Positions 1 through 64,000 of a DNA stretch of 64,000 nucleotides are shown here, piece after piece. Where the stretch lies: positions 1 to 64,000 of the forward strand of contig NZ_VOUA01000013.1 in assembly GCF_024372725.1 (NCBI RefSeq), written 5' to 3'. How positions within the stretch are numbered: position 1 is the first letter of the stretch; the number at the start of each line of letters is the position of its first letter. The DNA comes from Methanosarcina sp. KYL-1 (lineage in GTDB: Archaea; Halobacteriota; Methanosarcinia; Methanosarcinales; Methanosarcinaceae). A model generated the notes under the pieces. That model did not search any database, was not told where the DNA came from, and saw only the letters and a list, made by a program, of their open reading frames with translations. The translations under genes were made by a program, and so were the position numbers.

Positions 1-127
1 AAAGACTCAGATAAAAGACTCAGATAAAAGACTCAGATAAAAGACTCAGATAAAAGACTCAGATAAAAGACTCAGATAAAAGACTCAGATAAAAGACTCA
101 GATAAAAGACTCAGATAAAAGACTCAG
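1..127. repeat. 13-bp tandem repeat, about 9.8 copies
   Basis: The unit AAAAGACTCAGAT repeats head to tail without visible mismatches from the first base of the window to position 127, so the array may extend to the left of the window. It lies just beyond the 3' end of cheD. The perfection of the copies points to recent expansion. No reading frame or promoter is evident in it. Confidence 0.95.
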
Positions 128-165
128 GGAAATAAATTAGGGATATATCCTTCAGGAAAGACAAA

Positions 166-699
166 TCAGATAATTTTGTTGCCCTCAAGAACAGTCTTTA
201 CTAGGAGGTCGCCTGTAGATATGTCGAAGGTTATTGTACGTCCGTAATTTTTGCCTGTGTCTTCGGCAACGATAGCTACTCCCAGTTCTTCCAGGGTCTT
301 TTTTGCCAACTTTGTGTTTCTTTCGCCTATGTTCAGATGTGTGGTTGAGAACATGCTTGCCCCACCCACTACCTTTGCTTCGAGCCGTTTTCTGCAGGCC
401 CCTATCTTTACTACTTCTTCCAAAAGGTGCTCAATTCCCGAATCTGCAAACTTGGCAGGATTACTAGCCGGATTAGCCTTCAAACAAGCTTCCTTTATGC
501 TCGGAAGCATGACGTGGATGAGGCCTCCTACCTTTGTTTCCCGGTCATAGAGTGTTATCCCTACACAGGAACCAAGTCCGGAGGCCTTTAATTTTACAGG
601 GCTTCTGGCTACTGCATAGTCCCCTGTTCCCACAAGAATCAGGCTGGAATCTGTCACCTTGCAAACCCCTCCCGGGGTATGGATTAGTTCATTAATCAA
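166..699 (-). CDS. cheD: Chemoreceptor glutamine deamidase CheD
   Basis: CheD deamidates specific glutamines of chemoreceptors and binds CheC, linking receptor state to phospho-CheY removal in the cytoplasm. The 177-residue product carries the family signature [11 protein letters not shown] with the catalytic cysteine at residue 45 and the catalytic histidine at 62 (GGLIHVMLP); these identify the family firmly. It is the last gene of the minus-strand run cheY-cheB-cheA-cheR-cheC-cheD, about 150 bp after cheC. The start used is TTG at 699. The same frame stays open upstream for about 15 more codons, with AAGGAC before a run of ATT codons, so the true N-terminus could be slightly longer. No truncation is visible. 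Confidence 0.93.
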
Positions 700-852
700 C
701 TCTTTTGGAAAATCAATAATGTCTGTCCTTGAGTAATTAGGAATTTATGATTCTTAAATAGTTCTATACAATAATTTATCATGCATTTCTAATAATTATT
801 TACTTTCCATAAAATGTATCCAGTTATTTGATAAATTTCACATTCTTTTCTT

Positions 853-1512
853 TCAATCCATATAATTAATATCCATACCATTAATAATATCATTGACTTT
901 CTTTAACACGTAATCAAGAGAAGCGGGGTCAAGTAGGGTGACAAAGTTCCCATTGATCTTTTTTTCCTTTACAAGAAACTCTGCATCAAATATGAGAGCG
1001 AAATCCGCTTTACAACTCATTTCCGTAAGTACGTAGTTCAGGATCGAGCTGAACATGTCATATGCTGTATAGGGTGTTGAAATTGAGGCGTCTATATGTA
1101 AAAAATTGTCAAGAGTACTTATAAATGTCCCGGCCAGGATGTGGCTTACTTCTTCGAACAAAGGTTTATTTGTCTCTAAGGAGAGATTTTTCCCTTCATT
1201 TACGGAAAGGGTCTGGCAGAGAGCTCTGGCGCTGTCTTCCGAGAAAAAGACCAGGATATATCCATTCAGCTCTTTTTCAATATGCACGAACGTCCCTACA
1301 AAAGGGAAATCTGAAATGCCCGTTACCTTTGGTACATTTTCTATTAATTCAAGCCTGGTGTTCAGGATTCTGGTTTGGACGCTGTTGTGGACCAGTCTTG
1401 AAAGGGAGGTTGCCGAATTTCCAACCCCTATATTTCCTATTTCTTTCAGCGCTCCGTATTCAAAGTCGCTTAAATTCCTTAGTTCACTTAGATTCCTTAT
1501 TTCCTGTCCCAT
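853..1512 (-). CDS. cheC: CheY-P phosphatase CheC
   Basis: CheC-family proteins dephosphorylate CheY-P and bind CheD. The 219-residue protein shows the two-fold CheC layout. The first half-site is EIGNIGVGN (Glu24, Asn27). The second is EEVSHILAG, where the asparagine expected by the E-x-x-N pattern is a histidine (Glu121, His124), so one of the two active sites may be altered. The ATG start lies 29 bp inside the end of cheR, which implies translational coupling. Length fits the family. The call rests on motifs and on the che context; CheX is less likely because both half-sites are present. Confidence 0.92.
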   Translation of the reverse strand: MGQEIRNLSELRNLSDFEYGALKEIGNIGVGNSATSLSRLVHNSVQTRILNTRLELIENVPKVTGISDFPFVGTFVHIEKELNGYILVFFSEDSARALCQTLSVNEGKNLSLETNKPLFEEVSHILAGTFISTLDNFLHIDASISTPYTAYDMFSSILNYVLTEMSCKADFALIFDAEFLVKEKKINGNFVTLLDPASLDYVLKKVNDIINGMDINYMD

Positions 1513-2425
1513 GTATATCCCCTGAAGTTCCCTTTATGTAAAGACGCTCTCTTGTGTTGTAGGGTTTAAAGAGGTTATTTGCGGTCCCCAGAAGTGTTTC
1601 TGCTTTTCCTATTATGAAATATCCTCCGGTGTTCAGAGCTCGATAAAAGTTAATGTGAAGGTGTTCCTGGATTTCTTTTTTAAAATATATCATGACATTC
1701 CGGCAGATAATAATGTCAAAATGGCTCATTCCGGACCCGGAAATCAGGTCATGCTGCTTAAAATGGGCGATTTTTTTCAGCTGCTCGGAAATCTGGTATT
1801 TTTCACCTTTTTTTGTAAAATAAAGTTCCCTTGTGCTTGTATCCACGTTTTTCATCACACTTTCGTTGTAGATACCTTTCCTGGCTTTTTCAAGGCTTAA
1901 AGTGTCAATATCCGTTCCAATGATGCTGATCCTGTATTTATCAAAGTCTTTATTTAAAATTTCATGCAGCAAGATGGCAAAGGAATAAGCCTCTTCTCCC
2001 GAGGCACAACCCGCACTCCAGATCCGGATTGATTTTATCATTGCTTCTGATTTGGATTTGATCACAGACGGCAGGATTTCTTCTTCTATTATCCTGTAGG
2101 TTTCAGGATTGCGGAAAAACTCACTGACATTAACGGTCAGGGCCTCAATCAGGTGCCTGTATTCTTCAGGGTCTTTTTTCAGGACTTTGAGGTACTCTGC
2201 ATAGCTGCCGGAATTGGTGGCCCTCACCCGTACGTTAATTCTACGCCTGAAATGAGATTCCTTATACTGGTTACAGTTAAAGCCTGTGTTTTTCGTGATC
2301 ACCTGCTTTAACACTTCAAAACCCGGGTCCTCCTCAAAAAGATCCTCTACAGAGCTTTTCCCAGTGCTGTTACCTTTTTCAGCAATGTTCCTTTTTCCAT
2401 CAGGTCCAGTATTCATTTCATCCAC
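1484..2425 (-). CDS. cheR: Chemotaxis protein methyltransferase CheR
   Basis: CheR transfers methyl groups from S-adenosylmethionine to receptor glutamates during adaptation. The 313-residue protein has the N-terminal all-helical CheR domain (about residues 30-105, with arginine-rich HFRRRINVRVRA that in the family contacts the receptor) followed by a SAM-binding Rossmann domain with IWSAGCASGEEAYSFAILL. The IICRNVMIYF strand is typical of CheR. The first 30 residues are a polar extension of unclear role. Two ATG codons three codons apart could both serve as start; neither has a strong ribosome site. It overlaps cheC by 29 bp and sits 46 bp after cheA, in a spacer with repeated TTCAGTTTCTTCTG. 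Confidence 0.95.
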   Translation of the reverse strand: MDEMNTGPDGKRNIAEKGNSTGKSSVEDLFEEDPGFEVLKQVITKNTGFNCNQYKESHFRRRINVRVRATNSGSYAEYLKVLKKDPEEYRHLIEALTVNVSEFFRNPETYRIIEEEILPSVIKSKSEAMIKSIRIWSAGCASGEEAYSFAILLHEILNKDFDKYRISIIGTDIDTLSLEKARKGIYNESVMKNVDTSTRELYFTKKGEKYQISEQLKKIAHFKQHDLISGSGMSHFDIIICRNVMIYFKKEIQEHLHINFYRALNTGGYFIIGKAETLLGTANNLFKPYNTRERLYIKGTSGDIHGTGNKESK

Positions 2426-2471
2426 ATTTTATTTCTTCTGTTCAGTTTCTTCTGTTCAGTTTCTTCTATTT

Positions 2472-4865
2472 TCAAATGAGGGTGTTGATGTCAAGGATCA
2501 GTACCACATTTCCGTCGCCCAGAATTGTTGCTCCTGCAAACCCTCCGGTCTTCTCCACAAGTCTGCTTTTAAAGTTTTTTATTATGACTTCCTGTTTTCC
2601 CAGCAGTTTATCCACAACAATCCCTATGGGCTGTCCTGCTTTTTCCGCTATGACAACAGTGAGCCTTTCCTTTTCCGAATCCGGAGGCAGTTGAAACAGC
2701 CGGCGCAGCCTCAGGAGGGGCAACACCTTTTCACCTGATATAAGAACTTCTTCACCCCTTATGTGCCGGAGTTCTTCTCTGCCGACCTCGACGTTCTTTA
2801 TTATGTTGATGAAGGGAATAGCGTATTTTTCTTCCCCTACTTCTACCAGCATGGCCTGGTACAGGGCGATGGTTAAGGGCAGTTTCAGCACGAACCTTGA
2901 ACCTATTTTGGGGTTTGATTCGATTCTTACGGAACCTCCGAGGTGCTCCACCCGGTTTTTCACAACGTCCATTCCCACGCCCCTCCCCGAGATGTCCGTA
3001 ACCCTGCTGGCGGTGCTGAAGCCATGCGCAAAGATTAACTGCAATGCCTCCCTTTCCGAGAACTGCTCGGCCTCTTCCCCCGAGATAATTTTCTTTTCTA
3101 CTGCAGCTTTTCGGAGATTTGCCGTGTCCATTCCCTGCCCGTCGTCTTCAATTTTGATCAGGACATGGTTTTCCTGCCGCAAAGCAGTGAGCATTATCGT
3201 TCCGGTCTCATTTTTTCCAAGTTCCAGGCGCTTTTCCGGACTTTCGATTCCGTGATCCACCGCGTTTCTCAGCAGGTGCACCAGAGGGTCTCCAATTTCA
3301 TCCAGAACAGTTCTATCAAGCTTGATTTCTTTTCCCCTGATTATAAAATCGATTTTTTTATTTTCTTCCTTTGCAAGGTCCCTTACCATTCTGGGAAACA
3401 TATTAAAAACCTGGTCAAGAGGCACCATCCTTGCCTCTATCACTTCCTCCTGTATCTCCTTTGTGAGTTTCTGGAATTCCGAAAGTGCGGCATCCAGCTC
3501 CTTGGATTCCCGGTCTCGGGTTAACTGACTGATCCTGCTTCTGGAGATCACAAGTTCGCCTGCCAGGTTCATGAGCTTATCAAGCTGATCCGTACTGACC
3601 CTCACACTCTGGACGCTCTTGATCTTCGGACCGGGCCTGGGAAAAACAAAGACATTTTTTTCACTTCTTTCAGTTTCCTTTCCAACTCCCCTTTCAGCTT
3701 CCCTTTCAACTCCCCTTTCAGCTTCCCTTTCAACTCCCCTTTCAACTCCCCTTTCAACTCCCCTTTCAACTCCCCTTTCAACTCCCCTTTCAACTCCCCT
3801 TTCAACTCCCCTTTCAGCTTCCCTTTCAACTCCCCTTTCAGCTTCCCTTTCAACTCCCCTTTCAGCTTCCCTTTCAACTTCCCTTTCAGCTTCCCTTTCA
3901 ACTTCTTCAGATGGAGCATCTTCAGGGCTTTTTTCAAGTCCAGAACCCAGAGAATTGAGAATTAGATTTTTTACTTCGATGATTCTGCCAATTTCCTTTT
4001 TTATGGTGGCTTCATCTTTTTTTGTTGAAAAGATTATTTCAAAGTCAAAGCCGAACTTCTCATTTTCCAGGTCCTCGAGAGCTGGTATAGTTTTGATAAT
4101 GTTCCCGTTTTCCGAAAGTTTGCGTATTACCAGGGCCGAACGGGCAGTTTTCATGAGGCAGGTCTCTTCCAGGGCAACGTGGGCTAGAAATACCTTCGAT
4201 CCTTCCTTTTCCGCTTCTTTTATCAATTCCCGCTCAGTTTCTGAAAGTTCAGGCTTCTTTGCAGGATAATTTCTCACAGGATAATTTTCTTCTTTTGAGG
4301 AATCTTTTAACGCAGGAGTTTCCTCTTCTGCAGCTGAAGATAGGGGTGAACCTTCCCTCTGTAACTCTTCCCCGTGTACCATGCCACTTGCTTTTTCTTC
4401 GGGGAGGGTTCCTGCAGTTTTGGTGGTTAGTGCCCTTAGGGCATTTAAAACCCTGGCAGTTTCGGGGGGAATTCCGCTGTCTAATCCACTTCCGTTCCCC
4501 CTTCCCTCTATTTTTTCGGCTTTATTTTCGCCTGGTTTACATGCCATATTTTTGCAGGTACTTTCAACAAGGCTTTCCAGAGCGTCAAGGCATTCAAAGA
4601 GAAGATCAGTCATGGGCTCATCAAGTTTGAGCTGGCCTGTTCTGAGCCTGTCCACAAGGCTCTCCATTTCATGGGTGAGCTCGACTATCTGCCTGAACCC
4701 CATCGTTGCAGCCATGCCTTTCAAAGTGTGGGCTGACCTGAACATTATGTTTATGTGCTCTATGTTTTCAGGGTCTTGCTCAAGTACCAGCAGGGAATCA
4801 CTTAGTTCCTTGAGTTTTGTTTCGGCTTCTGCCCTGAAAATGCCCATGTACTTTGACAGATCCAT
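2472..4865 (-). CDS. cheA: Chemotaxis histidine kinase CheA
   Basis: CheA autophosphorylates in response to receptor state and passes phosphate to CheY and CheB. The 797-residue protein has all five classical parts: P1 with phospho-acceptor His46 in FRSAHTLKGMAATMGF; a P2-like docking domain near residues 215-315; P3 dimerisation helices (STDQLDKLMNLAGELV); the P4 ATPase with LRNAVDHGIE, DDGQGMD and GRGVGMDVV boxes; and a C-terminal CheW-like P5. Between P2 and P3 (about residues 320-400) lies a highly charged VERE/AERG/VERG repeat encoded by a 12-bp tandem array. ATG 4865 is preceded by AGGA at good spacing. The linker is longer and more repetitive than usual; the domains themselves look intact. 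Confidence 0.97.
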   Translation of the reverse strand: MDLSKYMGIFRAEAETKLKELSDSLLVLEQDPENIEHINIMFRSAHTLKGMAATMGFRQIVELTHEMESLVDRLRTGQLKLDEPMTDLLFECLDALESLVESTCKNMACKPGENKAEKIEGRGNGSGLDSGIPPETARVLNALRALTTKTAGTLPEEKASGMVHGEELQREGSPLSSAAEEETPALKDSSKEENYPVRNYPAKKPELSETERELIKEAEKEGSKVFLAHVALEETCLMKTARSALVIRKLSENGNIIKTIPALEDLENEKFGFDFEIIFSTKKDEATIKKEIGRIIEVKNLILNSLGSGLEKSPEDAPSEEVEREAEREVEREAERGVEREAERGVEREAERGVERGVERGVERGVERGVERGVERGVEREAERGVEREAERGVGKETERSEKNVFVFPRPGPKIKSVQSVRVSTDQLDKLMNLAGELVISRSRISQLTRDRESKELDAALSEFQKLTKEIQEEVIEARMVPLDQVFNMFPRMVRDLAKEENKKIDFIIRGKEIKLDRTVLDEIGDPLVHLLRNAVDHGIESPEKRLELGKNETGTIMLTALRQENHVLIKIEDDGQGMDTANLRKAAVEKKIISGEEAEQFSEREALQLIFAHGFSTASRVTDISGRGVGMDVVKNRVEHLGGSVRIESNPKIGSRFVLKLPLTIALYQAMLVEVGEEKYAIPFINIIKNVEVGREELRHIRGEEVLISGEKVLPLLRLRRLFQLPPDSEKERLTVVIAEKAGQPIGIVVDKLLGKQEVIIKNFKSRLVEKTGGFAGATILGDGNVVLILDINTLI
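3683..3898. repeat. 12-bp in-frame tandem repeat within cheA, about 18 units
   Basis: On the plus strand the units are CAACTCCCCTTT and its variant CAGCTTCCCTTT. Read on the coding strand each unit gives four residues, GVER or EAER. Because the unit is a multiple of three, copy-number change keeps the cheA frame and lengthens or shortens only the P2-P3 linker. The variant units alternate in blocks, which suggests segmental duplication rather than selection on single residues. Other frames also stay open across the array as a by-product. Confidence 0.95.
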
Positions 4866-4885
4866 AATCGTTTCCTGCTTGCTTA

Positions 4886-5995
4886 TCAGTCATCGGTTTT
4901 TTGCAGTAAAGGGGGAGAAGTTTGCTCCATTATGTTCAGGAGTTCTGCAGCCATCCTGTCCAGAGGGAGTACCAGGTCCGCAAGTTTTCTTCTTACTATT
5001 TCTCCGGGCATGCCGTAAACCACACATGAACTCCGAGCTTCTGCGATTACCTTTCCTCCCATTTTTTTTATTTCCTCGGCCCCCTCGGCCCCATCACAGT
5101 TCATTCCTGTCAGGATCAAAGAAATAATCCTCGGCCCGTAAATAGGGGCAATTGACCTGAAAAGGACGTTAACGGAAGGCCTGGTCCCCAGTTCCTTCGG
5201 GCCCCGGTTGAGGTGGACAACCTCTCTTTGAAGCCCGTTTATCATCTTCCTGACAATTTCCATGTGGTAATCTCCCGGAGCCACGAGCACGACTCCTTCT
5301 TCTACCTCATCTCCCTCTTTTGCCTCCCTTACCCTGAGGGAGGACTTCGCATCAAGCCTTTTTGAAAAGGATGCAGTAAAGCCCGGAGGCATATGCTGCA
5401 CAACAAGAACTGCAGCCGGAAGGCTGGCAGGAAGCGCACTTATAAGTTTTTCAAGGGCTCTTGGACCCCCTGTGGACGCTCCTATAGCCAGGACATTTTT
5501 TACCGGAGAGACACTTCCCCTCGTTTTTCCTTCCTCTTTTTCAATTTTTTCCGGCTTGTTGCTTTCGGGATCACACATGCATCCCAGATTGCCAAGGTTG
5601 GCTTTTGCTGCCGCTCTCACTTTTTTGCAAATTTCTTCAGCCATTTCCGGAATGCTATGGCTGAGGATTCCCCCTGGCTTTTCAATAACGTCCACGGCCC
5701 CGTATTCGAATGCAGTCAGGGTGATTTCTTCGGCCTTTTCCCCAAGGGCCGAAACCATGACTACGGGGGTCGGGTATTCTTTCATGATTCGGGCAAGGGT
5801 TTTCAGGCCATCAAGTACCGGCATCACGTTGTCAAGAAGCACGATGTCGGGCCTGGAATTTTCAATTTTTTCAAGGGCGTCCTTTCCATTGATCGCTGTT
5901 CCGATGACTTCGATTTTGGGATCTTTGTCCAGTATATCAGAAAGGACTTTGCGGATCAAAGCGGAGTCGTCGACTACAAGTGCGCGGATGGTCAT
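4886..5995 (-). CDS. cheB: Protein-glutamate methylesterase / response regulator CheB
   Basis: CheB removes methyl groups from receptors once phosphorylated by CheA. Residues 1-120 form a receiver domain (acidic pair Asp9/Asp10, phospho-acceptor Asp55 in LLDNVMP); the usual acidic residue after the acceptor is Asn56. Residues 165-355 form the methylesterase with the catalytic triad Ser174 (IGASTGGPRAL), His201 (VVQHMPPGF) and Asp301 (LTGMNCDGAEG). The 369-residue length is normal. It lies 20 bp before cheA and 12 bp after cheY on the same strand. Confidence 0.97.
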   Translation of the reverse strand: MTIRALVVDDSALIRKVLSDILDKDPKIEVIGTAINGKDALEKIENSRPDIVLLDNVMPVLDGLKTLARIMKEYPTPVVMVSALGEKAEEITLTAFEYGAVDVIEKPGGILSHSIPEMAEEICKKVRAAAKANLGNLGCMCDPESNKPEKIEKEEGKTRGSVSPVKNVLAIGASTGGPRALEKLISALPASLPAAVLVVQHMPPGFTASFSKRLDAKSSLRVREAKEGDEVEEGVVLVAPGDYHMEIVRKMINGLQREVVHLNRGPKELGTRPSVNVLFRSIAPIYGPRIISLILTGMNCDGAEGAEEIKKMGGKVIAEARSSCVVYGMPGEIVRRKLADLVLPLDRMAAELLNIMEQTSPPLLQKTDD

Positions 5996-6007
5996 CGAAG
6001 CACTTCT

Positions 6008-6376
6008 TTAGTTATTTTGGTCAGCAATCCTTGCAATTACGTCCAGTATTCTGGAAGGTTCAAAGGGTTTTACTATGAAGTCCTGTGCGCCTATTTTTAT
6101 GGATTTTGTTACCACGGACTGCTGTCCAAGAGAGGAGCACATCACCACTTTTGCTTCTGGATCCATGTTAAGCAGCCTTTGCAATGTTTCGGTCCCTTCC
6201 ATGTCCGGCATAATGATGTCCATAAGCACGATATCCGGCCTTACTTCCAGATATTTGAAAATTGCTTCCTCCCCCCTTGCCGCTTCAGCTACCACTTCGT
6301 GTCCGTGCTTTAACAGGATATCCTTGATCACCATTCGCATAAATTCGGCATCGTCCACGATCATAATTCTTGCCAT
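6008..6376 (-). CDS. cheY: Chemotaxis response regulator CheY
   Basis: This is a single receiver domain of 122 residues that would carry the signal from CheA to the motor apparatus. Asp8/Asp9, phospho-acceptor Asp53 (LMDIIMP) and the conserved lysine in IVKPFE are present. ATG 6376 was chosen because MARIMIVDD is the natural receiver start and a GAAGGGA ribosome site lies 6 bases upstream; an in-frame upstream ATG at 6433 would add 19 residues without a ribosome site. It is the first gene of the cheYBARCD run, so the operon promoter should be in the AT-rich DNA just above 6380. Confidence 0.95.
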   Translation of the reverse strand: MARIMIVDDAEFMRMVIKDILLKHGHEVVAEAARGEEAIFKYLEVRPDIVLMDIIMPDMEGTETLQRLLNMDPEAKVVMCSSLGQQSVVTKSIKIGAQDFIVKPFEPSRILDVIARIADQNN

Positions 6377-6652
6377 GTCGTTCCCTTCTTTTACGATTTC
6401 GTAAAGCAAGTGGCAAATAGCATAAAATGACAAACAGCACTACTATTTTGCCATTTTTACTATTTCATTTTATTTACTACTGTTTACTACTTATTTTTCT
6501 TTAAGGAATGAATTTTTAACAAGCATGTTCACAAAACGTCTTTATGAAACGTTCTTTACAAAAATTGCAATTGCAATTTAATGGATAAGGGCTCTGCAAG
6601 TGAGAAAAACAACCATAAATTGACAGAATTGACAACCTGGATTTTTTGACTT

Positions 6653-6700
6653 CAGTCCATGAAGTTTACAGTCCATGAAGTTTACAGTCCATGAAGTTTA
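6653..6700. repeat. 16-bp tandem repeat, 3 copies
   Basis: The unit CAGTCCATGAAGTTTA is repeated three times without a spacer in the non-coding region upstream of cheY. Confidence 0.9.
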
Positions 6701-7036
6701 CCTGAGTGATATACCCGTGTGATGTGAAACGTTCCAAGGTGACTTTTTCATATTGTCACTTTAAATTTTCTCGACCCCCTACTATAAATGTCGGAGTCAA
6801 TTTTATTTAACCAGCACGTTATCTCTCTAAAATTCAATTCCTTGCCTGGGAATATTGCTTGGGAATCTTATATACGACACTTACTATATTATGCTTTTTT
6901 AATGATTTTTTTATATGTAATAATATCTTAGATTATTTATTAAAAATTATTATTAAAAATAACTGGATAATAGTTTTATTTGTTTAAATACGAAATTATA
7001 TAATCAGGCATGTGACTAATTTAACCATTTTAATAA

Positions 7037-7082
7037 TTCTCTGTGAATCTTAGAGCCAGTTCTCTGTGAATGTTAGAGCCAG
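7037..7082. repeat. 23-bp tandem duplication
   Basis: Two adjacent 23-bp copies beginning TTCTCTGTGAAT and ending AGAGCCAG, with one difference (CTTAG versus GTTAG). Non-coding. Confidence 0.9.
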
Positions 7083-7435
7083 AGTTTAAGTCCAACTGAT
7101 GGCTATTTTGTTTCCAGGTAAATTAAAGTAGTGAAATAGGGCTTAATAAATAACTTTATATTTGTTTTAGTTCATATGTTACCTTATAAGTTGGGGAAAT
7201 CTGTTAGCTTTTGCTGAATCCCTCCATTGTGGTATCTCAGTTCATACCATTAAAGTTCTTATCAGCTAACTTATCAGCTAAAACTTATCAGCTAATATAG
7301 TAGAAAATATTCCAGTCGAAAACTATCTTATTAATCGAAAACTGCAGTGTTACTAATGAAACGCAGAACCCAGAGGAAAGCTCTCCGGTTTTAAGCTCAC
7401 TCACAGAAAAATCTGTGGTCTGTAAGTTGCTTAAA

Positions 7436-7483
7436 CTGTGGATTAAACTGTGGATTATCCTGTGGATTATCCTGTGGATTATC
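7436..7483. repeat. 12-bp tandem repeat, 4 copies
   Basis: CTGTGGATTAAA once and CTGTGGATTATC three times, head to tail, followed by a partial fifth unit. Non-coding; about 240 bp upstream of the receiver gene. Confidence 0.9.
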
Positions 7484-7722
7484 CTGTTTGAAGCAGTTAA
7501 TTAATCTGGAGAGTTGATTGGGTGGGTACTTTACGGAGAATGTACTGGTGCTCTGGTTGACAGATCTGTAGCGATGCGACCTGGTTAAATGGATCTGTTA
7601 AAATGGCTGTTAAACAGTCCTTTAAAACTGATCTCCTTTTCAGCCCCGCCAGCAAGGATCCTCTCTAGGGAATCACTGTGTTTGAAAAAAGGTTTGTAAA
7701 ACACTCAAGAGAGTTGATTCAT

Positions 7723-8088
7723 ATGCCTGAAATCCTGCTCGTTGAGGATAATTTACTTAACCTTACGATTGAGGCGGATCTGCTGAAATCTTTTGGATAT
7801 GAGCCAAAAAAAGCAAAAAACGGCCTGGAAGCTCTGGAAGTTCTTGAAGGGGCCAAAATAGACCTGATCCTGCTGGATATGGAACTTCCTAAGATGAACG
7901 GCCTTGAGTTTCTCAAAAGAATAAAGAATAGGCCTGAAACCCAGAAAATCAGGGTTGTTGCAGTAACAGGGTATACTGATCCTGAAAGTGAAAGACAGTT
8001 CCTTGAAGCGGGATGTCTTGCTGTCCTGTCGAAACCTATAAACTTCGGCATTTTCAGGTCTCAAATTGAAGAATTTCTAACGGGTTGA
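7723..8088 (+). CDS. Stand-alone receiver-domain response regulator
   Basis: A 121-residue single receiver domain with Glu8/Asp9, phospho-acceptor Asp52 (LLDMELP) and the conserved lysine in VLSKPI. The pattern EDNxxN at the start resembles receivers that serve phosphorelays or hybrid kinases rather than motor-binding CheY, but this is only a resemblance. ATG 7723 fits the domain edge; a GTG at 7678 with AGGGA upstream would add 15 residues and cannot be excluded. It lies 280 bp before the chemoreceptor and may take phosphate from CheA or another kinase. There is no output domain. Confidence 0.9.
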   Translation: MPEILLVEDNLLNLTIEADLLKSFGYEPKKAKNGLEALEVLEGAKIDLILLDMELPKMNGLEFLKRIKNRPETQKIRVVAVTGYTDPESERQFLEAGCLAVLSKPINFGIFRSQIEEFLTG

Positions 8089-8113
8089 GCCCGGGCCTTC
8101 TTGAGTTCCGAAG

Positions 8114-8160
8114 TAAGCTCTGAATCGGATAAGCTCTGAATCGGATAAGCTCTGAATCAT
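8114..8160. repeat. 16-bp tandem repeat, 3 copies
   Basis: TAAGCTCTGAATCGGA is repeated about three times just downstream of the receiver gene; the last copy diverges at its end. Non-coding spacer before the chemoreceptor. Confidence 0.88.
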
Positions 8161-8370
8161 AATAAACTCCGAACCATCAGAGTATCAGAAAATTTATGAA
8201 CTTCTATAACTAATACCTGTTAGGAAATTCGGACAAGATTACATTTATGAAATTTACATTTATTTCCGTCAGTTTCCTTTTCTCAGCGCACGTCGCGTGC
8301 AGAGTGGCAATTTGATTATCGGGTGGAAGTTAGTTAAAGGCGGACATTTTGGAGGCAAAGGTGAAAAAAG

Positions 8371-10440
8371 ATGTTTAAAAACACAAAAATAGGGCATCTG
8401 GTGATAGGATTTGCTCTTCTCCTTGTTTTGATCTTTTTTGTTGGGTACACGGGTTACGACGGCATGAATAATGTTGAGAAGAAAACCCGGGCCATTGAAA
8501 ACATGACCTATATTATGAATAATATGCAGGGGGCCGTGCAAGCAGAGGAAAGGTATATTATTTACGGAGACCCTGCGTACCGGGATACAGTGTACTATCA
8601 TCTTGATCTTGTGCCAACACAGGCAGCGATATCCAGAGAAATATACACCGGTTATCTCGACGAGGTAAATAGAGACCGAATGGAGGCTGTCCTGAAGGCT
8701 TCCAGTGATTACAGGGCATCATTTGACGATTATGTTAAGGCAGAAGATGAACAGGCTGCCATAGAAAGCGAGTTTGTTGTAAAAAGGGCAGAAATGTTCG
8801 GGGTGATCGAAGAGGTCTATCTGGACCAGATGGCCCAGTATAAACAATACGGTGAAAAAGGGGCTGCAGATGAAGTCCTTCTGAAAAAATTGTCTAATGC
8901 TGAGGACACTCAGGAAATCAGGATAATGATGCTGCAGGGCAAAAATGAATATCAGAGCTATATTATCACCGGAGACCACCAGCACGCTGAGAATTATGAT
9001 CAGATTTCGGGGGATGTCATTGAGCACCTTGATAACTTGAGTTTACGCCTGGAAAAGCAGGAAAATATTGATCGTGTAGAAATGATGATTTCTGAGACAG
9101 AGAAAATTAGTGCAGATTTCGGGCGGCTGGTAGTCCTGGAAGAAAGAAAAGCTGCTTCCCAGAAAAATATGGATGTCATAGCCTCACAGGTAGAAGAAAT
9201 CGCTGCATCTGCCAGTGCCGATCAGAAAGATCAATTGGACGCTCTGATCAGGGAATCTGTCGATAAGATCCTTCTTGTCACTCTCCTGTCGATTTTTATC
9301 GGTGCAATCCTCGTTTATGTTATTCTGGACCTCTACAGAAAGCCGATTTACGAATTACTTAACGCTGCTGAGAGTATTTCTAAAGGGGACCTCACGGTTG
9401 AGATTGAAGGAACCTCAAGGAGTGAAATTGCCCTTCTCTCGGAAGCCTTTAAGGGCATGGTTGAAAACCTGAGGCGGCTTATCCGGGAAATTCAGGACGG
9501 TTCGCTCCATCTTGCCACGCTTTCGGAGGAAATGTCTGCCTCTTCCGAGGAGGTGGCATCGGCCTCAAGAAAGATTTCGGATACGGCGACGGAAATTTCT
9601 CACGGGGCAGAAGTACAGACCTCAAAAATAGTCGACATAACCCATGCCATGCAGGACATGACTCACAACATTCAGGAAGTTGCGGACAATACCCAGAAAG
9701 TTTCCAAAAATACGAACCTGGTGAATGACACAGTTAACAATATTGGGGAAGTTTCCAGGGAAGTCCTGACAAAAATGGACCGCATTAAGTCTTCTGTGGG
9801 TGAGACTGAAGTTGTGATTAAAGACCTGGACTCCAAATCCCAGCAGATCAATGAGATCGTGGCGCTTATTACCCGGATTGCCGACCAGACCAATATGCTT
9901 GCGCTCAATGCCGCAATTGAGGCGGCAAGGGCTGGCGAGCACGGCAAAGGCTTTTCTGTCGTGGCCGATGAGGTCCGCAAACTTGCCGAAGAGTCCGGGG
10001 GTGCGGCAAAGAATATTTCAAGGCTGATCGAGGAAATCAGGATTAGCATCAGCAACACGGTAGAGTGCATAGAAGCCAGCAAAGGCGATGTCAGGGTCGG
10101 TTCAGATTCCGTAAACGGGGCCCTTGAGATGGTCAGGGGGATTGTCTCTACGATCAACGACATTACGAATATGATCGAGGACGTTGCTGCCGCAACAGAG
10201 GAACAGTCCGCATCCATTGAAGAGATAACTTCCACCCTGGAGGATATATCCTCAATATCGGAACAGTCCGCAGCAGGGACCCAGGAAGCTGCAGCTGCAC
10301 TTGAAGAACAGAGTGCGTCCATGTCCGAGCTTGCCAGTATGGCCAGTGACCTCTCTTTGCTCGGAGAACGGATGAAGAAAGCTACGGAAAAGTTCCGGAT
10401 CGGGGATTCCGAAAACGGTTCGGAAAAAACATCCGTTTGA
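8371..10440 (+). CDS. Methyl-accepting chemotaxis protein (membrane chemoreceptor)
   Basis: A 689-residue transducer that senses a ligand outside the cell and controls CheA. Layout: membrane helix at residues 9-28, an extracytoplasmic all-helical sensor of about 270 residues, a second membrane helix near 300-320, a HAMP linker to about 373, and a long cytoplasmic coiled coil. The hairpin tip is the near-invariant [20 protein letters not shown], which binds CheW and CheA. Glu/Gln-rich stretches such as [14 protein letters not shown] are typical methylation or deamidation sites. ATG 8371 has AGGTGA eight bases upstream. It sits directly before cheW. The ligand cannot be told from sequence. Confidence 0.97.
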
Positions 10441-10461
10441 GGCCTGTTGAGGGGTATTGAC

Positions 10462-10971
10462 ATGTTTGGCGAGACATCAAAGCAGGAAACAGGGGTTTCG
10501 GAGGAAGGGCTTCAGTTAGTGGTCTTTGAGCTTTCGGGAGAAGAGTTCGGGGTCGATATCATGCAGGTCTCCGAAATTCTTCCCTCTCCGAAGATCACCC
10601 GAATCCCCCAGGCTCCTGAATGTGTAAATGGGCTCATCAACCTGCGGGGAAAAATCGTTGTCGTGATCGACCTGAATACCCGCCTGGGATTCAGCCCGAA
10701 GGAGAGTGATGAGCTCTCCCGGATCGTTATAGTGGAAGTAGGCGACACCATCATCGGCATGCTCGTGAATTCCGTAAGACAGGTTATGAGGCTGCCTCTT
10801 TTATGCATTGAACCCACCCCGGAAATGATCAAGTCAAAAATAAATTCCGAATACTTAAACGGAGTCGGGAAGGTAGGGGACAGGCTTCTCATTCTCTTAA
10901 ACCTTGCAAAGGTGCTTGGAGAAGAAGAAGTCGATGAACTCGGGCAACTGGCTTCATCCGGAGAAATGTAA
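10462..10971 (+). CDS. cheW: Chemotaxis coupling protein CheW
   Basis: CheW joins receptors to CheA. The 169-residue product is a single CheW domain with the typical LVVFELSGEEFGVDIMQVSEI start and PECVNGLINLRGKIVVVIDL core. ATG 10462 is preceded by GAGGGG at 7 bases, favouring it over a TTG five codons upstream. It follows the chemoreceptor by about 20 bp and is very likely co-transcribed with it, separately from the minus-strand che operon. The C-terminus is slightly acidic and otherwise unremarkable. Confidence 0.96.
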   Translation: MFGETSKQETGVSEEGLQLVVFELSGEEFGVDIMQVSEILPSPKITRIPQAPECVNGLINLRGKIVVVIDLNTRLGFSPKESDELSRIVIVEVGDTIIGMLVNSVRQVMRLPLLCIEPTPEMIKSKINSEYLNGVGKVGDRLLILLNLAKVLGEEEVDELGQLASSGEM

Positions 10972-11013
10972 GAGAAATATGATTTTATATGTGAATAGAA
11001 ACTTTTCCTTAAG

Positions 11014-12294
11014 ATGAACCCGATCCTTATCTTCCTTTTTGCCCTTGTCTGCATCCTGCTCTTTACCGCCAGGTTCAGGTTTCACCCTTTTTTGAGCCTT
11101 GTTTCCGTATCCATTCTCACAGGGATCCTCGCAGGGCAGCCCCTGGGTGCAGTGGAAGCGGTAACTGCAGGCATGGGCAGGGTCTTTTCCCATTTTGCGG
11201 TCATCATCACCTGCGGGAGCGTTATCGGGCTCTTGCTCCAGCGGACCGGGGGTATGTCCGTAATCGCCGATGACATCATGCGTTTTTCCAGGAATCCCCT
11301 GCTTTCCCTGAATTTTCTGGGTTTTCTTTTCTCGGTGCCCGTGATGTGCTGCATCCTGGCCTATGTCATCTTTGTCCCGATAGCAAAAGAGCTTTCATCC
11401 AAACTTCATAACCCCTCCATTTCCACTGCAACTGCACTTGCACTGGGTGCCCTTGCCTCTTTTAACCTCGTCTACCCTTCCCCTGTGATACTTTCGGCAG
11501 CAGGGGAGCTTTCTGCAAATACGGATATGCTCATCATCATGGGATTTTTTATTGCCCTTCCCACTTCTATTGCAGGCTACCTCTATGCCAGAAGGTTCAC
11601 TGGAGCAGAAGCTACCGGCTTTTCAGGCGCAGGTGAGCAGATAATGCCGGAATTCGGCAAACCTCACAGGCTTGAAGCCTATGGCCCGGTTTTTTTCCCG
11701 CTCCTCCTTATCCTTTCACAGGCAGGTTTTGAGCACCCTCCTTCCCTTCTAGCCTTCCTCGGGGACCCTAATGTAGCTCTCCTGATAGGTGTCCTTCTCT
11801 CCCTTTTCTCCGGCAGGGGACTGGGAGCTGCCGAGCTCAGGGCCCTCGTAGAAAAAGCCGTAAGAAGAGGTGGAGTTGTCCTTCTCGACCTCTGCGGAGG
11901 CGGGGCACTTGGCGCAACCCTTGCCCTGACAGGGGTAGGCCAGGCCCTGGGGCAGCTCTTCATGCAGCTGAACATGCCCCATATACTTGTGCCGTTTCTT
12001 GTTGCTGCAGCTTTCCAAACCGTGCAGGGTTCAAGGGTCGTGACCATGCTTGTTGCCCCTTCCCTCCTGATGCCCCTGGTTCCGGAGCTTGGACTTCCTG
12101 TGGAAATTCTCATACTTGCAATGGCCTCAGGCACTTTCGTATTTTCCCACGTCAACGACCCTTTCTTCTGGATTTTCGGGGAACTGGCTGAACTGGAACC
12201 CCCTCAGGTCTTTAGGGCTTACACGCTGGGGGGAGCTCTGATGGGAGGGGTAAGCTTCCTGCTGGTCTGTGGAGCCTACGTTTTCTTCTACTGA
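11014..12294 (+). CDS. GntP-family permease (gluconate/organic acid:H+ symporter type)
   Basis: A 426-residue, very hydrophobic membrane protein with about 10-12 predicted helices. It resembles GntP-type permeases: the N-terminal GGMSVIADDI region, the conserved serine/proline-rich loop and a C-terminal VNDPFFWIFGE that corresponds to a conserved GntP segment. The family moves gluconate and related hydroxy acids with protons in bacteria; the substrate in a methanogen is unknown. It starts 42 bp after cheW on the same strand, so it may be in the chemoreceptor transcript. That is unusual and could hint that the receptor senses what the permease imports, which is inference only. Confidence 0.85.
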   Translation: MNPILIFLFALVCILLFTARFRFHPFLSLVSVSILTGILAGQPLGAVEAVTAGMGRVFSHFAVIITCGSVIGLLLQRTGGMSVIADDIMRFSRNPLLSLNFLGFLFSVPVMCCILAYVIFVPIAKELSSKLHNPSISTATALALGALASFNLVYPSPVILSAAGELSANTDMLIIMGFFIALPTSIAGYLYARRFTGAEATGFSGAGEQIMPEFGKPHRLEAYGPVFFPLLLILSQAGFEHPPSLLAFLGDPNVALLIGVLLSLFSGRGLGAAELRALVEKAVRRGGVVLLDLCGGGALGATLALTGVGQALGQLFMQLNMPHILVPFLVAAAFQTVQGSRVVTMLVAPSLLMPLVPELGLPVEILILAMASGTFVFSHVNDPFFWIFGELAELEPPQVFRAYTLGGALMGGVSFLLVCGAYVFFY

Positions 12295-12365
12295 AACTGT
12301 GTTCTGGTCTTTTTTCTGGTCCCTTTCTGGTTATTTTTTGCCACATCTCAAATAATATTTTATAA

Positions 12366-12382
12366 TTTGGTATATGGCAAAC
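12366..12382. promoter_or_regulatory. Operator-like site 1 upstream of the DtxR-family regulator
   Basis: TTTGGTATATGGCAAAC, a partly palindromic 17-mer, ends 31 bp before the regulator start codon. It matches the site at 13003-13019 at 15 of 17 positions and the site at 12963-12979 somewhat less well. Position and sharing suggest autoregulation by the metalloregulator encoded next door. Confidence 0.6.
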
Positions 12383-12413
12383 AAATAAATACCCGTTATT
12401 TGAATTTCTCTAT

Positions 12414-12863
12414 ATGAATGAACAGAGCTGTCCGGAGTTTACAGGCCTGGAACTCTCGCCGAGAAAAGTGGATTACCTTAAGTTCATTCTGGAAAAAGGA
12501 GGCACAGTCAAGACTACCGAGATCTCCTCCAGTCTGAAGGTTGATCCCTCAACCACAAGCAAGACCTTGAATGAACTTGCAGGGGCAGGTTACCTGAACC
12601 ATGTGCCCTACAAGGGCGTGGATTTGACGGAGCTGGGGGAAGTATATGCGGAATTCCTTGTCAGGCGGCACAGGATCTTGAGCCTTCTTTTAACTCATTA
12701 TGGCCTCTCAACGGAAGAGGCATGTTCCGAGGTTTCCCGTCTTGAGGCTTTCGTTTCCAGGGATGCGGTTAACAAAATCTGCAGCGCGATGGGCCATCCG
12801 ATGGTCGGGGTATGTGGAGAGATAACCCACGAGAAATGTTTCCATGAGGAACATCACAGTTGA
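12414..12863 (+). CDS. DtxR/MntR-family metal-dependent transcriptional regulator
   Basis: A 149-residue regulator. Residues 15-75 form a winged helix-turn-helix (VKTTEISSSLKVDPSTTSKTLNELAGAGYL) of DtxR type; residues 80-140 form the helical metal-binding and dimerisation domain (LTELGEVYAEFLVRRHRIL, then SRLEAFVSRDAVNKI). The short C-terminus is rich in His, Cys and Glu (THEKCFHEEHHS), which could add metal ligands. There is no C-terminal SH3-like FeoA domain. It lies upstream of a ZnuABC-type importer and shares operator-like sites with it, so it probably represses that importer when metal is abundant. No clear ribosome site precedes ATG 12414, so the message may be leaderless or nearly so. 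Confidence 0.9.
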   Translation: MNEQSCPEFTGLELSPRKVDYLKFILEKGGTVKTTEISSSLKVDPSTTSKTLNELAGAGYLNHVPYKGVDLTELGEVYAEFLVRRHRILSLLLTHYGLSTEEACSEVSRLEAFVSRDAVNKICSAMGHPMVGVCGEITHEKCFHEEHHS

Positions 12864-12961
12864 ATACCGGCATGAATGAACCTTTACAGCGCAGCTGAAA
12901 AGCAAACAAGCAGGCAAAAAAACAGGTAAACAATCACGTAAACAAACTCGCGATTCAAAAA

Positions 12962-12978
12962 TTTGGGTATACTCCAAA
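12962..12978. promoter_or_regulatory. Operator-like site 2 upstream of znuA
   Basis: TTTGGGTATACTCCAAA forms an inverted repeat TTTGG-N7-CCAAA. A degenerate half copy (ATACTCCAAAAA) follows at 12990-13001. It lies between the regulator and the solute-binding protein gene and matches the other two sites of the set. Confidence 0.65.
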
Positions 12979-13002
12979 AATAAGCTAGAATACTCCAAAA
13001 AG

Positions 13003-13019
13003 TTGGGTATATGCCAAAC
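13003..13019. promoter_or_regulatory. Operator-like site 3 upstream of znuA
   Basis: TTGGGTATATGCCAAAC, an inverted repeat TTGG-N7-CCAA, 15 of 17 identical to the site upstream of the regulator. The centre-to-centre distance to site 2 is about 41 bp, four helical turns, compatible with two dimers on one face of the DNA. Confidence 0.65.
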
Positions 13020-13155
13020 TTGTCTTTGCCAAATTTGTCTTGTTCCAAAATCACTGAAATATTTTGGATATTGCTGAAAGTCGGGCTACTAAAAAACGGG
13101 CTACTAAAAACGAACTGCCAAAAAAGGGATTGCTAAAAACGGGATTGGTGTAAAA

Positions 13156-14214
13156 ATGAAGATGAAGAGAATGGGATTCGGAAGCATGAAGCTGAAAATT
13201 CTACCTGTTTTAGTGCTTTTGGTTATTGGTCTAAGCCTTTTTGCCAGCGGCTGCACGGGCCCTGGGGAAAACCAGGGTGACGAAGGGGCCGGAAACGGGA
13301 CTGAAGCGGGTGTAGTGGAAGAACCTATTATTGTTGCTGTAAGTGTCCTTCCCCAGGCTGAATTTGTAGAAAAGGTCGGAGGGGACCGGGTAAAGGCCGT
13401 TGTCATGATCCCTCCCGGGGCAAGCCCTGCCACCCATGAACCCTCAGCCGGGCAGCTCAGGGAAGTGAGCGAAGCCCGGATGTACGCTATCGTCGGTGCT
13501 GGCCTGCCCTTTGAGGAAGTCTGGATGGACAAGATCGAGGCCGTCAACAGTGAAATGCTGGTTGTGGACTGCTCGAAAGGGATCGAACTCAGGGAACTGG
13601 CTGCTCACAACCATGGGGACGAAGAAGGCGATGTGCATGCCGAAGGGTCGGGAGAAGGGTATGCCGAAGAGCTTGAAGGCGACCTTGAAGGTGAGCCCGG
13701 AGCTGAAGGGGAAGAGCACGCCCACGAAGGCCTTGACCCCCACATCTGGACATCCCCTGCAAATGCGAAGATAATGGTCCAGAACATCTATGAGGGGCTT
13801 GTGGAGGTCGACCCTGAGAATGAAGCTTATTATGCCGCAAACAGGGACGCTTACCTGGAAGAACTGGATGCTCTGGATGCGAGGATAAGGGCAAAGCTGG
13901 AGGGGCGCAAGGAAAGGAGCTTCATGGTCTTTCACCCGTCCTGGGGCTATTTTGCCGCCGATTACGGGCTGAATATGATTCCGATAGAAATTGAAGGAAA
14001 AGAACCGAGTGCACAGGACCTGACCCGGCTGATTAGCGTTGCAAAGGAGAAGAATGTCAAAGTCATCTTTATCCAGGCCCAGTTCAGCACACGGAGCGCG
14101 GAAGCTGTGGCTGAGGAGATCGGAGGAGAAGTGGTGGTTGTGGACCCACTTGCAAAAGATTATATTGCAAATATGGACGAAGTGTCCGATATCTTCGCCA
14201 GGAACCTCGTTTAA
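13156..14214 (+). CDS. Metal ABC transporter solute-binding lipoprotein (ZnuA-like)
   Basis: The 352-residue protein captures a divalent metal, probably zinc or manganese, outside the membrane and delivers it to the importer. It begins with a lipoprotein signal peptide ending in FASGC (lipidated Cys33). The fold is cluster A-I: ATHEPSAGQLRE and GLDPHIWTSP carry metal-ligand histidines. Between them lies a His/Asp/Glu-rich loop (about residues 153-190, HNHGDEEGDVHAEG and later EEHAHEG), a feature typical of zinc-binding members. It is followed by the ATPase and permease genes on the same strand, with about 90-100 bp spacers. Zinc is favoured by the loop; manganese is possible. Confidence 0.93.
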   Translation: MKMKRMGFGSMKLKILPVLVLLVIGLSLFASGCTGPGENQGDEGAGNGTEAGVVEEPIIVAVSVLPQAEFVEKVGGDRVKAVVMIPPGASPATHEPSAGQLREVSEARMYAIVGAGLPFEEVWMDKIEAVNSEMLVVDCSKGIELRELAAHNHGDEEGDVHAEGSGEGYAEELEGDLEGEPGAEGEEHAHEGLDPHIWTSPANAKIMVQNIYEGLVEVDPENEAYYAANRDAYLEELDALDARIRAKLEGRKERSFMVFHPSWGYFAADYGLNMIPIEIEGKEPSAQDLTRLISVAKEKNVKVIFIQAQFSTRSAEAVAEEIGGEVVVVDPLAKDYIANMDEVSDIFARNLV

Positions 14215-14300
14215 GGTCGTTGAAGTTTTGAGTTTTCGGTTAAATATCAAAATAGCATAAGCCGGGATGAGAATAAAAACGATAGGTGGAATGAAAGGCA

Positions 14301-15065
14301 ATGGAGAAGGTCGTAGAAATTAAAGACGTCTGGGTGCGCTATGGAAACCAGGTGATCCTGGAGTCCGTGAACCTGGAACTTGCAGAACCCGCAGGGCTGC
14401 TCGGGATCATCGGGCCAAACGGGGGAGGAAAAACCACCTTCCTGAAAGTACTCCTGGGGCTTTTAAAGCCATACAGGGGAAGCGTGAAGCTTTTTGGAAA
14501 ACCTCCTGAAAAGAGCAGGGACCTTGTGGGCTATGTGCCCCAGTACAAGCGTTTTGACTTTGATTTCCCAATAAGTGTCTGGGAAGTGGTCCTTACAGGG
14601 CGGATGAGCCACACGGGCTTCCTGAAGAAATACAGTGAGGAAGATAAAAAGGCTGCTGAAGAAGCCTTAAAGACCGTGGAGATGTTCCAGTATAAGGACC
14701 GGCAGATAGGGCAGCTCTCAGGCGGGCAGAGGCAGAGGGTCTTTATTGCCCGGGCCCTTGCCACAAACCCCAAACTCCTGCTCCTGGACGAGCCCAACTC
14801 CGGGCTTGACCCCCACATGCAGGACGAACTCTACCGCCTTCTGGACCGGCTTAAAAAAGATATGGCGGTTATTATGGTTACCCACGACCTGAGCGCAGTT
14901 TCGGTCTACGTGGACCGGATCGCCTGCTTAAACCGCAAGCTTCACTACCACAATTCCAGGGAAATCCCGGTTGAGGACCTTGAAGCTACCTACCAGTGCC
15001 CGGTAGAACTGATCGCCCACGGGGTACCTCACAGGGTGCTTGAGCGGCATAACGGGAATTCCTGA
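14301..15065 (+). CDS. Metal ABC transporter ATP-binding protein (ZnuC-like)
   Basis: A 254-residue cytoplasmic ATPase powering metal import. Walker A is GPNGGGKTT near residue 38, the ABC signature is LSGGQRQRV, Walker B is LLLLDEPNSGLD, and the switch histidine follows in VMVTHDL. The DPHMQDELYRLL segment and the overall length fit the ZnuC/MntB group. It lies between the binding-protein and permease genes, with AGGTGG upstream of its ATG. The adjacent partners, not the ATPase itself, set the substrate call. Confidence 0.94.
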   Translation: MEKVVEIKDVWVRYGNQVILESVNLELAEPAGLLGIIGPNGGGKTTFLKVLLGLLKPYRGSVKLFGKPPEKSRDLVGYVPQYKRFDFDFPISVWEVVLTGRMSHTGFLKKYSEEDKKAAEEALKTVEMFQYKDRQIGQLSGGQRQRVFIARALATNPKLLLLDEPNSGLDPHMQDELYRLLDRLKKDMAVIMVTHDLSAVSVYVDRIACLNRKLHYHNSREIPVEDLEATYQCPVELIAHGVPHRVLERHNGNS

Positions 15066-15164
15066 TTCCGGATGATTCTGAAATAATAATCCTGGAAACC
15101 GATCCTGAACAGGAGAATTTGAAAACTCGGCCCCGGAACTGATCCTGACAAGGAGAAATGAAAA

Positions 15165-16001
15165 ATGTTTGAACTTCTGCAGTACAGCTTCATCCAGAAC
15201 GCCCTCGCCGCCGCAGTCCTCGCCAGCATCGCCTGCGGGATAATAGGCGTCTATGTGGTGGTAAAAAAGATCGTCTTCATAAGCGGCGGGATAGCCCATG
15301 CTTCGTTTGGGGGGATAGGCCTCGGCTATTATCTGGGGATCAACCCCATGTTCGGCGTTGTTCCCTTCAGCCTTTTATCGGCCCTGGTCATGGGTACGGT
15401 GAGCAAGAAATCCAAAATCCCGGAAGACAGTGCAATCGGCATCCTCTGGTCCCTGGGGATGGCTCTCGGGATCATCTTCGTCTACCTGACTCCGGGCTAT
15501 GCCCCTGACCTCATGACCTACCTCTTCGGAAACATCCTGACCGTGCCCCGTTTTGACCTCTACCTGATGCTTGCCTTAGACGCGGTCATCGTGGGCGCAG
15601 TTTACCTTTTCTACAAGGAATTCCTTGCCCTCTGCTTCGACGAAGAGTTCACTACCGTACAGGGCGTCCCGACCCAGAAGCTCTATCTCCTCCTGCTCTG
15701 CATAATCGCCCTCACTATAGTCGTCCTGATCAAGGTAGTCGGGATCATCCTGGTCATAGCCCTCCTGACCATCCCCGCCACCCTGAGCCGCAAATTCACC
15801 CACAACCTGAAACAGATGATGTTGATCTCCATCCTCTTCGGAGGCGTGATCAGTGTCACAGGCATCGGCCTGTCCTATGCCCTGGACGTCCCTTCAGGGG
15901 CAACAATCATCCTGGTGCTGAGTTTCGTGTACGGGCTGGTAGCCGTCGGGATGGAGATGCTTGACGGAAGAGGAGTTTCCGGGGCTAAAAACAGTCCCTG
16001 A
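15165..16001 (+). CDS. Metal ABC transporter permease (ZnuB/MntB-like)
   Basis: A 278-residue integral membrane protein with about eight hydrophobic helices, matching the ABC-3 permease family. The segments VYVVVKKIVFISGGIAHASFGG and GIILVIALLTIPATLSRKF are conserved family features. It completes the importer with the binding protein and ATPase upstream. A GGAG ribosome site lies about 7 bases before ATG 15165. The gene ends at 16001 and is followed by more than 500 bp of non-coding DNA, so the operon probably stops here. Confidence 0.93.
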   Translation: MFELLQYSFIQNALAAAVLASIACGIIGVYVVVKKIVFISGGIAHASFGGIGLGYYLGINPMFGVVPFSLLSALVMGTVSKKSKIPEDSAIGILWSLGMALGIIFVYLTPGYAPDLMTYLFGNILTVPRFDLYLMLALDAVIVGAVYLFYKEFLALCFDEEFTTVQGVPTQKLYLLLLCIIALTIVVLIKVVGIILVIALLTIPATLSRKFTHNLKQMMLISILFGGVISVTGIGLSYALDVPSGATIILVLSFVYGLVAVGMEMLDGRGVSGAKNSP

Positions 16002-16537
16002 AGCTCATTTTTGTGAATTTGTGTTTTTTATAAGAGTATTTATGGACTGAAGGGGACATTTTGATAAAATTATACAACAAAGATTTTATATAGAGTGAGC
16101 CGCAAGAAGCTTTTGGATTTACTCCAGTTTACTTTACATAACTTCCACGATTGAGGCGACCAGGGAAAAAAACGGAATCTAAAGACACCACTGGGAAAAA
16201 CGATTACCCACCTCTTCAAGTGGGGGAAGTAGCTGACCTGAAAACAAACAAAAAAAACAAAAACAAAACAATTATAAACACGTAAATATCAGCACATGTA
16301 CTTACAAGGTCACCTATAAGTCACATGTGTACTGTCAAAAAACCACCTGACAGGTAAACATATGTCCCGTCAACATATGTGCTGTCAGCATTGTACTATC
16401 AGCGTGTGCACCCACACACAAAGCCACCTCAAAAACGGGTAAAGTGACTGGACCTCTCAAAAAGAGGATAAAACGGAAACTTCCAACCACCACCTTAAAA
16501 CGAAAAAAACAAAAAAACATCACACCAGGGTGATAAA
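16002..16537. other. Intergenic region with adenine-rich runs and repeated palindromes
   Basis: No gene seen. After an A-rich stretch at 16225-16272 comes a cluster of ACATGT/ACATATGT palindromes at 16294-16387, annotated separately. The region probably holds the promoter of the unknown gene at 16538. Confidence 0.6.
16323..16387. promoter_or_regulatory. Three copies of a 15-bp palindrome-core motif
   Basis: The motif ACATRTGTNCYGTCA occurs at 16323-16337, 16358-16372 and 16373-16387. Each has a palindromic core (ACATGTG or ACATATGT) followed by GTCA. A degraded copy follows at 16388-16401 and another core lies at 16294. The array ends about 150 bp before the next gene. It could be a regulator-binding array or a decayed tandem repeat. 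Confidence 0.45.
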
Positions 16538-16993
16538 ATGGACCGTGAAACAACCCGGGATCAAAACATAGAAGAAAACGAAATTTTCGATGGTGAAAAC
16601 CTGAATCTTCCGGATATGCCTCTTCCGGAAACTGACAACGTTTTACATTCGATTTTAAACTCCTTAAACCAGAACATCGCAGACTTTTATACTTTTGTAA
16701 AATTCACGAACTATCTGTCTGAGGACCATTTAAACGTCGAACTGCTGAAAAGAAGCATGGGCATCCACAGGGATTTTTCAGCCCTGTTCCTGCACACTAA
16801 AGAAGAATTTGTGTTCGTTTATCCTGAGTTTATGGAGAAAACGGAGAAACTCTTATTCAAAGGGGATGTGGGCAGCGACTGCTTAAAATACACTCACAAA
16901 ATCTGTAAAGCGGTCAGTGACTACAAAATAGCATTACACAGAGAAGGGTATTTGCCTGACCTTAGAAGGCAGCTGCCGTTGGCTGACATTTGA
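16538..16993 (+). CDS. Uncharacterised acidic protein
   Basis: I do not recognise this 151-residue protein. It is preceded by a strong GGTGAT ribosome site three bases from ATG, which supports it as a real gene. The first 35 residues are acidic and probably disordered; the rest looks helical, with aromatic-rich stretches (NQNIADFYTFVKFTNYLSED, EEFVFVYPEFMEKTEKLLF). There is no signal peptide or membrane segment. It stands alone between the metal importer and the por operon, with an unusual palindrome cluster upstream. Function is unknown. Confidence 0.75.
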   Translation: MDRETTRDQNIEENEIFDGENLNLPDMPLPETDNVLHSILNSLNQNIADFYTFVKFTNYLSEDHLNVELLKRSMGIHRDFSALFLHTKEEFVFVYPEFMEKTEKLLFKGDVGSDCLKYTHKICKAVSDYKIALHREGYLPDLRRQLPLADI

Positions 16994-17340
16994 TCAGCCG
17001 ACAACGTACTTTCTTCTATAATTTTTTAAAATTTTTGTAGATTTTTAAAATTTTTAAAATCTTCCTATACTTTTTTCCCATTTTATACATTTCTTCTTTT
17101 CCAAAATAGGTCCGGAGCTGCTCGCCTTGCTCTTTAACTGGAAATTGAGAAAAAAGTCGTCTATTAGAACCTCGGCGCCTCTGAGTTTAAAGGCTATACA
17201 GTGGTCTGATTACAGTGGTCTGATGTGGAAACTCCTGACTGTTTCAATAATTCGTGGCACTTCTGGAATCTAGTAAGAAATTTCAGTACACCCTTAGTAT
17301 TATATTTAGTAAAAGATATTTAGCATGCAAGGCATCTGTG
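16994..17340. other. AT-rich intergenic stretch
   Basis: Downstream of the unknown gene is a run of AAATTTTTAAAAT-like sequence (17020-17070). A direct repeat of ACAGTGGTCTGAT lies at about 17199-17225. No gene or RNA was recognised. Confidence 0.55.
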
Positions 17341-17520
17341 AAAAACGGTGTCTTTAAAAACGATTTCTTTAAAAACGATTTCTTTAAAAACGGTGTCTTT
17401 AAAAACGGTGTCTTTAAAAACGGTGTCTTTAAAAACGGTGTCTTTAAAAACGGTGTCTTTAAAAACGGTGTCTTTAAAAACGGTGTCTTTAAAAACGGTG
17501 TCTTTAAAAACGGTGTCTTC
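17341..17520. repeat. 15-bp tandem repeat, 12 copies
   Basis: AAAAACGGTGTCTTT is repeated 12 times in exact register. Units 2 and 3 carry GATT in place of GGTG, and the last base of unit 12 is C. The unit is a multiple of three, so a frame encoding repeated FKNGV stays open. That frame has no ribosome site and no recognisable domain, and I do not call it a gene. It lies in the 3' region of the por operon. Confidence 0.95.
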
Positions 17521-17615
17521 TACGCAGATGCCTGCCCCTTCTACACAAAAGTCTTTTCCTGGTTCCTTTGATTTTTTGATTAAATCTTTTATTTCTGATC
17601 CTTATCTTGCTCCAG

Positions 17616-17632
17616 CCGCACCGAAGGTGCGG
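17616..17632. other. Short perfect hairpin downstream of porB
   Basis: CCGCACC-GAA-GGTGCGG gives a seven-base-pair GC-rich stem with a three-base loop. It lies about 190 bp beyond the porB stop codon. It could be part of a transcript end or a folded RNA; no T-run follows immediately on either strand. Confidence 0.4.
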
Positions 17633-17825
17633 GACAAGACAGTCCGGAATACACCATTAGCACTGTCCTGGCTATCAGCACAAAACCGAAATCTTACAAC
17701 CGGGAACTCGGAAAAAATAGCAACATTAGAACAAAAACCGATACTTGAAAATCAAAAATCAAGCAAAAAAGTCCAGACCCGAAAAAAGAGCTCAAAAAAC
17801 AAAAGAAAAAAAGGAACTTCAGTTT

Positions 17826-18716
17826 TCACTGAAGTCCGTAATGTTTTATGTTCCAGTCTGCAGCAGCCTGGATTTTTGCGATTTCTTCTTCGCCGCCTTC
17901 CATGGTGAAGAGGTGTTTGAACCGCTTCTGAGCCCTGAGGTATTCCTCGACGGGCTTTGGGTCCTTGACCTTTCTTACCTGGGTGAGCTCTCCGTTTTCC
18001 ATCTCGTACATGGGCCAGAGGCAGGTCTCGACTGCGAGTTTTGCAAGCTCGATGGTCTTTGAGCCGTCGAAGCCCCAGCCGGTGGGACAGGGGGCGTGGG
18101 CGTGGATGTATGCAGGGCCCACAGTTTCGGTGGCTTTCTTTACTTTCCTGATCATGTCCCTTGGGAAGCCGATTGAGGTTGTGGCCACGTACGGGGCGCC
18201 GTGGGCGACCATGATGGCGGGCATGTCCTTCTTCGGGCGCGGGTTTCCGAAGGAGACTTTGCCTGCGGGGCTTGTCGTTGTGGAGGCGTCGAAGGGGGTT
18301 CCGGAGCTTCTCTGGATCCCGGTGTTCATGTAGGCTTCGTTGTCCACGCAGACGTAGGTAATGTCATGGCCCCGCTCAAAAGCGCCTGAGAGGGACCGGA
18401 TCCCTATGTCCATTGTCGAGCCGTCTCCGCCGACTCCGATGACTTTGGTGCCTTCCTTTCTGCCGAGGGCTTTTAAGGCAGCCTCGACACCTGATGCCAC
18501 TGCACCTCCGTTTTCGAAGAGAGAGTGGATCCAGGGGACCTGCCAGGCGGATTCCGGGAAGGGTGTGGTCATGACTTCCAGGCAGCCTGTAGGGTTAATG
18601 ATGATGCAGTCCGGGCCTGCGCCCATGAGCATGAACTTTGCGGCAAGGGCGTCACAGCAGCCTGCACAGCCTCTGTGTCCCGGGGCAAGGTAGGTTTTCG
18701 GTGCGGATTTACTCAT
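17826..18716 (-). CDS. porB: Pyruvate:ferredoxin oxidoreductase, beta subunit
   Basis: The beta subunit binds thiamine diphosphate and a 4Fe-4S cluster in the enzyme that interconverts pyruvate with acetyl-CoA and CO2, used by methanogens mainly to make pyruvate. The 296-residue protein has the cluster cysteines GHRGCAGC near its start and the TPP motif [12 protein letters not shown] followed by [10 protein letters not shown]. Further conserved Cys residues occur in TGCLEVM and HAPCPTGWG. Its ATG overlaps the porA stop by 4 bp. It is the last gene of porG-porD-porA-porB. All expected motifs are intact. Confidence 0.97.
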
Positions 18717-19924
18717 AGCAACTCCTCCTTGACATCAGCAAACTGGCTTTCAACCGTAACTCCGGACTTTGCGACCTTCTTTGCTTCTTCGATGATCTTG
18801 CTGACAAGCTCCACGCGCACGTCGCGGCCGCCGTGGTTCAGGGTGTAGCCGATAATCGGGATATCGCACCTGCTGTTGTACATGCAGGACTTGGTCTCCG
18901 TAAAGAGGGCGCCTTCGTTGGTCCCGATGGAGATGTTCTTGTCAAGCACAACCACAACATTTGCTTTTGAAATGCCTTTCCTGATCTGCTCTTTCGGGAA
19001 GGGCCTGAAAGACCTCACTTTCAGGATGCCGATCTTTTCGCCTTTTGCCCTGTACTCGTCCACAACGTCCTTGAGGGTGCCCACAAGGGAGCCCATGGAC
19101 ATGAGCACGATCTCGGCATCTTCGAGATAGTAGCCGTCGACAAGCCCACCGTGGTCCCTGCCAAAGATTTCTGCGAACTCCTTTGAAACGGCCTCAATCT
19201 TCGGAAGGGCTGCCTGCATTGCTTTCTCCTGCAGGTACCTGAATTCCGTGTAGGTGGAGGGGTCGGCAAATGCCCCGAAAGTCAGCGGGTTTTTGGGGTC
19301 AAGCACCTGTTCCGGCTCATATGTCGGCAGGAACTCGTCGGTCAGGTCCTGCTCAAGCAGCACCACAGGTTCGTAGACGTGGGAGAGGATGAACCCGTCC
19401 ATGCAGGCCATGCCCGGCAGGAGCACATCCTTGTCCTCTGCGATCTTGAATATCTGGGGGACCATGTCTGCGGCTTCCTGGACGTCTTCGGCATAGAGCT
19501 GGAGCCAGCCGGTGTCCCTCTGGGCAATTGCGTCCTGGTGGTCGTTCCAGATGTTGATCGGGGCGCTTACTGCCCTGTTTGCCACGGTCATGATGATTGG
19601 AAGCCTCATCCCGGCGGCATTGAAGAGCACCTCGTGCATGAGCAAAAGACCCTGGGAAGTGGTTGCGGAATATGTCCTTGCCCCAACGGCTGAGGCGCCC
19701 ACAAGGGCCGAGATTGCCGAGAATTCGGATTCCACGTTGATGTACTCGCAGTTCGGGATTTCCCCGTCCGCCATAAACTGGGATAAGTCCTCAACGATAT
19801 GGGTCTGGGGGGTGATCGGGTATGCGGAAATCACATTTGGACGGCTGACCTTTGCAGCATGTGCAACCGCATAGGAACCTTCAACGACCACCATTTTAGC
19901 TTTGTCAGCTGCATTGAGAGGCAT
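18713..19924 (-). CDS. porA: Pyruvate:ferredoxin oxidoreductase, alpha subunit
   Basis: The 403-residue alpha subunit contributes the pyrimidine-binding half of the thiamine diphosphate site. Recognisable features are [18 protein letters not shown] near the N-terminus, [27 protein letters not shown] with the conserved glutamate, and the C-terminal [18 protein letters not shown]. Start and stop overlap neighbouring por genes by 1 and 4 bp, so the four genes are translated as one block. Length is normal for the four-subunit archaeal enzyme. Confidence 0.97.
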
Positions 19925-20184
19925 TATTTTTCCTCCAGGACCATTTCAATCGCATCTGCAGGGCATTCGTTTGCACAGATGCCGCAGCCCTTGCAGAAGT
20001 CATAGTTGTACTCGAAAAAGCCGTCTTCCCGCGGAAGAATGGACATATCAGGGCACACTATTTCGCAGATCCCGCATTTGGTGCATTTTTCGTAAATATA
20101 GACGGGACGGAAGTTTCTCCAGCCTCCGGTTTTGTTTACCAGGGTCGAGCCCGGTTCGCAGACTCCGCCAATTGTGATCTTCAT
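19924..20184 (-). CDS. porD: Pyruvate:ferredoxin oxidoreductase, delta (ferredoxin-like) subunit
   Basis: An 86-residue 2[4Fe-4S] polyferredoxin-like subunit that carries electrons from the catalytic subunits to ferredoxin. Two full cluster motifs are present: [12 protein letters not shown] and [12 protein letters not shown]. The N-terminal 30 residues are typical of PorD. The gene overlaps porG by 4 bp and porA by 1 bp. No alteration seen. Confidence 0.97.
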
Positions 20185-20729
20185 GCTTCTTCTCCCCTGA
20201 TCAGTTCATAGGCTTTCTGAATAGCTTCGGCATTCTTTTCGGCCACTTTGCCTGTAAAGCGGTCCTTTACGGCTTTTTTGATAGATTCCACATTAATCTC
20301 CCCGGTTGCGCCTGCAAAAGCACCCAGGAGGACAGTGTTCACGATCGGGCGGCCTATGATGTCCATAGCCACGTTTGTAGCGTCTACGGTCATGACCTTT
20401 GCATTTGTATCAAGCTTGAGGTCTTCCGGCGTTTCCTTTGTGTTGATGATTATGATTCCGTCATCTTTTATCCCGCTTGCAACGTCGACAGTTTCAAGCA
20501 GGGTTGCATCCTGGACGATAACGTAATCAGGTGTATAGATCTGGCTACGAAGCCTTATGGGATTGTCACTGATTCTGGTGAACGCCTGCACAGGGGCACC
20601 TCTGCGCTCAACTCCGAAGGCGGGGAAAGCCTGGCTGAATTTCCCGTCTTCAAAAGCTGCTACAGAAAGCATCTCAGCTGCAGTGACAGAACCCTGGCCT
20701 CCTCTGCCGTGTATTCTGATTTCCTTCAT
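20181..20729 (-). CDS. porG: Pyruvate:ferredoxin oxidoreductase, gamma subunit
   Basis: The 182-residue gamma subunit (called PorC in some nomenclature) opens with the family signature [19 protein letters not shown] and contains [20 protein letters not shown]. It is the first gene of the por operon, with GAGGAGAA seven bases before ATG 20729. The subunit helps assemble the catalytic dimer and is not itself a cluster carrier. Confidence 0.96.
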
Positions 20730-21348
20730 CTGGGTTCTCCTCTTAAACGCAATTTTCTTAGTATTTTTCCGTTTTTCGGTGAATCTTTACTTTTTGGTGG
20801 TTTTGCTTTTTGGTGGTTTTACTGTTTTTCGGTGATATTCCGGCAGTCTGTAGGGTCACATTGCTGTCGGTCACACTGGAATAATTCAATTATCCTGATG
20901 CTGGCAGATGTCCGGTCAATTTCAACGCTGGTAAGTTTCAACGCTGGTAAGACTCAACCCCGCATCCGATACAGGATGAGGCATCTGGAGCTTTGTGCGG
21001 ACACAACCGGCAAATGCATATAGTTTCAACATTTTCAGGACAGCTATTGTTAACCTGAAAATCTAATATTTACTTATTATAATCGCTCATTCATAATTAC
21101 TATTGAAACCGATCTTAAGTATATTTTCAATTATATGTTCACGCCGTATAATGCCCGATGTTCATGGATAATAGTGTAGTTTATTATTAGTTTTTCGGTG
21201 AAGTTTAGAAAGTCATATTTAAATATTTCTAAATAAAAATTATTTTTTAGATGTATTTCATTTCCGGTCTTCAGGTTAACCTTTTTCCCATGTATGTTTT
21301 TTCTTATTTTCGCCGTAGACAAATTCTCTCCTGAAAATAATATATATT
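20730..21348. other. Upstream region of the por operon
   Basis: No gene seen. On the minus strand a TATA-like AACTATATGC lies near 21017-21026, which would give a leader of roughly 250 nt before porG. Inside this leader are two direct copies of TTTCAACGCTGGTAAG (about 20920-20950), a short hairpin CATCC-N6-GGATG (about 20960-20980) and a repeat of CTTTTTGGTGGTTTT (20787-20821). A 63-codon frame at 21131-21322 has no coding character. Confidence 0.5.
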
Positions 21349-22320
21349 TTAGATTTTTTCCGGAAAGGAAATTTTCATCAACTCAACTATGGACTTTCCA
21401 TCTTCCAGGTTGTTAATCTTTTCCCTGAAATGCCGCGAGCCATGCAACCCTTTTGTAAACCACTGGGCATGCATCCGCAGATTGATGGAAGGGAGAAGCC
21501 CGTGCTCCTCAAGTAAGGTTATATAAGCTTCAAAATCCCCGGACTGCTGGGCCTGCGGGTCAATCTCCAGCTTTTCCCCGGTCTCCAGGTAGTGCCTGAT
21601 CCGCCTGAAGATAAAAGGAGTTCCCATTGCCGCACGTCCGACCATGAGCCCGTCGCAGCCCGTGAATTCCAGGGTCTTTTCCGCAGACTCCTCGTCCCTG
21701 ATATCCCCATTTGCAATCACGGGAATCGAAAGTGCATTTTTTACAGCCCTTATGCGGGCAAGGTCTGAGTTTCCGGAGTACATCTGCTCTGCAGTCCTGC
21801 CGTGCACGGTCAGGGCCGAAGCCCCGGCCTTTTCTATCAGGCGGGCAATTTCAAGGGTCTTTTCCTCACTTTTCAAGATACGGATCTTTGCACTCACAGG
21901 GGTATTCAGAGTGCCTGTAAGCTCCGATATTATCCCATAGACAAGTTCCGGGGAGCGGAGAAGGGCCGAGCCGCAGCCTGTCCCTGTGATACGTTTTGAA
22001 GGACAGCCCAGGTTTACGTCGATTACTTCGGGCCTGAACTCTTCTTCCACAAAGAGTGCAGCTTCCCGCAGTTTCTCCGGCGAGCTTCCAACAAGCTGGA
22101 CCCCAAAAGGCCTGTCTTCCCTGGAAGCCAGCCCCTTGAGGACGGCTTTTCGGTTTTCATTTATCAGGGCATCTGCGCTGATCATCTCCGTGTACGTGAG
22201 GTCGGCCCCGTAGCTCCTGCAGAGCAGCCTGAAAGCCAGGTTCGTCACGTCTGCCATGGGTGCAAGAAGAAGGTTTCCCGGAAGTTCTGTCCTGCCAATT
22301 TTTAATTTCTTGAGCTTCAT
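21349..22320 (-). CDS. tRNA-dihydrouridine synthase
   Basis: The 323-residue flavoenzyme reduces uridines in tRNA D-loops. It is a TIM barrel of the Dus family: N-terminal LLLAPMADVTNLAFR, the catalytic-cysteine motif NLGCPSKRI (Cys106), the FMN-binding VHGRTAEQMYSG and VIANGDI, and the phosphate-binding MVGRAAMGTPFIF. Length and motifs are those of bacterial/archaeal DusB-like enzymes; the exact target uridine cannot be assigned. It is transcribed alone on the minus strand. Confidence 0.95.
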   Translation of the reverse strand: MKLKKLKIGRTELPGNLLLAPMADVTNLAFRLLCRSYGADLTYTEMISADALINENRKAVLKGLASREDRPFGVQLVGSSPEKLREAALFVEEEFRPEVIDVNLGCPSKRITGTGCGSALLRSPELVYGIISELTGTLNTPVSAKIRILKSEEKTLEIARLIEKAGASALTVHGRTAEQMYSGNSDLARIRAVKNALSIPVIANGDIRDEESAEKTLEFTGCDGLMVGRAAMGTPFIFRRIRHYLETGEKLEIDPQAQQSGDFEAYITLLEEHGLLPSINLRMHAQWFTKGLHGSRHFREKINNLEDGKSIVELMKISFPEKI

Positions 22321-22634
22321 TTTTCCGTGTTTGCCCTATTTTTGGCGATTTTTTGAAACGTCCCTGTTCTCTGTTTTACGTCTCTGTTTTAATAGTTTCT
22401 ATTTTAGCGGGCACTTCAAGTTGTGATATATTTCAACGTTTTGATATTACTCTGATTTATTGAGTATTCAAAAAGATTTCGCATAAAACTTTGCAATGAG
22501 TGCGAATCCGGAAAATGAACAAATCAGTCCTGAAAATTAAAAAATCAGAGGGTGGAAGTATCCGGGTGGGAAATTGAAATCTGAAAAAAAGTAAAGGACA
22601 TATGAGCAGCACATGAAGCAGCACATGAAACAGC
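22321..22634. other. Intergenic spacer between dus and signal peptidase genes
   Basis: About 310 bp, AT-rich. Near the signal peptidase stop there are repeated copies of AGCAGCACATGA (22602-22638). The dus promoter should lie at its left end. No gene or RNA was recognised. Confidence 0.5.
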
Positions 22635-23192
22635 TTATGAAAAAAGCAGTCTCACATGGCCAGCGTAAGGAATCCTGTACTGTGCGGTCCCAATGACCCA
22701 TTCCTCTTTTACGGGTACATGGTAGCTTATCTGCCCTTCCTGGTCAAAGTGTTTGTTTGTTACGGGATTGTCCCCTTTGGTTATGTACCCGGAGTAAGGG
22801 GCAATGGGCCCGTTTTCCCACATGGGCTGTCCGGCCTCCACATAGTACATGGCCCTGTGGATGATCGGAGTTACACCTTCCTGTCCGTAGGGGCGATAGA
22901 GGATCACATCTCCATAGTCCCCAAACGACATATAACCTGAACTTGCCCCTTCCTCATTGGTGACGAGGTTAACCCTATCTATGTTCTTGATAAAAATGAT
23001 GTCCCCTACCTGCATGTGGGGCTCCATGCTCCCGGATTCCACTGCAACCATGGGAGTCCAGAGCCCGAAGGCCAGCTTGGATAGGACCATAAAGGTGATC
23101 AGGACAGCTATAACCGACAGCATGTCCTTCCCAAGGGAAACCCAGAAGTTTTCTTCCTCCCGGGCACTATTTTCCGTATTAGTTCCGCTCAT
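22635..23192 (-). CDS. Archaeal signal peptidase I (SEC11/S26B type)
   Basis: A 185-residue membrane-bound protease that cuts signal peptides after export. One membrane helix spans about residues 23-45. The catalytic region follows: VESGSMEP with nucleophile Ser55, TPIIHRAM with His112 in the position of the bacterial lysine, and ITKGDNPV with Asp141. The Ser-His-Asp pattern marks the eukaryote/archaeal type. Translation starts at the ATG of MSGTNTENS. It could serve the many lipoprotein and S-layer precursors, though lipoproteins generally need a separate peptidase. Confidence 0.94.
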   Translation of the reverse strand: MSGTNTENSAREEENFWVSLGKDMLSVIAVLITFMVLSKLAFGLWTPMVAVESGSMEPHMQVGDIIFIKNIDRVNLVTNEEGASSGYMSFGDYGDVILYRPYGQEGVTPIIHRAMYYVEAGQPMWENGPIAPYSGYITKGDNPVTNKHFDQEGQISYHVPVKEEWVIGTAQYRIPYAGHVRLLFS

Positions 23193-23950
23193 AATCAGTC
23201 TTTATTCTTTTAATGCTGTATTATATTTCATTCGGTCTTCTCAGGTCCGGAATCCGTATATATAATCTGTATATATGTTTGATCTTAGCCTGTTTTGTCC
23301 ATCCGAACTCATAATCTAATGTAATTTATAATTTTGTACGAGCCCCACCTTGCTCCCTTTAACTTATGCACAATTCTCTATAATATTTGCTGTGATATTT
23401 GCTTTAACATTTGCTGTGATATTTGCTTTAACATTTGCTGTGATATTTGCTTTAACATTTGCTGTGATATTTGGTGTGACATTTTGCTTTTACTGCTTTC
23501 TTGTTACAATTTGTCTTATTATGATTTGTTTTTATCCTATATTAATATTCAATTTATTCATCAAGTTATGATATTTTTATAGTTTCTTTCTAAATAATCG
23601 ACAGAAATTACTGAAAATCGACCAAAATTATGGCCTACAATCAAAAACCTGCAGCCTGCGGGAAGCTGGGAAGCTATCGAAAACTAGAAAATATCAGAAT
23701 CTATCGGAATTATCGGAATTTATCGGAATTATTGGAACCTATAAGATAACATTAAAAGCTATCAGAACTTCTTAAGTCAGAAGCTCTTAAGTATTATTGT
23801 GAGGTACAGCAAATATCTCAGGATCAGCTCTGTTGATCCAAACTTAATAAAATTATTCTTCGTAGTATTACATTATTTTGTATCTGATTAATTTTTATAT
23901 TTTGAACAGGTCTTTGCCTTTAAGCCTTCAGGTCCAATAAGGTCTAAATT
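23193..23950. other. AT-rich intergenic region upstream of the DP1 gene
   Basis: 758 bp without a convincing gene between divergent genes. It contains a 12-bp array (separate entry) and short repeats of TATCGGAATT at 23702-23732. Minus-strand TATA-like sequence lies at 23250-23275, ahead of the signal peptidase gene. Confidence 0.55.
23383..23490. repeat. 12-bp tandem repeat, about 9 units of two alternating forms
   Basis: Units alternate between ATATTTGCTGTG/ACATTTGCTGTG and ATATTTGCTTTA, so the longer period is 24 bp. Two overlapping frames remain open through it, but their products are simple hydrophobic repeats without a ribosome site, so no gene is called. Confidence 0.9.
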
Positions 23951-26038
23951 ATGAATGAAATCGATATCATAAGGGCGGTTACAGAGGAAGGGTATCAGAT
24001 AAGTCCAAGAGCCGCAGAACTCATCAAATCAAGTGATGCCCCTCAGCGCCTCCTCGAATACGTCCTTTCAACAGTTGATGATTCTGTTTTCGTAATTGAG
24101 GCCGAACACGTTGATCTTGAGGGTTTTGCAGCTTCAAACCCTTTAAATTCCGTTCCCCTAAATGGGAGAGAAGGTCCTGATTCATTTTCCACTGAGCCCA
24201 ATAGATCTTCTGAGCCCAATAGATCTTCTGAGCACCATAGGTCTTCTGAACTCGATAGGTCCTCTGCTGAGTTCGATAAAACCTCTGAATTCCATGAATC
24301 TCCTGAGCCTGAGGAATTTTCTTCCGAGCCTGATGCGGTCCCTCCTCATGTTTTCGACCCCTTGCCGGACCCTCATCTTGACTCTCATTCTGACTCCCAT
24401 TCTGACTCCCATTCTGACTCCCATCCGGGCTTCTATTCAGCCCCCTATCCGGGCACTGTTGAGGATCACTCTTTAGACCTTTCTCCTGATTCTCCTGATT
24501 CTCCTGATCTTTCCCCGGATCCTTCCTCTGGTCCCGAATCAGTCCCGGACCCTCTTTCTTATGAGGAGGACGTACCTGACCCGATTTCATCTTCCTTATC
24601 TTCCGGGGCTGCGGATAGGCCTGTTTCTTCTCCCGGGGGGCGCGGGAATTCGCTTCTCTTCCCTGCTTCAGGCCAGGCTTCCAGAGCTGACCAGTTCTTT
24701 TCCACTCCGGGCCGGGCTTCTCCATTTAATTCTCCGGTTTCTTCGCAGGTTTCCAGGTCAGGTTCTCCTTCAGAAGGGGTCAGGCACATTTCAGGCAGAA
24801 ACCCCGTGACCGTGCTTTCGGACATAACCGGGCATTCCACCTGTGTGGGGGAGTATATGCAGTTTGTACAGTACTTCAGGGACAGGTACAGCAGGCTCTC
24901 CGAGATCATCCGGAGCAGGATCAATTCTCGGCCCATCGAAAGCCTGAAGAGGAGGAGCTTCCGCCGGGGAGGGGATGGGAAACAGGAGGAGATCGCGATT
25001 ATCGGGATGGTCTCCGATATAAGCAACACCAGCAACGGGCACAAAATCCTGTCTCTGGAAGACCCCACAGGCTCTTTCTCCGTCCTTGTGCGGAACAGTG
25101 ACAAGGAGCTCTTTGAACTGGCTTCCAGGGTCCTCTTAGATGAGGTAATCGGGGCTGCAGGCTCTGTAACCAATGACGGAAACCTGATGATTGCCACAAA
25201 GCTAATCCAGCCCGACGTCCCGAACAGCGTGCAGCGCCGGACCGGCAGCCACGGGAAAGCCGTGCTTATTTCGGATGTGCATGTGGGCAGTTCTCAGTTC
25301 CTCGAGGAATCCTGGCTCGATTTCCTGGATTTCCTGAAAGGGGAATCGGACTCCGAAGCCATGCGGGAGATTGCATCCGAGATCCGTTACCTTGTGGTTG
25401 CAGGAGACCTTGTGGACGGGGTCGGGATCTACCCTGACCAGGAAATGGAACTGGATATCCAGGACGTCTACGAGCAGTATAAAAAAGCCGGGGAATACTT
25501 CAGGGAAGTTCCCGGGCACATCCGTGTGATCATAAGCCCCGGCAACCACGATGCAGTCCGCCAGGCCGAGCCCCAGCCCTCCCTTCCGGAAAAAATCCGG
25601 GCCTATTTCCCGGAAAACGTCACCTTTGTCGGAAACCCTGCCCTTGTGGACCTGGACGGGGTCAGCATCCTGATCTACCACGGCCGTTCCATTGACGACC
25701 TGGTGGCGAGCGTACCCGGTGTCTCTTACCATGAACCTGCAGGGGCCGTCCTTGAGATGGTTAAGCGCAGGCACCTTGCCCCCATGTACGGGAGCAGGGT
25801 CTCAATCTCTCCAGAGAAAAAAGATTATTTTGTGATCGACCAGGTCCCGGACATCATCCACACAGGCCACGTGCACACCCTGGGCGTCCAGCGCTATAAA
25901 AACGTCCTCCTTGTCAACTCAGGGACCTGGCAGGGCCAGACCGAATTCCAGAAGCGTGTAAACCTTATGCCCGTGCCGGCCAGGGTACCCGTGGTGGATC
26001 TTGCGGATTTTGATGTGAAAATCCTGGCTTTTGATTGA
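23951..26038 (+). CDS. DNA polymerase D small subunit DP1 (3'-5' exonuclease)
   Basis: DP1 is the proofreading subunit of the archaeal replicative polymerase D. The 695-residue protein has an N-terminal helical domain (1-60), a low-complexity linker (about 65-275), an OB fold (about 345-425) and a C-terminal Mre11-like phosphoesterase. Its metal motifs are ISDVHVG, VVAGDLVDG, SPGNHDA and TGHVH, all intact. The linker holds two repeat blocks, NRSSEP/SSELD-like and DSHSDSHSDSH, encoded by short DNA repeats. It is much longer than needed to join the domains. ATG 23951 is used. The large subunit DP2 is not in the window. Confidence 0.95.
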   Translation: MNEIDIIRAVTEEGYQISPRAAELIKSSDAPQRLLEYVLSTVDDSVFVIEAEHVDLEGFAASNPLNSVPLNGREGPDSFSTEPNRSSEPNRSSEHHRSSELDRSSAEFDKTSEFHESPEPEEFSSEPDAVPPHVFDPLPDPHLDSHSDSHSDSHSDSHPGFYSAPYPGTVEDHSLDLSPDSPDSPDLSPDPSSGPESVPDPLSYEEDVPDPISSSLSSGAADRPVSSPGGRGNSLLFPASGQASRADQFFSTPGRASPFNSPVSSQVSRSGSPSEGVRHISGRNPVTVLSDITGHSTCVGEYMQFVQYFRDRYSRLSEIIRSRINSRPIESLKRRSFRRGGDGKQEEIAIIGMVSDISNTSNGHKILSLEDPTGSFSVLVRNSDKELFELASRVLLDEVIGAAGSVTNDGNLMIATKLIQPDVPNSVQRRTGSHGKAVLISDVHVGSSQFLEESWLDFLDFLKGESDSEAMREIASEIRYLVVAGDLVDGVGIYPDQEMELDIQDVYEQYKKAGEYFREVPGHIRVIISPGNHDAVRQAEPQPSLPEKIRAYFPENVTFVGNPALVDLDGVSILIYHGRSIDDLVASVPGVSYHEPAGAVLEMVKRRHLAPMYGSRVSISPEKKDYFVIDQVPDIIHTGHVHTLGVQRYKNVLLVNSGTWQGQTEFQKRVNLMPVPARVPVVDLADFDVKILAFD

Positions 26039-26142
26039 GTTCTGGACCCGATACCCGGTTTTTGATTCTCTTTTTGTATTATTGGTTTTGATGCGTTCCC
26101 GGCCGTTTCTCCAAAAAATTCTCCAAAATTATTTTCCGATCC

Positions 26143-26151
26143 TTATATATA
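26143..26151 (+). promoter_or_regulatory. TATA box for the TYW1 gene
   Basis: TTATATATA lies 24 bp before ATG 26176. Archaeal transcription starts about 25 bp downstream of the TATA box, so the message would begin almost at the start codon. No ribosome site is visible, in line with a leaderless mRNA. Confidence 0.55.
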
Positions 26152-26175
26152 CCACGAGCATTTAATAGTCGGGAA

Positions 26176-27219
26176 ATGCCGCTGGAAGATCAAAAGGAAA
26201 ATTCCGGGGAAGATTTCCCGGAGGTGCAGGAAGAAAACCTGGAAGAAAACCTGGGAAAAAAGGGGGCTGAAGATCAGGAATCTCTTCCCTTCGACATCCC
26301 GGATTTTGAGACCCTCCTGAAAAAACAGGGCTATGCTCTTGCAGGCCGCCATTCGGCTGTCAAGACCTGCCTCTGGCTCAGGCATGCCATGAACGGCCAG
26401 GGTTTCTGCTACAAGGGAAAATTCTACGGGGTTGCTTCCCACCGCTGCCTCCAGATGACCCCTACCCTGATATGCAACCAGCGCTGCCTCTTTTGCTGGC
26501 GTCCCACTGAGGTACCTGTCCCTGCCCCGGGGGAATGGGACTCTCCAGAAAAAATCGTGGAAGAAAGCATTGCCTGCCAGAAAAAGCTGATCACGGGTTT
26601 CGGCGGCTCCCCTAATGCGCTTCGGGAACGCTGGCTTGAGGGCAACGAGCCCAACAATGTTGCAATCTCCCTCTCGGGAGAGCCGACTTTTTACCCTTAC
26701 CTCCCCGGACTCATCGAGGAATACGAAAAGCGGGGCTTTACCACTTTCCTGGTCACTAACGGGACTGTACCCTCGATGTTTGCAAAAATTTCCCCCTCCC
26801 AGCTCTACATGAGTCTGGACGCTCCTGACCTTGAGACCTACCTGAAGGTCTGCCAGCCTAAATCCCCCGAGCTCTGGAACAGGATAAACGAGTCCCTGGC
26901 CCTTATGAGAGAGAAAAGCTCGAGGACTGTCATCCGGACGACGCTGGTCAAGGGCGTGAACATGTTCAACCCCGAAGGCTATGCCGAACTCATCAAAATA
27001 GCCTCTCCTGACTTTGTGGAGATCAAGGCCTACATGCACCTCGGCTTTTCGCGGCTGCGCCTTGACCGCTCCGCCATGCCCACCCACTCCGAAGTCCTGG
27101 AATTTTCAAAAGAGCTTGCAAAGCACCTTGGCTATGAAATCGCGGACGAGTCCGAAATCAGCCGGGTGGTCCTGCTTTCAAAGAACGGGAAAAAGTCCCC
27201 TGTCAAAAGGAATCCCTGA
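26176..27219 (+). CDS. tRNA 4-demethylwyosine synthase (TYW1/Taw1)
   Basis: A radical SAM enzyme that makes the tricyclic base of wyosine at position 37 of tRNA-Phe from N1-methylguanosine and pyruvate. The 347-residue protein has the SAM-cluster cysteines CNQRCLFCW (Cys100, 104, 107). It also has three N-terminal cysteines at 65, 78 and 91, whose 13-residue spacing matches the second cluster of archaeal Taw1. The segment SLSGEPTFYPYL is the usual GEP glycine-rich motif. The first 40 residues are a variable acidic extension. It is a single gene with its own promoter. Confidence 0.95.
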   Translation: MPLEDQKENSGEDFPEVQEENLEENLGKKGAEDQESLPFDIPDFETLLKKQGYALAGRHSAVKTCLWLRHAMNGQGFCYKGKFYGVASHRCLQMTPTLICNQRCLFCWRPTEVPVPAPGEWDSPEKIVEESIACQKKLITGFGGSPNALRERWLEGNEPNNVAISLSGEPTFYPYLPGLIEEYEKRGFTTFLVTNGTVPSMFAKISPSQLYMSLDAPDLETYLKVCQPKSPELWNRINESLALMREKSSRTVIRTTLVKGVNMFNPEGYAELIKIASPDFVEIKAYMHLGFSRLRLDRSAMPTHSEVLEFSKELAKHLGYEIADESEISRVVLLSKNGKKSPVKRNP

Positions 27220-27226
27220 TTTATGA

Positions 27227-27324
27227 GATTCCCTTTTTCAGATTCCCTTTTTCAGATTCCCTTTTTCAGATTCCTTTTCAGATTCCCTTTTTTAGAATCT
27301 TGTTTTTTAGAATCTTGTTTTTTT
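27227..27324. repeat. T-rich tandem repeat, 14-15 bp units
   Basis: GATTCCCTTTTTCA occurs three times exactly, followed by a 12-bp and a T-rich variant, and then two copies of GAATCTTGTTTTTTA. It directly follows the TYW1 stop. The T-runs could also act in transcription termination. Confidence 0.85.
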
Positions 27325-27649
27325 TCGAGTTTTTTACGGAAATACGGAGCAGAGAATAGATAAAGACAATTTTCAGGAAAACGTTTTAAGGACAATACTT
27401 TTATGATTTGCTGAATATATTATCTAAGTCCTTAGATAGAAACAAATATAAACCCAAGTTTCAATAAGGATATGACCTTAGAGGGGCCAGTGCAGATTTA
27501 ACCTGATAAGGACACAGTTTATAAGAAACAAATTAATAAACCCGATCTAATCAATCCAATTAGGTCCAGTCTAATCAATTCAATAAGGCTTAATCCAATC
27601 ACACAACCAGTAATTACACAGTTTGAGTAGAGTATGTCTCATATCTAGT

Positions 27650-27885
27650 GCTATCAAAAGGGTGCGGAACCTTGCGGGTTTGCGCAGCATTGTTGCAGGC
27701 TTTTTTAGCGGCATGCAGGAGCGTTTGTCTCCGGCAGGCGTGCTTCCTACCCAGGGGTTCTTTAGCATTCGACTCGGTTTTTATGCCTGGATTTCGGGCG
27801 AGACGGGAACTCACTGTGTGGCCTGTTGTTACCTATCCTCCGTTTATCCTGAATACTAACCCGGATGCTGGCCGAGTGAGTAACT
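27650..27885. other. Unexplained GC-richer island, possible structured RNA or repeat remnant
   Basis: The composition contrasts with AT-rich flanks on both sides. Frames of 60-80 codons exist on both strands, for example from 27623, 27648 and 27814. Overlapping open frames in several phases argue against a simple gene. I looked for tRNA, SRP RNA and RNase P RNA signatures and saw none. It may be a dispersed element or a non-coding RNA. Confidence 0.3.
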
Positions 27886-28061
27886 GAATAATTAAATTTA
27901 CAAATAATCTAATTTACAAAAATTTCACATTTATATATTTGAATTAATCGAACTAAAATTCACTAACCGAGATCAAATTCACTAACCGAGACTCACCAAT
28001 CAAAAATTCGCGAATCAAAATACTACTATCATATTACTTTCTTCATCGGGGAATTTCTGAA

Positions 28062-29309
28062 ATGACTGAACAATCCGCACATGAAAAATACGAATTCAAA
28101 AAGAAGCTTGAGGGCCTCAGGGACAAGAGGGGCAGGAGTACCGAGTTAATCTCTCTTTACATCCCGCCTGATAAGCAGATCTTTGATGTCACCAACCAGC
28201 TGAAAGATGAACACGGGCAGGCTGCAAACATCAAATCCAAGCTAACAAAGACGAATGTGCAGGGGGCTATTGAGTCTCTGCTCTCCAGGCTCAAGTACCT
28301 GGACAAGGTACCTGAAAACGGAGTAGTCTATTTCACGGGAGCCGTGGACATCGGGGCCAACAAGACGAGCATGGAAAGCGAGGTTATCTATCCTCCCGAA
28401 CCCATCACCGTTTATAAGTACCACTGCGACTCCACCTTCTACCTGGAGCCTCTTGAGGACATGCTCAAGGACAAGAGCACCTTCGGGCTTCTGGTCCTGG
28501 ACAGGAGGGAGGCAACCGTAGGGCTGCTTGTAGGAAAGAGGATCCAGGCCTTCCGCCGTTTGACCTCCACGGTCCCGGGGAAGCAGAGGAAAGGTGGTCA
28601 GAGTGCCCACCGTTTCCAGCAGCTCAGGCTCATTGCAATCCACGAGTTCTACAAGAGGATCGGAGACGCTGCAAGCGAGGTCTTCCTGGCCGTTGACCAC
28701 AAGGACTTAAAGGGTATCCTGATCGGGGGGCCTTCTCCTACCAAGGAAGAGTTCGAAGGCGGGGAGTTCCTGCACCATGAACTACAGAGGAAGATCATCG
28801 GGCTTTTCGACACCGCTTACACCGACGAGTCCGGGCTTTCCGAACTTCTGAACGCAGCAGGGGACAAGCTCCAGGACCTTGAACTCATGGGGCAGAAGAA
28901 AATCGTCCAGGCCTTTTTCAAGGAGCTGATTTCCGATTCCGGCAAGGTGGCTTACGGAGAAACCCAGGTCCGGGCAAACCTCGAGATCAGTTCCGTGGAC
29001 GTGCTCCTCCTCTCCGAAGACCTGCGGGCCGAAAGGGTGACCGTGAAATGCAGTGTCTGCGGCTACGAGAACAAATGGACCCGACGCTGGAAACCCGGGG
29101 AGGCTGCCCCCACGGCAGGAAACTGCCCCAAGTGCGGCTCTTCCCTGGAAGTCACGGACGTCACGGATGTTGTGGACGAGCTTTCCGCGCTTGCTGACCA
29201 GAGCAACTCAAAGGTGGTCTTCGTATCGACGGACTTCGACGAAGGGGCCCAGCTCATGACCGCTTTCGGAGGCATTGCCGCAATCCTTAGGTACAGTACG
29301 GGAGTCTGA
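28062..29309 (+). CDS. Peptide chain release factor aRF1
   Basis: aRF1 reads all stop codons and triggers peptide release. The 415-residue protein shows the codon-recognition motifs NIKS (56-59) and YHCDSTF (YxCxxxF, 120-126), and the catalytic GGQ (178-180). The C-terminal domain carries a zinc-ribbon-like CSVCGYEN ... CPKCGSS. Domain order is N, M, C as in eukaryotic eRF1. If this organism reads UAG as pyrrolysine, as Methanosarcina species do, aRF1 would compete with that tRNA at amber codons; that link is inference. Confidence 0.97.
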   Translation: MTEQSAHEKYEFKKKLEGLRDKRGRSTELISLYIPPDKQIFDVTNQLKDEHGQAANIKSKLTKTNVQGAIESLLSRLKYLDKVPENGVVYFTGAVDIGANKTSMESEVIYPPEPITVYKYHCDSTFYLEPLEDMLKDKSTFGLLVLDRREATVGLLVGKRIQAFRRLTSTVPGKQRKGGQSAHRFQQLRLIAIHEFYKRIGDAASEVFLAVDHKDLKGILIGGPSPTKEEFEGGEFLHHELQRKIIGLFDTAYTDESGLSELLNAAGDKLQDLELMGQKKIVQAFFKELISDSGKVAYGETQVRANLEISSVDVLLLSEDLRAERVTVKCSVCGYENKWTRRWKPGEAAPTAGNCPKCGSSLEVTDVTDVVDELSALADQSNSKVVFVSTDFDEGAQLMTAFGGIAAILRYSTGV

Positions 29310-29662
29310 TCCCGTCTGCCTTTTTCTTTCTTTCCGGCGAGATACGTTTCAGACGCTGTAAAAAGCTGTCCGGACTTCGGTTCCCTATCTCCCTATCCAA
29401 TAATTTTTAATCAAATCACTTATTTTATTAGAGCAAATCAGATTGTCAATCAGATGATTATTTGAATTAGAGTTACAATCAGATTTACAATCAGATGATT
29501 ATTTGAATTAGATTTACGATCAGATTTACAGTCAGATTTACAGTCAGATTTACGATCAGATTTACAGTCAGATTTACAGTCAGATTTACAATCAGATTTA
29601 CAATCAGCTATAATCGTTGATAACTATCAAGTAGACTTTCACATTTATCACAGGTGATTTCT
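29310..29662. other. Intergenic region upstream of argS
   Basis: About 350 bp, AT-rich. It contains looser copies of CAGATGATTATTTGAATTAGA at about 29451-29512, then the 12-bp array listed separately. The argS promoter should be close to 29600-29640. Confidence 0.5.
29509..29604. repeat. 12-bp tandem repeat, about 8 units
   Basis: Units are CAGATTTACAGT, CAGATTTACAAT and CAGATTTACGAT in tandem. The array ends less than 60 bp before the argS start codon, so it lies in or next to the promoter. Confidence 0.92.
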
Positions 29663-31372
29663 TTGTTCCTGGAACTCAAAGCTCAGGCTGCATCAATCTT
29701 AAAAGACGCAATCATGAAGGCCGGGTTCGAGATTGAGGATTCCGAACTCCATTTCGAGACCTCTCCCCACGCCGACCTTGCAAGCAGGGCTGCCTTCAAA
29801 CTGGCAGGCCTATACAAACAAAACCCAAAAGAGCTTGCATCCCGCATCGTTTCGGAAATCGAAATCCCCGAGGGCTCCTACGTCGGGGAAGTGGCGGCTG
29901 TCGGCCCCTACATAAACTTCAGGGCAGGCAGGAGCTACCTTGACCGGACAGTGGCTGCTGTCCGGGAAGAGCAGGAGAAGTTCGGCTGCGGGGCTCCTAA
30001 GGACAAAATCCTCCTTGAGCACACTTCCGCAAACCCGAACGGACCCCTGCATGTGGGGCACATCAGAAACTCCATTTTAGGGGACACCCTGGCCCGCATC
30101 CTCAAACGCGCAGGGTACGATGTGGAGGTCCAGTACTACGTCAATGACATGGGCCGCCAGATTGCTGTAGTCTCCTGGGCCTGCGAGCGCTTTGAGCTGG
30201 ACCTTTCGAAAAAGTCCGACTCTGCCATTGCTGACGTCTACATCAAGGCCAATGTGGAACTGGAGAAAAACCCGGAGTACGTAAAAGAAATCGACGCCCT
30301 CATGGAAAAAGTGGAAGCCGGGGACGTAAAGACCATCGAGAGTTTTGATGAGGCCGTCTCCCTGGCAGTTGCCGGGATAAAGGAGACTCTCCTCCGCATG
30401 AATGTGGTCCACGACGAATTCGTAAAAGAGTCCCTCTTCCTGAAGTCCGGGGCAGTCCACGACATCGTAGAGCGCATCAAAGCCACAGGCAGGACGAAAA
30501 TCGACAAAGGAGCCCTTGTGGTGGACCTTGCAGACTACGGCTTTGAAAAGACCCTGGTGATCCAGCGCTCGAACGGGACCTCCCTCTACACCACCCGTGA
30601 CCTGGCTTACCACGAATGGAAAGCCACCCAGGCAGACAGGGTAATCGATGTTTTCGGTGCCGACCACAAGCTTATCTCGGGCCAGCTCAGGGCCACCTTA
30701 AACGCAATAGGGCTCAAGGAGCCTGAAGTCGTTATCTTCGAGTTCGTCTCCCTCCCGGAAGGCTCCATGAGCACCCGCCGGGGCCAGTTCATCAGCGCTG
30801 ACGAGCTCTTTGACAGGGTCACAGCCGCAGCCCTGGACCAGGTCGAAACCCGCCGCCCCGAAACCTCTGCAGAATTCAAAAAGGAAGTCTCCGAGATGGT
30901 CGGGATGGGCGCAGTCCGTTACGATATCGTGCGGGTTTCTCCTGAAAAGTCCACGGTCTTCAACTGGAAAGAGGCCCTTGACTTCGAAAAGCAGGGCGCC
31001 CCCTATATCCAGTATTCCCACGCCCGCGCCTGCAGCATCCTTGAAAAAGCCAGGGAAGAAGCTGCCTGGGACCCGGCTGCAGCCGTCTCCCCCTCCCTCC
31101 TGGTCGAGGACAGCGAAATTGACCTCATCAAGAAGATGGCGATGTTCGACAGCATCATTGACTTCTGTGCCCAGGAACTCAAGCCCCACGTCCTGGCCAT
31201 CTACGCCCGCGAACTTGCCGATTCTTTCAACCAGTTCTACCGCTTCGTCCCCGTCCTCGTCGCCGAAGACCCCCAGGTCAGGGCTGCAAGGCTTGCCCTT
31301 GTTGACTGCGCAAGGATCGTGCTTGCAAACGCCCTCGATACGCTTGGAATCGGTGCCCCGGAGTCAATGTAA
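29663..31372 (+). CDS. argS: Arginyl-tRNA synthetase
   Basis: Class I synthetase charging tRNA-Arg. An N-terminal additional domain (about 1-110) binds the tRNA; the catalytic Rossmann domain contains TSANPNGPLHVGHIRNS with the HVGH signature and VQYYVNDMGRQ. The KMSKS loop is replaced by EGSMSTRRGQF, as is common in ArgS. A C-terminal DALR anticodon-binding domain follows (HARACSILEKA). I chose TTG 29663 (569 residues) because the ribosome site AGGTGAT lies five bases upstream; a GTG at 29654 overlaps that site and is unlikely. Stop is at 31372. Confidence 0.96.
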   Translation: MFLELKAQAASILKDAIMKAGFEIEDSELHFETSPHADLASRAAFKLAGLYKQNPKELASRIVSEIEIPEGSYVGEVAAVGPYINFRAGRSYLDRTVAAVREEQEKFGCGAPKDKILLEHTSANPNGPLHVGHIRNSILGDTLARILKRAGYDVEVQYYVNDMGRQIAVVSWACERFELDLSKKSDSAIADVYIKANVELEKNPEYVKEIDALMEKVEAGDVKTIESFDEAVSLAVAGIKETLLRMNVVHDEFVKESLFLKSGAVHDIVERIKATGRTKIDKGALVVDLADYGFEKTLVIQRSNGTSLYTTRDLAYHEWKATQADRVIDVFGADHKLISGQLRATLNAIGLKEPEVVIFEFVSLPEGSMSTRRGQFISADELFDRVTAAALDQVETRRPETSAEFKKEVSEMVGMGAVRYDIVRVSPEKSTVFNWKEALDFEKQGAPYIQYSHARACSILEKAREEAAWDPAAAVSPSLLVEDSEIDLIKKMAMFDSIIDFCAQELKPHVLAIYARELADSFNQFYRFVPVLVAEDPQVRAARLALVDCARIVLANALDTLGIGAPESM

Positions 31373-31473
31373 AAAAGGCATGAAGGTGTAAAAAAGAGAA
31401 TAAAGAAATTGGAAGGGATTTTTCCTTTCTTTTTCTCTTCAGTTTTTTTCCTCTCTTTCTTTTTTCAGGAAAC

Positions 31474-31573
31474 AATTGGAACTAGTTGGAACTAATTGGA
31501 ACTAGTTGGAACTAATTGGAACTAGTTGGAACTAATTGGAACTAATTGGAACTAATTGGAACTAATTGGAAAT
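31474..31573. repeat. 10-bp tandem repeat, 10 units
   Basis: AATTGGAACT and AGTTGGAACT alternate at first, then only the AATT form occurs. The array ends about 30 bp before the next start codon, so it occupies the likely promoter or leader of the gene at 31603. Confidence 0.93.
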
Positions 31574-31602
31574 AACTGTAAACAACTGTAAATAATAGCT
31601 AA

Positions 31603-32067
31603 ATGAATCATAATGCTATAGAACCAGTACCAGCTGCAGAGTTATGCAGAGATAACATGATAACGATAAACGATGCTTTTCAGAATTTTTTAAGTGAACA
31701 GGAAGGTTCTTTGAAACCCGATACCTACCTGGACTATGAAGATGTGATTTCCCTTTTCGAGGAGTTCCTGGATGCCTGTGCCGACGACTACCTGTCGCGG
31801 GAAGACAGGTCTCTTTACGAGGCTCGGCGCAAGCAGGAAAATAAAGAGTACTGCGGGACTTTCGACCCTGAGCACATCGGGCTCCACGAAATCGAAGATT
31901 TCCTCGATGACTATCTGGTCGAGATCGGAGGAGGCAAAAAGTTCATCGGGACAGCTTCGCGGGTCCTGAACAGGTTTTTTGAATGGGCGCACGAGAAGGA
32001 GTATATCAGCCAGGAAGCTTTTGAAGAAAATACTGGTTTTCTCCGGAAATATAAGAAAAGGTATTGA
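31603..32067 (+). CDS. Small integrase-SAM-like domain protein, copy 1
   Basis: A 154-residue acidic protein, first of three tandem relatives. The core resembles the N-terminal core-binding (SAM-like) domain of tyrosine recombinases: FLSEQEGSLKPDTYLDYEDV at the start and ASRVLNRFFEWAHEKEYI at the end. There is no catalytic domain (no R-H-R-Y residues), so it is not a recombinase. A conserved insert YLSREDRSLYEARRKQENKEYC is shared with copy 2. It may bind DNA or protein; no function can be assigned. ATG 31603 has no clear ribosome site; an internal ATG at 31657 is an alternative. Confidence 0.75.
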   Translation: MNHNAIEPVPAAELCRDNMITINDAFQNFLSEQEGSLKPDTYLDYEDVISLFEEFLDACADDYLSREDRSLYEARRKQENKEYCGTFDPEHIGLHEIEDFLDDYLVEIGGGKKFIGTASRVLNRFFEWAHEKEYISQEAFEENTGFLRKYKKRY

Positions 32068-32183
32068 AGATTCTTTCAGTCTCCTTCTTTCAGTTCTCTA
32101 ATTTCCTTTTTTTTCTTTTATTCCTTCTTCTTTTTCTTTTTCTCTTTTCAATTTTAGTTTTCTTTCGATCAGAGGTTGCAGGG

Positions 32184-32669
32184 TTGAAAACTTCCAAAAA
32201 TCAGGAAAATCCTGAAAAACCGGAAACCCAATTACCCTATAGAACTGCTATGAAGACGATAAAAGAAGCTTTCAACGAATTTCTAAAAGAACAGAAAGAC
32301 GGCGTCAGCTCCAGGACTCATCGGGACTATGAAGATTTAATCTCGCTTTTCGAGGAATATCTTGATGTTTGTGCCCCTGACGATCTCTATGAAGAAGACA
32401 AGAAACTCTACGAAGAGAAGCAGAAGAACGAGCATAAAGAATACTGCCAGATTTTTGACCTTGCGTACATCTCCGATTATGACATCGAATACCTCCTTGA
32501 GGATTATCTGATTAATGATGTTGGGGAGAGTGCAACTTTTATTGAAACCTCAAGGCGTTTTTTCCGCAAATTCCTGCCCTGGGCTCATGAAAAAGGTTAC
32601 GTTGAGCCTGAACATTATGGTGAACTTGCTGATGTCGTGGGAGGACTCAAAGGGAAAAAGTTTGAATGA
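32184..32669 (+). CDS. Small integrase-SAM-like domain protein, copy 2
   Basis: A 161-residue relative of the preceding gene. The order is AFNEFLKEQKDGVSSRTH, DYEDLISLFEEYLDVCAPDD, a charged insert with NEHKEYCQIFDLAYISDYDIE, and RRFFRKFLPWAHEKGYVEPE. TTG 32184 was chosen because AGAGGT lies seven bases before it and because its first residues (LKTSK) match the start of copy 3; an ATG at 32250 would give 139 residues. The open frame continues upstream to 32064 through a T-rich stretch that is probably not translated. Function is unknown. Confidence 0.72.
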   Translation: MKTSKNQENPEKPETQLPYRTAMKTIKEAFNEFLKEQKDGVSSRTHRDYEDLISLFEEYLDVCAPDDLYEEDKKLYEEKQKNEHKEYCQIFDLAYISDYDIEYLLEDYLINDVGESATFIETSRRFFRKFLPWAHEKGYVEPEHYGELADVVGGLKGKKFE

Positions 32670-32681
32670 AAAGGAGGCAGT

Positions 32682-33196
32682 ATGAACCCAAAACCCCTAA
32701 AAACCTCTAAAACCACAAACACCGCTAAAACAATTCAGGAAATTTTGGAGGAATTCCTGGCCGAGCAAAAACAAAACCTGAAGCCGCAGTCCTATTAGGG
32801 ATACGAAACTGCGATGAGCTATTTTGAGCGTTTCCTCGAAGTCTACGGTTCCGAGTACCTGACAGAGAAAGACCTTGAGCGGCATGAGAAGCTCTCCGAA
32901 AATGGCAGGGCTTTGGTGAATACCTGGATTTCAGGGGACTTAGGAAGCCCACGACCGTTGAAAAACTTCAGGCTTTTGCCGAATATCTGGAGTTTGGAGC
33001 TTTTCCAAGGGTTGTGCTGGAGCAGGACAAGGGTTTAAAAGACGAAAATACCCGGAAAAGAGAAGTCCGGGGTCTTGTCGAGGCTCTGGATGCTTACGGG
33101 TTGAAGGAAGGGTTCATAATCACTGAAAATGAACGTGAGACCTTCCTGATTGATGATAAGAAGATAACAGTTGTTCCTGCCTTCGACTGGCTGTAA
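32682..33196 (+). pseudogene. Broken third copy: SAM-like N-terminus with in-frame TAG, joined to an ATPase C-terminal fragment
   Basis: A perfect ribosome site (AAGGAGG) precedes ATG 32682. The frame gives MNPKPLKTSK ... FLAEQKQNLKPQSY, matching copies 1 and 2, then meets TAG at 32796-32798. The same frame resumes as GYETAMSYFERFLEVYGSEYL, again matching the relatives, to about 32900. From about 32912 a different frame encodes FGEYLDFRGLRKPTT, AFAEYLEFGAFPRVV and EALDAYGLKEGFIIT ... VVPAFDWL. That looks like the C-terminus of archaeal AAA/DUF4143-type ATPases. So the gene is a chimera: an amber codon plus a junction with a frameshift. In a pyrrolysine-using methanogen the TAG alone might be read through, but the junction would still truncate the protein. 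Confidence 0.7.
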
Positions 33197-33210
33197 TTCT
33201 GGATTTGCAA

Positions 33211-35196
33211 TTATCTCTGTCTCACTTCCCTGAATTTGAGCGTGAATTTCGTTCCGCAGCTGTTTTCAAGCTCGATACTGCCGTCTATCTGGTCTACAAG
33301 GGTGTTTACAAGCTGGAGCCCGAGGGAGGTGGAGTTCCTGAAATCGAAGCCCTCGGGAAGCCCTCTCCCGCTGTCTGAAATTATCAGGGTGTACCGGTTT
33401 TTCCCGCCTCCGGAACCGTTATGTTCCGGGCAGTCATGTGGCTTTGTGCAGGAGAGTTTGATTCCTATTTCCTTTCTTCTGCCTTCGGGAAAGGCGTATT
33501 TCAGGGAATTTGAGACCAGTTCGTTGACTATGATCCCCAGGGGGACTGCAATGTCGGCGTTGAGAAATGCCGGTTCAATGTCCAGGGCCAGGCTTATTTC
33601 GTCATTTCCTACGGAGTAGGAGTGAAGGAGTTCTGAGGTCAGTTTCCGGATGTAAGGTGCAAAATCCAGGGTCTCAAGGTCCGGGCTCCTGTAGAGGTCT
33701 TCGTGGATTATTGCCATTGAAATGACGCGGTTCTGGCTTTCCCTGAAAGCTTCGAGCACGGATTCGTCTTCGAATTTGTCGGACTGGAGTTCGAGCAGGG
33801 AAGAGATTACCTGGAGGTTGTTCTTGATCCGGTGATGTATCTCTTTTTTGCGGATTTCTTCGGCAAGCCTTAGCTTTTCTTCTGCGACTTTCCGGTCCGT
33901 TATGTCGTAGATAGTACCCTGTATCATCACCGGTATACCCGCCTCATCGGAAATGTTCTGGATAATCTCGTGGGCCCACCTTATCTTTCCGTTCTTGCGC
34001 CGGATGCGGTATTCCCACTTCTCGATGTGGTTGGGGATTGTTTTGAGCCTCTCGCTTTTTTCGTAGAAGCGGGGGAGGTCTTCAGGCTCGATAATCTGTT
34101 CCCATTTCAGGTTTCCGGATATGAATTCTTCCGCACGGTACCCTGTAATTTCTTCAATATCTCCGCCTGCAAATATCGGAGTCCCATCCTTATCCAGGTG
34201 AAAAGCAATTCCCTTGAAGTTCTGCACGAAAGAGCGGTAGCGTTCTTCGCTCTCCCTCAGTTTCTTCTCGCTGAATTTCTGCTCTGTTATGTCCTTTTTT
34301 ACCCCTATGACTCTTGAGATCACTCCTTTTTCATCCCTCAGGAAAATCCCGCTGTCAACCACGTAAAAATAGCTTCCGTCTTTTCTCCTCATCCTGTATT
34401 CTTCACAGAACTTTTCCTGTTCCCTCCCTTTTTTCCAGTACTTTTCCTTTTTTTTAATTATTTCTGGCAGGTCTTCGGGGTGAATGTGTTCCATCCAGGC
34501 ATGAACACCAAATTTTTTGAATTCCTCAAAGCTGTATCCCGTAAGTTCCTTAATAGCCCCTGCCCACTCGACATTTCCTGTTCTGGTTTCGCAGTCATAT
34601 ACAACATGTCCTGTCTGTTCCATGGCAACGCGATACCTTTCCTCACTTTTATGCAAAAATTCGTCATTTCTCCTGTTTTCGGTGATGTCCACCATCACTC
34701 CCACAATTCCTGCCACGTTCCCTGAACCGTCTTTATAGGCTGCCTTGTTGAAAATAAAGTCCCGTTTCACTCCATCCGCGCACAGGACTTCGGTTTCGTA
34801 TTGCTGGTTTCCCCCTTCCCTGAGGAGTTTCTGGTCATGCCTCCGGTAGCTTTCTTTAAGGCTATCAGGGAGACGTTTCTGAAATTCCGTGAATGATTTT
34901 CCTATGAGCTCCCCTTTGGGAAGCCCCATTATTTGCCTGGCAAACTTCTCATTGCAGTTGACATAAATACCATTTCTCTCCCTTTGAAAGACCGGGCTTG
35001 GGATATAATCGAGAAGAAATTCCGGGGGCGATACACTGCCCGGAAGCGATACACTGTCCTGAAACCGGATACCGCTCTGAAGAGATACATTGTCTGGAAA
35101 CCCGGTGCTGTCCGGAAGCTTCTCCTTGCCTTTCGCTTTTAACAGGGAATCTGGAATTTTCAGTGGGCAGCTTTCAACTTGTCCAGGTTTTTCCAT
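33211..35196 (-). CDS. Cytoplasmic multi-PAS sensor histidine kinase (HisKA_2 type)
   Basis: A 661-residue kinase without membrane segments. After a Ser/Pro-rich, repeat-derived N-terminus (1-60) come three PAS/PAC units (about 65-185, 190-315, 320-440; each ends in a DITE- or DITDRK-like linker). Then comes a HisKA_2 dimerisation helix with IHHRIKNNLQVISSLLELQS (phospho-acceptor His near residue 455) and a HATPase domain (VNELVSNSLKYAFPEG; ISDSGRGLPEG). This architecture is abundant in Methanosarcina. No response regulator is adjacent, and the ligand is unknown. The gene converges on the pseudogene and diverges from the methyltransferase pair. Confidence 0.92.
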   Translation of the reverse strand: MEKPGQVESCPLKIPDSLLKAKGKEKLPDSTGFPDNVSLQSGIRFQDSVSLPGSVSPPEFLLDYIPSPVFQRERNGIYVNCNEKFARQIMGLPKGELIGKSFTEFQKRLPDSLKESYRRHDQKLLREGGNQQYETEVLCADGVKRDFIFNKAAYKDGSGNVAGIVGVMVDITENRRNDEFLHKSEERYRVAMEQTGHVVYDCETRTGNVEWAGAIKELTGYSFEEFKKFGVHAWMEHIHPEDLPEIIKKKEKYWKKGREQEKFCEEYRMRRKDGSYFYVVDSGIFLRDEKGVISRVIGVKKDITEQKFSEKKLRESEERYRSFVQNFKGIAFHLDKDGTPIFAGGDIEEITGYRAEEFISGNLKWEQIIEPEDLPRFYEKSERLKTIPNHIEKWEYRIRRKNGKIRWAHEIIQNISDEAGIPVMIQGTIYDITDRKVAEEKLRLAEEIRKKEIHHRIKNNLQVISSLLELQSDKFEDESVLEAFRESQNRVISMAIIHEDLYRSPDLETLDFAPYIRKLTSELLHSYSVGNDEISLALDIEPAFLNADIAVPLGIIVNELVSNSLKYAFPEGRRKEIGIKLSCTKPHDCPEHNGSGGGKNRYTLIISDSGRGLPEGFDFRNSTSLGLQLVNTLVDQIDGSIELENSCGTKFTLKFREVRQR

Positions 35197-35393
35197 TGGT
35201 GTGATACCTTCCCCCGATACTGTACCCTTTTTGTTAACCCTGATTTTTTCGGTCCCTTTAATGATTCAACATCCCCGGTTTTTTGTTTTTCCTTCTCTTT
35301 TCAAAATTTGGCGCTCCGGATTGTGTATTCCAGATATAAATTTTGCTGTGAGAAGAGCTGACTCTTAAGGTTTTCACATATATCGTTTATGGT

Positions 35394-35403
35394 TTTATAT
35401 ATT
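35394..35403 (+). promoter_or_regulatory. TATA box of the first core-MetE-like gene
   Basis: TTTATATATT lies about 60 bp before ATG 35464. Transcription would start near 35425, giving a leader of about 35-40 nt. Confidence 0.5.
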
Positions 35404-35463
35404 GATTTTTATTCTAAACAATTCCAATACTTATAATACGTCATACTGTCTTACATAACAGGT

Positions 35464-36501
35464 ATGCATGACATCACTTTTATCGACGGAGGCAGCCTCC
35501 CCACCCCTGTGGGTGTGACAAGGGAATGGGTGAAAGCTGCAGCGGAAAACCGGAACGAGGACGAAAAACTCTTTTCCTTAATGAGGGAAGCTTTCCGGAA
35601 AAAAATCGATGTTGGGGTTCACGTCCCTACCTATCCCCAGTTCCGGGACATGATCGGGCAGTTCCTGGACATCATCAAGGACGAAAAGAACTGCTATGAA
35701 CCCTACGTATTAAAAGAAGAAAACGCGAAGATTCTGGAACTTGAGGTTATCGATGAGGTTGCAAAGCTGTATAAAGAGGAGACGGGCGAAACCCTCGAAG
35801 TGCGGGTTTGTGTGGCAGGCCCTACCGACCTCTACCTCCAGGCTTTCGGGGCAACGGCTTTTCGGGATGCCTACCACATCCTGGCGCTGGACCTCGAGAG
35901 TTTCATAATTCAGGCGTTTAAAACCGCAAAGAACTTCAAAATAAAGGTCGTGGCCCTGGACGAGCCTAGCCTCGGGATGAACGACAGGATCCAGTTTTTT
36001 GATCCTGACATCGTCTCTGCGCTCACCCTGGCTTCCACCTATGCCCGGAAGCAGGGGGCCGATGTCGAGATCCACCTCCACTCCCCGCTGAAGTACGAGA
36101 TCGTCTGCGAGACTCCCATCAACGTGATAGGGGTAGAGTACGCGGCAACTCCCTCTTACCTGGACCTCTTTGACAGAAAAGTGCTTGAAGACTCCGATAC
36201 CTTTGTTAGGCTAGGGGTTTCCAGGACCGACATTGGCAACCTCATAGGCACGGTCAACGAGACATACGATGTCAACGCCTGGAAGGAAACGGCGTACATG
36301 CAAAAGATTGTCACGGACATGGAAACCCCGGAAACCGTAACGAAGCGGCTTGAAAAAGCTTATGCTGTCCTCGGAGACCGGATAAAGTACGCAAGTCCTG
36401 ACTGCGGGCTGGCTTTCTGGCCGGACCAGGACCTCGCTTTTGCGCTCCTTGAAAACACAGCAAAGGGCATCAATGCATTCAATGCGGAAAAAAAGGACTG
36501 A
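35464..36501 (+). CDS. Core-MetE-like corrinoid- or methyl-donor-dependent methyltransferase, copy 1
   Basis: The 345-residue protein is the catalytic half of cobalamin-independent methionine synthase without its N-terminal folate domain, as in archaeal folate-independent methionine synthases that take methyl from methylcobamide proteins. The MetE zinc-site pattern is visible as HLHSP (His204, His206), GVEYAAT (Glu225) and SPDCGLAFWP (Cys314). Compared with the usual H-x-C...E...C set, the first cysteine is a histidine. VRVCVAGPTDLYLQ and VALDEPSLG are other family segments. A near copy follows at 36783. Substrate (homocysteine or another thiol) is not certain. Confidence 0.75.
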   Translation: MHDITFIDGGSLPTPVGVTREWVKAAAENRNEDEKLFSLMREAFRKKIDVGVHVPTYPQFRDMIGQFLDIIKDEKNCYEPYVLKEENAKILELEVIDEVAKLYKEETGETLEVRVCVAGPTDLYLQAFGATAFRDAYHILALDLESFIIQAFKTAKNFKIKVVALDEPSLGMNDRIQFFDPDIVSALTLASTYARKQGADVEIHLHSPLKYEIVCETPINVIGVEYAATPSYLDLFDRKVLEDSDTFVRLGVSRTDIGNLIGTVNETYDVNAWKETAYMQKIVTDMETPETVTKRLEKAYAVLGDRIKYASPDCGLAFWPDQDLAFALLENTAKGINAFNAEKKD

Positions 36502-36578
36502 GGGCGGAATATTTTTCCTTTCCCTGTCTATTTTTTCTGTCTGCTTCTTTCTATCTGTTTCTTTTCGCCTGTTTTTTT

Positions 36579-36643
36579 CTGTCTGTTTCTTCTGTCTGCT
36601 TCTTCTGTCTGCTTCTTCTGTCTATTTCTTCTGTCTATTTCTT
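36579..36643. repeat. 13-bp tandem repeat, 5 units
   Basis: CTGTCTGTTTCTT, CTGTCTGCTTCTT (twice) and CTGTCTATTTCTT (twice) in tandem, preceded by looser T/C-rich copies from about 36517. It fills the spacer between the two methyltransferase genes. Confidence 0.9.
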
Positions 36644-36782
36644 TATTTTTTGTTCCCTCTTCTTATCTTTTTTACAACCTTTGCCCCTTATCTGTTTTTC
36701 ATCGTTATTCTGACCCATCTATTTTTTTATAATAATACAGTCTTTCCAATAATGCTAAATTCTTGCAGGTCTACTAGGATGC

Positions 36783-37817
36783 ATGGAAGAAATCCTCTTT
36801 GACGATATCGGTAGCTATCCCCTCCCTGACGGTGTCAGCAAGGAATGGGTCCGAAATGCCTTTAAAACGAGAGAAGAAGACGAGAAACTCTTTACGGTTA
36901 TCAATGACGCCTTCCAGCAGAAAATCGATTCAGGGGTCCAGGTCCCTACTTATCCCCAGTACCAGGACATGAACGGGCAGTTCCTGAAGGTCATCAGGGA
37001 CGAAAACTGCTGTGAGAGCCCCTTTGAAGTGAAGCTCGAGTGCGCCAGGATCGAAGAGCTTGAGGCCATAGAAAGCGTTGCAAAGGCCTATAAGGAAAAG
37101 TTCGGGGAGACCCTTAAGGTCCGGATCTGTGTTACCGGTCCGACAGAACTCTACCTCAAAGAGTTCGGGGGTACACACTATACGGACATCTACTCTCTTT
37201 TTGGGAAAAGTGTGAACAAATTTGTCCGGAACTCCATGAAAGCTGCAAAACACTTCAAGATCGCCACGGTCTCCATTGACGAGCCAAGCATCGGGTTAAA
37301 CCCGGAACTTGCTTTCGGGGAAGACGAAATCATTTCCGCCCTGACCGAAAGCTCAAAAGCTGCAAGCAAGTGGGGAGCTGACGTGGAAATCCACCTCCAT
37401 TCCGCGCTCTACTACAACCTGGCATGCGAAACGCCGACCATCAACGTGATCGGGATGGAGTCTGCGGGCACGCCTTCCTACATGGACCTCATAGACAAAA
37501 AAGTGCTTGAAGATACGGATTCTTTCCTGCGGGTGGGAATTGCAAGGACCGACATCTACACCCTGGCAGGGATCCTTAACGAGAAGTACTGCACAAATGT
37601 CTGGAAAGAGCCGCAGTACCTCCCGGAAATCGTCACGGAACTGGAAACCCCTGCAGTCATCGCAAAGAGGCTCAGGATCGCTTACAGGCGCTTCGGAAAC
37701 CTGATTAAGTACGTCGGCCCGGACTGCGGCCTGGGTTCCTGGCCGAACCAGAGGATAGCCTTCATGCTGCTTTCCAACGTGGCCCAGGGGATCAAGGATT
37801 TCAGGGAAAGCCTCTGA
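36783..37817 (+). CDS. Core-MetE-like methyltransferase, copy 2
   Basis: A 344-residue relative of the gene 280 bp upstream, alignable along its whole length. It opens with DDIGSYPLPDGVSKEWV, where copy 1 has a degenerate version, and keeps the same zinc-site set: HLHSA (His204, His206), GMESAGT (Glu226) and GPDCGLGSWP (Cys315). Both copies share the H-x-H form, so this is a subfamily trait rather than an error. The pair came from tandem duplication followed by considerable divergence, which suggests distinct substrates or partner corrinoid proteins. No corrinoid-binding protein gene lies in the window. Confidence 0.75.
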   Translation: MEEILFDDIGSYPLPDGVSKEWVRNAFKTREEDEKLFTVINDAFQQKIDSGVQVPTYPQYQDMNGQFLKVIRDENCCESPFEVKLECARIEELEAIESVAKAYKEKFGETLKVRICVTGPTELYLKEFGGTHYTDIYSLFGKSVNKFVRNSMKAAKHFKIATVSIDEPSIGLNPELAFGEDEIISALTESSKAASKWGADVEIHLHSALYYNLACETPTINVIGMESAGTPSYMDLIDKKVLEDTDSFLRVGIARTDIYTLAGILNEKYCTNVWKEPQYLPEIVTELETPAVIAKRLRIAYRRFGNLIKYVGPDCGLGSWPNQRIAFMLLSNVAQGIKDFRESL

Positions 37818-38132
37818 CCCTGATTCCATTCTTTTTTGAAGAACTCAAGTCTCCTTAACAGGGCTTTAAGCACTCAAGCTTTCTGCCGGAAAGTGACTTT
37901 TTCAGAAGAGTGACTTTTTCAGGAAAAGAAGTTACTAAGTTTTCCACTCCAGTGGAACCCATGCTCACATGCAAACTCTCTCAAAAATCGCTGCTTGATG
38001 TCAAAGCACAGTGGAAATAAAGGGGTCATTTTCCAATAATTTTTTAGTTTCAATTTAGTTTCAAGCTTGATTTCTGCCTTTCTTTCCCCTTTCTGTTCCC
38101 ATTCATACTTTTATTTCTTAATTTTCCCGTTT
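37818..38132. other. Intergenic region, no gene seen
   Basis: 315 bp between the second methyltransferase gene and the convergent ribbon-helix-helix gene. It contains GTGACTTTTTCAG-like repeats at 37890-37922 and two copies of TTTAGTTTCAA near 38045-38062. T-rich stretches could terminate both transcripts. Confidence 0.5.
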
Positions 38133-38303
38133 CTACTCTTTAAGCCTGCCGTGCCTTCTATCGATGTCATCCATCGTGTCCAGCATTTTGCGAATCGCAG
38201 TTCTGATAGCGTCAGACTGGTTGACGAATTTCTTATTATCTCCCACGTGCTTGTTGAGGTCGTCCAGAAGTTCCTGTGGGATTTCAACACTTACTTTTGG
38301 CAT
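38133..38303 (-). CDS. Ribbon-helix-helix DNA-binding protein (56 residues)
   Basis: A short gene on the minus strand. The product begins MPKVSVEIPQELLDDL, a beta strand plus helix typical of MetJ/Arc (CopG-like) ribbon-helix-helix repressors. It continues with NQSDAIRTAIRKMLDTM, where the S-D-A-I-R pattern of the second helix is highly characteristic. The tail DDIDRRHGRLKE is charged. It ends in TAG. GGAG lies ten bases upstream of the ATG at 38303. Such proteins act as dimers at short palindromes. No toxin gene is adjacent, so an antitoxin role is not supported; a stand-alone regulator is likelier. Confidence 0.85.
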   Translation of the reverse strand: MPKVSVEIPQELLDDLNKHVGDNKKFVNQSDAIRTAIRKMLDTMDDIDRRHGRLKE

Positions 38304-38520
38304 AAGGGTCATGCTCCAATGATTATGTAGTATTGATTAGTATGTGTAGTATGTGTGGGTATGTGTAGTTTATGTAGTAAGTGAATTATGATATATGAGT
38401 AGTTATGTGCTTATGGGAAGTATATATGGAGTTGTGTATAAGCAAGTTGAAAAGGGAAACATTATACATAATGAAATCTTATGGAAATAGTTTTCAAAAA
38501 AAGGTTTGGAAAGGATTTAG

Positions 38521-38594
38521 CGGGCCCGAAGGGATTTGAACCCCCGGCCTATGGATTAAGAGTCCATCGCTCTGCCTGACTAAGCTACGGGCCC
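38521..38594 (-). tRNA. tRNA-Lys (anticodon CUU)
   Basis: On the minus strand the 74-nt sequence folds as a cloverleaf. The acceptor stem GGGCCCG pairs with CGGGCCC, followed by discriminator G. The D arm carries GCTTAGTCAGGCAGAGC. The anticodon stem ATGGA/TCCAT holds the loop CTCTTAA with anticodon CTT. The T arm contains GGTTCAAATCC. The 3' CCA is not encoded. An upstream TATA-like ACTATAAATAC lies near 38645. No intron is present. Confidence 0.96.
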
Positions 38595-39149
38595 ACGCTT
38601 TGTTTTCCAATTGAATGAGCGACTCTCATAATGTATTTCCAGTATTTATAGTTTTCGCCAGAGGGGGCGGAAATTTTCATTCTTTTTGTTTTCCTCTGTT
38701 ATTATTTCCTATTTTTGCCCGGATTTTCTCCAACTGTTTATAAAAAATTTATTCTATATATAAAAAAATTATTTATTTTCTTGAAAAAATCTATTTTTCT
38801 TCTTAAGATTTTATTTACCAGACGACTGAATATTTTTCTTAAGTTGGATGTGGAACACCGGAGCGCGTAGCCCTGAATTTTTGCCCAACTTTTAAAATTT
38901 CCTTTTTTAAGTGGGTTTTAAAGCAAAACGTTATATACAAGTGAATCTGATTATGACCAGTTAATTGACTTATCCGAAGCTCTGTTGGGGATCAGTTAAT
39001 AAAAGTAAGTAGAAGGTGTACTTTAACTTATTAGAAGTTTACTTCCTAAATTTGATTTTTCAAGTTTGGTTTGTTAAGTACTGTTTTTACACTTTTCTGG
39101 CTCATAGGGCTTTTTAAGTTGGTTAATAGAATTTAAAGGAATGAATGTA
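38595..39149. other. Intergenic region with tRNA and TRAM promoters
   Basis: About 550 bp. The left part should hold the tRNA-Lys promoter (minus), the right part the promoter and long leader of the TRAM cluster (plus). No gene seen. Confidence 0.55.
38931..38938 (+). promoter_or_regulatory. TATA box of the TRAM gene cluster
   Basis: TTATATAC preceded by the purine-rich AAAGCAAAACG forms a good archaeal promoter. Transcription would start near 38962, leaving a leader of about 190 nt before the first TRAM start codon. Long leaders of this kind are common for RNA-chaperone genes, which supports post-transcriptional control as an inference. Confidence 0.5.
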
Positions 39150-39356
39150 ATGTTTAAACAAGATAATGTTTCTGTTCCCGTCGAAGAGGGCGAAGTCTAC
39201 GATGTAACAATCCAGGACATTGCACGCCAGGGCGACGGCATTGCCCGTATTGAAGGTTTTGTAGTCTTTGTCCCTAACACCAGTGTTGGCGACGAAGTTC
39301 AGATTAAGGTTGAAAGAGTACTTCCCAAATTTGCATTTGCAAGCATTGTCGAGTAA
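39150..39356 (+). CDS. TRAM-domain protein, copy 1
   Basis: A 68-residue protein consisting of a single TRAM domain, a small beta-barrel that binds RNA; methanogen members have been described as cold-induced RNA chaperones. Core motifs are GEVYDVTIQDIARQGDGIAR and FVPNTSVGDEVQIKVERVLP. The GGA ribosome site abuts an upstream ATG (39141) and so suits only the ATG at 39150, nine bases further on; all four copies share this arrangement. It is the first of four tandem copies with near-identical spacers. Confidence 0.92.
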   Translation: MFKQDNVSVPVEEGEVYDVTIQDIARQGDGIARIEGFVVFVPNTSVGDEVQIKVERVLPKFAFASIVE

Positions 39357-39406
39357 GTGCGGATTTAAGAAAATTAAGTAATTGATAAATTAAAGGAATG
39401 GTTTTT

Positions 39407-39613
39407 ATGTTCAGAGATGAAAGTCGCTCTGTGCCCGTCGAAGAGGGTGAAGTCTACGATGTAACAATCCAGGACATTGCTCGCCAGGGAGACGGCATTG
39501 CCCGTATTGAAGGTTTTGTAGTCTTTGTCCCTAACACCAGTGTTGGCGACGAAGTTCAGATTAAGGTCGAAAGAGTACTTCCCAAATTTGCATTTGCAAG
39601 CGTTGTCGAGTAA
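39407..39613 (+). CDS. TRAM-domain protein, copy 2
   Basis: 68 residues. It is nearly identical at DNA level to copy 1 from GTGCCCGTCGAAGAGG onward, and differs mainly in the N-terminal MFRDESRS. The spacer to the next copy is almost the same sequence as the spacer before it (GCGGATTTAAGAAAATTAAG). RNA-binding residues of the TRAM barrel are unchanged. The start is assigned by the shared GGA-N9-ATG layout. Confidence 0.92.
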   Translation: MFRDESRSVPVEEGEVYDVTIQDIARQGDGIARIEGFVVFVPNTSVGDEVQIKVERVLPKFAFASVVE

Positions 39614-39664
39614 ATGCGGATTTAAGAAAATTAAGTTAATTGATATATTAGAGGAATGGTTTTT

Positions 39665-39874
39665 ATGTTCAGAGATGAAAGTCGCTCTGTGCCCATCGAA
39701 GAGGGCGAAGTTTACGAGGTTACGATTCAGGATATTGCTCGCCAGGGAGACGGCATCGCCCGTATCGAAGGCTTTGTTATTTTTGTCCCGGGCACCAAAG
39801 TCGGCGATGAGGTCCGGATTAAAGTCGAAAGAGTCCTCCCCAAGTTTGCATTTGCAAGCGTTGTAGAAGATTAA
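39665..39874 (+). CDS. TRAM-domain protein, copy 3
   Basis: 69 residues. It is more diverged than copies 1 and 2: VYEVTIQDI, FVIFVPGTKVGDEVRIKVERV, and an extra C-terminal Asp. The VPGTKVGDEVRI version is shared with copy 4, so copies 1-2 and 3-4 form two pairs in this loop. Single TRAM domain, probably RNA-binding. Confidence 0.92.
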   Translation: MFRDESRSVPIEEGEVYEVTIQDIARQGDGIARIEGFVIFVPGTKVGDEVRIKVERVLPKFAFASVVED

Positions 39875-39909
39875 GTGTTAAGGGAAACCAATAACTTGGA
39901 ATGGTTTTT

Positions 39910-40116
39910 ATGTTCAAAGATGAAAGTCGCTCTGTCCCTATCGAAGAAGGCGAAGTCTACGATGTAACAATCCAGGACATTGCCCGCCAGGGAGACGGCA
40001 TCGCCCGTATTGAAGGCTTCGTGGTCTTTGTCCCGGGCACCAAAGTTGGTGACGAAGTCCGGATTAAGATCGAAAGAGTACTTCCCAAGTACGGTTTTGC
40101 CAGCGTCGTTGAGTGA
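39910..40116 (+). CDS. TRAM-domain protein, copy 4
   Basis: 68 residues, MFKDESRSVPIEEGE start, IKIERVLPKYGFASVVE end. The spacer before it is shorter and unrelated to the first two spacers, apart from the GGAATGGTTTTTATG start context. It is the last copy; T-rich repeats follow. A single TRAM barrel, probably RNA-binding. Confidence 0.92.
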   Translation: MFKDESRSVPIEEGEVYDVTIQDIARQGDGIARIEGFVVFVPGTKVGDEVRIKIERVLPKYGFASVVE

Positions 40117-40275
40117 CCAGAACAAAAAAACGAAAAAGAGCAAGACTGAAAAATTATTTGTTCAGATAATTTTTCGTTCTCTCTTGCTGTTAATTTCGTA
40201 CACATTCCGCATCCCGGCTTTACTTGATCTTGCCGGGAACTCTTTTTCTTTGGTTGTTTCTTCAATTAGCTTTAG

Positions 40276-40418
40276 AATTAGTTTCGAATTGTTTTTGAAT
40301 TAGTTTTGAATTGTTTTCGAATTAGTTTCTAATCTTTTTCGAATTAGTTTCGAATTGTTTTTGAATTAGTTTTGAATTAGTTTCGAATTGTTTTTGAATT
40401 AGTTTTGAATTGTTTTTC
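40276..40418. repeat. 11-bp tandem repeat, about 13 units
   Basis: Units alternate among AATTAGTTTCG, AATTGTTTTTG, AATTAGTTTTG and similar forms in exact 11-bp register. The array lies between the TRAM cluster and the bactofilin-like gene. An 11-bp period is close to one DNA helical turn, so the A/T runs are phased on one face. Confidence 0.92.
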
Positions 40419-40544
40419 AGATTCGATGCTGTTATATAATAGAGAGATAATCATATTTCCGAGTTTGACTGCCAAAGTTTTTAGAAATAAGCTGCAAATT
40501 CCCTGAATTTTATACCCGGGGTGAGAAACCCGGAGTGATCCCCG

Positions 40545-40973
40545 ATGATGCGTTTTATCAAGTACCATCCCCAGTCCAATACTTATGTGATTGAAAAAAG
40601 AGCTTTTTTCGATGAGGATCTTATTCTGGACGGCAATGTGATTGTCGGGCAGGACGTTAATTTCTGGAAAGACCTCAGGGTGACTGGAAGTCTAGAGCTT
40701 GGAAAAGGTTCGATTGTCCGGGGCAATGTGAAAGCCCAGAGTGCCCTGATCTGCTCCGGGGCAAAAATTCTCGGGAGCATTGATACGCTTTCGGAACTTG
40801 TCATGCTGGATGGAGCCAGAATAAACTTCGCATTTTGCAAGGGTGACGTTTACATAAGGCCGGGCTGTGCAGTGGCCTCTGTAAAAGCAGAAGGAACTCT
40901 TGAACTTATAGGAAAGGTAACGGTCAAAAAGGTAGAGCCTCTCACAAAAGTGGTTGTCAGGGCTGAGGAATGA
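40545..40973 (+). CDS. Bactofilin-like polymer-forming protein
   Basis: A 142-residue protein whose middle consists of short hexapeptide-like beta-helix turns (DLILDGNVIVGQDVNFWKDL, GSIVRGNVKAQSALICSGAK, GSIDTLSELVMLDGARI). This pattern is typical of the bactofilin/polymer-forming cytoskeletal family and of some acyltransferase-like beta helices. There is no catalytic histidine motif, so a structural role is likelier. GGAGTGAT lies five bases before ATG 40545. There is no signal peptide. Confidence 0.7.
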   Translation: MMRFIKYHPQSNTYVIEKRAFFDEDLILDGNVIVGQDVNFWKDLRVTGSLELGKGSIVRGNVKAQSALICSGAKILGSIDTLSELVMLDGARINFAFCKGDVYIRPGCAVASVKAEGTLELIGKVTVKKVEPLTKVVVRAEE

Positions 40974-41147
40974 TCCAGGCCATTAAGAATGATCAAAGCC
41001 CTTTTTGCTTTACTTTTCAACCTTATATTCTTTATTTTTCACTTCGGGCTATTCTTTTTCCATTTTTTTTTCCGTAATTTATTTTTTTCCTGAAATTTAC
41101 CTTTTCCTGAAATTTACTTTTTTCCTGAAATTACTTTTTCCTGAAAT

Positions 41148-41912
41148 TCACCTGTTGAACCTTTCTTCTTCAAGGAGTTTCAGGACCTTATCTCTCAGGT
41201 TGTTGGCTTCGGGACTGGTCCGGCTCCTGGGGCGGGGGAGATCCACTTTTATGATTTCTTTTATCCTTCCTGGCCTTGAGGTCATGACCACGATCCTGTC
41301 CGAGAGGAATACCGCTTCGTCGACGCTGTGGGTCACGAAAAGGAAGGTCACGTGTTTTTGTTCCCATATCTTCAGGAGTTCGTCCTGGAGGACGTTTCGG
41401 GTCTGGGCGTCTAAGGCTCCGAAGGGCTCGTCCATCAGGAGGACTTCAGGCTCGTTGGCAAGAGCCCTTGCAATGGCTGCCCGCTGCTGCATACCCCCTG
41501 AAAGTTCGTAGGGGTAGCTGTTTTTGAACTGCTCCAGGCCCACGAGTTCAATGTACTTATCCACCTGTTTCCTGGCTTCGCTCTTTTTAACCCCTTGCAT
41601 CTCAAGCCCGAAGGTAATGTTGTCGATGACCGTCCTCCAGGGAAAGAGGGAGTACTGCTGAAAGACCATGCCTCTTTTTGGGTCCGGGCCCGTAATGGGG
41701 ACCCCGTTCAACAGGATTTCTCCCGAGGTCTGGGTCTCAAGCCCTGCCGCAATCCTGAGCAGTGTGGTCTTCCCACACCCCGAAGGCCCCAGCAGGCAGA
41801 TAAATTCCCCGTCTTCCACGTCGAAACTCACGTTTTCCAGGGCTCTGGTCTCGGATTTGTCTTCTTTTTTCGAAAAGGTACGTGAAACGTTTTTTACACT
41901 GACTCGGCCCAT
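41148..41912 (-). CDS. ABC transporter ATP-binding protein (TauB/SsuB/NrtD-like)
   Basis: A 254-residue ATPase with Walker A LGPSGCGKTTLLRI, signature LSGGMQQRAAIARAL, Walker B VLLMDEPFGALD and switch VTHSVDEAVFL. The GMVFQQYSLFPWRTV segment is typical of the nitrate/sulfonate/taurine group. ATG 41912 was chosen because it follows the permease stop codon with one base between (TAAAATG), implying translational coupling; the frame extends upstream to 41957 within the permease gene. It works with the permease and lipoprotein upstream. Confidence 0.93.
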   Translation of the reverse strand: MGRVSVKNVSRTFSKKEDKSETRALENVSFDVEDGEFICLLGPSGCGKTTLLRIAAGLETQTSGEILLNGVPITGPDPKRGMVFQQYSLFPWRTVIDNITFGLEMQGVKKSEARKQVDKYIELVGLEQFKNSYPYELSGGMQQRAAIARALANEPEVLLMDEPFGALDAQTRNVLQDELLKIWEQKHVTFLFVTHSVDEAVFLSDRIVVMTSRPGRIKEIIKVDLPRPRSRTSPEANNLRDKVLKLLEEERFNR

Positions 41913-41913
41913 T

Positions 41914-42702
41914 TTATACCACAGTTCCTGCCTTCCATCTGAGAAGCTTTGTGTCAACGTAATACCTGAAGAAGCGGTCTATAAAGAGCCCGATGAACCC
42001 CAGCAGGAGCATATACACGAGCACGAAGTCCATCCTGTGCAGGTAGTAGTTATGCCAGATCTGGTATCCGAGTCCCTTGTTGCTCACCCCGAACATTTCG
42101 GCGGCGACCAGGCACATCCAGCCCACTCCCATGGCAATCCGGATCCCTGCAATGATTGAAGGCATGGCTGAGGGGATTGCAATATATCGGATGAGGTCCA
42201 CATTCCGGGTACACCCCAGGACCTTTGCTGCTTCAACATGGACCTTAGGCACATTATTAAAGCCGGTGTAGGTGTTGATTATAATGGGGAAGACCATCCC
42301 TACAAACACAACAAAGCCTGCGGACTGGTGGGTAAGCCCGAACCACACGATTGCAAAAGGGATCCAGGCCAATGGGGGAATCGGACGCAGAATTTCTATT
42401 ATAGGGTCGATTGCCCGGTTTGCTGCTTTGAACCAGCCCATGGCTATTCCGAGAGGAATTCCTACCGCAAACGCTGCGGCAATGCCAATTGCAAAGTGAA
42501 GTAAACTCGTCAGGGTATCCGTAAAAATTAGCCCGCTTTTGATGATAGCGAAAAAAGAGAGTACTACATCATAAAAACTTGGCAGAAGCAATTTGTTCTG
42601 TACTATCCATTCGGCTGCAAACTGCCAGATAGCAATTGCGAAAATAATTGACATTGCTTCAATGCCTTTTTTTTCGGCTGTTTTTATGAAATTGAAATTC
42701 AT
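41914..42702 (-). CDS. ABC transporter permease (TauC/SsuC-like)
   Basis: A 262-residue membrane protein with about six helices. The EAA loop is visible as EAAKVLGCTRNVDLIRYIAIPSAMPSIIAG, which docks the ATPase, followed by GVGWMCLVAAEMFG. These are features of the nitrate/sulfonate/taurine permease family. It lies between the lipoprotein gene (182 bp upstream) and the coupled ATPase gene. Confidence 0.93.
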   Translation of the reverse strand: MNFNFIKTAEKKGIEAMSIIFAIAIWQFAAEWIVQNKLLLPSFYDVVLSFFAIIKSGLIFTDTLTSLLHFAIGIAAAFAVGIPLGIAMGWFKAANRAIDPIIEILRPIPPLAWIPFAIVWFGLTHQSAGFVVFVGMVFPIIINTYTGFNNVPKVHVEAAKVLGCTRNVDLIRYIAIPSAMPSIIAGIRIAMGVGWMCLVAAEMFGVSNKGLGYQIWHNYYLHRMDFVLVYMLLLGFIGLFIDRFFRYYVDTKLLRWKAGTVV

Positions 42703-42884
42703 GTCTACTTAAAAGTATTCTTACTTTTTTATCTTTCCGGAAGATTTCAGTTTTCCAGAGTAAATTTTCAGAGCATTTTCAGAGCAAATTGGGGTTCAAA
42801 CTGCCCCTTTTGGAAGTGAGAGGCAGTTGAACTTTTCCCTTTAAGCTTTTATTTTTTCCTTCAACTTAAGCTTTTATTCCCGCT

Positions 42885-43907
42885 TTACTCTTCACTGACG
42901 GCTGCTTCATAGAAGCTCGTGTCAAAGATTTCTTCCTTTGTCAGAGGCTTCTGGATGTACCCGAGTTCATACTGGACCCTGGCATACTCGACAGTAGAGT
43001 TTTCAATCGGTGCGGGGTCTGTAATCCAGGTGCCGTCCCATTCCTGAAGAGACATCTTTACGGTTTCAACGTCCTGTGTGGTCTTGTTTGCAAAGATCTG
43101 GGCAGCTTCGTCCACGTTGGCCTTGTTGTATTCGGTTGCCCTGATATGGGTCTTTACTACCTGTTCCACGATTTCAGGGTGTTCCCGGATCATTTCCCCG
43201 CTTGCCACGAGCACGCAGCAGGCGTGGTTGGCTTTCATCTCTCCCGAAGCTACGATGGAGCGCCCGTTGCCTTCACTTTCGATGATTGCAGGGGCCGGGT
43301 GGGGCAGGAACACGGCATCGACCTTGCCAGCTGAAATGGCGGTGACAGCATCTCCCGGTCCCATCCCGAGGATTGTAACGTCTTTGTCAGGGTTCAGGCC
43401 GTTTTCCTTAAGCCATTCCCTGAGAAGGGTGTCCTGAATTGTACCTGTAGGGAAGGTCGCAATCTTGAGTCCTTTCAGGTCCTGCGGGCTTTCGTACCCA
43501 AATTCCGGGCGAAGGACGAGGTTTGAGCCCTGGATCTGGACAGCAGCGATGATCTTTGCATCAAGCCCCTGGCTGAGGGCAGTGATTACGGGAGCTGCAC
43601 CCACATAGGCTATGTCCAGGTCTCCTGCAAGCATTGTCTGCATTTCAGGAGCACCTGTCGGGAATTCATACTCGTTTATCTCCTCGATTCCGTAAGGTGC
43701 AAGGTCTTCTTCCCACCAGCCCTTCTCTGCGGCAGTCATGTATGCGATCTGGTGTGTGCTCGGCTGGTACCCGAAGTTCAGCTCCGTAATTGCGGGAGCT
43801 TCTCCTGCGCCCTCTTCAGCTCCGCCTTCTTCATCGGATACGCAGCCGGATACGAAGGCAGATGCAACGAGCAATAAGGTAAGGATTAGTACGCCTGATT
43901 TTTTCAC
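42885..43907 (-). CDS. ABC transporter substrate-binding lipoprotein (TauA/SsuA/NrtA-like)
   Basis: A 340-residue extracytoplasmic binding protein. The lipoprotein signal peptide ends in FVSGC (Cys22), followed by an acidic Glu/Gly/Ala linker. The binding domain resembles the NMT1/SsuA family: LNFGYQPSTHQIAYMTAAEKG, GDLDIAYVGAAPVITAL and LKIATFPTGTIQDTLL. Substrate classes in the family include sulfonates, taurine, nitrate and pyrimidine precursors; none can be fixed here. First gene of the three-gene minus-strand operon. ATG has GAGGTGAAA upstream, a good ribosome site. Confidence 0.93.
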   Translation of the reverse strand: MKKSGVLILTLLLVASAFVSGCVSDEEGGAEEGAGEAPAITELNFGYQPSTHQIAYMTAAEKGWWEEDLAPYGIEEINEYEFPTGAPEMQTMLAGDLDIAYVGAAPVITALSQGLDAKIIAAVQIQGSNLVLRPEFGYESPQDLKGLKIATFPTGTIQDTLLREWLKENGLNPDKDVTILGMGPGDAVTAISAGKVDAVFLPHPAPAIIESEGNGRSIVASGEMKANHACCVLVASGEMIREHPEIVEQVVKTHIRATEYNKANVDEAAQIFANKTTQDVETVKMSLQEWDGTWITDPAPIENSTVEYARVQYELGYIQKPLTKEEIFDTSFYEAAVSEE

Positions 43908-44281
43908 AATTTCACCTCGATAACTGTAAGCTGATAAACTAATAAACCGATACTTTCCCTAAATAAGCAATGGTTTCCTGAATGGTTTCCTGAATGGTTT
44001 CCTGAATGGTTTTTTTGGAAAGCTTTTTAATAAGCTTTGTAGAAAGTGTTTTTCTAAAAGCCATCTGCTTTTCACAGAATGAATTTTGTTAAAAAACAAG
44101 GAGCATATCCCTTTATGCGTCAATATTCGTTCAAATTTACTATATATACTTTCTCAAATGCCCGGAGATTATATCCCAAATGTATTAATATATCCGGTAA
44201 TATTTCTCATTCTGGAAGAAAATTCCTGTGAAATGTAAATTTTATAGCACTTGAAGTTTTTCAGGATTAGAGTGAATCCCT
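43908..44281. other. Divergent promoter region between the ABC operon and an HTH regulator
   Basis: 374 bp. It contains AATGGTTTCCTG in 3.5 tandem copies (43971-44018) and two TATA-like boxes: a palindromic CTATATATAC at 44140-44149 that could serve either strand, and ATTAATATATCC near 44183. Because the regulator gene diverges from the transporter, it might control it. No gene seen in the region. Confidence 0.55.
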
Positions 44282-44803
44282 ATGAACGTTGCAGACAAGG
44301 TCGTTAAAGCCGCATTCGAATCCGATGAAGTGTTCCAAAAAACACTTTCAAATGTAATAAAGGAGGACCTCTCCCTTACTGCCGTAGATTTTGCCAAAAA
44401 GGCAAACATCCCCCCGAGCACCCTCTACAAGATCCTTTCCGGGAACCGGGACCCGAACATCAAGACCCTCCGCCAGATCGTAAAAACGATCCGGGAAATC
44501 AAGGAATCCGATAGTGGAGACTTTATCGCCGTAATTGCGGCCCGCGCGGTGCTTGACAACATCGTGGAAACAAAAAAGAAGATCGGAGGCCGTCTTGTTA
44601 CCATCAGGGAATACTCGGCAACCTCCATGGAAGAAGCAATTATCGCAGCCGTCCATGCCGAAAGGGACGGGGCCAAAGCCCTGGTCTGCGCTCCCATCGT
44701 GAGCCCCACCGTGGAAAAAATCCTGAACATTCCGGTCACAACCATCATCCCGAAAGACAGCCTCGTAGATGCCATCGAACTTGCGCTCAGGAAAATGGAA
44801 TGA
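44282..44803 (+). CDS. Helix-turn-helix transcriptional regulator
   Basis: A 173-residue protein. Residues 30-70 form a Cro/XRE-like helix-turn-helix (LTAVDFAKKANIPPSTLYKI followed by LSGNRDPNIKTLRQIVKTI). Residues 75-173 form an alpha/beta domain (GDFIAVIAARAVLD, ALVCAPIVSPTVEKI, TIIPKDSLVDAIELAL) that is found in methanogen regulators and could bind a ligand. It is divergent from the ABC transporter operon and converges on the S-layer gene. The target is not known. Confidence 0.85.
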   Translation: MNVADKVVKAAFESDEVFQKTLSNVIKEDLSLTAVDFAKKANIPPSTLYKILSGNRDPNIKTLRQIVKTIREIKESDSGDFIAVIAARAVLDNIVETKKKIGGRLVTIREYSATSMEEAIIAAVHAERDGAKALVCAPIVSPTVEKILNIPVTTIIPKDSLVDAIELALRKME

Positions 44804-44860
44804 AACTTTAAGAATGAAACTTTAAAAAATAAAGCGTTTTTTGTAAAAATAGAAAATAAT

Positions 44861-44885
44861 CCCGCGTCTTTTGAATTAACGCGGG
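44861..44885. terminator. Bidirectional hairpin between convergent genes
   Basis: CCCGCGT and ACGCGGG form a seven-base-pair GC stem with an 11-base AT loop, between the convergent HTH gene and the S-layer gene. T-rich sequence follows on the plus strand, and A/T-rich DNA on the other. It is the clearest terminator-like hairpin in the window. Confidence 0.55.
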
Positions 44886-44954
44886 AATCTTAAGTTTTCT
44901 TGATTTTTTAGCCTTTTTTAGCCTTTTTCAGACTTTTTCAGACTTTTTTCAGCT

Positions 44955-47900
44955 TCACTTCTTCGGTTTTACGGAATCAAGAAGTTCCTGAACCTTCTCC
45001 TGAAGCGTGGCCACGGTCCAGCCGCCTTTGGTAAACATGTAGGCCGCGCCCCCTGCTATTGCCAGGATAAGGGCACCAAGAGCGTAGAGCAGCACAGAGC
45101 TCTTTTCGAGAACTGTGTATTCGGCTTCCTGGTCATCGATTTCAACTTTGTAGGTTCCGGGCACTTCTTCTACGTGGGTGAAAGTCACGGTGGTACTTTG
45201 TCCCGCGTCCAGGGAAATGCTCTGGGAGTCAACAACGCTTCCGTTAACTACCAGCTCCACATTATATTCCCCTGCGGCGTTGCCTGTGTTTTCTACGTCA
45301 ATTGAGATCTTGGCCTCCTTTCCGGCCCTGACTTCTATCGGGTCAATTACCAGGTTGGAGAACTCAAAGAGAGCTTCAAACTCCTTTACCCGTACGTTCA
45401 TGCTCTCTTCGACGAAGCCCTCTTTTACGGCACTGACTTTGATTGTCCCGGCTTCCTTTGTGGTGTAGGTAACCGTTCCGTCAGATCCGGTCTTGCCCAG
45501 GGAGGTACCGTCTATGGAGATTTCCGCATCTTTAATTGCGTCTCCGCCAATAGCCTTCTCGGCTTTGATCGTAATCTTGTCGCCCACATAGGCTGTTTCC
45601 GGAGAGACACTGAGGCTCATCCTCTCTTTCGGCGGAATGACTTCGATATTCTTGTTTGCGGTGGTGTACCCGTCCTTTTCGGCGGTCACCTTAAAGGTCC
45701 CTTCACTTGAGGCAGTATATTCGACAATTCCGTCCTCGTCAGTCTTGCCAATACTCTTTCCGTCAAGCTTTACGGCAGCGTCTTCTACCCCGTCACCGCC
45801 GGCAGTCACTTCGATCTCAATGTCATCTCCGACAATGATTTCGTCAGGTATACTGATCTTGAGTTCCCTGCTGGCCCCACCTTTGGTTTCGAATTCAACT
45901 AAGGGGTAGAACCTGAGAGTGCTTGAATCGGCAACCTTGATCTTGACGTCGCCCATGAGGTTGATGGTCTTGTCCTTTGAAAGGCTGATGCTTCCATCGT
46001 TTCTCATGACGATTTCCCCGTCGCCAAAGCTGTCTACTTCCATTTCCCCGAAGCTCTCTCCATCTTCGATCTGGGTGTAGTCCTCCGAAATCTGGAAGAT
46101 CCCTTCAGTGAAGACAGCACTGGTTTCCGCGCCAGCAAAGATTGTTCCGAAGTGTACAATAATTACGGGCACATCTTCAGCGTCGCCAATGTCTGCTTTG
46201 TAGATGTAGTCATCACCCGAAGAAAGGATATCCTCATCTACCACTTTCCCGTCCTGTTCCAGCTTGACCCAGACGCTGTTCCCGTTGATATCGACCTCTT
46301 CGATGTTGAGGGAATATCCGTCTTCAAGGATAAGGGCTGAGCCGGAGTACATCGACTCTTTCTCGTCACTGTCGGTCAGAACTTCGGAGAGGTAGCCGTC
46401 ATCGAGGATGCTGATATCGTCACTGATTTCTCCGTCAACCGCATCCTCAGGGTATCCTGCAAAGTACTTCTTGGCCATGAAGCCAATGACCTCAAACTTG
46501 CCCCATCCACTGTGTTCGAACTCGACCATGGTCGTGTTGGTCCTGTACTCAAGGTCTCCATCATCAATACTCCTGTCATCGGGGTCGAATTCGTCGTTTG
46601 TTATCGTCAGGCTTTCGGTCCCCAGGCCTTCATCGATGTCATAATAGAAGCCTTCGAAGTTCAGGGGCGTCCATTCGGGGGCCGCAGTGTCTTTCTTTGC
46701 ATCGAAAACCGTTCCTCTCAGTTCGTAGGTTCCGGGGTCGGACATGTCCACGATCGGGGCAAAGCGAAGGACATCGTCATCGGCAACAACAATCTGGAGC
46801 TTGCCCATAATGTCGATGGTCTTTCCTTTGCTGAGGGAGATTGAGCCATCGTTTTCCATTTCAATATAATCGTCTCCGAGTCCGCTTACCGTCATCTTCC
46901 CAAAGTCTTCTCCGTCCTCGATTTCAATGTAGTTGTCCGAGATCTGGAAGATCCCTTCTATGAATACGGCGCTGGTTTCCTGGCCTGCAAAGACGGTTCC
47001 GAAGTGTACAATGATTATGGGTACGTTATCCGAATCTCCAAGGTCGGTCTCATAGACGTAATCATTATTTGACTTCAGGAAGTCGTCGTCAACCACATCC
47101 CCGTCTTTTTCGAGCTGGACCCAGACAGAGTTCCCGTTGACATCGACTTCCACGATGTTCAGCGCATATCCGTCTTCAAGATCAAAGGAAGAACCGGTAT
47201 AAGCGGATTCTTTATCGTCACTGTCGATGAGCACCTTTGCAAGCACTCCATCTCCGATTAAGTTCGCATCAAGGGTTTCACCCTCTACAGTGGTTCCGTC
47301 GTCTTCGTCGTCAATATACCCTGCAAAATACTTCTCGGCCATAAAGCCTATCACGTAGTACTTGCCCCAGTCGTTGTGTTCAAAGTCGGTTGCTACCGGC
47401 TCTGTCCTGTATACGAGGTTTCCGTCATCAATGGTCCTGCCGGGATCATTGCTGGTACCGTCGAGGGTAATCGTCATGGTTTCCGAGCCTACGCCGGATT
47501 CCAGGTCATAATAGAACCCTGAATAGCTCTGCGGATTCCATTCATATGTGGTGCTCAGGCCTTTTTTTGCTTCCCAGATGCGGTTGCCGCTGGAATAGTA
47601 TTTGGAGCGGACGTACAGGGTCCATTTACTTGAAACAGTCCCGTTTCCATTGCTGGCTTCTGCTGTTATGTTATAGGTACCTACTTTCTTTTCTTCAAAA
47701 GTGTAGGAATCCTCTGTTACAGGGGAATCTGTTTCTTTCTTTTCGTCCCCGTTTACAAGCCATCTTATTGTACATTCCTGGTCGGTTGTGACGTTGAATG
47801 CCTGTTTTTCTCCTTCGGTTATTTCTACTTCTTCCTTATCTGGGTATTTTTCTGTGATCTCCGGATCTTCGGGTTCGCTTTCTACAGTATCTACGGTCCA

Positions 47901-48752
47901 TGTCCATTCTTTCGGGACTGTTCCGTTTGCGTTTTCAGCTTCTGCTTTTACTGTATAGCTTCCCGCAGGTGCCGTGTTGTTTGAATAGGTATCAGTATCA
48001 ACATTCGTTGCCGAATCTTTCACCACAACGTCGTCAATGTACCATGTTATGTTACAGAGCTGGTTTGTATCGATTGTGAATTCCTGAGTCTGACCTACTG
48101 TAGATTTAGGATCAGTAGCCGGGTCAAAGCTTTCGATACTGAGTGATTCGCTTTCTACAGTATCTACGGTCCATGTCCATTCTTTCGGGACTGTTCCGTT
48201 TGCGTTTTTAGCTTCTGCTTTTACTGTATAGCTTCCCGCAGGTGCCGTGTTGTTTGAATAGGTATCAGTATCAACATTTGTTGCCGAATCTTTCACCACA
48301 ACGTCGTCAATGTACCATGTTATGTTACAGAGCTGGTTTGTATCGATTGTAAATTCCTGTGTTTCACCTACGCTGGATGTAGGATCAGTAGCTGGGTCAG
48401 AGCTTTCGATACTGAGCGATTCGCTTTCTACAGTCCACGTCCATTCTTTCTGGACCGTTCCGTTTGCGTTTTCAGCTTCTGCTTTTACTGTATAGCTTCC
48501 TGCAGGTGCCGTGTTGTTTGAATAGGTATCAGTATCAACATTTGTTGCCGAATCTACAACAGTGCTGTCAATATACCATGTTATGTTACATGTCTCATTC
48601 GTGCTGATAGAGAATTCCTGTGTTTCACCTACGTTGGTTGTAGGATCAGTAGTTGGGTTAGAGCTTTCGATTAGGGGAGCCGCCATCGCAACTCCGCAAA
48701 ATAGCCCCAGCAATAGAATTCCTGTTATTATCTTCATTTTTGTTTTATTCAT
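44955..48752 (-). CDS. S-layer-type surface protein with PKD-like repeats, two S-layer domains and C-terminal anchor
   Basis: A 1265-residue exported protein. In order: signal peptide (1-24); four Ig/PKD-like repeats (about 25-390), three of them nearly identical with cores such as TCNITWYIDSTVVDSATNVD; two tandem Methanosarcina S-layer (DUF1608-type) domains (about 391-680 and 683-955) marked by WNPQSYSGFYYDLESG and WTPLNFEGFYYDIDEG; two carboxypeptidase-like Ig domains; a CARDB-like domain; a membrane helix near 1220-1240 and a short charged tail. The S-layer proteins known for the genus have just the two S-layer domains and an anchor, so this is an enlarged, probably cell-surface or adhesive version. 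Stop is near 44955, close to the terminator. Confidence 0.9.
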   Translation of the reverse strand: MNKTKMKIITGILLLGLFCGVAMAAPLIESSNPTTDPTTNVGETQEFSISTNETCNITWYIDSTVVDSATNVDTDTYSNNTAPAGSYTVKAEAENANGTVQKEWTWTVESESLSIESSDPATDPTSSVGETQEFTIDTNQLCNITWYIDDVVVKDSATNVDTDTYSNNTAPAGSYTVKAEAKNANGTVPKEWTWTVDTVESESLSIESFDPATDPKSTVGQTQEFTIDTNQLCNITWYIDDVVVKDSATNVDTDTYSNNTAPAGSYTVKAEAENANGTVPKEWTWTVDTVESEPEDPEITEKYPDKEEVEITEGEKQAFNVTTDQECTIRWLVNGDEKKETDSPVTEDSYTFEEKKVGTYNITAEASNGNGTVSSKWTLYVRSKYYSSGNRIWEAKKGLSTTYEWNPQSYSGFYYDLESGVGSETMTITLDGTSNDPGRTIDDGNLVYRTEPVATDFEHNDWGKYYVIGFMAEKYFAGYIDDEDDGTTVEGETLDANLIGDGVLAKVLIDSDDKESAYTGSSFDLEDGYALNIVEVDVNGNSVWVQLEKDGDVVDDDFLKSNNDYVYETDLGDSDNVPIIIVHFGTVFAGQETSAVFIEGIFQISDNYIEIEDGEDFGKMTVSGLGDDYIEMENDGSISLSKGKTIDIMGKLQIVVADDDVLRFAPIVDMSDPGTYELRGTVFDAKKDTAAPEWTPLNFEGFYYDIDEGLGTESLTITNDEFDPDDRSIDDGDLEYRTNTTMVEFEHSGWGKFEVIGFMAKKYFAGYPEDAVDGEISDDISILDDGYLSEVLTDSDEKESMYSGSALILEDGYSLNIEEVDINGNSVWVKLEQDGKVVDEDILSSGDDYIYKADIGDAEDVPVIIVHFGTIFAGAETSAVFTEGIFQISEDYTQIEDGESFGEMEVDSFGDGEIVMRNDGSISLSKDKTINLMGDVKIKVADSSTLRFYPLVEFETKGGASRELKISIPDEIIVGDDIEIEVTAGGDGVEDAAVKLDGKSIGKTDEDGIVEYTASSEGTFKVTAEKDGYTTANKNIEVIPPKERMSLSVSPETAYVGDKITIKAEKAIGGDAIKDAEISIDGTSLGKTGSDGTVTYTTKEAGTIKVSAVKEGFVEESMNVRVKEFEALFEFSNLVIDPIEVRAGKEAKISIDVENTGNAAGEYNVELVVNGSVVDSQSISLDAGQSTTVTFTHVEEVPGTYKVEIDDQEAEYTVLEKSSVLLYALGALILAIAGGAAYMFTKGGWTVATLQEKVQELLDSVKPKK
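47874..48680. repeat. 273-bp near-identical tandem repeats inside the S-layer-type gene
   Basis: Three copies begin at about 47874, 48147 and 48420, each starting with TTCGCTTTCTACAGT. They encode 91-residue Ig-like repeats (the first-encoded copy slightly shorter). The first two in window order are almost identical even at silent sites, which indicates recent duplication or gene conversion. Confidence 0.85.
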
Positions 48753-48942
48753 ACTCGAACCTTCTGAACCTTGTGCATAATTTATATACTGCGTAAATTT
48801 CAGGTAAATTTAACTTTAATTTTATTCTACATTTCTTGATAATTATAGACTTTTTTCAGTCAATAGTTCTTAATTTTATCTTTCTTATCCTGAATTTTTA
48901 TATTCTAAACGATAAATGTCAGTTCTTAGCGGGAGTTGTCGG
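48753..48942. other. Spacer between S-layer gene start and thiL end
   Basis: 190 bp, AT-rich. It should hold the promoter of the S-layer-type gene on the minus strand; the region near 48770-48830 has TATA-like AAATTTATAC-type sequence. No gene seen. Confidence 0.45.
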
Positions 48943-50040
48943 TCAACTGCTTTCGGCTTTTAACTGCTGGTACCCTCTCTGCTCTACAGGTTGTATTCTG
49001 CCGTCGACGCTTTCGAGTACAATCCCCTCTTCGTATTTCGTGCATTCTCCTATGACACTTAACTTACATATATTTTGTACTTTTTTTAGCCGTTCGGGAG
49101 TGATTGTGAAAAGGAGTTCGAAATCCCCGCCTGTATAAAGGGCAAGTTCCAGCAGTTTTTCAGGGCCGTTTTCAGGACCTTTTTCGGGGCTTGAGGCAAA
49201 GTCCCTGACTTCCTGGAGGATGGGGAGGGAGTTTTCCCGGATCTTGAAACCTACCCGGCTTACTTTTGCAAGGTCGTGGAGGGACATGGCAAGGCCGTCG
49301 CTTGTGTCCATCATGGAGGTGACGGCGCCTGAGGCGGCCAGTTTTTGGGCTTCGTGGGTGCGGGGGACGGGCTCAAGCAGGCTTTTTATCAGGCTTTCGC
49401 TCGCCTTCTTCCGTCCAATACCCCCATGTTTCGACTGGAGAACCTCAAGGGCAGCCCCTGCAGAGCCTGTATGGCCCGTCACACAGACAAGGTCTCCGGG
49501 TTTTGCCCCGGAGCGGCGGAGGAGCTGGTTTTTTTTCACCCGGCCGAGGGCTGTGCCCGTGATTGTCAGTTCCTCGTGGGTGTCGAGGTCGCCTCCGATC
49601 ACGGGAGTTTCACAGAATTCGGCGCAGGCCTGTATGCCTTTCGCAAGCTCTTCGAAAAAGGAGATCTCAGTATCTGCAGGCATCCCGATTGCCACCAGGA
49701 GCCCTGTGGGCCTTGCGCCCATGGATGCGATGTCGCTCAGGTTTACGGCTGCGGACATCCAGCCAATCTGCCAGGGAGTCATCCCTTCGGGAAAGTCCGT
49801 GGTCCTGTGCAGCATATCGGTGGTAACGACAAGGCAGTCTTCGCCGTTCAGGTCAAGGACAGCACAGTCATCGGAACCGGGGCCCACCAGGAGCTCCTGG
49901 GGGCTCTCCTTTTTCCCTTCCGGGCTTTCCTCCTTTCCTTTCTCCTGTTTGCCTCCCTTTCCGGCAGGAGCTTTAAAAATCTCAGATAAGCGGGAGATCA
50001 GAGCGCGCTCTCCGATCGCGGATACCTTTTTTTCCGTCAT
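48943..50040 (-). CDS. thiL: Thiamine-monophosphate kinase ThiL
   Basis: ThiL phosphorylates thiamine monophosphate to the active diphosphate, which PorA/PorB in this window need as cofactor. The 365-residue protein has the AIR-synthase-like fold: GPGSDDCAVL, the nucleotide/metal motif VVTTDMLHRTTDF, WMSAAVNLSDIASMGARPTG and VTGHTGSAGAAL. A Lys/Glu-rich insertion (about 25-50) after the first helix is not typical and probably forms a loop. ATG 50040 was chosen; a TTG five codons upstream is possible. Confidence 0.93.
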   Translation of the reverse strand: MTEKKVSAIGERALISRLSEIFKAPAGKGGKQEKGKEESPEGKKESPQELLVGPGSDDCAVLDLNGEDCLVVTTDMLHRTTDFPEGMTPWQIGWMSAAVNLSDIASMGARPTGLLVAIGMPADTEISFFEELAKGIQACAEFCETPVIGGDLDTHEELTITGTALGRVKKNQLLRRSGAKPGDLVCVTGHTGSAGAALEVLQSKHGGIGRKKASESLIKSLLEPVPRTHEAQKLAASGAVTSMMDTSDGLAMSLHDLAKVSRVGFKIRENSLPILQEVRDFASSPEKGPENGPEKLLELALYTGGDFELLFTITPERLKKVQNICKLSVIGECTKYEEGIVLESVDGRIQPVEQRGYQQLKAESS

Positions 50041-50515
50041 AATATCAATTTTCAAAAATTTTCATGATGTCAGGGGTGGGGGTAGCTAGTCTAACCCTTT
50101 GTTTACTGGACTGCGTTTCTATCATTTATTTAACTTTTGTAACTCCGGAGGTTACACGCAAAAATTTAATGACCGAGGGAACCTGGATAAGGGACAAACC
50201 TTTCATTGGTTTCATCCAACTTCATCCAACTTCATCTGATTTTATCCGGATTCTTCAGGTTTTTTTGGCTTCTCCATGCACCCTGGTTCGGAACTGCTTC
50301 ATACTTTATCAACAGGCATGTATAAGGCTTTTGTAAACTTCAAATTAGTTTGAACCTAAGGTGAAAGTTGCCTCAAAAGCCGCCTGCTCAAAAAAGCTTG
50401 AAGCGCCAACAGAATAACCAAAAAAGAAGTATACTGGAATAATTTTGAAGGAAAAGGCCAGAGCCAAAAATATCAGGTTGTTTTCTATTAAACAGCCTCT
50501 TTCCCATCTTTTCTA
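50041..50515. other. Intergenic region upstream of thiL
   Basis: 475 bp with no convincing gene. It contains a perfect palindromic element at 50139-50155 (separate entry) and TTCATCCAAC direct repeats at 50211-50235. No RNA gene recognised. Confidence 0.5.
50139..50155. promoter_or_regulatory. Palindrome upstream of thiL
   Basis: GTAACTCCGGAGGTTAC has a perfect eight-base core CTCCGGAG flanked by GTAA/TTAC arms. It lies about 100 bp upstream of the thiL start and could be an operator or a hairpin in the thiL leader. No second copy was noticed in the window. Confidence 0.35.
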
Positions 50516-51295
50516 TCAAACAGCCTCTTCGCCATCCTCTTTCGTCCGGACTTTCACCTTTTCCAGGAAACCTTTTGCCGTTTTCCCAAGTTCGAGCATT
50601 TCTTCCCTGTCCAGGGACCTGACTTTCCGGAGGCTTTCCTGCAGGCTGTGTTCTGGGAGGCCCTGCTGGAGCACGTAGACAGTTTTTTCCCTGTTTTTCA
50701 CGTTTTCTGAAATCCAGGCCGCTATATGTTCGATCTCTTCTTTGCTTCCGATAAGGTCCCGGATAAGTGTTGTCCGGAGTTCCAGTTCCAGGCTGGCGGA
50801 ATCTGCAGTTTCTATTGTTTTTGCAACGGCTGCTGCGATCTCTTCCGGAGTTTTCCTGACGGTTCCGTCTCCATATCCCCCACAGCCGGCAACTTTTGCG
50901 TAAAGTCCGGGGTCGTTCGGGGGAGCTTTTACGTCGATGAAGAACTTATCAACCAGTTTCCGCTCAACCAGCTCTGCTGCCCTTTCCGGGTAGCAGCCGT
51001 TTGTGTGGATGCCCACAAAAAGCCCCAGTTCCTTTGCAAACTCTGCGAGGGGCACGATTGCTGCCTGCATCAGGGGTTCTCCTCCCGAAAATACGGCTGC
51101 GCTCACAAAAGGCCCGGAATTTTTGATCTGCTCTTTCACAAAATCGAGTTCTACAAGGCCAGGCTCTTCAAGGTAGGAGTGGTTCTGGCAGTAGGGGCAG
51201 CGAAGGGGGCAGTCCCGGAAAAATATGGTAACAGCAGCTTTCCCTCGCCAGTCCAGGGTGGAGAGGGAGACCGTGCCTGCGTAGTTTACTTTCAT
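50516..51295 (-). CDS. nrdG: Anaerobic ribonucleotide reductase activating protein (radical SAM)
   Basis: NrdG uses a 4Fe-4S cluster and S-adenosylmethionine to place the glycyl radical on NrdD. The 259-residue protein has the cluster motif CPLRCPYC (Cys29, 33, 36), a GGEP-type FSGGEPLMQ and a full-length barrel, as in archaeal NrdG2-like activases. It follows nrdD on the same strand but is separated from it by an array of eight 23-bp repeats. The start MKVNYAGTVSLST is typical. Other glycyl-radical or pyruvate-formate-lyase-type activase roles are less likely given the neighbour. Confidence 0.92.
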   Translation of the reverse strand: MKVNYAGTVSLSTLDWRGKAAVTIFFRDCPLRCPYCQNHSYLEEPGLVELDFVKEQIKNSGPFVSAAVFSGGEPLMQAAIVPLAEFAKELGLFVGIHTNGCYPERAAELVERKLVDKFFIDVKAPPNDPGLYAKVAGCGGYGDGTVRKTPEEIAAAVAKTIETADSASLELELRTTLIRDLIGSKEEIEHIAAWISENVKNREKTVYVLQQGLPEHSLQESLRKVRSLDREEMLELGKTAKGFLEKVKVRTKEDGEEAV

Positions 51296-51308
51296 GATTC
51301 ATTCTCAG

Positions 51309-51489
51309 GTAATTTTCGGATCCTTCTTATGTTAATTTCCGGATCCTTCTTATGTTAATTTTCGGATCCTTCTTATGTTAATTTTCGGATCCTTCTTATG
51401 TTAATTTTCGGATCCTTCTTATGTTAATTTTCGGATCCTTCTTATGTTAATTTTCGGATCCTTCTTATGTTAATTTTCGGGTCCTTATG
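51309..51489. repeat. 23-bp tandem repeat, 8 copies, between nrdD and nrdG
   Basis: The unit TTAATTTTCGGATCCTTCTTATG (given here as TTAATTTTCGGATCC then TTCTTATG) repeats eight times. The first, second and last copies each differ by one or a few bases. Each unit contains the hexamer GGATCC. It fills the whole spacer within the presumed nrdD-nrdG transcript. Confidence 0.94.
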
Positions 51490-51529
51490 GCATTCTTGCA
51501 GCAATAAAAAAGAAGTTTAAGGGAAACTC

Positions 51530-53851
51530 TCACCTGAGTTCCCTTGTACCGTATCGTTTCCGGTCCCGGAGTTCCTGCTGTTTTCCTTTGTTCCAGCCGG
51601 CCACAGGCTGCAGGTAACCTGTGATCCTCGAGAGGTGCTCTACGTTTTCCGAGCCGCATTTGGGGCACCTGTCCAGGATCCCTGAAGCTACGTATCCTCC
51701 GTCCGTACAGACTGTCATGTCCCGGGTGAAGGCAAAGTAACCTGTCTGGGTGTTTTTTGCGATGTGCATGGCAAGTTCCTGCAGGCCTTCAGGGTCGGGT
51801 TTTCCTTCCCCGAGCCAGATATGCATGATATTTCCTCCGTCTACGACCGGGAAGAAGGTATGTTCGTATTTGATCCTCTCTGCCAGGGAGATATTAGCTC
51901 CCGGGGGGATGTGGGTCCCGTTCGTATAGTAGACGGGCAGGTCGTGGGTTTCGTTGATATCATGCAGTGCAGCGTCCAGGTCTCCCTTGATGGTGCTCTC
52001 GGCTTTGTCTGCGTACTCTTTGTGCAGGAGGTCGGAAACTGCAAAGCGCTGGGCGGTGGTCTCAGCAGGAGTCCTTGCAAGGGCAATTTCCATGTCGTTT
52101 TCTTCTGAGAGTTTCTGGGCATGCATCTTCATCTCGAACATCGCCCTGATGGCAAGCTTGTACGCTTTCGGAGATTCGTGCATCTGGTACCCGGTGTGGT
52201 ACTGGACCATCTCGTTTATCCCGACAATCCCTATGGTGTAGACCAGGCTGTCGAAATCAACGGCCATGGCTCCTTTTTCTCCAGTATTCGGGTCTTTCGG
52301 GCGCTGGGAAGCAAAGGGGATCCTGTTCATTTTCAGGAGGTTTGTCATCCATCTCCGCTTTACTTTGAAGACTTCCACGGATTTGTTCATCAGGAACTTC
52401 AGTTCATTGAAGAGCTTTTCATCGTCTTTTTCGGCTTTGTAGGCTGCTCTGGGGCAGTTAAGGCTCATGACCATCCAGGAACCCATGGAAAAGTGTTTCC
52501 CTTCCTTGAAATAGAGCTTGTCGTTGAACTCATCATCATCGGTCGGGTTTGCGGAAAACTGGTAGGCACAGCACTGGTAGCATGAAATCCCCTCGCCTGC
52601 ACCCCTGTATTCGGGCAGCTGGTTGTCGAAGTACGGGGACCCGAATTTGGCAGCCAGTTCAAAGGTCATCCTGTAGAGTTCCTTATAAGTTGGAAGTTCC
52701 GGGTGTTCCCTGTTGAATTCTGCATCTTCTTCCATAAAGTCCGGTTCGATGGAAATTTCGGGTTTCGGGAAGCTGAAAGGCTTGCCCCAGGCATCTCCTT
52801 CGAGCATCACGTCCATGAGGGCCTTAAAGCCCAGGCGGACTTCCTTTTCAAATTCCCCGTAGGTCCTAAGAAGGGCCTGTTCCCCGTTCCAGACCTTGCC
52901 CATTGCAACTACAGGTTTGTCTTTCCAGAGTTTCGGAATGCCGGGGGAGAGCTGGACGGAAGAGAAGACAGTCTGTCCGCCCCTGGCACACATCATCTGC
53001 ATCATTTCGTAGACAAACATCTGCATGAGCTGTTTGATTTCCTTATAGGACTTGCCTTCAAGGTAGGGAGCCAGAAATGTCAGGAAGTTGTAGAAGCCCT
53101 GTCCGCCTGCAAAGTTTGTCTGGGCCGAGCCCATTGCCTTTACCGCGTGGAGGAAGGCGACTTCGGCGTTTTTGGCGGGTTTTGCAACGCTTGACTGGGT
53201 CCCGACTCCATCGGGCATGAGCCCGTAGTAAAAGAAATATCTGAGGTCCCAGTCCTGGCAAAACGGCCTTGTCCCCATGTATTCCAGGTCGTGGATGTGG
53301 AAGTCCCCGTTCAGGTGCAGGTCGGCAAGTTCCTTTGGCATTAGCAGGAGGTTCTGTTCCTTGGACATCTTGTCGGCTTTCTTCTTGTGGGAGGTTTCGG
53401 CGTTGTTGAGCTGGTTCGCGTTGTCGTTTGCCTCAAAGCCGTACCCGGTGTCGATTTCATAGGCATCGTACACGGAAGCCCCGACCCTGGTCATGATGTT
53501 TCGCCACTCGACATGCCCCCTCTCAAGGAGGATGGTGTTTACGATTTCCCTTATAAGGGGACCTGAAAGGAACTTTGCATTCATCCTGCGGATGATCCTT
53601 TCAGCTTCTTTTGCAATGTCTACAGCTTCTTCTTTTGTGATTGCGGGTTTGTTGTAAAAGATCTCGCTGAGTTTTGTCTCTTTAAGAAGCTGGTTTACAA
53701 TGATGTTCTTGTCCCAGTTGACTATGAAGCCGTCTGTGGTCCTTACTTTAGGGAGTGGGGAGAGAGACAGCCCGTCGAGTGTCTTTTGCACTGGCTGGTT
53801 GTCGGATAACTGGTCCTCGGATAAGAGAGTGTCGCCTGTCATTTTGCTCAT
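51530..53851 (-). CDS. nrdD: Anaerobic (class III) ribonucleoside-triphosphate reductase
   Basis: NrdD makes deoxyribonucleotides without oxygen using a glycyl radical. The roughly 773-residue protein starts with an ATP-cone-like domain (about 45-140) followed by the catalytic barrel: YMGTRPFCQDWDLRYF, GGQGFYNFL and CYQCCAYQF, which hold conserved cysteines. The C-terminus has a zinc-binding CPKCGSENVEHL and then RITGYLQPVAGWNKGKQQEL with the radical glycine near residue 750. The start was set at MSKMTGD; the open frame reaches 53884. It belongs with nrdH upstream (about 95 bp) and nrdG downstream. Intact in all motifs seen. Confidence 0.94.
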   Translation of the reverse strand: MSKMTGDTLLSEDQLSDNQPVQKTLDGLSLSPLPKVRTTDGFIVNWDKNIIVNQLLKETKLSEIFYNKPAITKEEAVDIAKEAERIIRRMNAKFLSGPLIREIVNTILLERGHVEWRNIMTRVGASVYDAYEIDTGYGFEANDNANQLNNAETSHKKKADKMSKEQNLLLMPKELADLHLNGDFHIHDLEYMGTRPFCQDWDLRYFFYYGLMPDGVGTQSSVAKPAKNAEVAFLHAVKAMGSAQTNFAGGQGFYNFLTFLAPYLEGKSYKEIKQLMQMFVYEMMQMMCARGGQTVFSSVQLSPGIPKLWKDKPVVAMGKVWNGEQALLRTYGEFEKEVRLGFKALMDVMLEGDAWGKPFSFPKPEISIEPDFMEEDAEFNREHPELPTYKELYRMTFELAAKFGSPYFDNQLPEYRGAGEGISCYQCCAYQFSANPTDDDEFNDKLYFKEGKHFSMGSWMVMSLNCPRAAYKAEKDDEKLFNELKFLMNKSVEVFKVKRRWMTNLLKMNRIPFASQRPKDPNTGEKGAMAVDFDSLVYTIGIVGINEMVQYHTGYQMHESPKAYKLAIRAMFEMKMHAQKLSEENDMEIALARTPAETTAQRFAVSDLLHKEYADKAESTIKGDLDAALHDINETHDLPVYYTNGTHIPPGANISLAERIKYEHTFFPVVDGGNIMHIWLGEGKPDPEGLQELAMHIAKNTQTGYFAFTRDMTVCTDGGYVASGILDRCPKCGSENVEHLSRITGYLQPVAGWNKGKQQELRDRKRYGTRELR

Positions 53852-53946
53852 CTTCAGTCGCTGTTTTAAAGGTAAAATCTGCAAAACGTATTCAGAATTT
53901 TTTCGAATTACTCAGAACTTTTTCGAATCTTTGAGCTCGTTTTGCA

Positions 53947-54198
53947 TCAAAGGATGCCCTGGATTTTTCCCGGGTTCACTTCATCGCCGAGGAAGAGTTC
54001 CTCGTGGGTTAAGAAGGTGTCATCGATCTGTAAAACAGGAGCTGTTACCGTAAAGACCCCGTTGAAGCGAAGTTCGGTTAGGGATTCCGGGGTGGCCATA
54101 TCCGCGACTTCGAAGGCCACTGAATTTGCTTCCAGGTACTTTTTTAATTTGTTGCATTTAGGACAGCGTTCCGTTGTGTAGACTATAATTTTTGCCAT
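53947..54198 (-). CDS. nrdH: Glutaredoxin-like NrdH redoxin
   Basis: An 83-residue thioredoxin-fold protein with the redox motif CPKC (Cys12, Cys15) and the cis-proline segment TVTAPVLQI. It is the electron donor expected for the methanogen subtype of class III reductase, for which a dedicated redoxin has been shown in a Methanosarcina. It is the first gene of nrdH-nrdD-nrdG, with GGAGGG ten bases before ATG. There is no glutathione-specific residue pattern. Confidence 0.92.
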   Translation of the reverse strand: MAKIIVYTTERCPKCNKLKKYLEANSVAFEVADMATPESLTELRFNGVFTVTAPVLQIDDTFLTHEELFLGDEVNPGKIQGIL

Positions 54199-54262
54199 GC
54201 TTCCTGACCCTCCATACTACTATATATCTAACTTTTATTTACATGCTACATTTATTTTTATT

Positions 54263-54350
54263 GTGTGGGGGATGAGCGCCCCGATGCAGAGAGCATCACA
54301 GCAACAAAACAAAGCCCCACCCGGGTTACCTACCATTCCTCAGTAACCCT
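54263..54350 (+). ncRNA. Candidate structured RNA upstream of nrdH
   Basis: The sequence supports a multi-helix fold. P1 is GTGGGG (54265-54270) with CCCCAC (54315-54320). Inside it is a hairpin GATGC-AGAGA-GCATC (54283-54297). A second hairpin GGGTTAC (54323-54329) with GTAACCC (54343-54349) follows P1. On the plus strand a TATA-like CTATATATC lies at about 54219-54227, and TTTTTT lies at 54376-54381, so an independent plus-strand RNA is possible. On the minus strand it would be the far 5' leader of nrdH. It matches no family I know. Confidence 0.35.
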
Positions 54351-55002
54351 CTATAAGCGTGTATTATAAACGTGTATTTTTTATAAGCGTATATTTTCCA
54401 AATTTCAGTGTCCGCAATACCAGAACAGGGCATACCGTTCCCGAAAGGTGCCCCTGAAGATCTTGTTTTTTTCCTTCTGTGGTATGCTAATTCTCTGCAT
54501 TTTGCGTAGATATTCTAAATGCCCTAGGACTTAATAATGCTTTTTCATTCCAGTTTTGTATACAACTATCATTAGTTTGTTACCAGACCTGGTAATAAAT
54601 CCGTATAGATCTTTTTCTCCGGGGCCTGCTCTCTTTCCTGAGGCAGATTCAGGAACAGGAGCCCTCATTATGGATGCAGGTCCTGTTATCAGGCCCTTTT
54701 TTCCGGAGCCCGATTTGGGAATAAGATTCCTTGTTTCGTCAGCTTTCCAAACCTTCGGGTTTCAAATCCAGGGAATTTATGCTTTACTAAATTTTCGCTA
54801 AATTCTCCATATCTTTTTTATTATTTTTATCTATTTCCCGGAATTTCAGATTTTTCAAGTTTCGGTTTCCTGCTTCTTTTTACTTCTTCAACTTTTCGGC
54901 TCTTTTTTTCCGGAGGGCTTTCAATTACAAAAAAATGTTATATGCTTGGTATGCTATACCTCTGTCAAGTGCAAAAAGAGGTGTCATCCCATAGAGAGAT
55001 TA
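54351..55002. other. Intergenic region upstream of radB
   Basis: About 650 bp without a supported gene. It has repeated ATAAGCGTGTAT-like segments at 54351-54400 just after the candidate RNA. A frame at 54556-54801 lacks a ribosome site and coding character. A radB promoter box GTTATATG lies at 54937-54944. Confidence 0.5.
54937..54944 (+). promoter_or_regulatory. TATA box of radB
   Basis: GTTATATG about 60 bp before the chosen start codon, preceded by an A-rich run. The predicted start of transcription is near 54965-54970. Confidence 0.45.
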
Positions 55003-55659
55003 ATGTCTTCCGGTTGCAAGCCCCTTGATGAGCTCCTTGGAGGAGGCTTCGAGATGGGGATCGTAACCCAGGTCTTCGGGGCTGCCGGGACCGGAAAAAC
55101 CAATCTCTGCATCCAGCTTGCCGTGGAATGTGTAAAGCAGGGGCAGAAGGTCATTTTCATCGATACCGAAGGTCTTTCCCCTGCCCGCTTCAAGCAGATT
55201 GCAGGGGAGAATGCAAAAGAAATTGCAAAGAATATCATCATTTACGAGCCCCTGAGTTTTGAAGAGCAGTATGCTGCCGTAAGAGAAGTGGAAAGGATAG
55301 CCGGTGAGAACATAGGGCTTGTGGTTATGGACTCTGCCACCGCATACTACAGGTTCGAGCTCGAAGGCGAGGAAACGGGCATAAAAAGCCGCAGAGAGCT
55401 TGCAAACCAGATCGGGTTTTTGCATGCCCTGGCCCGCAAATACGGCTTTGCCGTGCTCATCACCAACCAGGTGTATGCCGACATAGGCGGCGGAGGGGTG
55501 CGCCCTCTTGGGGGCAGTTCCCTTGAACACATCTCCAAAGCCATCATCCAGTTCGAGCGCACAGGGGAAGGGACCCGGCGTGCAGTCCTCTTCAAACACC
55601 GTTCCCGCCCGGAAGGTTCAAGCTGCCAGTTTAACATCACGGCGGAAGGGCTCCGCTGA
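55003..55659 (+). CDS. radB: DNA repair and recombination protein RadB
   Basis: RadB is a RecA/RadA paralogue that assists homologous recombination in euryarchaea. The 218-residue protein is just the RecA ATPase core: MSSGCKPLDELLGGGFEMG at the N-terminus, Walker A GAAGTGKT (26-33), the catalytic-glutamate region and Walker B LVVMDSATAYYR, then LLITNQVY-like VLITNQVYAD. It lacks the N-terminal HhH domain of RadA, as expected for RadB. ATG 55003 fits the family; the frame is open back to a TTG at 54946. An upstream AGAGGTG is rather far for a ribosome site. Confidence 0.94.
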   Translation: MSSGCKPLDELLGGGFEMGIVTQVFGAAGTGKTNLCIQLAVECVKQGQKVIFIDTEGLSPARFKQIAGENAKEIAKNIIIYEPLSFEEQYAAVREVERIAGENIGLVVMDSATAYYRFELEGEETGIKSRRELANQIGFLHALARKYGFAVLITNQVYADIGGGGVRPLGGSSLEHISKAIIQFERTGEGTRRAVLFKHRSRPEGSSCQFNITAEGLR

Positions 55660-55877
55660 TCGTAAGGGAAAGCAAAAAGAGATCTAAAAAATTATAACGT
55701 TTCAAAAAAGTATAAAGTTTCCCGGAAACTTCCGGGACTCCCGTTTTAAATAGATGTTTAAAATCCATTTAAAATCTATTTAAGAGCTGTTTAAAAGCTA
55801 TTTTTAAATGTCGTTTTTAAAGCTCTTTTCTGCCAGAGATTTTCATCCGAATTTTTCAGCTTTCTTTTGCTTTTGCC
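55660..55877. other. Spacer between convergent radB and inositol-phosphate synthase genes
   Basis: 218 bp, with loose TTTAAAATC/TTTAAAAGC repeats at 55744-55820. Probably holds both transcript ends. No gene seen. Confidence 0.45.
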
Positions 55878-56978
55878 TTATCGTTCCCTGGTGCCTGCTA
55901 TGAATTCTTCGGTTTTCTGGTAGGCTTCGGCGTCAGGGTACTGGACTGCAGGGTGCTTCATGAAGTAGGAGGCCGGAGAGTACAGCACGCCCCCGATCCC
56001 CCGGTCCAGGGCCAGTTTGCAACAGCGTATGGCATCGATTACCACGCCTGCGGAGTTGGGGGAGTCTTCCACGGAGAGCCTGAGTTCCAGGTTCATGGGC
56101 ACGTCTCCGAAGAGCCTGCCCTCCATCCTGAGGAAACAGACCTTGTTGTCTTTCTGCCAGGCTACGTAATCGCTTGGCCCGATGTGGATGTTTTCAGGTT
56201 CAAGCTTTTTGGAGAGCACGGACTGGACTGCATCTGTCTTCGATTCCCGCTTGGAAGCAAGCCTGCTCCTGTTGAGCATGTTCAGGAAGTCGGTGTTGCC
56301 TCCTGTGTTCAGCTGGTAGGTCCGATCGAGCTTTACGCCGCGTTTTTCGAAAAGGTCTGCCAGAACCCTGTGGGTGATTGTGGCCCCTAGCTGGGCCTTG
56401 ATGTCGTCGCCGATGATCGGGATGTTCTTTTCTTCAAAGCGCTTTGCCCATTCAGGGTTGCTGGCTATGAAGACAGGCATGTTGTTGATGAGGGCCACGC
56501 CGGCTTCAAGGGCGCATTCGGCATAGAAGCGGACGGCTGCTTCGGAACCTACCGGAAGATAATTGAGGAGCATTTCGGCTCCGGAATCTTGCAGTTCCTT
56601 TACGACGGCTTCTTTTGTGGCTTCCTCCTCCCCTCTGACCACAAAGGTATACTTTTCCCCGTAGTTTTTCATGTGGTCCGAGACCCCGTCAAGGACCCTG
56701 CCCATCCTGACCTTTACGCCTGTTGCCGGGACATCAGGACAGAAGACCACAGTGCAATTCGGGGGGGCAAAGATGGCTTCTGCTACGTCTCTTCCCACCT
56801 TCCGGGCATCAATATCAAACGCAGCCACAACTTCAATGTCGTTGGGTTTGTACCCGCCCAGGTCCCAGTGCATAAGCCCGATAGGCTCTTTTTCTTCGTT
56901 TTTATAATACTCAATGCCCTGTATCAAAGAGCTTGCACAGTTCCCGATTCCTGCAATTGCTATTTTTATTTTTGTCAT
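55878..56978 (-). CDS. myo-Inositol-1-phosphate synthase
   Basis: This NAD-dependent enzyme converts glucose 6-phosphate to inositol 1-phosphate, used for archaeal inositol phospholipids. The 366-residue protein begins with a Rossmann motif [20 protein letters not shown] and shows the family segments [40 protein letters not shown] and [15 protein letters not shown]. Length fits the short archaeal/actinobacterial type. Ribosome site GGAG lies upstream of ATG 56978. It is a single gene. Confidence 0.94.
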
Positions 56979-57771
56979 AAGCGCTAACTCTCCGATTGAA
57001 TATCTGTATTATTCTATGTATAATTAAAATATCTACTATATGTGAAAATTTTTTAAAATAATGGATTTCTTGTGAATCCTCATCTACGGACTCATGATCC
57101 TTAATTTACGGATTCGTAATTTCGGAAATTAAGGGTTGTGATCTATTTACAGGTTAATGGCTCCCCAATTTATGGTTTTAAGGTTCCCCAATTTATGGCT
57201 TCAAAATTCCCGGAATTAAGAATCTTTATTTATCCCGGCTATGGATTTTAAGTCTCTTCTTATTTATACCGTTACTCCATAAATTTATTATATATATGTT
57301 TTCCATATAGAGTTAATTTGCCCCCTAAATTTTTATATATATCCAAAAATCGCCTTTTTCCTTAAACAAATTTTTTGTATTCATATCTCCTTTTCAGGGG
57401 ATAACTTATTTATTATTTTTCTCCAAATTTCGGGTAAGGGCCTTAAAGGGTCCGGGTCTAAAAGGTCTATTTCGTTTCCTTTCGTTATCTTCAGGCATCC
57501 TGAAGGAAAAAGTAGAATAGTTTTTTATCTGATGCCTGGTTTGAAATGAGAGCCGGAGGATTTTCCGGTAGAAGCTTATATCCCTGATATCTACTTTAAC
57601 TGATAACCTGATACAAACAGACCTTATATCTTAAGGTTACCTGACTTTATACCCTGATATAACCTTAACCGATAAACCAATACATCCAACCTTATTCCTA
57701 GAAATATACCGATTTATATAAACTGATTTTTATGTGATATTTCCTTCTATTTATACCGGACAGTGATCTGC
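56979..57771. other. Long intergenic region between divergent ino1-type and mtnA genes
   Basis: About 790 bp, AT-rich, no supported gene. It contains repeated CCCCAATTTATGG (57155-57200) and strong TATA-like boxes at 57290-57300 and 57330-57341. A short hairpin CTTCAGG-CAT-CCTGAAG lies at 57489-57505. A further box ATTTATATAAAC at 57711-57722 suits mtnA. The stretch 57345-57520 could encode a small RNA, but evidence is thin. Confidence 0.5.
57711..57722 (+). promoter_or_regulatory. TATA box of mtnA
   Basis: ATTTATATAAAC lies about 50-60 bp before ATG 57772, giving a predicted transcription start near 57742 and a short leader of about 30 nt. Confidence 0.5.
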
Positions 57772-58791
57772 ATGAGGACAATTGACTGGAAAGAAGAGTC
57801 CAACTCCGTGGTGCTGGTAGACCAGACCCTGCTCCCTAAAGAGTACAGGGTAATTGAGTGCAAAACCTTAAGCTCCCTCTGCGAGGCAATCCAATCCCTC
57901 CGGGTGAGGGGTGCGCCTGCCCTTGGGGCTGCAGGAGGCTTCGGGATTGCCCTGGCAGCATTCCTGAGCAGTGCTAAGGACATTGAAAGCATTATGAAGG
58001 ACCTGAAGGTTGCAGGAAAAGCCCTCAAGTCAACCAGGCCTACAGCCGTGAACCTTGCCTGGGGTGTTGATCGGGTCTTAAAAGCCGTCAACGATGCCTA
58101 CGATGTCGGGGGAGTCCGGAGCACCGCCCTTCAGGAAGCCCTGGACATTGCCGAAGAAGACGTTGCCACCAACAAACTGATAGGAAAACACGGGGCAAAA
58201 CTCTTAAAAGACGGGGACACGGTGCTTACGCACTGCAATGCCGGCAGGATGGCCTGTGTGGACTGGGGGACAGCTCTCGGGGTTGTACGTTCGGCTGTTG
58301 AGGCCGGAAAAGAGATCAAGGTTATTGCCTGCGAGACCAGGCCGCTTAACCAGGGGAGCAGGATCACCACCTGGGAGCTGATGCAGGACAAAATCCCTGT
58401 CACCCTGATCACGGACTCCATGGCCGGGTGGGTAATGCGCCAGGGGCTCGTGGACAAGGTGCTTGTGGGAGCTGACCGGATCACCCAGGATGCCGTTTTC
58501 AACAAGATCGGGACCTATACTCACTCCGTGCTTGCAAGGGAACATGAAATCCCCTTCTACGTGGCAGCCCCTATCTCGACTTTCGATTTTGAGGGCTGGG
58601 AAGGCAGCGTAAAAATAGAGATGCGGGACCCCAAAGAATTGCGCTTCTTCGGGACAGAGCAGCTGGCCCCGGAAGGCGTGGAGGTCTACAACCCTGCGTT
58701 TGATGCGACTCCAATGGAAAATGTGGCCGCATTAATCACGGAAAGAGGAGTTTTTTACCCGCCTTTCCTGCTGGACGAGGTACTTGTCTGA
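57772..58791 (+). CDS. mtnA: S-methyl-5-thioribose-1-phosphate isomerase (MtnA-like)
   Basis: MtnA opens the ribose ring of methylthioribose 1-phosphate in methionine salvage. The 339-residue protein has RVRGAPALGAAG (44-55), the active-site cysteine in LTHCNAGRM (Cys155) and aspartate in LVGADRI (Asp235). Their 80-residue spacing matches characterised MtnA. Archaeal members can have related substrates such as ribose 1,5-bisphosphate or deoxyribose analogues, so the exact role is slightly open. ATG 57772 follows GTGATC by three bases; an in-frame GTG at 57763 is part of that ribosome site. Confidence 0.9.
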   Translation: MRTIDWKEESNSVVLVDQTLLPKEYRVIECKTLSSLCEAIQSLRVRGAPALGAAGGFGIALAAFLSSAKDIESIMKDLKVAGKALKSTRPTAVNLAWGVDRVLKAVNDAYDVGGVRSTALQEALDIAEEDVATNKLIGKHGAKLLKDGDTVLTHCNAGRMACVDWGTALGVVRSAVEAGKEIKVIACETRPLNQGSRITTWELMQDKIPVTLITDSMAGWVMRQGLVDKVLVGADRITQDAVFNKIGTYTHSVLAREHEIPFYVAAPISTFDFEGWEGSVKIEMRDPKELRFFGTEQLAPEGVEVYNPAFDATPMENVAALITERGVFYPPFLLDEVLV

Positions 58792-59044
58792 CAAGGCTGT
58801 TTGCTTTTCTGAGGGGGCTGTTTGCTTTTCTCAGAAGGCTGTTTGATGTTCTGGGAAGACTATGTTTTTTGCTTCTCTGCTGGATTTATATATCAGAACC
58901 GTAAATTATCTGATGTTTGCCGGAATTGATAGAAATTTATTAATGTAAGGTATTTGCAATATCTTCACTAATATCAATAATGATATCAATAATTATCAAT
59001 AACACACATAATAAGTACATTTAATGCATACAGGTGTTCAACTC
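58792..59044. other. Intergenic spacer before the Sec61-beta gene
   Basis: 253 bp. Starts with three degenerate copies of GGCTGTTTGCTTTTCTGAG (58795-58845). A TATA-like ATTTATATATC lies near 58885, and repeated ATATCAATAAT near 58968-58998. No other gene seen. Confidence 0.5.
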
Positions 59045-59212
59045 ATGGCTAAAAGATCAGGCAGCGGACTTCAGTCCTCCGCAGGGCTCATGCGCTACTA
59101 CGAAGCAGACAAGAATGCAGTCCATATCCAGCCCAAGACAGTGCTGGTCACAGGCGCTGTTGTGGGAATAGCAGTATTATTCTTGAGTGCTGTGAACGGC
59201 TTCTGGCCGTAA
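59045..59212 (+). CDS. Preprotein translocase subunit Sec61-beta
   Basis: A 55-residue tail-anchored subunit of the archaeal SecYE-beta channel. The N-terminal MAKRSGSGLQSSAGLMRYYE is diagnostic, followed by the linker ADKNAVHIQPKTV and one membrane helix. AGGTG lies eight bases before ATG 59045; the frame begins seven codons earlier but without a ribosome site. It is a single small gene ahead of the hydrolase gene, 26 bp apart. Confidence 0.95.
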   Translation: MAKRSGSGLQSSAGLMRYYEADKNAVHIQPKTVLVTGAVVGIAVLFLSAVNGFWP

Positions 59213-59238
59213 CTAAAATTTTCGGGTCAGGGTTTCCC

Positions 59239-60264
59239 TTGAGCAAGTACAGTTCCAAAAAAAGCAAAAACCAAAATACGAAAAACGCTTTTTCAGGGGC
59301 TAAAGCCTCAAAACCCACTATTTTTCTCTTCGGTTTTCTATTCATACTCGTGGGTTTCTTCGGGGTCCTTTACAACCCCGCAAACCCCGGGCAAGAAGCG
59401 GTTTCCTGGGACGTTTCGGAAGAGGGTATGCTCTCGTTTCCTCCAAGAGGCGAGCCTGTGTTTACCGTTCAGGAAATCGATGATGTGTATGCTCAGGACC
59501 TGCACTCTTCCGGGCCTGCCGATTCCCTGAAACTGCTCACTTTTGAAAGCAAAGGGGATAAAATCCAGGCCCTTTTGAGAATTCCTGCAAGCTCTTCTCC
59601 CTTACCCGGCATAGTCCTGCTCCCCGGGACCGGAGTCAGCAAGGAAAAAGAGCAGAAGCTGGCTGTGGAACTTTCCGAGCTCGGGTATGCCACCCTCGCC
59701 CTTGACCAGCGCAAGTCTGGAGGCATTCCCGGGGTCGTAAACCCGGAAAAGGACCTGGAACTTTTCAGGGCCGGGCTTGAGCCCCTTGAATACAAAATGG
59801 CCTATGACGCCCTGAAGGCCGTAGATGTCCTTGCCGCCCAGACGGAAATCGACCCCGAAAGGCTTGCAGTCCTCGGGGAAAGCAACGGGGGCAGGTTTGC
59901 AGTCCTTGCCTGTGCCCTTGAACCTTCCCTCAATGGAGTTATAGGAATCAGCACTTCAGGGTACGGGACAGGCGAAATCGATCCTTCTCAGGTGGCTGAC
60001 CCTGAAGCTTACCGGTTCTACCGCTCCATCGACCCGGATACCTACCTCTCTTCGCTTCCGCCTGCGAGGTTCGTGCTAATGCACTCTTTTAACGATACCG
60101 TGATCCCGCATGAGCTGGCTGTCCGGACCTTTGCCCTGGCAGAAGAGCCAAAGGCGATATATAATGTGAGTGAGGCAGCCCACGGATATACGGCTTCCAT
60201 GCATCCATATCTTGAAGAGGAGCTCGCCCTCATGCTGAAGGAAAAGGGCGCCGGCTCGGTTTAA
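59239..60264 (+). CDS. Membrane-anchored alpha/beta hydrolase
   Basis: A 341-residue protein with a lysine-rich N-terminus and one membrane helix (about 27-46), so the catalytic domain is probably outside the membrane. The alpha/beta hydrolase triad is Ser215 (GESNG), Asp287 (HSFNDTVIP) and His315 (AAHGYTA). It resembles dienelactone-hydrolase-like or acyl-peptidase-like hydrolases; the substrate is unknown. The TTG start at 59239 has AGGG upstream. Its last codons run into a 13-14 bp tandem array. It is probably co-transcribed with Sec61-beta. Confidence 0.8.
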   Translation: MSKYSSKKSKNQNTKNAFSGAKASKPTIFLFGFLFILVGFFGVLYNPANPGQEAVSWDVSEEGMLSFPPRGEPVFTVQEIDDVYAQDLHSSGPADSLKLLTFESKGDKIQALLRIPASSSPLPGIVLLPGTGVSKEKEQKLAVELSELGYATLALDQRKSGGIPGVVNPEKDLELFRAGLEPLEYKMAYDALKAVDVLAAQTEIDPERLAVLGESNGGRFAVLACALEPSLNGVIGISTSGYGTGEIDPSQVADPEAYRFYRSIDPDTYLSSLPPARFVLMHSFNDTVIPHELAVRTFALAEEPKAIYNVSEAAHGYTASMHPYLEEELALMLKEKGAGSV

Positions 60265-60336
60265 TTGGCCCGGTTTAATTGGCCCGGTTTATTGGCCCGG
60301 TTTATTGGCTCGGTTTATTGGCTCGGTTTATTGGCT
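60257..60336. repeat. 13-14 bp tandem repeat, 6 units
   Basis: CGGTTTAATTGGCC (twice) followed by CGGTTTATTGGCC/T (four times). The array begins within the last codons of the hydrolase gene, supplies its stop codon, and ends about 30 bp before the MutS-like start. Confidence 0.9.
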
Positions 60337-60367
60337 TAGTTTAATTGATAAGAGGCGTGTTTTGTGT

Positions 60368-62491
60368 ATGACATCTTCTCAGCAGCTCTCAAACTTACGG
60401 GAACTTCCTGGAATAGGTGAAAGAGTCGCCGAAAGGCTGACAGAGTATTTCGGAAGCGAAGAGGCAGCACTAAAGGCAATCCTCGAAGGGGACATAGCCT
60501 CGCTTTCCGAGGTAAAGGGGGTCAGCCATTCCTTTGCCCTCTCTCTTGCCAGGGATGTGAAAGCAAGAGCCGAAGGGTGCTCTATTTCCGATTTTTTAAA
60601 GACGAAAGAGGCTCTCGACCTCTATTCCCGCCTGCTCGAGCTCATAAAAAGCTTTGCCCATACCCCCCATGCCCGGGACAAACTTAACCTCTTTTATCCC
60701 TTTCCCGCCTCCCGCATGGACCTTGTTGAGGGGAGAAGGGCTTTTGTAAGCGAGTACCTGGAGCTTGGAAAAGCCTTTTCCGGGGATGCGGAGTTTTTGG
60801 CCCTGCTCTCCAGGGTGAGGAAGCTGAAGCCTGTTCCCGGGAACCTGAGGGCCAGGGACAGGATCATCCTTGCCGGGGACCCTAAAGCCTTTGAAGCGGC
60901 AAAAGAGAGGTTCCAGGCTTTCCTTCCGGTCCAGGCCGTAGAGAGCTTTTCCGAATTCGTGGACCTTGCGAGGGGCTACTCCCATGTGGTCGTTTTTGAC
61001 GACACCTACCTGAGCTTTGACCTTCCTGAAGGCATTGAACCCGAGTTTTTCCCGGACCCCGAAAAAGCCGATTTCTGGCAGGTGCTGCCTGAAAAAGAGC
61101 TTGCTTTTTTTGCCCGGAACCTTGACTGCATCGGGGCCTGCCTGAGGCTCTTATCCCTCCTCAGGGCCCGCAATTTCAGCTTCTTTGAGGAACTTTCGGA
61201 AGAGGATCTTAAAATCCTTGAGTCGGCCCTCTCGAAGCTGGGAGAGGACGGAAAACCCTGCGAGGGGTTTGACTCTGAACTTGACCGGCTGGGAGCGGCC
61301 CTTGAACAGCTGGACGTGGAGCTTGCATCTGTCCTCAAAGAGGCAAACCTGCGGATGAACCGGGCTCTTGAAGCAAGTTCCCTTACCCTGACCGGGCAGG
61401 ACCTTCTCAAGCTCGTGAGCGGGGGGATGGAAATCAAGGACCTGCTTGCAAAGGAGGTCTATAAGGTTTATAAAGGGGAGGTAGAGGCAGTAAAAGAAGA
61501 ACTTGCAGAAAAACTCGGCCTCCAGAAACAGGAAAAACTGGGGCTTGATTCCCTCTTTTCCGATGAAATTTCCTACCCTCTCAGGGCAGACCAGGCCCAG
61601 CTCCAGCTCCTCAGGCAAAAACTTTCCCGCACCCTTGAAAGGGTGAGGCTTACCCGGAAAAGGGAGCTAGCAAAGGTTCTTTCCTTCTACCGCCTGCCCG
61701 TGGAAAAGCTTGTCAGGGAAATACTGGAGTTCGACCTTGGCTTTTCCATAGCCTGTTTTGCGGAACACTTTGGCCTTAAGCTGCCTGAGCTCATTCCTGA
61801 GGCAGGTGTCGGGTTTGTGGACGGGGGAAACCTCTTTTTGAAAGCCCGCCACGGGGAAATCGACCCCGTCAGTTATTCGGTAGGAAAAACGGGCTTTTCC
61901 CCTGCAGGCGAGGAAAGCCGGGTGGTCCTTTTGAGTGGCGTAAACTCCGGGGGCAAGACTTCCCTGCTCGAACTCGTGGCCCAGTGCGTGGTTTTGGGGT
62001 ACATGGGTTTTCCAGTCCCCGCTAAAGGGCTTGAGCTCGGGCCCGTAGAAGAGCTTTACTATTTCGGGAAATCAAAGGGGACCCTGGATGCCGGGGCATT
62101 TGAGACTACCCTCAGGCAGTTTTCCGTACTTTCCGGAGCTTCGGGAAAACTGGTGCTTGCCGATGAACTGGAATCAATCACCGAACCCGGGGCCTCTGCC
62201 CGCATTATTGCCGGGATCCTGGAGTACCTGGCCCGGAGTGAGAAGAGCCTTGGGATTTTTGTTTCCCACCTCTCGGAGCTGATCCTTAAAAACACGGAGG
62301 CAGACGTCCGGGTGGACGGGATCGAAGCAAGGGGCCTGGATGCCAACCTCGAATTGATAGTGGACCGGAACCCTGTGTACAACCATGTGGCAAGAAGCAC
62401 CCCGGAGCTTATTGTGGAACGCCTGCTCCGGAAAACCTCAGGGAAGGAACAGGAGTTTTATGCCCATTTAAAGGCCAAGTTCGAAAATTAA
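60368..62491 (+). CDS. HhH-containing MutS-family ATPase
   Basis: A 707-residue protein with two N-terminal helix-hairpin-helix motifs (LRELPGIGERVAERL, LSEVKGVSHSFALSL), a long helical lever-like middle and a C-terminal MutS ATPase. Walker A is SGVNSGGKTSLLEL near residue 523, Walker B is LVLADELESITEPG, and FVSHLSEL follows. There is no recognisable MutS mismatch-binding domain I, so canonical mismatch repair is doubtful; archaeal relatives of this type are of unclear function, possibly acting on branched DNA. ATG 60368 was chosen; a TTG two codons upstream is possible. Confidence 0.88.
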   Translation: MTSSQQLSNLRELPGIGERVAERLTEYFGSEEAALKAILEGDIASLSEVKGVSHSFALSLARDVKARAEGCSISDFLKTKEALDLYSRLLELIKSFAHTPHARDKLNLFYPFPASRMDLVEGRRAFVSEYLELGKAFSGDAEFLALLSRVRKLKPVPGNLRARDRIILAGDPKAFEAAKERFQAFLPVQAVESFSEFVDLARGYSHVVVFDDTYLSFDLPEGIEPEFFPDPEKADFWQVLPEKELAFFARNLDCIGACLRLLSLLRARNFSFFEELSEEDLKILESALSKLGEDGKPCEGFDSELDRLGAALEQLDVELASVLKEANLRMNRALEASSLTLTGQDLLKLVSGGMEIKDLLAKEVYKVYKGEVEAVKEELAEKLGLQKQEKLGLDSLFSDEISYPLRADQAQLQLLRQKLSRTLERVRLTRKRELAKVLSFYRLPVEKLVREILEFDLGFSIACFAEHFGLKLPELIPEAGVGFVDGGNLFLKARHGEIDPVSYSVGKTGFSPAGEESRVVLLSGVNSGGKTSLLELVAQCVVLGYMGFPVPAKGLELGPVEELYYFGKSKGTLDAGAFETTLRQFSVLSGASGKLVLADELESITEPGASARIIAGILEYLARSEKSLGIFVSHLSELILKNTEADVRVDGIEARGLDANLELIVDRNPVYNHVARSTPELIVERLLRKTSGKEQEFYAHLKAKFEN

Positions 62492-62587
62492 TTCTAAGCT
62501 TATCTGAATTATTCTAAGTTTATCTTAATTATTCTAATCTTATCTGAATTATTCTAAGCTTATCTTAATTATTCTAAGCTTATCTGA
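62491..62587. repeat. 20-bp tandem repeat, 5 units
   Basis: ATTATTCTAAGCTTATCTGA and variants (TTTATCTTA, CTTATCTTA endings alternate) repeat five times directly after the MutS-like stop codon. Confidence 0.9.
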
Positions 62588-62591
62588 ATTA

Positions 62592-63217
62592 TCGGTTTAT
62601 ATCAGTATATAAATATATTAAAATACTTATGTGCCTAATTTCCCTCATTCTTCCTTTAATATTATTTTGAGGTTCCATTATCTGGTTTTCTCATTGCTTT
62701 TTTTCTTTTAATTTGAGAGATAAAATTATAAATCTTTAGTTCTATATACTAATAAATAGTATTGAGTTTATCCGGGTATTCCGGCCAGGATTGGGATTCT
62801 TATTCATCCAAAAGTCTATATAGGGGTTAATGTGAATCCTTTCCGATTGGTTTATAGGGAGGCATGCCTTTCCGACAGGGCGGAAACCGGAAAGTTCTGG
62901 CCGGCCAGAGGGTATTTGCCAGGTGATTTACCTTTAAGGGAAATGAGGCCCCAGGGTTATTTTTGGCTTTTGAGCAGTCACCCCTTTTCTCCCTTTCAAT
63001 CCGGATCCATTCAAATTATATGCTTCAAAATATAATAAATGGTTCAAAATACAATTCAAAATATGATTCAAAATATTGTTCAAGATACGATTCAAGTGAT
63101 TCCTCAGGCAGCTGCGTACAGCGATGAAACGGGCAAAGATCTTTTGGGAGATCTCCTCGTTTTTAAGGACAGAGTACGAGAAAAAGCAAATCAAAGCCAT
63201 GTGTATGTGTGATATTA
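62592..63217. other. AT-rich intergenic region upstream of ppk
   Basis: Apart from a possible small gene at 63040, nothing is supported. TATA-like TTATATCAGTATATAAAT lies near 62596-62613 and CTATATACTAATAAAT at 62741-62757. A frame from 62832 to 63035 has no ribosome site and mixed composition. Confidence 0.45.
63040..63213 (+). CDS. Possible small protein before polyphosphate kinase
   Basis: An open frame of 57 codons starting at ATG 63040. The first 19 residues are repeats of I/V-Q-N/D-T/M (MVQNTIQNMIQNIVQDTIQ), amphipathic helix-like, followed by a charged stretch with GKDLLGDLLVFKDRVREKA. There is no ribosome site, so it would have to be leaderless. It ends four bases before the ppk start codon, a spacing that would suit translational coupling. 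It could equally be chance, since the N-terminus comes from a short DNA repeat. Confidence 0.3.
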
Positions 63218-64000
63218 ATGGAGCGGAACTTCCCCATTCAGTTTGCAGATTTTGACAGGTCGGTTATGGATAATGTTGAAGGGGCGAGGGTTGAAGTTTC
63301 CGGCATGCCCGACCTCAGTGACCCGCGCCTCTACGCAGACCGGGAGTACAGCTGGCTCCAGTTCAATGAAAGGGTGCTTGAAGAGGCTTTCGATGAACGC
63401 AACCCCCTGCTTGAGAGGGTCAAGTTTCTTTCTATTTTCGGGAGCAACCTGGACGAGTTTTTCATGGTCAGGGTCTCAGGGGTGCAGAAACGGATTGCTG
63501 AAGGTGCAAAAGGAGACCATTCCGATGAGCTGGCCCAGGAACAGCTGAGAGTCATCAGGGAAGAACTCTTAAAGCAGCTTCCCTGTCATGACCGCTGCTG
63601 GAATGAGGTGCTCAAGCCGGCTCTCGGGGAAAAGGGAATCAATGTACTCAATTACTTCGAACTCTCGGGAGAGGAGCGGGAAAAGCTCAGGGAATACTTC
63701 GACAGGAACATTTTTCCTGTGCTAACACCTCTTGGTTTTGATTCGGGGCACCCCTTCCCTCACATCTCCAACCTGAGCCTTAACCTGGCCGTGCTTATCG
63801 ACGACCCGGACCACGGGGAGCGCTTTGCCAGGCTCAAGATCCCACCCATGTTTCCGCGGCTTATTGCAGTTCCCGAAAAAGGGCATGAAAGGGCTATTTA
63901 CCGTTTTGACGAGCTGAAAGGAGGGCGTTTTGTCTGGCTCGAACAGCTCATTGCGGCAAACCTTGACCTCCTGTTCCCGGGACAGCGCATTCTTGGGGCT
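63218..64000 (+). CDS. ppk: Polyphosphate kinase (5' part; runs off the window)
   Basis: PPK1 polymerises the terminal phosphate of ATP into polyphosphate. The 261 codons visible cover the N-terminal domain and part of the next: DREYSWLQFNERVLEEAFDE, NPLLERVKFLSIFGSNLDEF and NIFPVLTPLGFDSGHPFPHI are strongly conserved PPK1 segments. The catalytic histidines lie beyond the edge. ATG 63218 has GTGAT nearby; internal ATGs at 63266 and 63305 are alternatives, and the first 35 residues are not typical of bacterial PPK. Confidence 0.93.
   Translation, partial: MERNFPIQFADFDRSVMDNVEGARVEVSGMPDLSDPRLYADREYSWLQFNERVLEEAFDERNPLLERVKFLSIFGSNLDEFFMVRVSGVQKRIAEGAKGDHSDELAQEQLRVIREELLKQLPCHDRCWNEVLKPALGEKGINVLNYFELSGEEREKLREYFDRNIFPVLTPLGFDSGHPFPHISNLSLNLAVLIDDPDHGERFARLKIPPMFPRLIAVPEKGHERAIYRFDELKGGRFVWLEQLIAANLDLLFPGQRILGA

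Follow-up and report, generated by a model that had tools for sequence, protein, structure and literature searches.

The third of three tandem genes downstream of argS in Methanosarcina sp. KYL-1 carries an in-frame UAG, a codon that Methanosarcina species read as pyrrolysine, and the locus thus raises the question of whether this gene yields a new pyrrolysine protein or is simply decaying. We analyzed it within a stretch of 64,000 nucleotides (positions 1 to 64,000 of contig NZ_VOUA01000013.1, hereafter the window) from a draft genome of 4.04 Mb in 66 contigs. The reading that best explains the data, to which we give a probability of about 0.93, is that the tandem array, which encodes proteins resembling recombinase core-binding domains, is collapsing, that its third gene has become a pseudogene, and that the TAG in this gene is a nonsense mutation.

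The argS-linked array

In Methanosarcina, argS is followed by a gene that we call g1 and then by up to three paralogues, B, C and D, with full-length versions of 237, 231 and 236 codons, respectively. The three genes of the window belong to this tandem family (Table 1). No same-species strain was found for allele comparison, and the contig scan gave ten other Methanosarcina genomes. Genomes of relatives are cited here by their handles (G0xx). In the argS-linked loci of relatives g1 is conserved, lying directly after argS in every locus compared with 59-63% identity to the window copy, while B, C and D are intact, truncated or lost depending on the genome. The dN/dS values for g1 of the window against that of G014 are 0.25/1.35. 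The second gene of the window is of type B and lacks the C-terminal domain of about 100 residues that full-length B possesses; B of G044 is also truncated, close to where the window copy ends. A search of the KYL-1 genome found no full-length member of the family, and type D had no match in a plasmid collection. Immediately 5' of g1, at 31476-31575, the window contains about ten head-to-tail copies of a unit of about 10 bp (GGAACTAATT/GGAACTAGTT).

Table 1. Coordinates in the window of the tandem array and of the parts of the third gene.
Feature	Position	Strand	Description
g1	31657..32067	+	Conserved 136-aa stand-alone protein, resembles an integrase core-binding (SAM-like) domain; the ORF possibly begins at 31603
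Second gene, type B	32250..32669	+	Open but truncated: 139 codons, where full-length B of other species has 237
Shine-Dalgarno sequence GGAGG	32673..32677	+	4 nt before ATG 32682
Third gene, type-C-like 5' part	32682..32767	+	C-to-D switch within the shared GAATTCCTGGCCGAGCA stretch, 32751-32767
Third gene, type-D-like part	32766..32909	+	Covers only the N-terminal portion of the helical domain; 83% identical in DNA to D of G015
In-frame TAG	32796..32798	+	Codon 39; Ser in D and C of G015 and G014
AAA_14/DUF4143 remnant 1	32912..33046	+	Matches approximately residues 177-228 of an ATPase of 444 aa; +3 frame; start of remnant 2 overlaps
AAA_14/DUF4143 remnant 2	33035..33196	+	C-terminal end, about residues 387-439, plus stop TAA

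Composition of the third gene

The ribosome-binding site, the ATG and the in-frame TAG are all present, as the original prediction had described. To assign parents to the third gene we compared ungapped 15-base blocks of the window with C and D of relatives. The block 32751-32765 is identical to C of G015 at 15/15 positions, and the following one (32766-32780) matches D of G015 at 15/15 positions against 5/15 for C. The window is thus nearest to type C up to 32765 and to type D after it, which makes the third gene a C/D hybrid. The switch lies inside a stretch that the two types have in common, which is what recombination between tandem paralogues would be expected to leave. The homology to D stops at ...GAAAATGGCAGG (32909), after about 30% of the length of D and inside the helical domain. 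It persists for 37 codons 3' of the TAG. On either side of this codon the sequence is homologous to the two upstream genes, as predicted, and to relatives (E value of 4.9e-23 for the segment around the TAG against the type-D gene of a relative). Past codon 76 the gene consists of out-of-frame ATPase sequence, and the frame change that had been expected near 32900-32912 is located at 32909/32912. The reading frame of the third gene ends at the TAA 33036-33038. The end proposed for a readthrough product, 33038, is thus correct; its length is 118 codons and not about 110, compared with 236 for D of G015.

The ATPase homology starts at 32912 (FGEYL...), in another frame than the D-like part. This +3 frame stays open for 101-102 codons, to the TAA at 33194-33196, and its best match to ATPase C-termini outside its own locus has an E value of 4e-12. 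Both pieces align in order to one 444-aa paralogue of the same genome, in which AAA_14 spans residues 47-181 and DUF4143 residues 240-385; each alignment covers 45-53 residues with 33-45% identity. Because only the two stretches given in Table 1 are matched, the Walker half and about 158 middle residues are missing: the residues of the paralogue before about 177 are absent and the fragment contains no Walker A/B domain. The likeness to AAA_14/DUF4143 ATPases therefore consists of two in-order aligned stretches, whereas neither the Walker A/B half nor an intact DUF4143 domain is left, only remnants. The ATPase family foreseen in the original prediction was the right one, but the sequence comes as two separated pieces and is not simply a C-terminus. 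Likewise, both of the parents named there are supported, but the parents number three because the SAM-like part is itself C plus D. The KYL-1 genome contains several copies of this ATPase family, and stop-bearing remnants of it are present in other Methanosarcina genomes. The argS-g1 locus of other species yielded no ATPase piece, and the fusion to the ATPase is absent from every relative examined.

What the DNA of the third gene shows is a hybrid of types C and D, cut at about 30% of D and followed by two non-adjacent, out-of-frame pieces of an ATPase gene. We consider it very unlikely that the TAG or the junction results from a sequencing or assembly error. Although a draft genome in 66 contigs may contain errors, wrong bases cannot join two gene families and remove about 158 internal ATPase residues, and the gene would be truncated even if the base at the TAG were wrong.

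Protein family and predicted fold

Over the first ~120 residues the similarity to the integrase SAM-like/core-binding domains PF13102, PF14659 and PF02899 is weak and sub-threshold, the best Pfam SAM-like score being 20 bits, below the cut-off of 22.6. A weak sequence match was also obtained with the N-terminal domain of the prophage pi2 integrase 3lys (E value of 0.036). The AlphaFold2 model of D of G015 (mean pLDDT of 89.8) predicts an all-helical N-terminal domain followed by a C-terminal beta domain. In fold searches this model had weak matches to 3nrw (probability of 0.99) and 3lys (0.96), with a target TM of about 0.68 and E values of 0.09-0.28. The C-terminal beta domain weakly resembles OB-fold proteins (eIF5A, S1 domains and CusF). 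Nothing was found at E <= 0.001 with the whole protein, and the resemblance is at the level of the domains only. The similarity to the core-binding N-terminal domain of tyrosine recombinases and phage integrases is thus made of a sub-threshold profile together with weak sequence and fold matches. Unlike tyrosine recombinases, the array proteins have no catalytic domain, and the full-length ones bear the C-terminal beta domain instead. From the core-binding resemblance we infer that the array proteins may bind DNA.

The in-frame UAG and pyrrolysine

At the position of the TAG the relatives encode serine, with TCG in D of G015 and TCA in D of G014, and C of both genomes has serine as well; a single base separates TCG from TAG. 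A TAG is thus not conserved at this site, and none of the family members examined has one there. A conserved UAG was ruled out, since G015 has serine and the other lone TAGs, in G014 and G010, are at different positions. A PYLIS-like structure was also ruled out because the 105 nucleotides from the TAG fold worse than shuffled sequences (z of +1.63). Such an element is not strictly required (PMC2933860).

The KYL-1 genome encodes pylS (416 bits for the C-terminal family TIGR02367), and a UAG placed in a foreign reporter has an apparent readthrough of 20-30% in M. acetivorans (PMC2933860), which makes some low-level readthrough of the third gene plausible if it is expressed. These two observations, with the family homology that flanks the TAG, are what would favor a functional 118-residue pyrrolysine protein, but serine occupies the site in G015, no examined member carries a TAG there, no structure lies downstream, the helical domain is cut and the sequence after codon 76 is out-of-frame ATPase. 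The comparison with orthologues that the original prediction had proposed as a check yielded in G015 a gene of 236 codons with the serine codon TCG, and this counts against pyrrolysine. We regard a functional readthrough protein as exceedingly improbable. The product, if made, would likely be a 118-aa chimera cut inside the helical domain, with an out-of-frame tail and without likely function, so that pyrrolysine would at most enter a by-product without function.

In the methylamine methyltransferases MtmB, MtbB and MttB the UAG is conserved and tied to function. The third gene shares with them the organism group and the codon, whereas its UAG is unique to one genome and has no catalytic role. 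A closer parallel is Thg1 of M. acetivorans, in which, according to the accounts of Heinemann et al. 2009 in PMC2933860 and PMC8211752, pyrrolysine was observed and the in-frame UAG was proposed to be neutral. As Thg1 is described in these accounts, both genes have the UAG in a single lineage, a sense codon in relatives and a host with a pyrrolysine system. Thg1 is however otherwise intact and active, whereas past its UAG the third gene changes frame and is cut short.

Probable decay of the third gene

The decay of a chimeric gene, which the original prediction had put forward as the likelier of two outcomes, is supported by the C/D hybrid cut short and by the out-of-frame ATPase pieces. An intact 236-codon homologue with TCG exists in G015, the array is variably broken across the genus, no full-length copy is left in the KYL-1 genome, and the window copy bears disabling lesions. 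On the other hand, the Shine-Dalgarno sequence and the ATG are intact, and an ATPase frame open over its whole length would be less likely in a long-dead gene. The dN/dS values of the D-like part against G015 (0.14/0.61 over 48 codons) point to constraint for most of its history; this indicates that inactivation came after long constraint, and either it is recent or the codons near the TAG were still in use.

We propose that recombination between C and D within the array would have produced the hybrid, and that at least one deletion or insertion would then have joined it to an ATPase gene that was probably already shrinking. With selection relaxed, the change from TCG to TAG would have gone to fixation. 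On a translated mRNA most ribosomes would stop after 38 residues and some might insert pyrrolysine and run to 33038. In all likelihood the internal UAG arose by chance, and a broken remnant with a chance UAG amounts to ordinary gene decay rather than to a new pyrrolysine protein. One false candidate can thus be struck off the lists of putative pyrrolysine proteins. It also implies that homology flanking a UAG is insufficient and that the length, frame and codon of orthologues must be checked. Beyond what had been predicted, the analysis adds the three parents, the truncated second gene and lone ambers scattered in the family.

State of the array and lone ambers in relatives

C and D are intact in G015, and G014 has intact B and C genes together with a full-length D interrupted by one internal TAG. 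The remaining genomes have g1 alone or g1 plus broken pieces: remnants of C were found in G002, G017 and G020, and G040 has stops in both B and C, the one in C being a lone TAA. G013 contains at its argS locus an independent B/D fusion (L012:5875-6772, G013:C4) with three stops, two TAG and one TAA. This fusion shows that array collapse recurs. The argS-linked family described here is thus one that has been repeatedly rearranged and lost in Methanosarcina, with its first member kept.

Lone ambers were found in two otherwise undamaged members. D of G014 (L011:5735-6451, G014:C2) is full-length, at 238 codons, with its single internal TAG 19 codons before the end, where G015 has the Lys codon AAG. 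In g1 of G010 (L073:4336-4743, G010:C248), from a genome only about 75% complete, the lone TAG replaces a Trp that is invariant in the alignment. These changes, Lys to TAG and Trp to TAG, together with the precedent of Thg1 as recounted in the two articles above, would fit a TAG in the third gene that is neutral and occasionally read as pyrrolysine: in a genus that tolerates ambers in weakly selected genes, lone TAGs would accumulate. We judge this reading unlikely, because the lone TAA in C of G040 and other stops also occur, and because the gene in the window is broken by frameshift and truncation whatever the TAG does. The broader idea behind it, that partial reading of UAG as pyrrolysine makes ambers in weakly selected Methanosarcina genes nearly neutral and lets them outlast other nonsense mutations, is likewise doubtful. 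Long DUF4143 ATPase matches have lone TAA, TAG and TGA stops, one each, and DDE transposases with a single stop mostly have TGA or TAA among the matches listed; in neither group is an excess of ambers visible among these matches. The lone ambers agree with the neutrality suggested for the UAG of Thg1, but they are too few for a claim. If the idea were true, occasional pyrrolysine proteins would come from the lone TAGs of D in G014 and g1 in G010. D of G014, full-length apart from its lone TAG, is a better candidate than the third gene for neutral incorporation of pyrrolysine.

Two other groups of adjacent paralogues are present in the window. Four near-identical tandem genes of 71-72 aa, TRAM-domain-like by eye, lie at 39141-40116, and a pair of about 345 aa (35464-36501 and 36783-37817, spanning 35464-37817) appears by eye to be MetE-like or methyltransferase-like.
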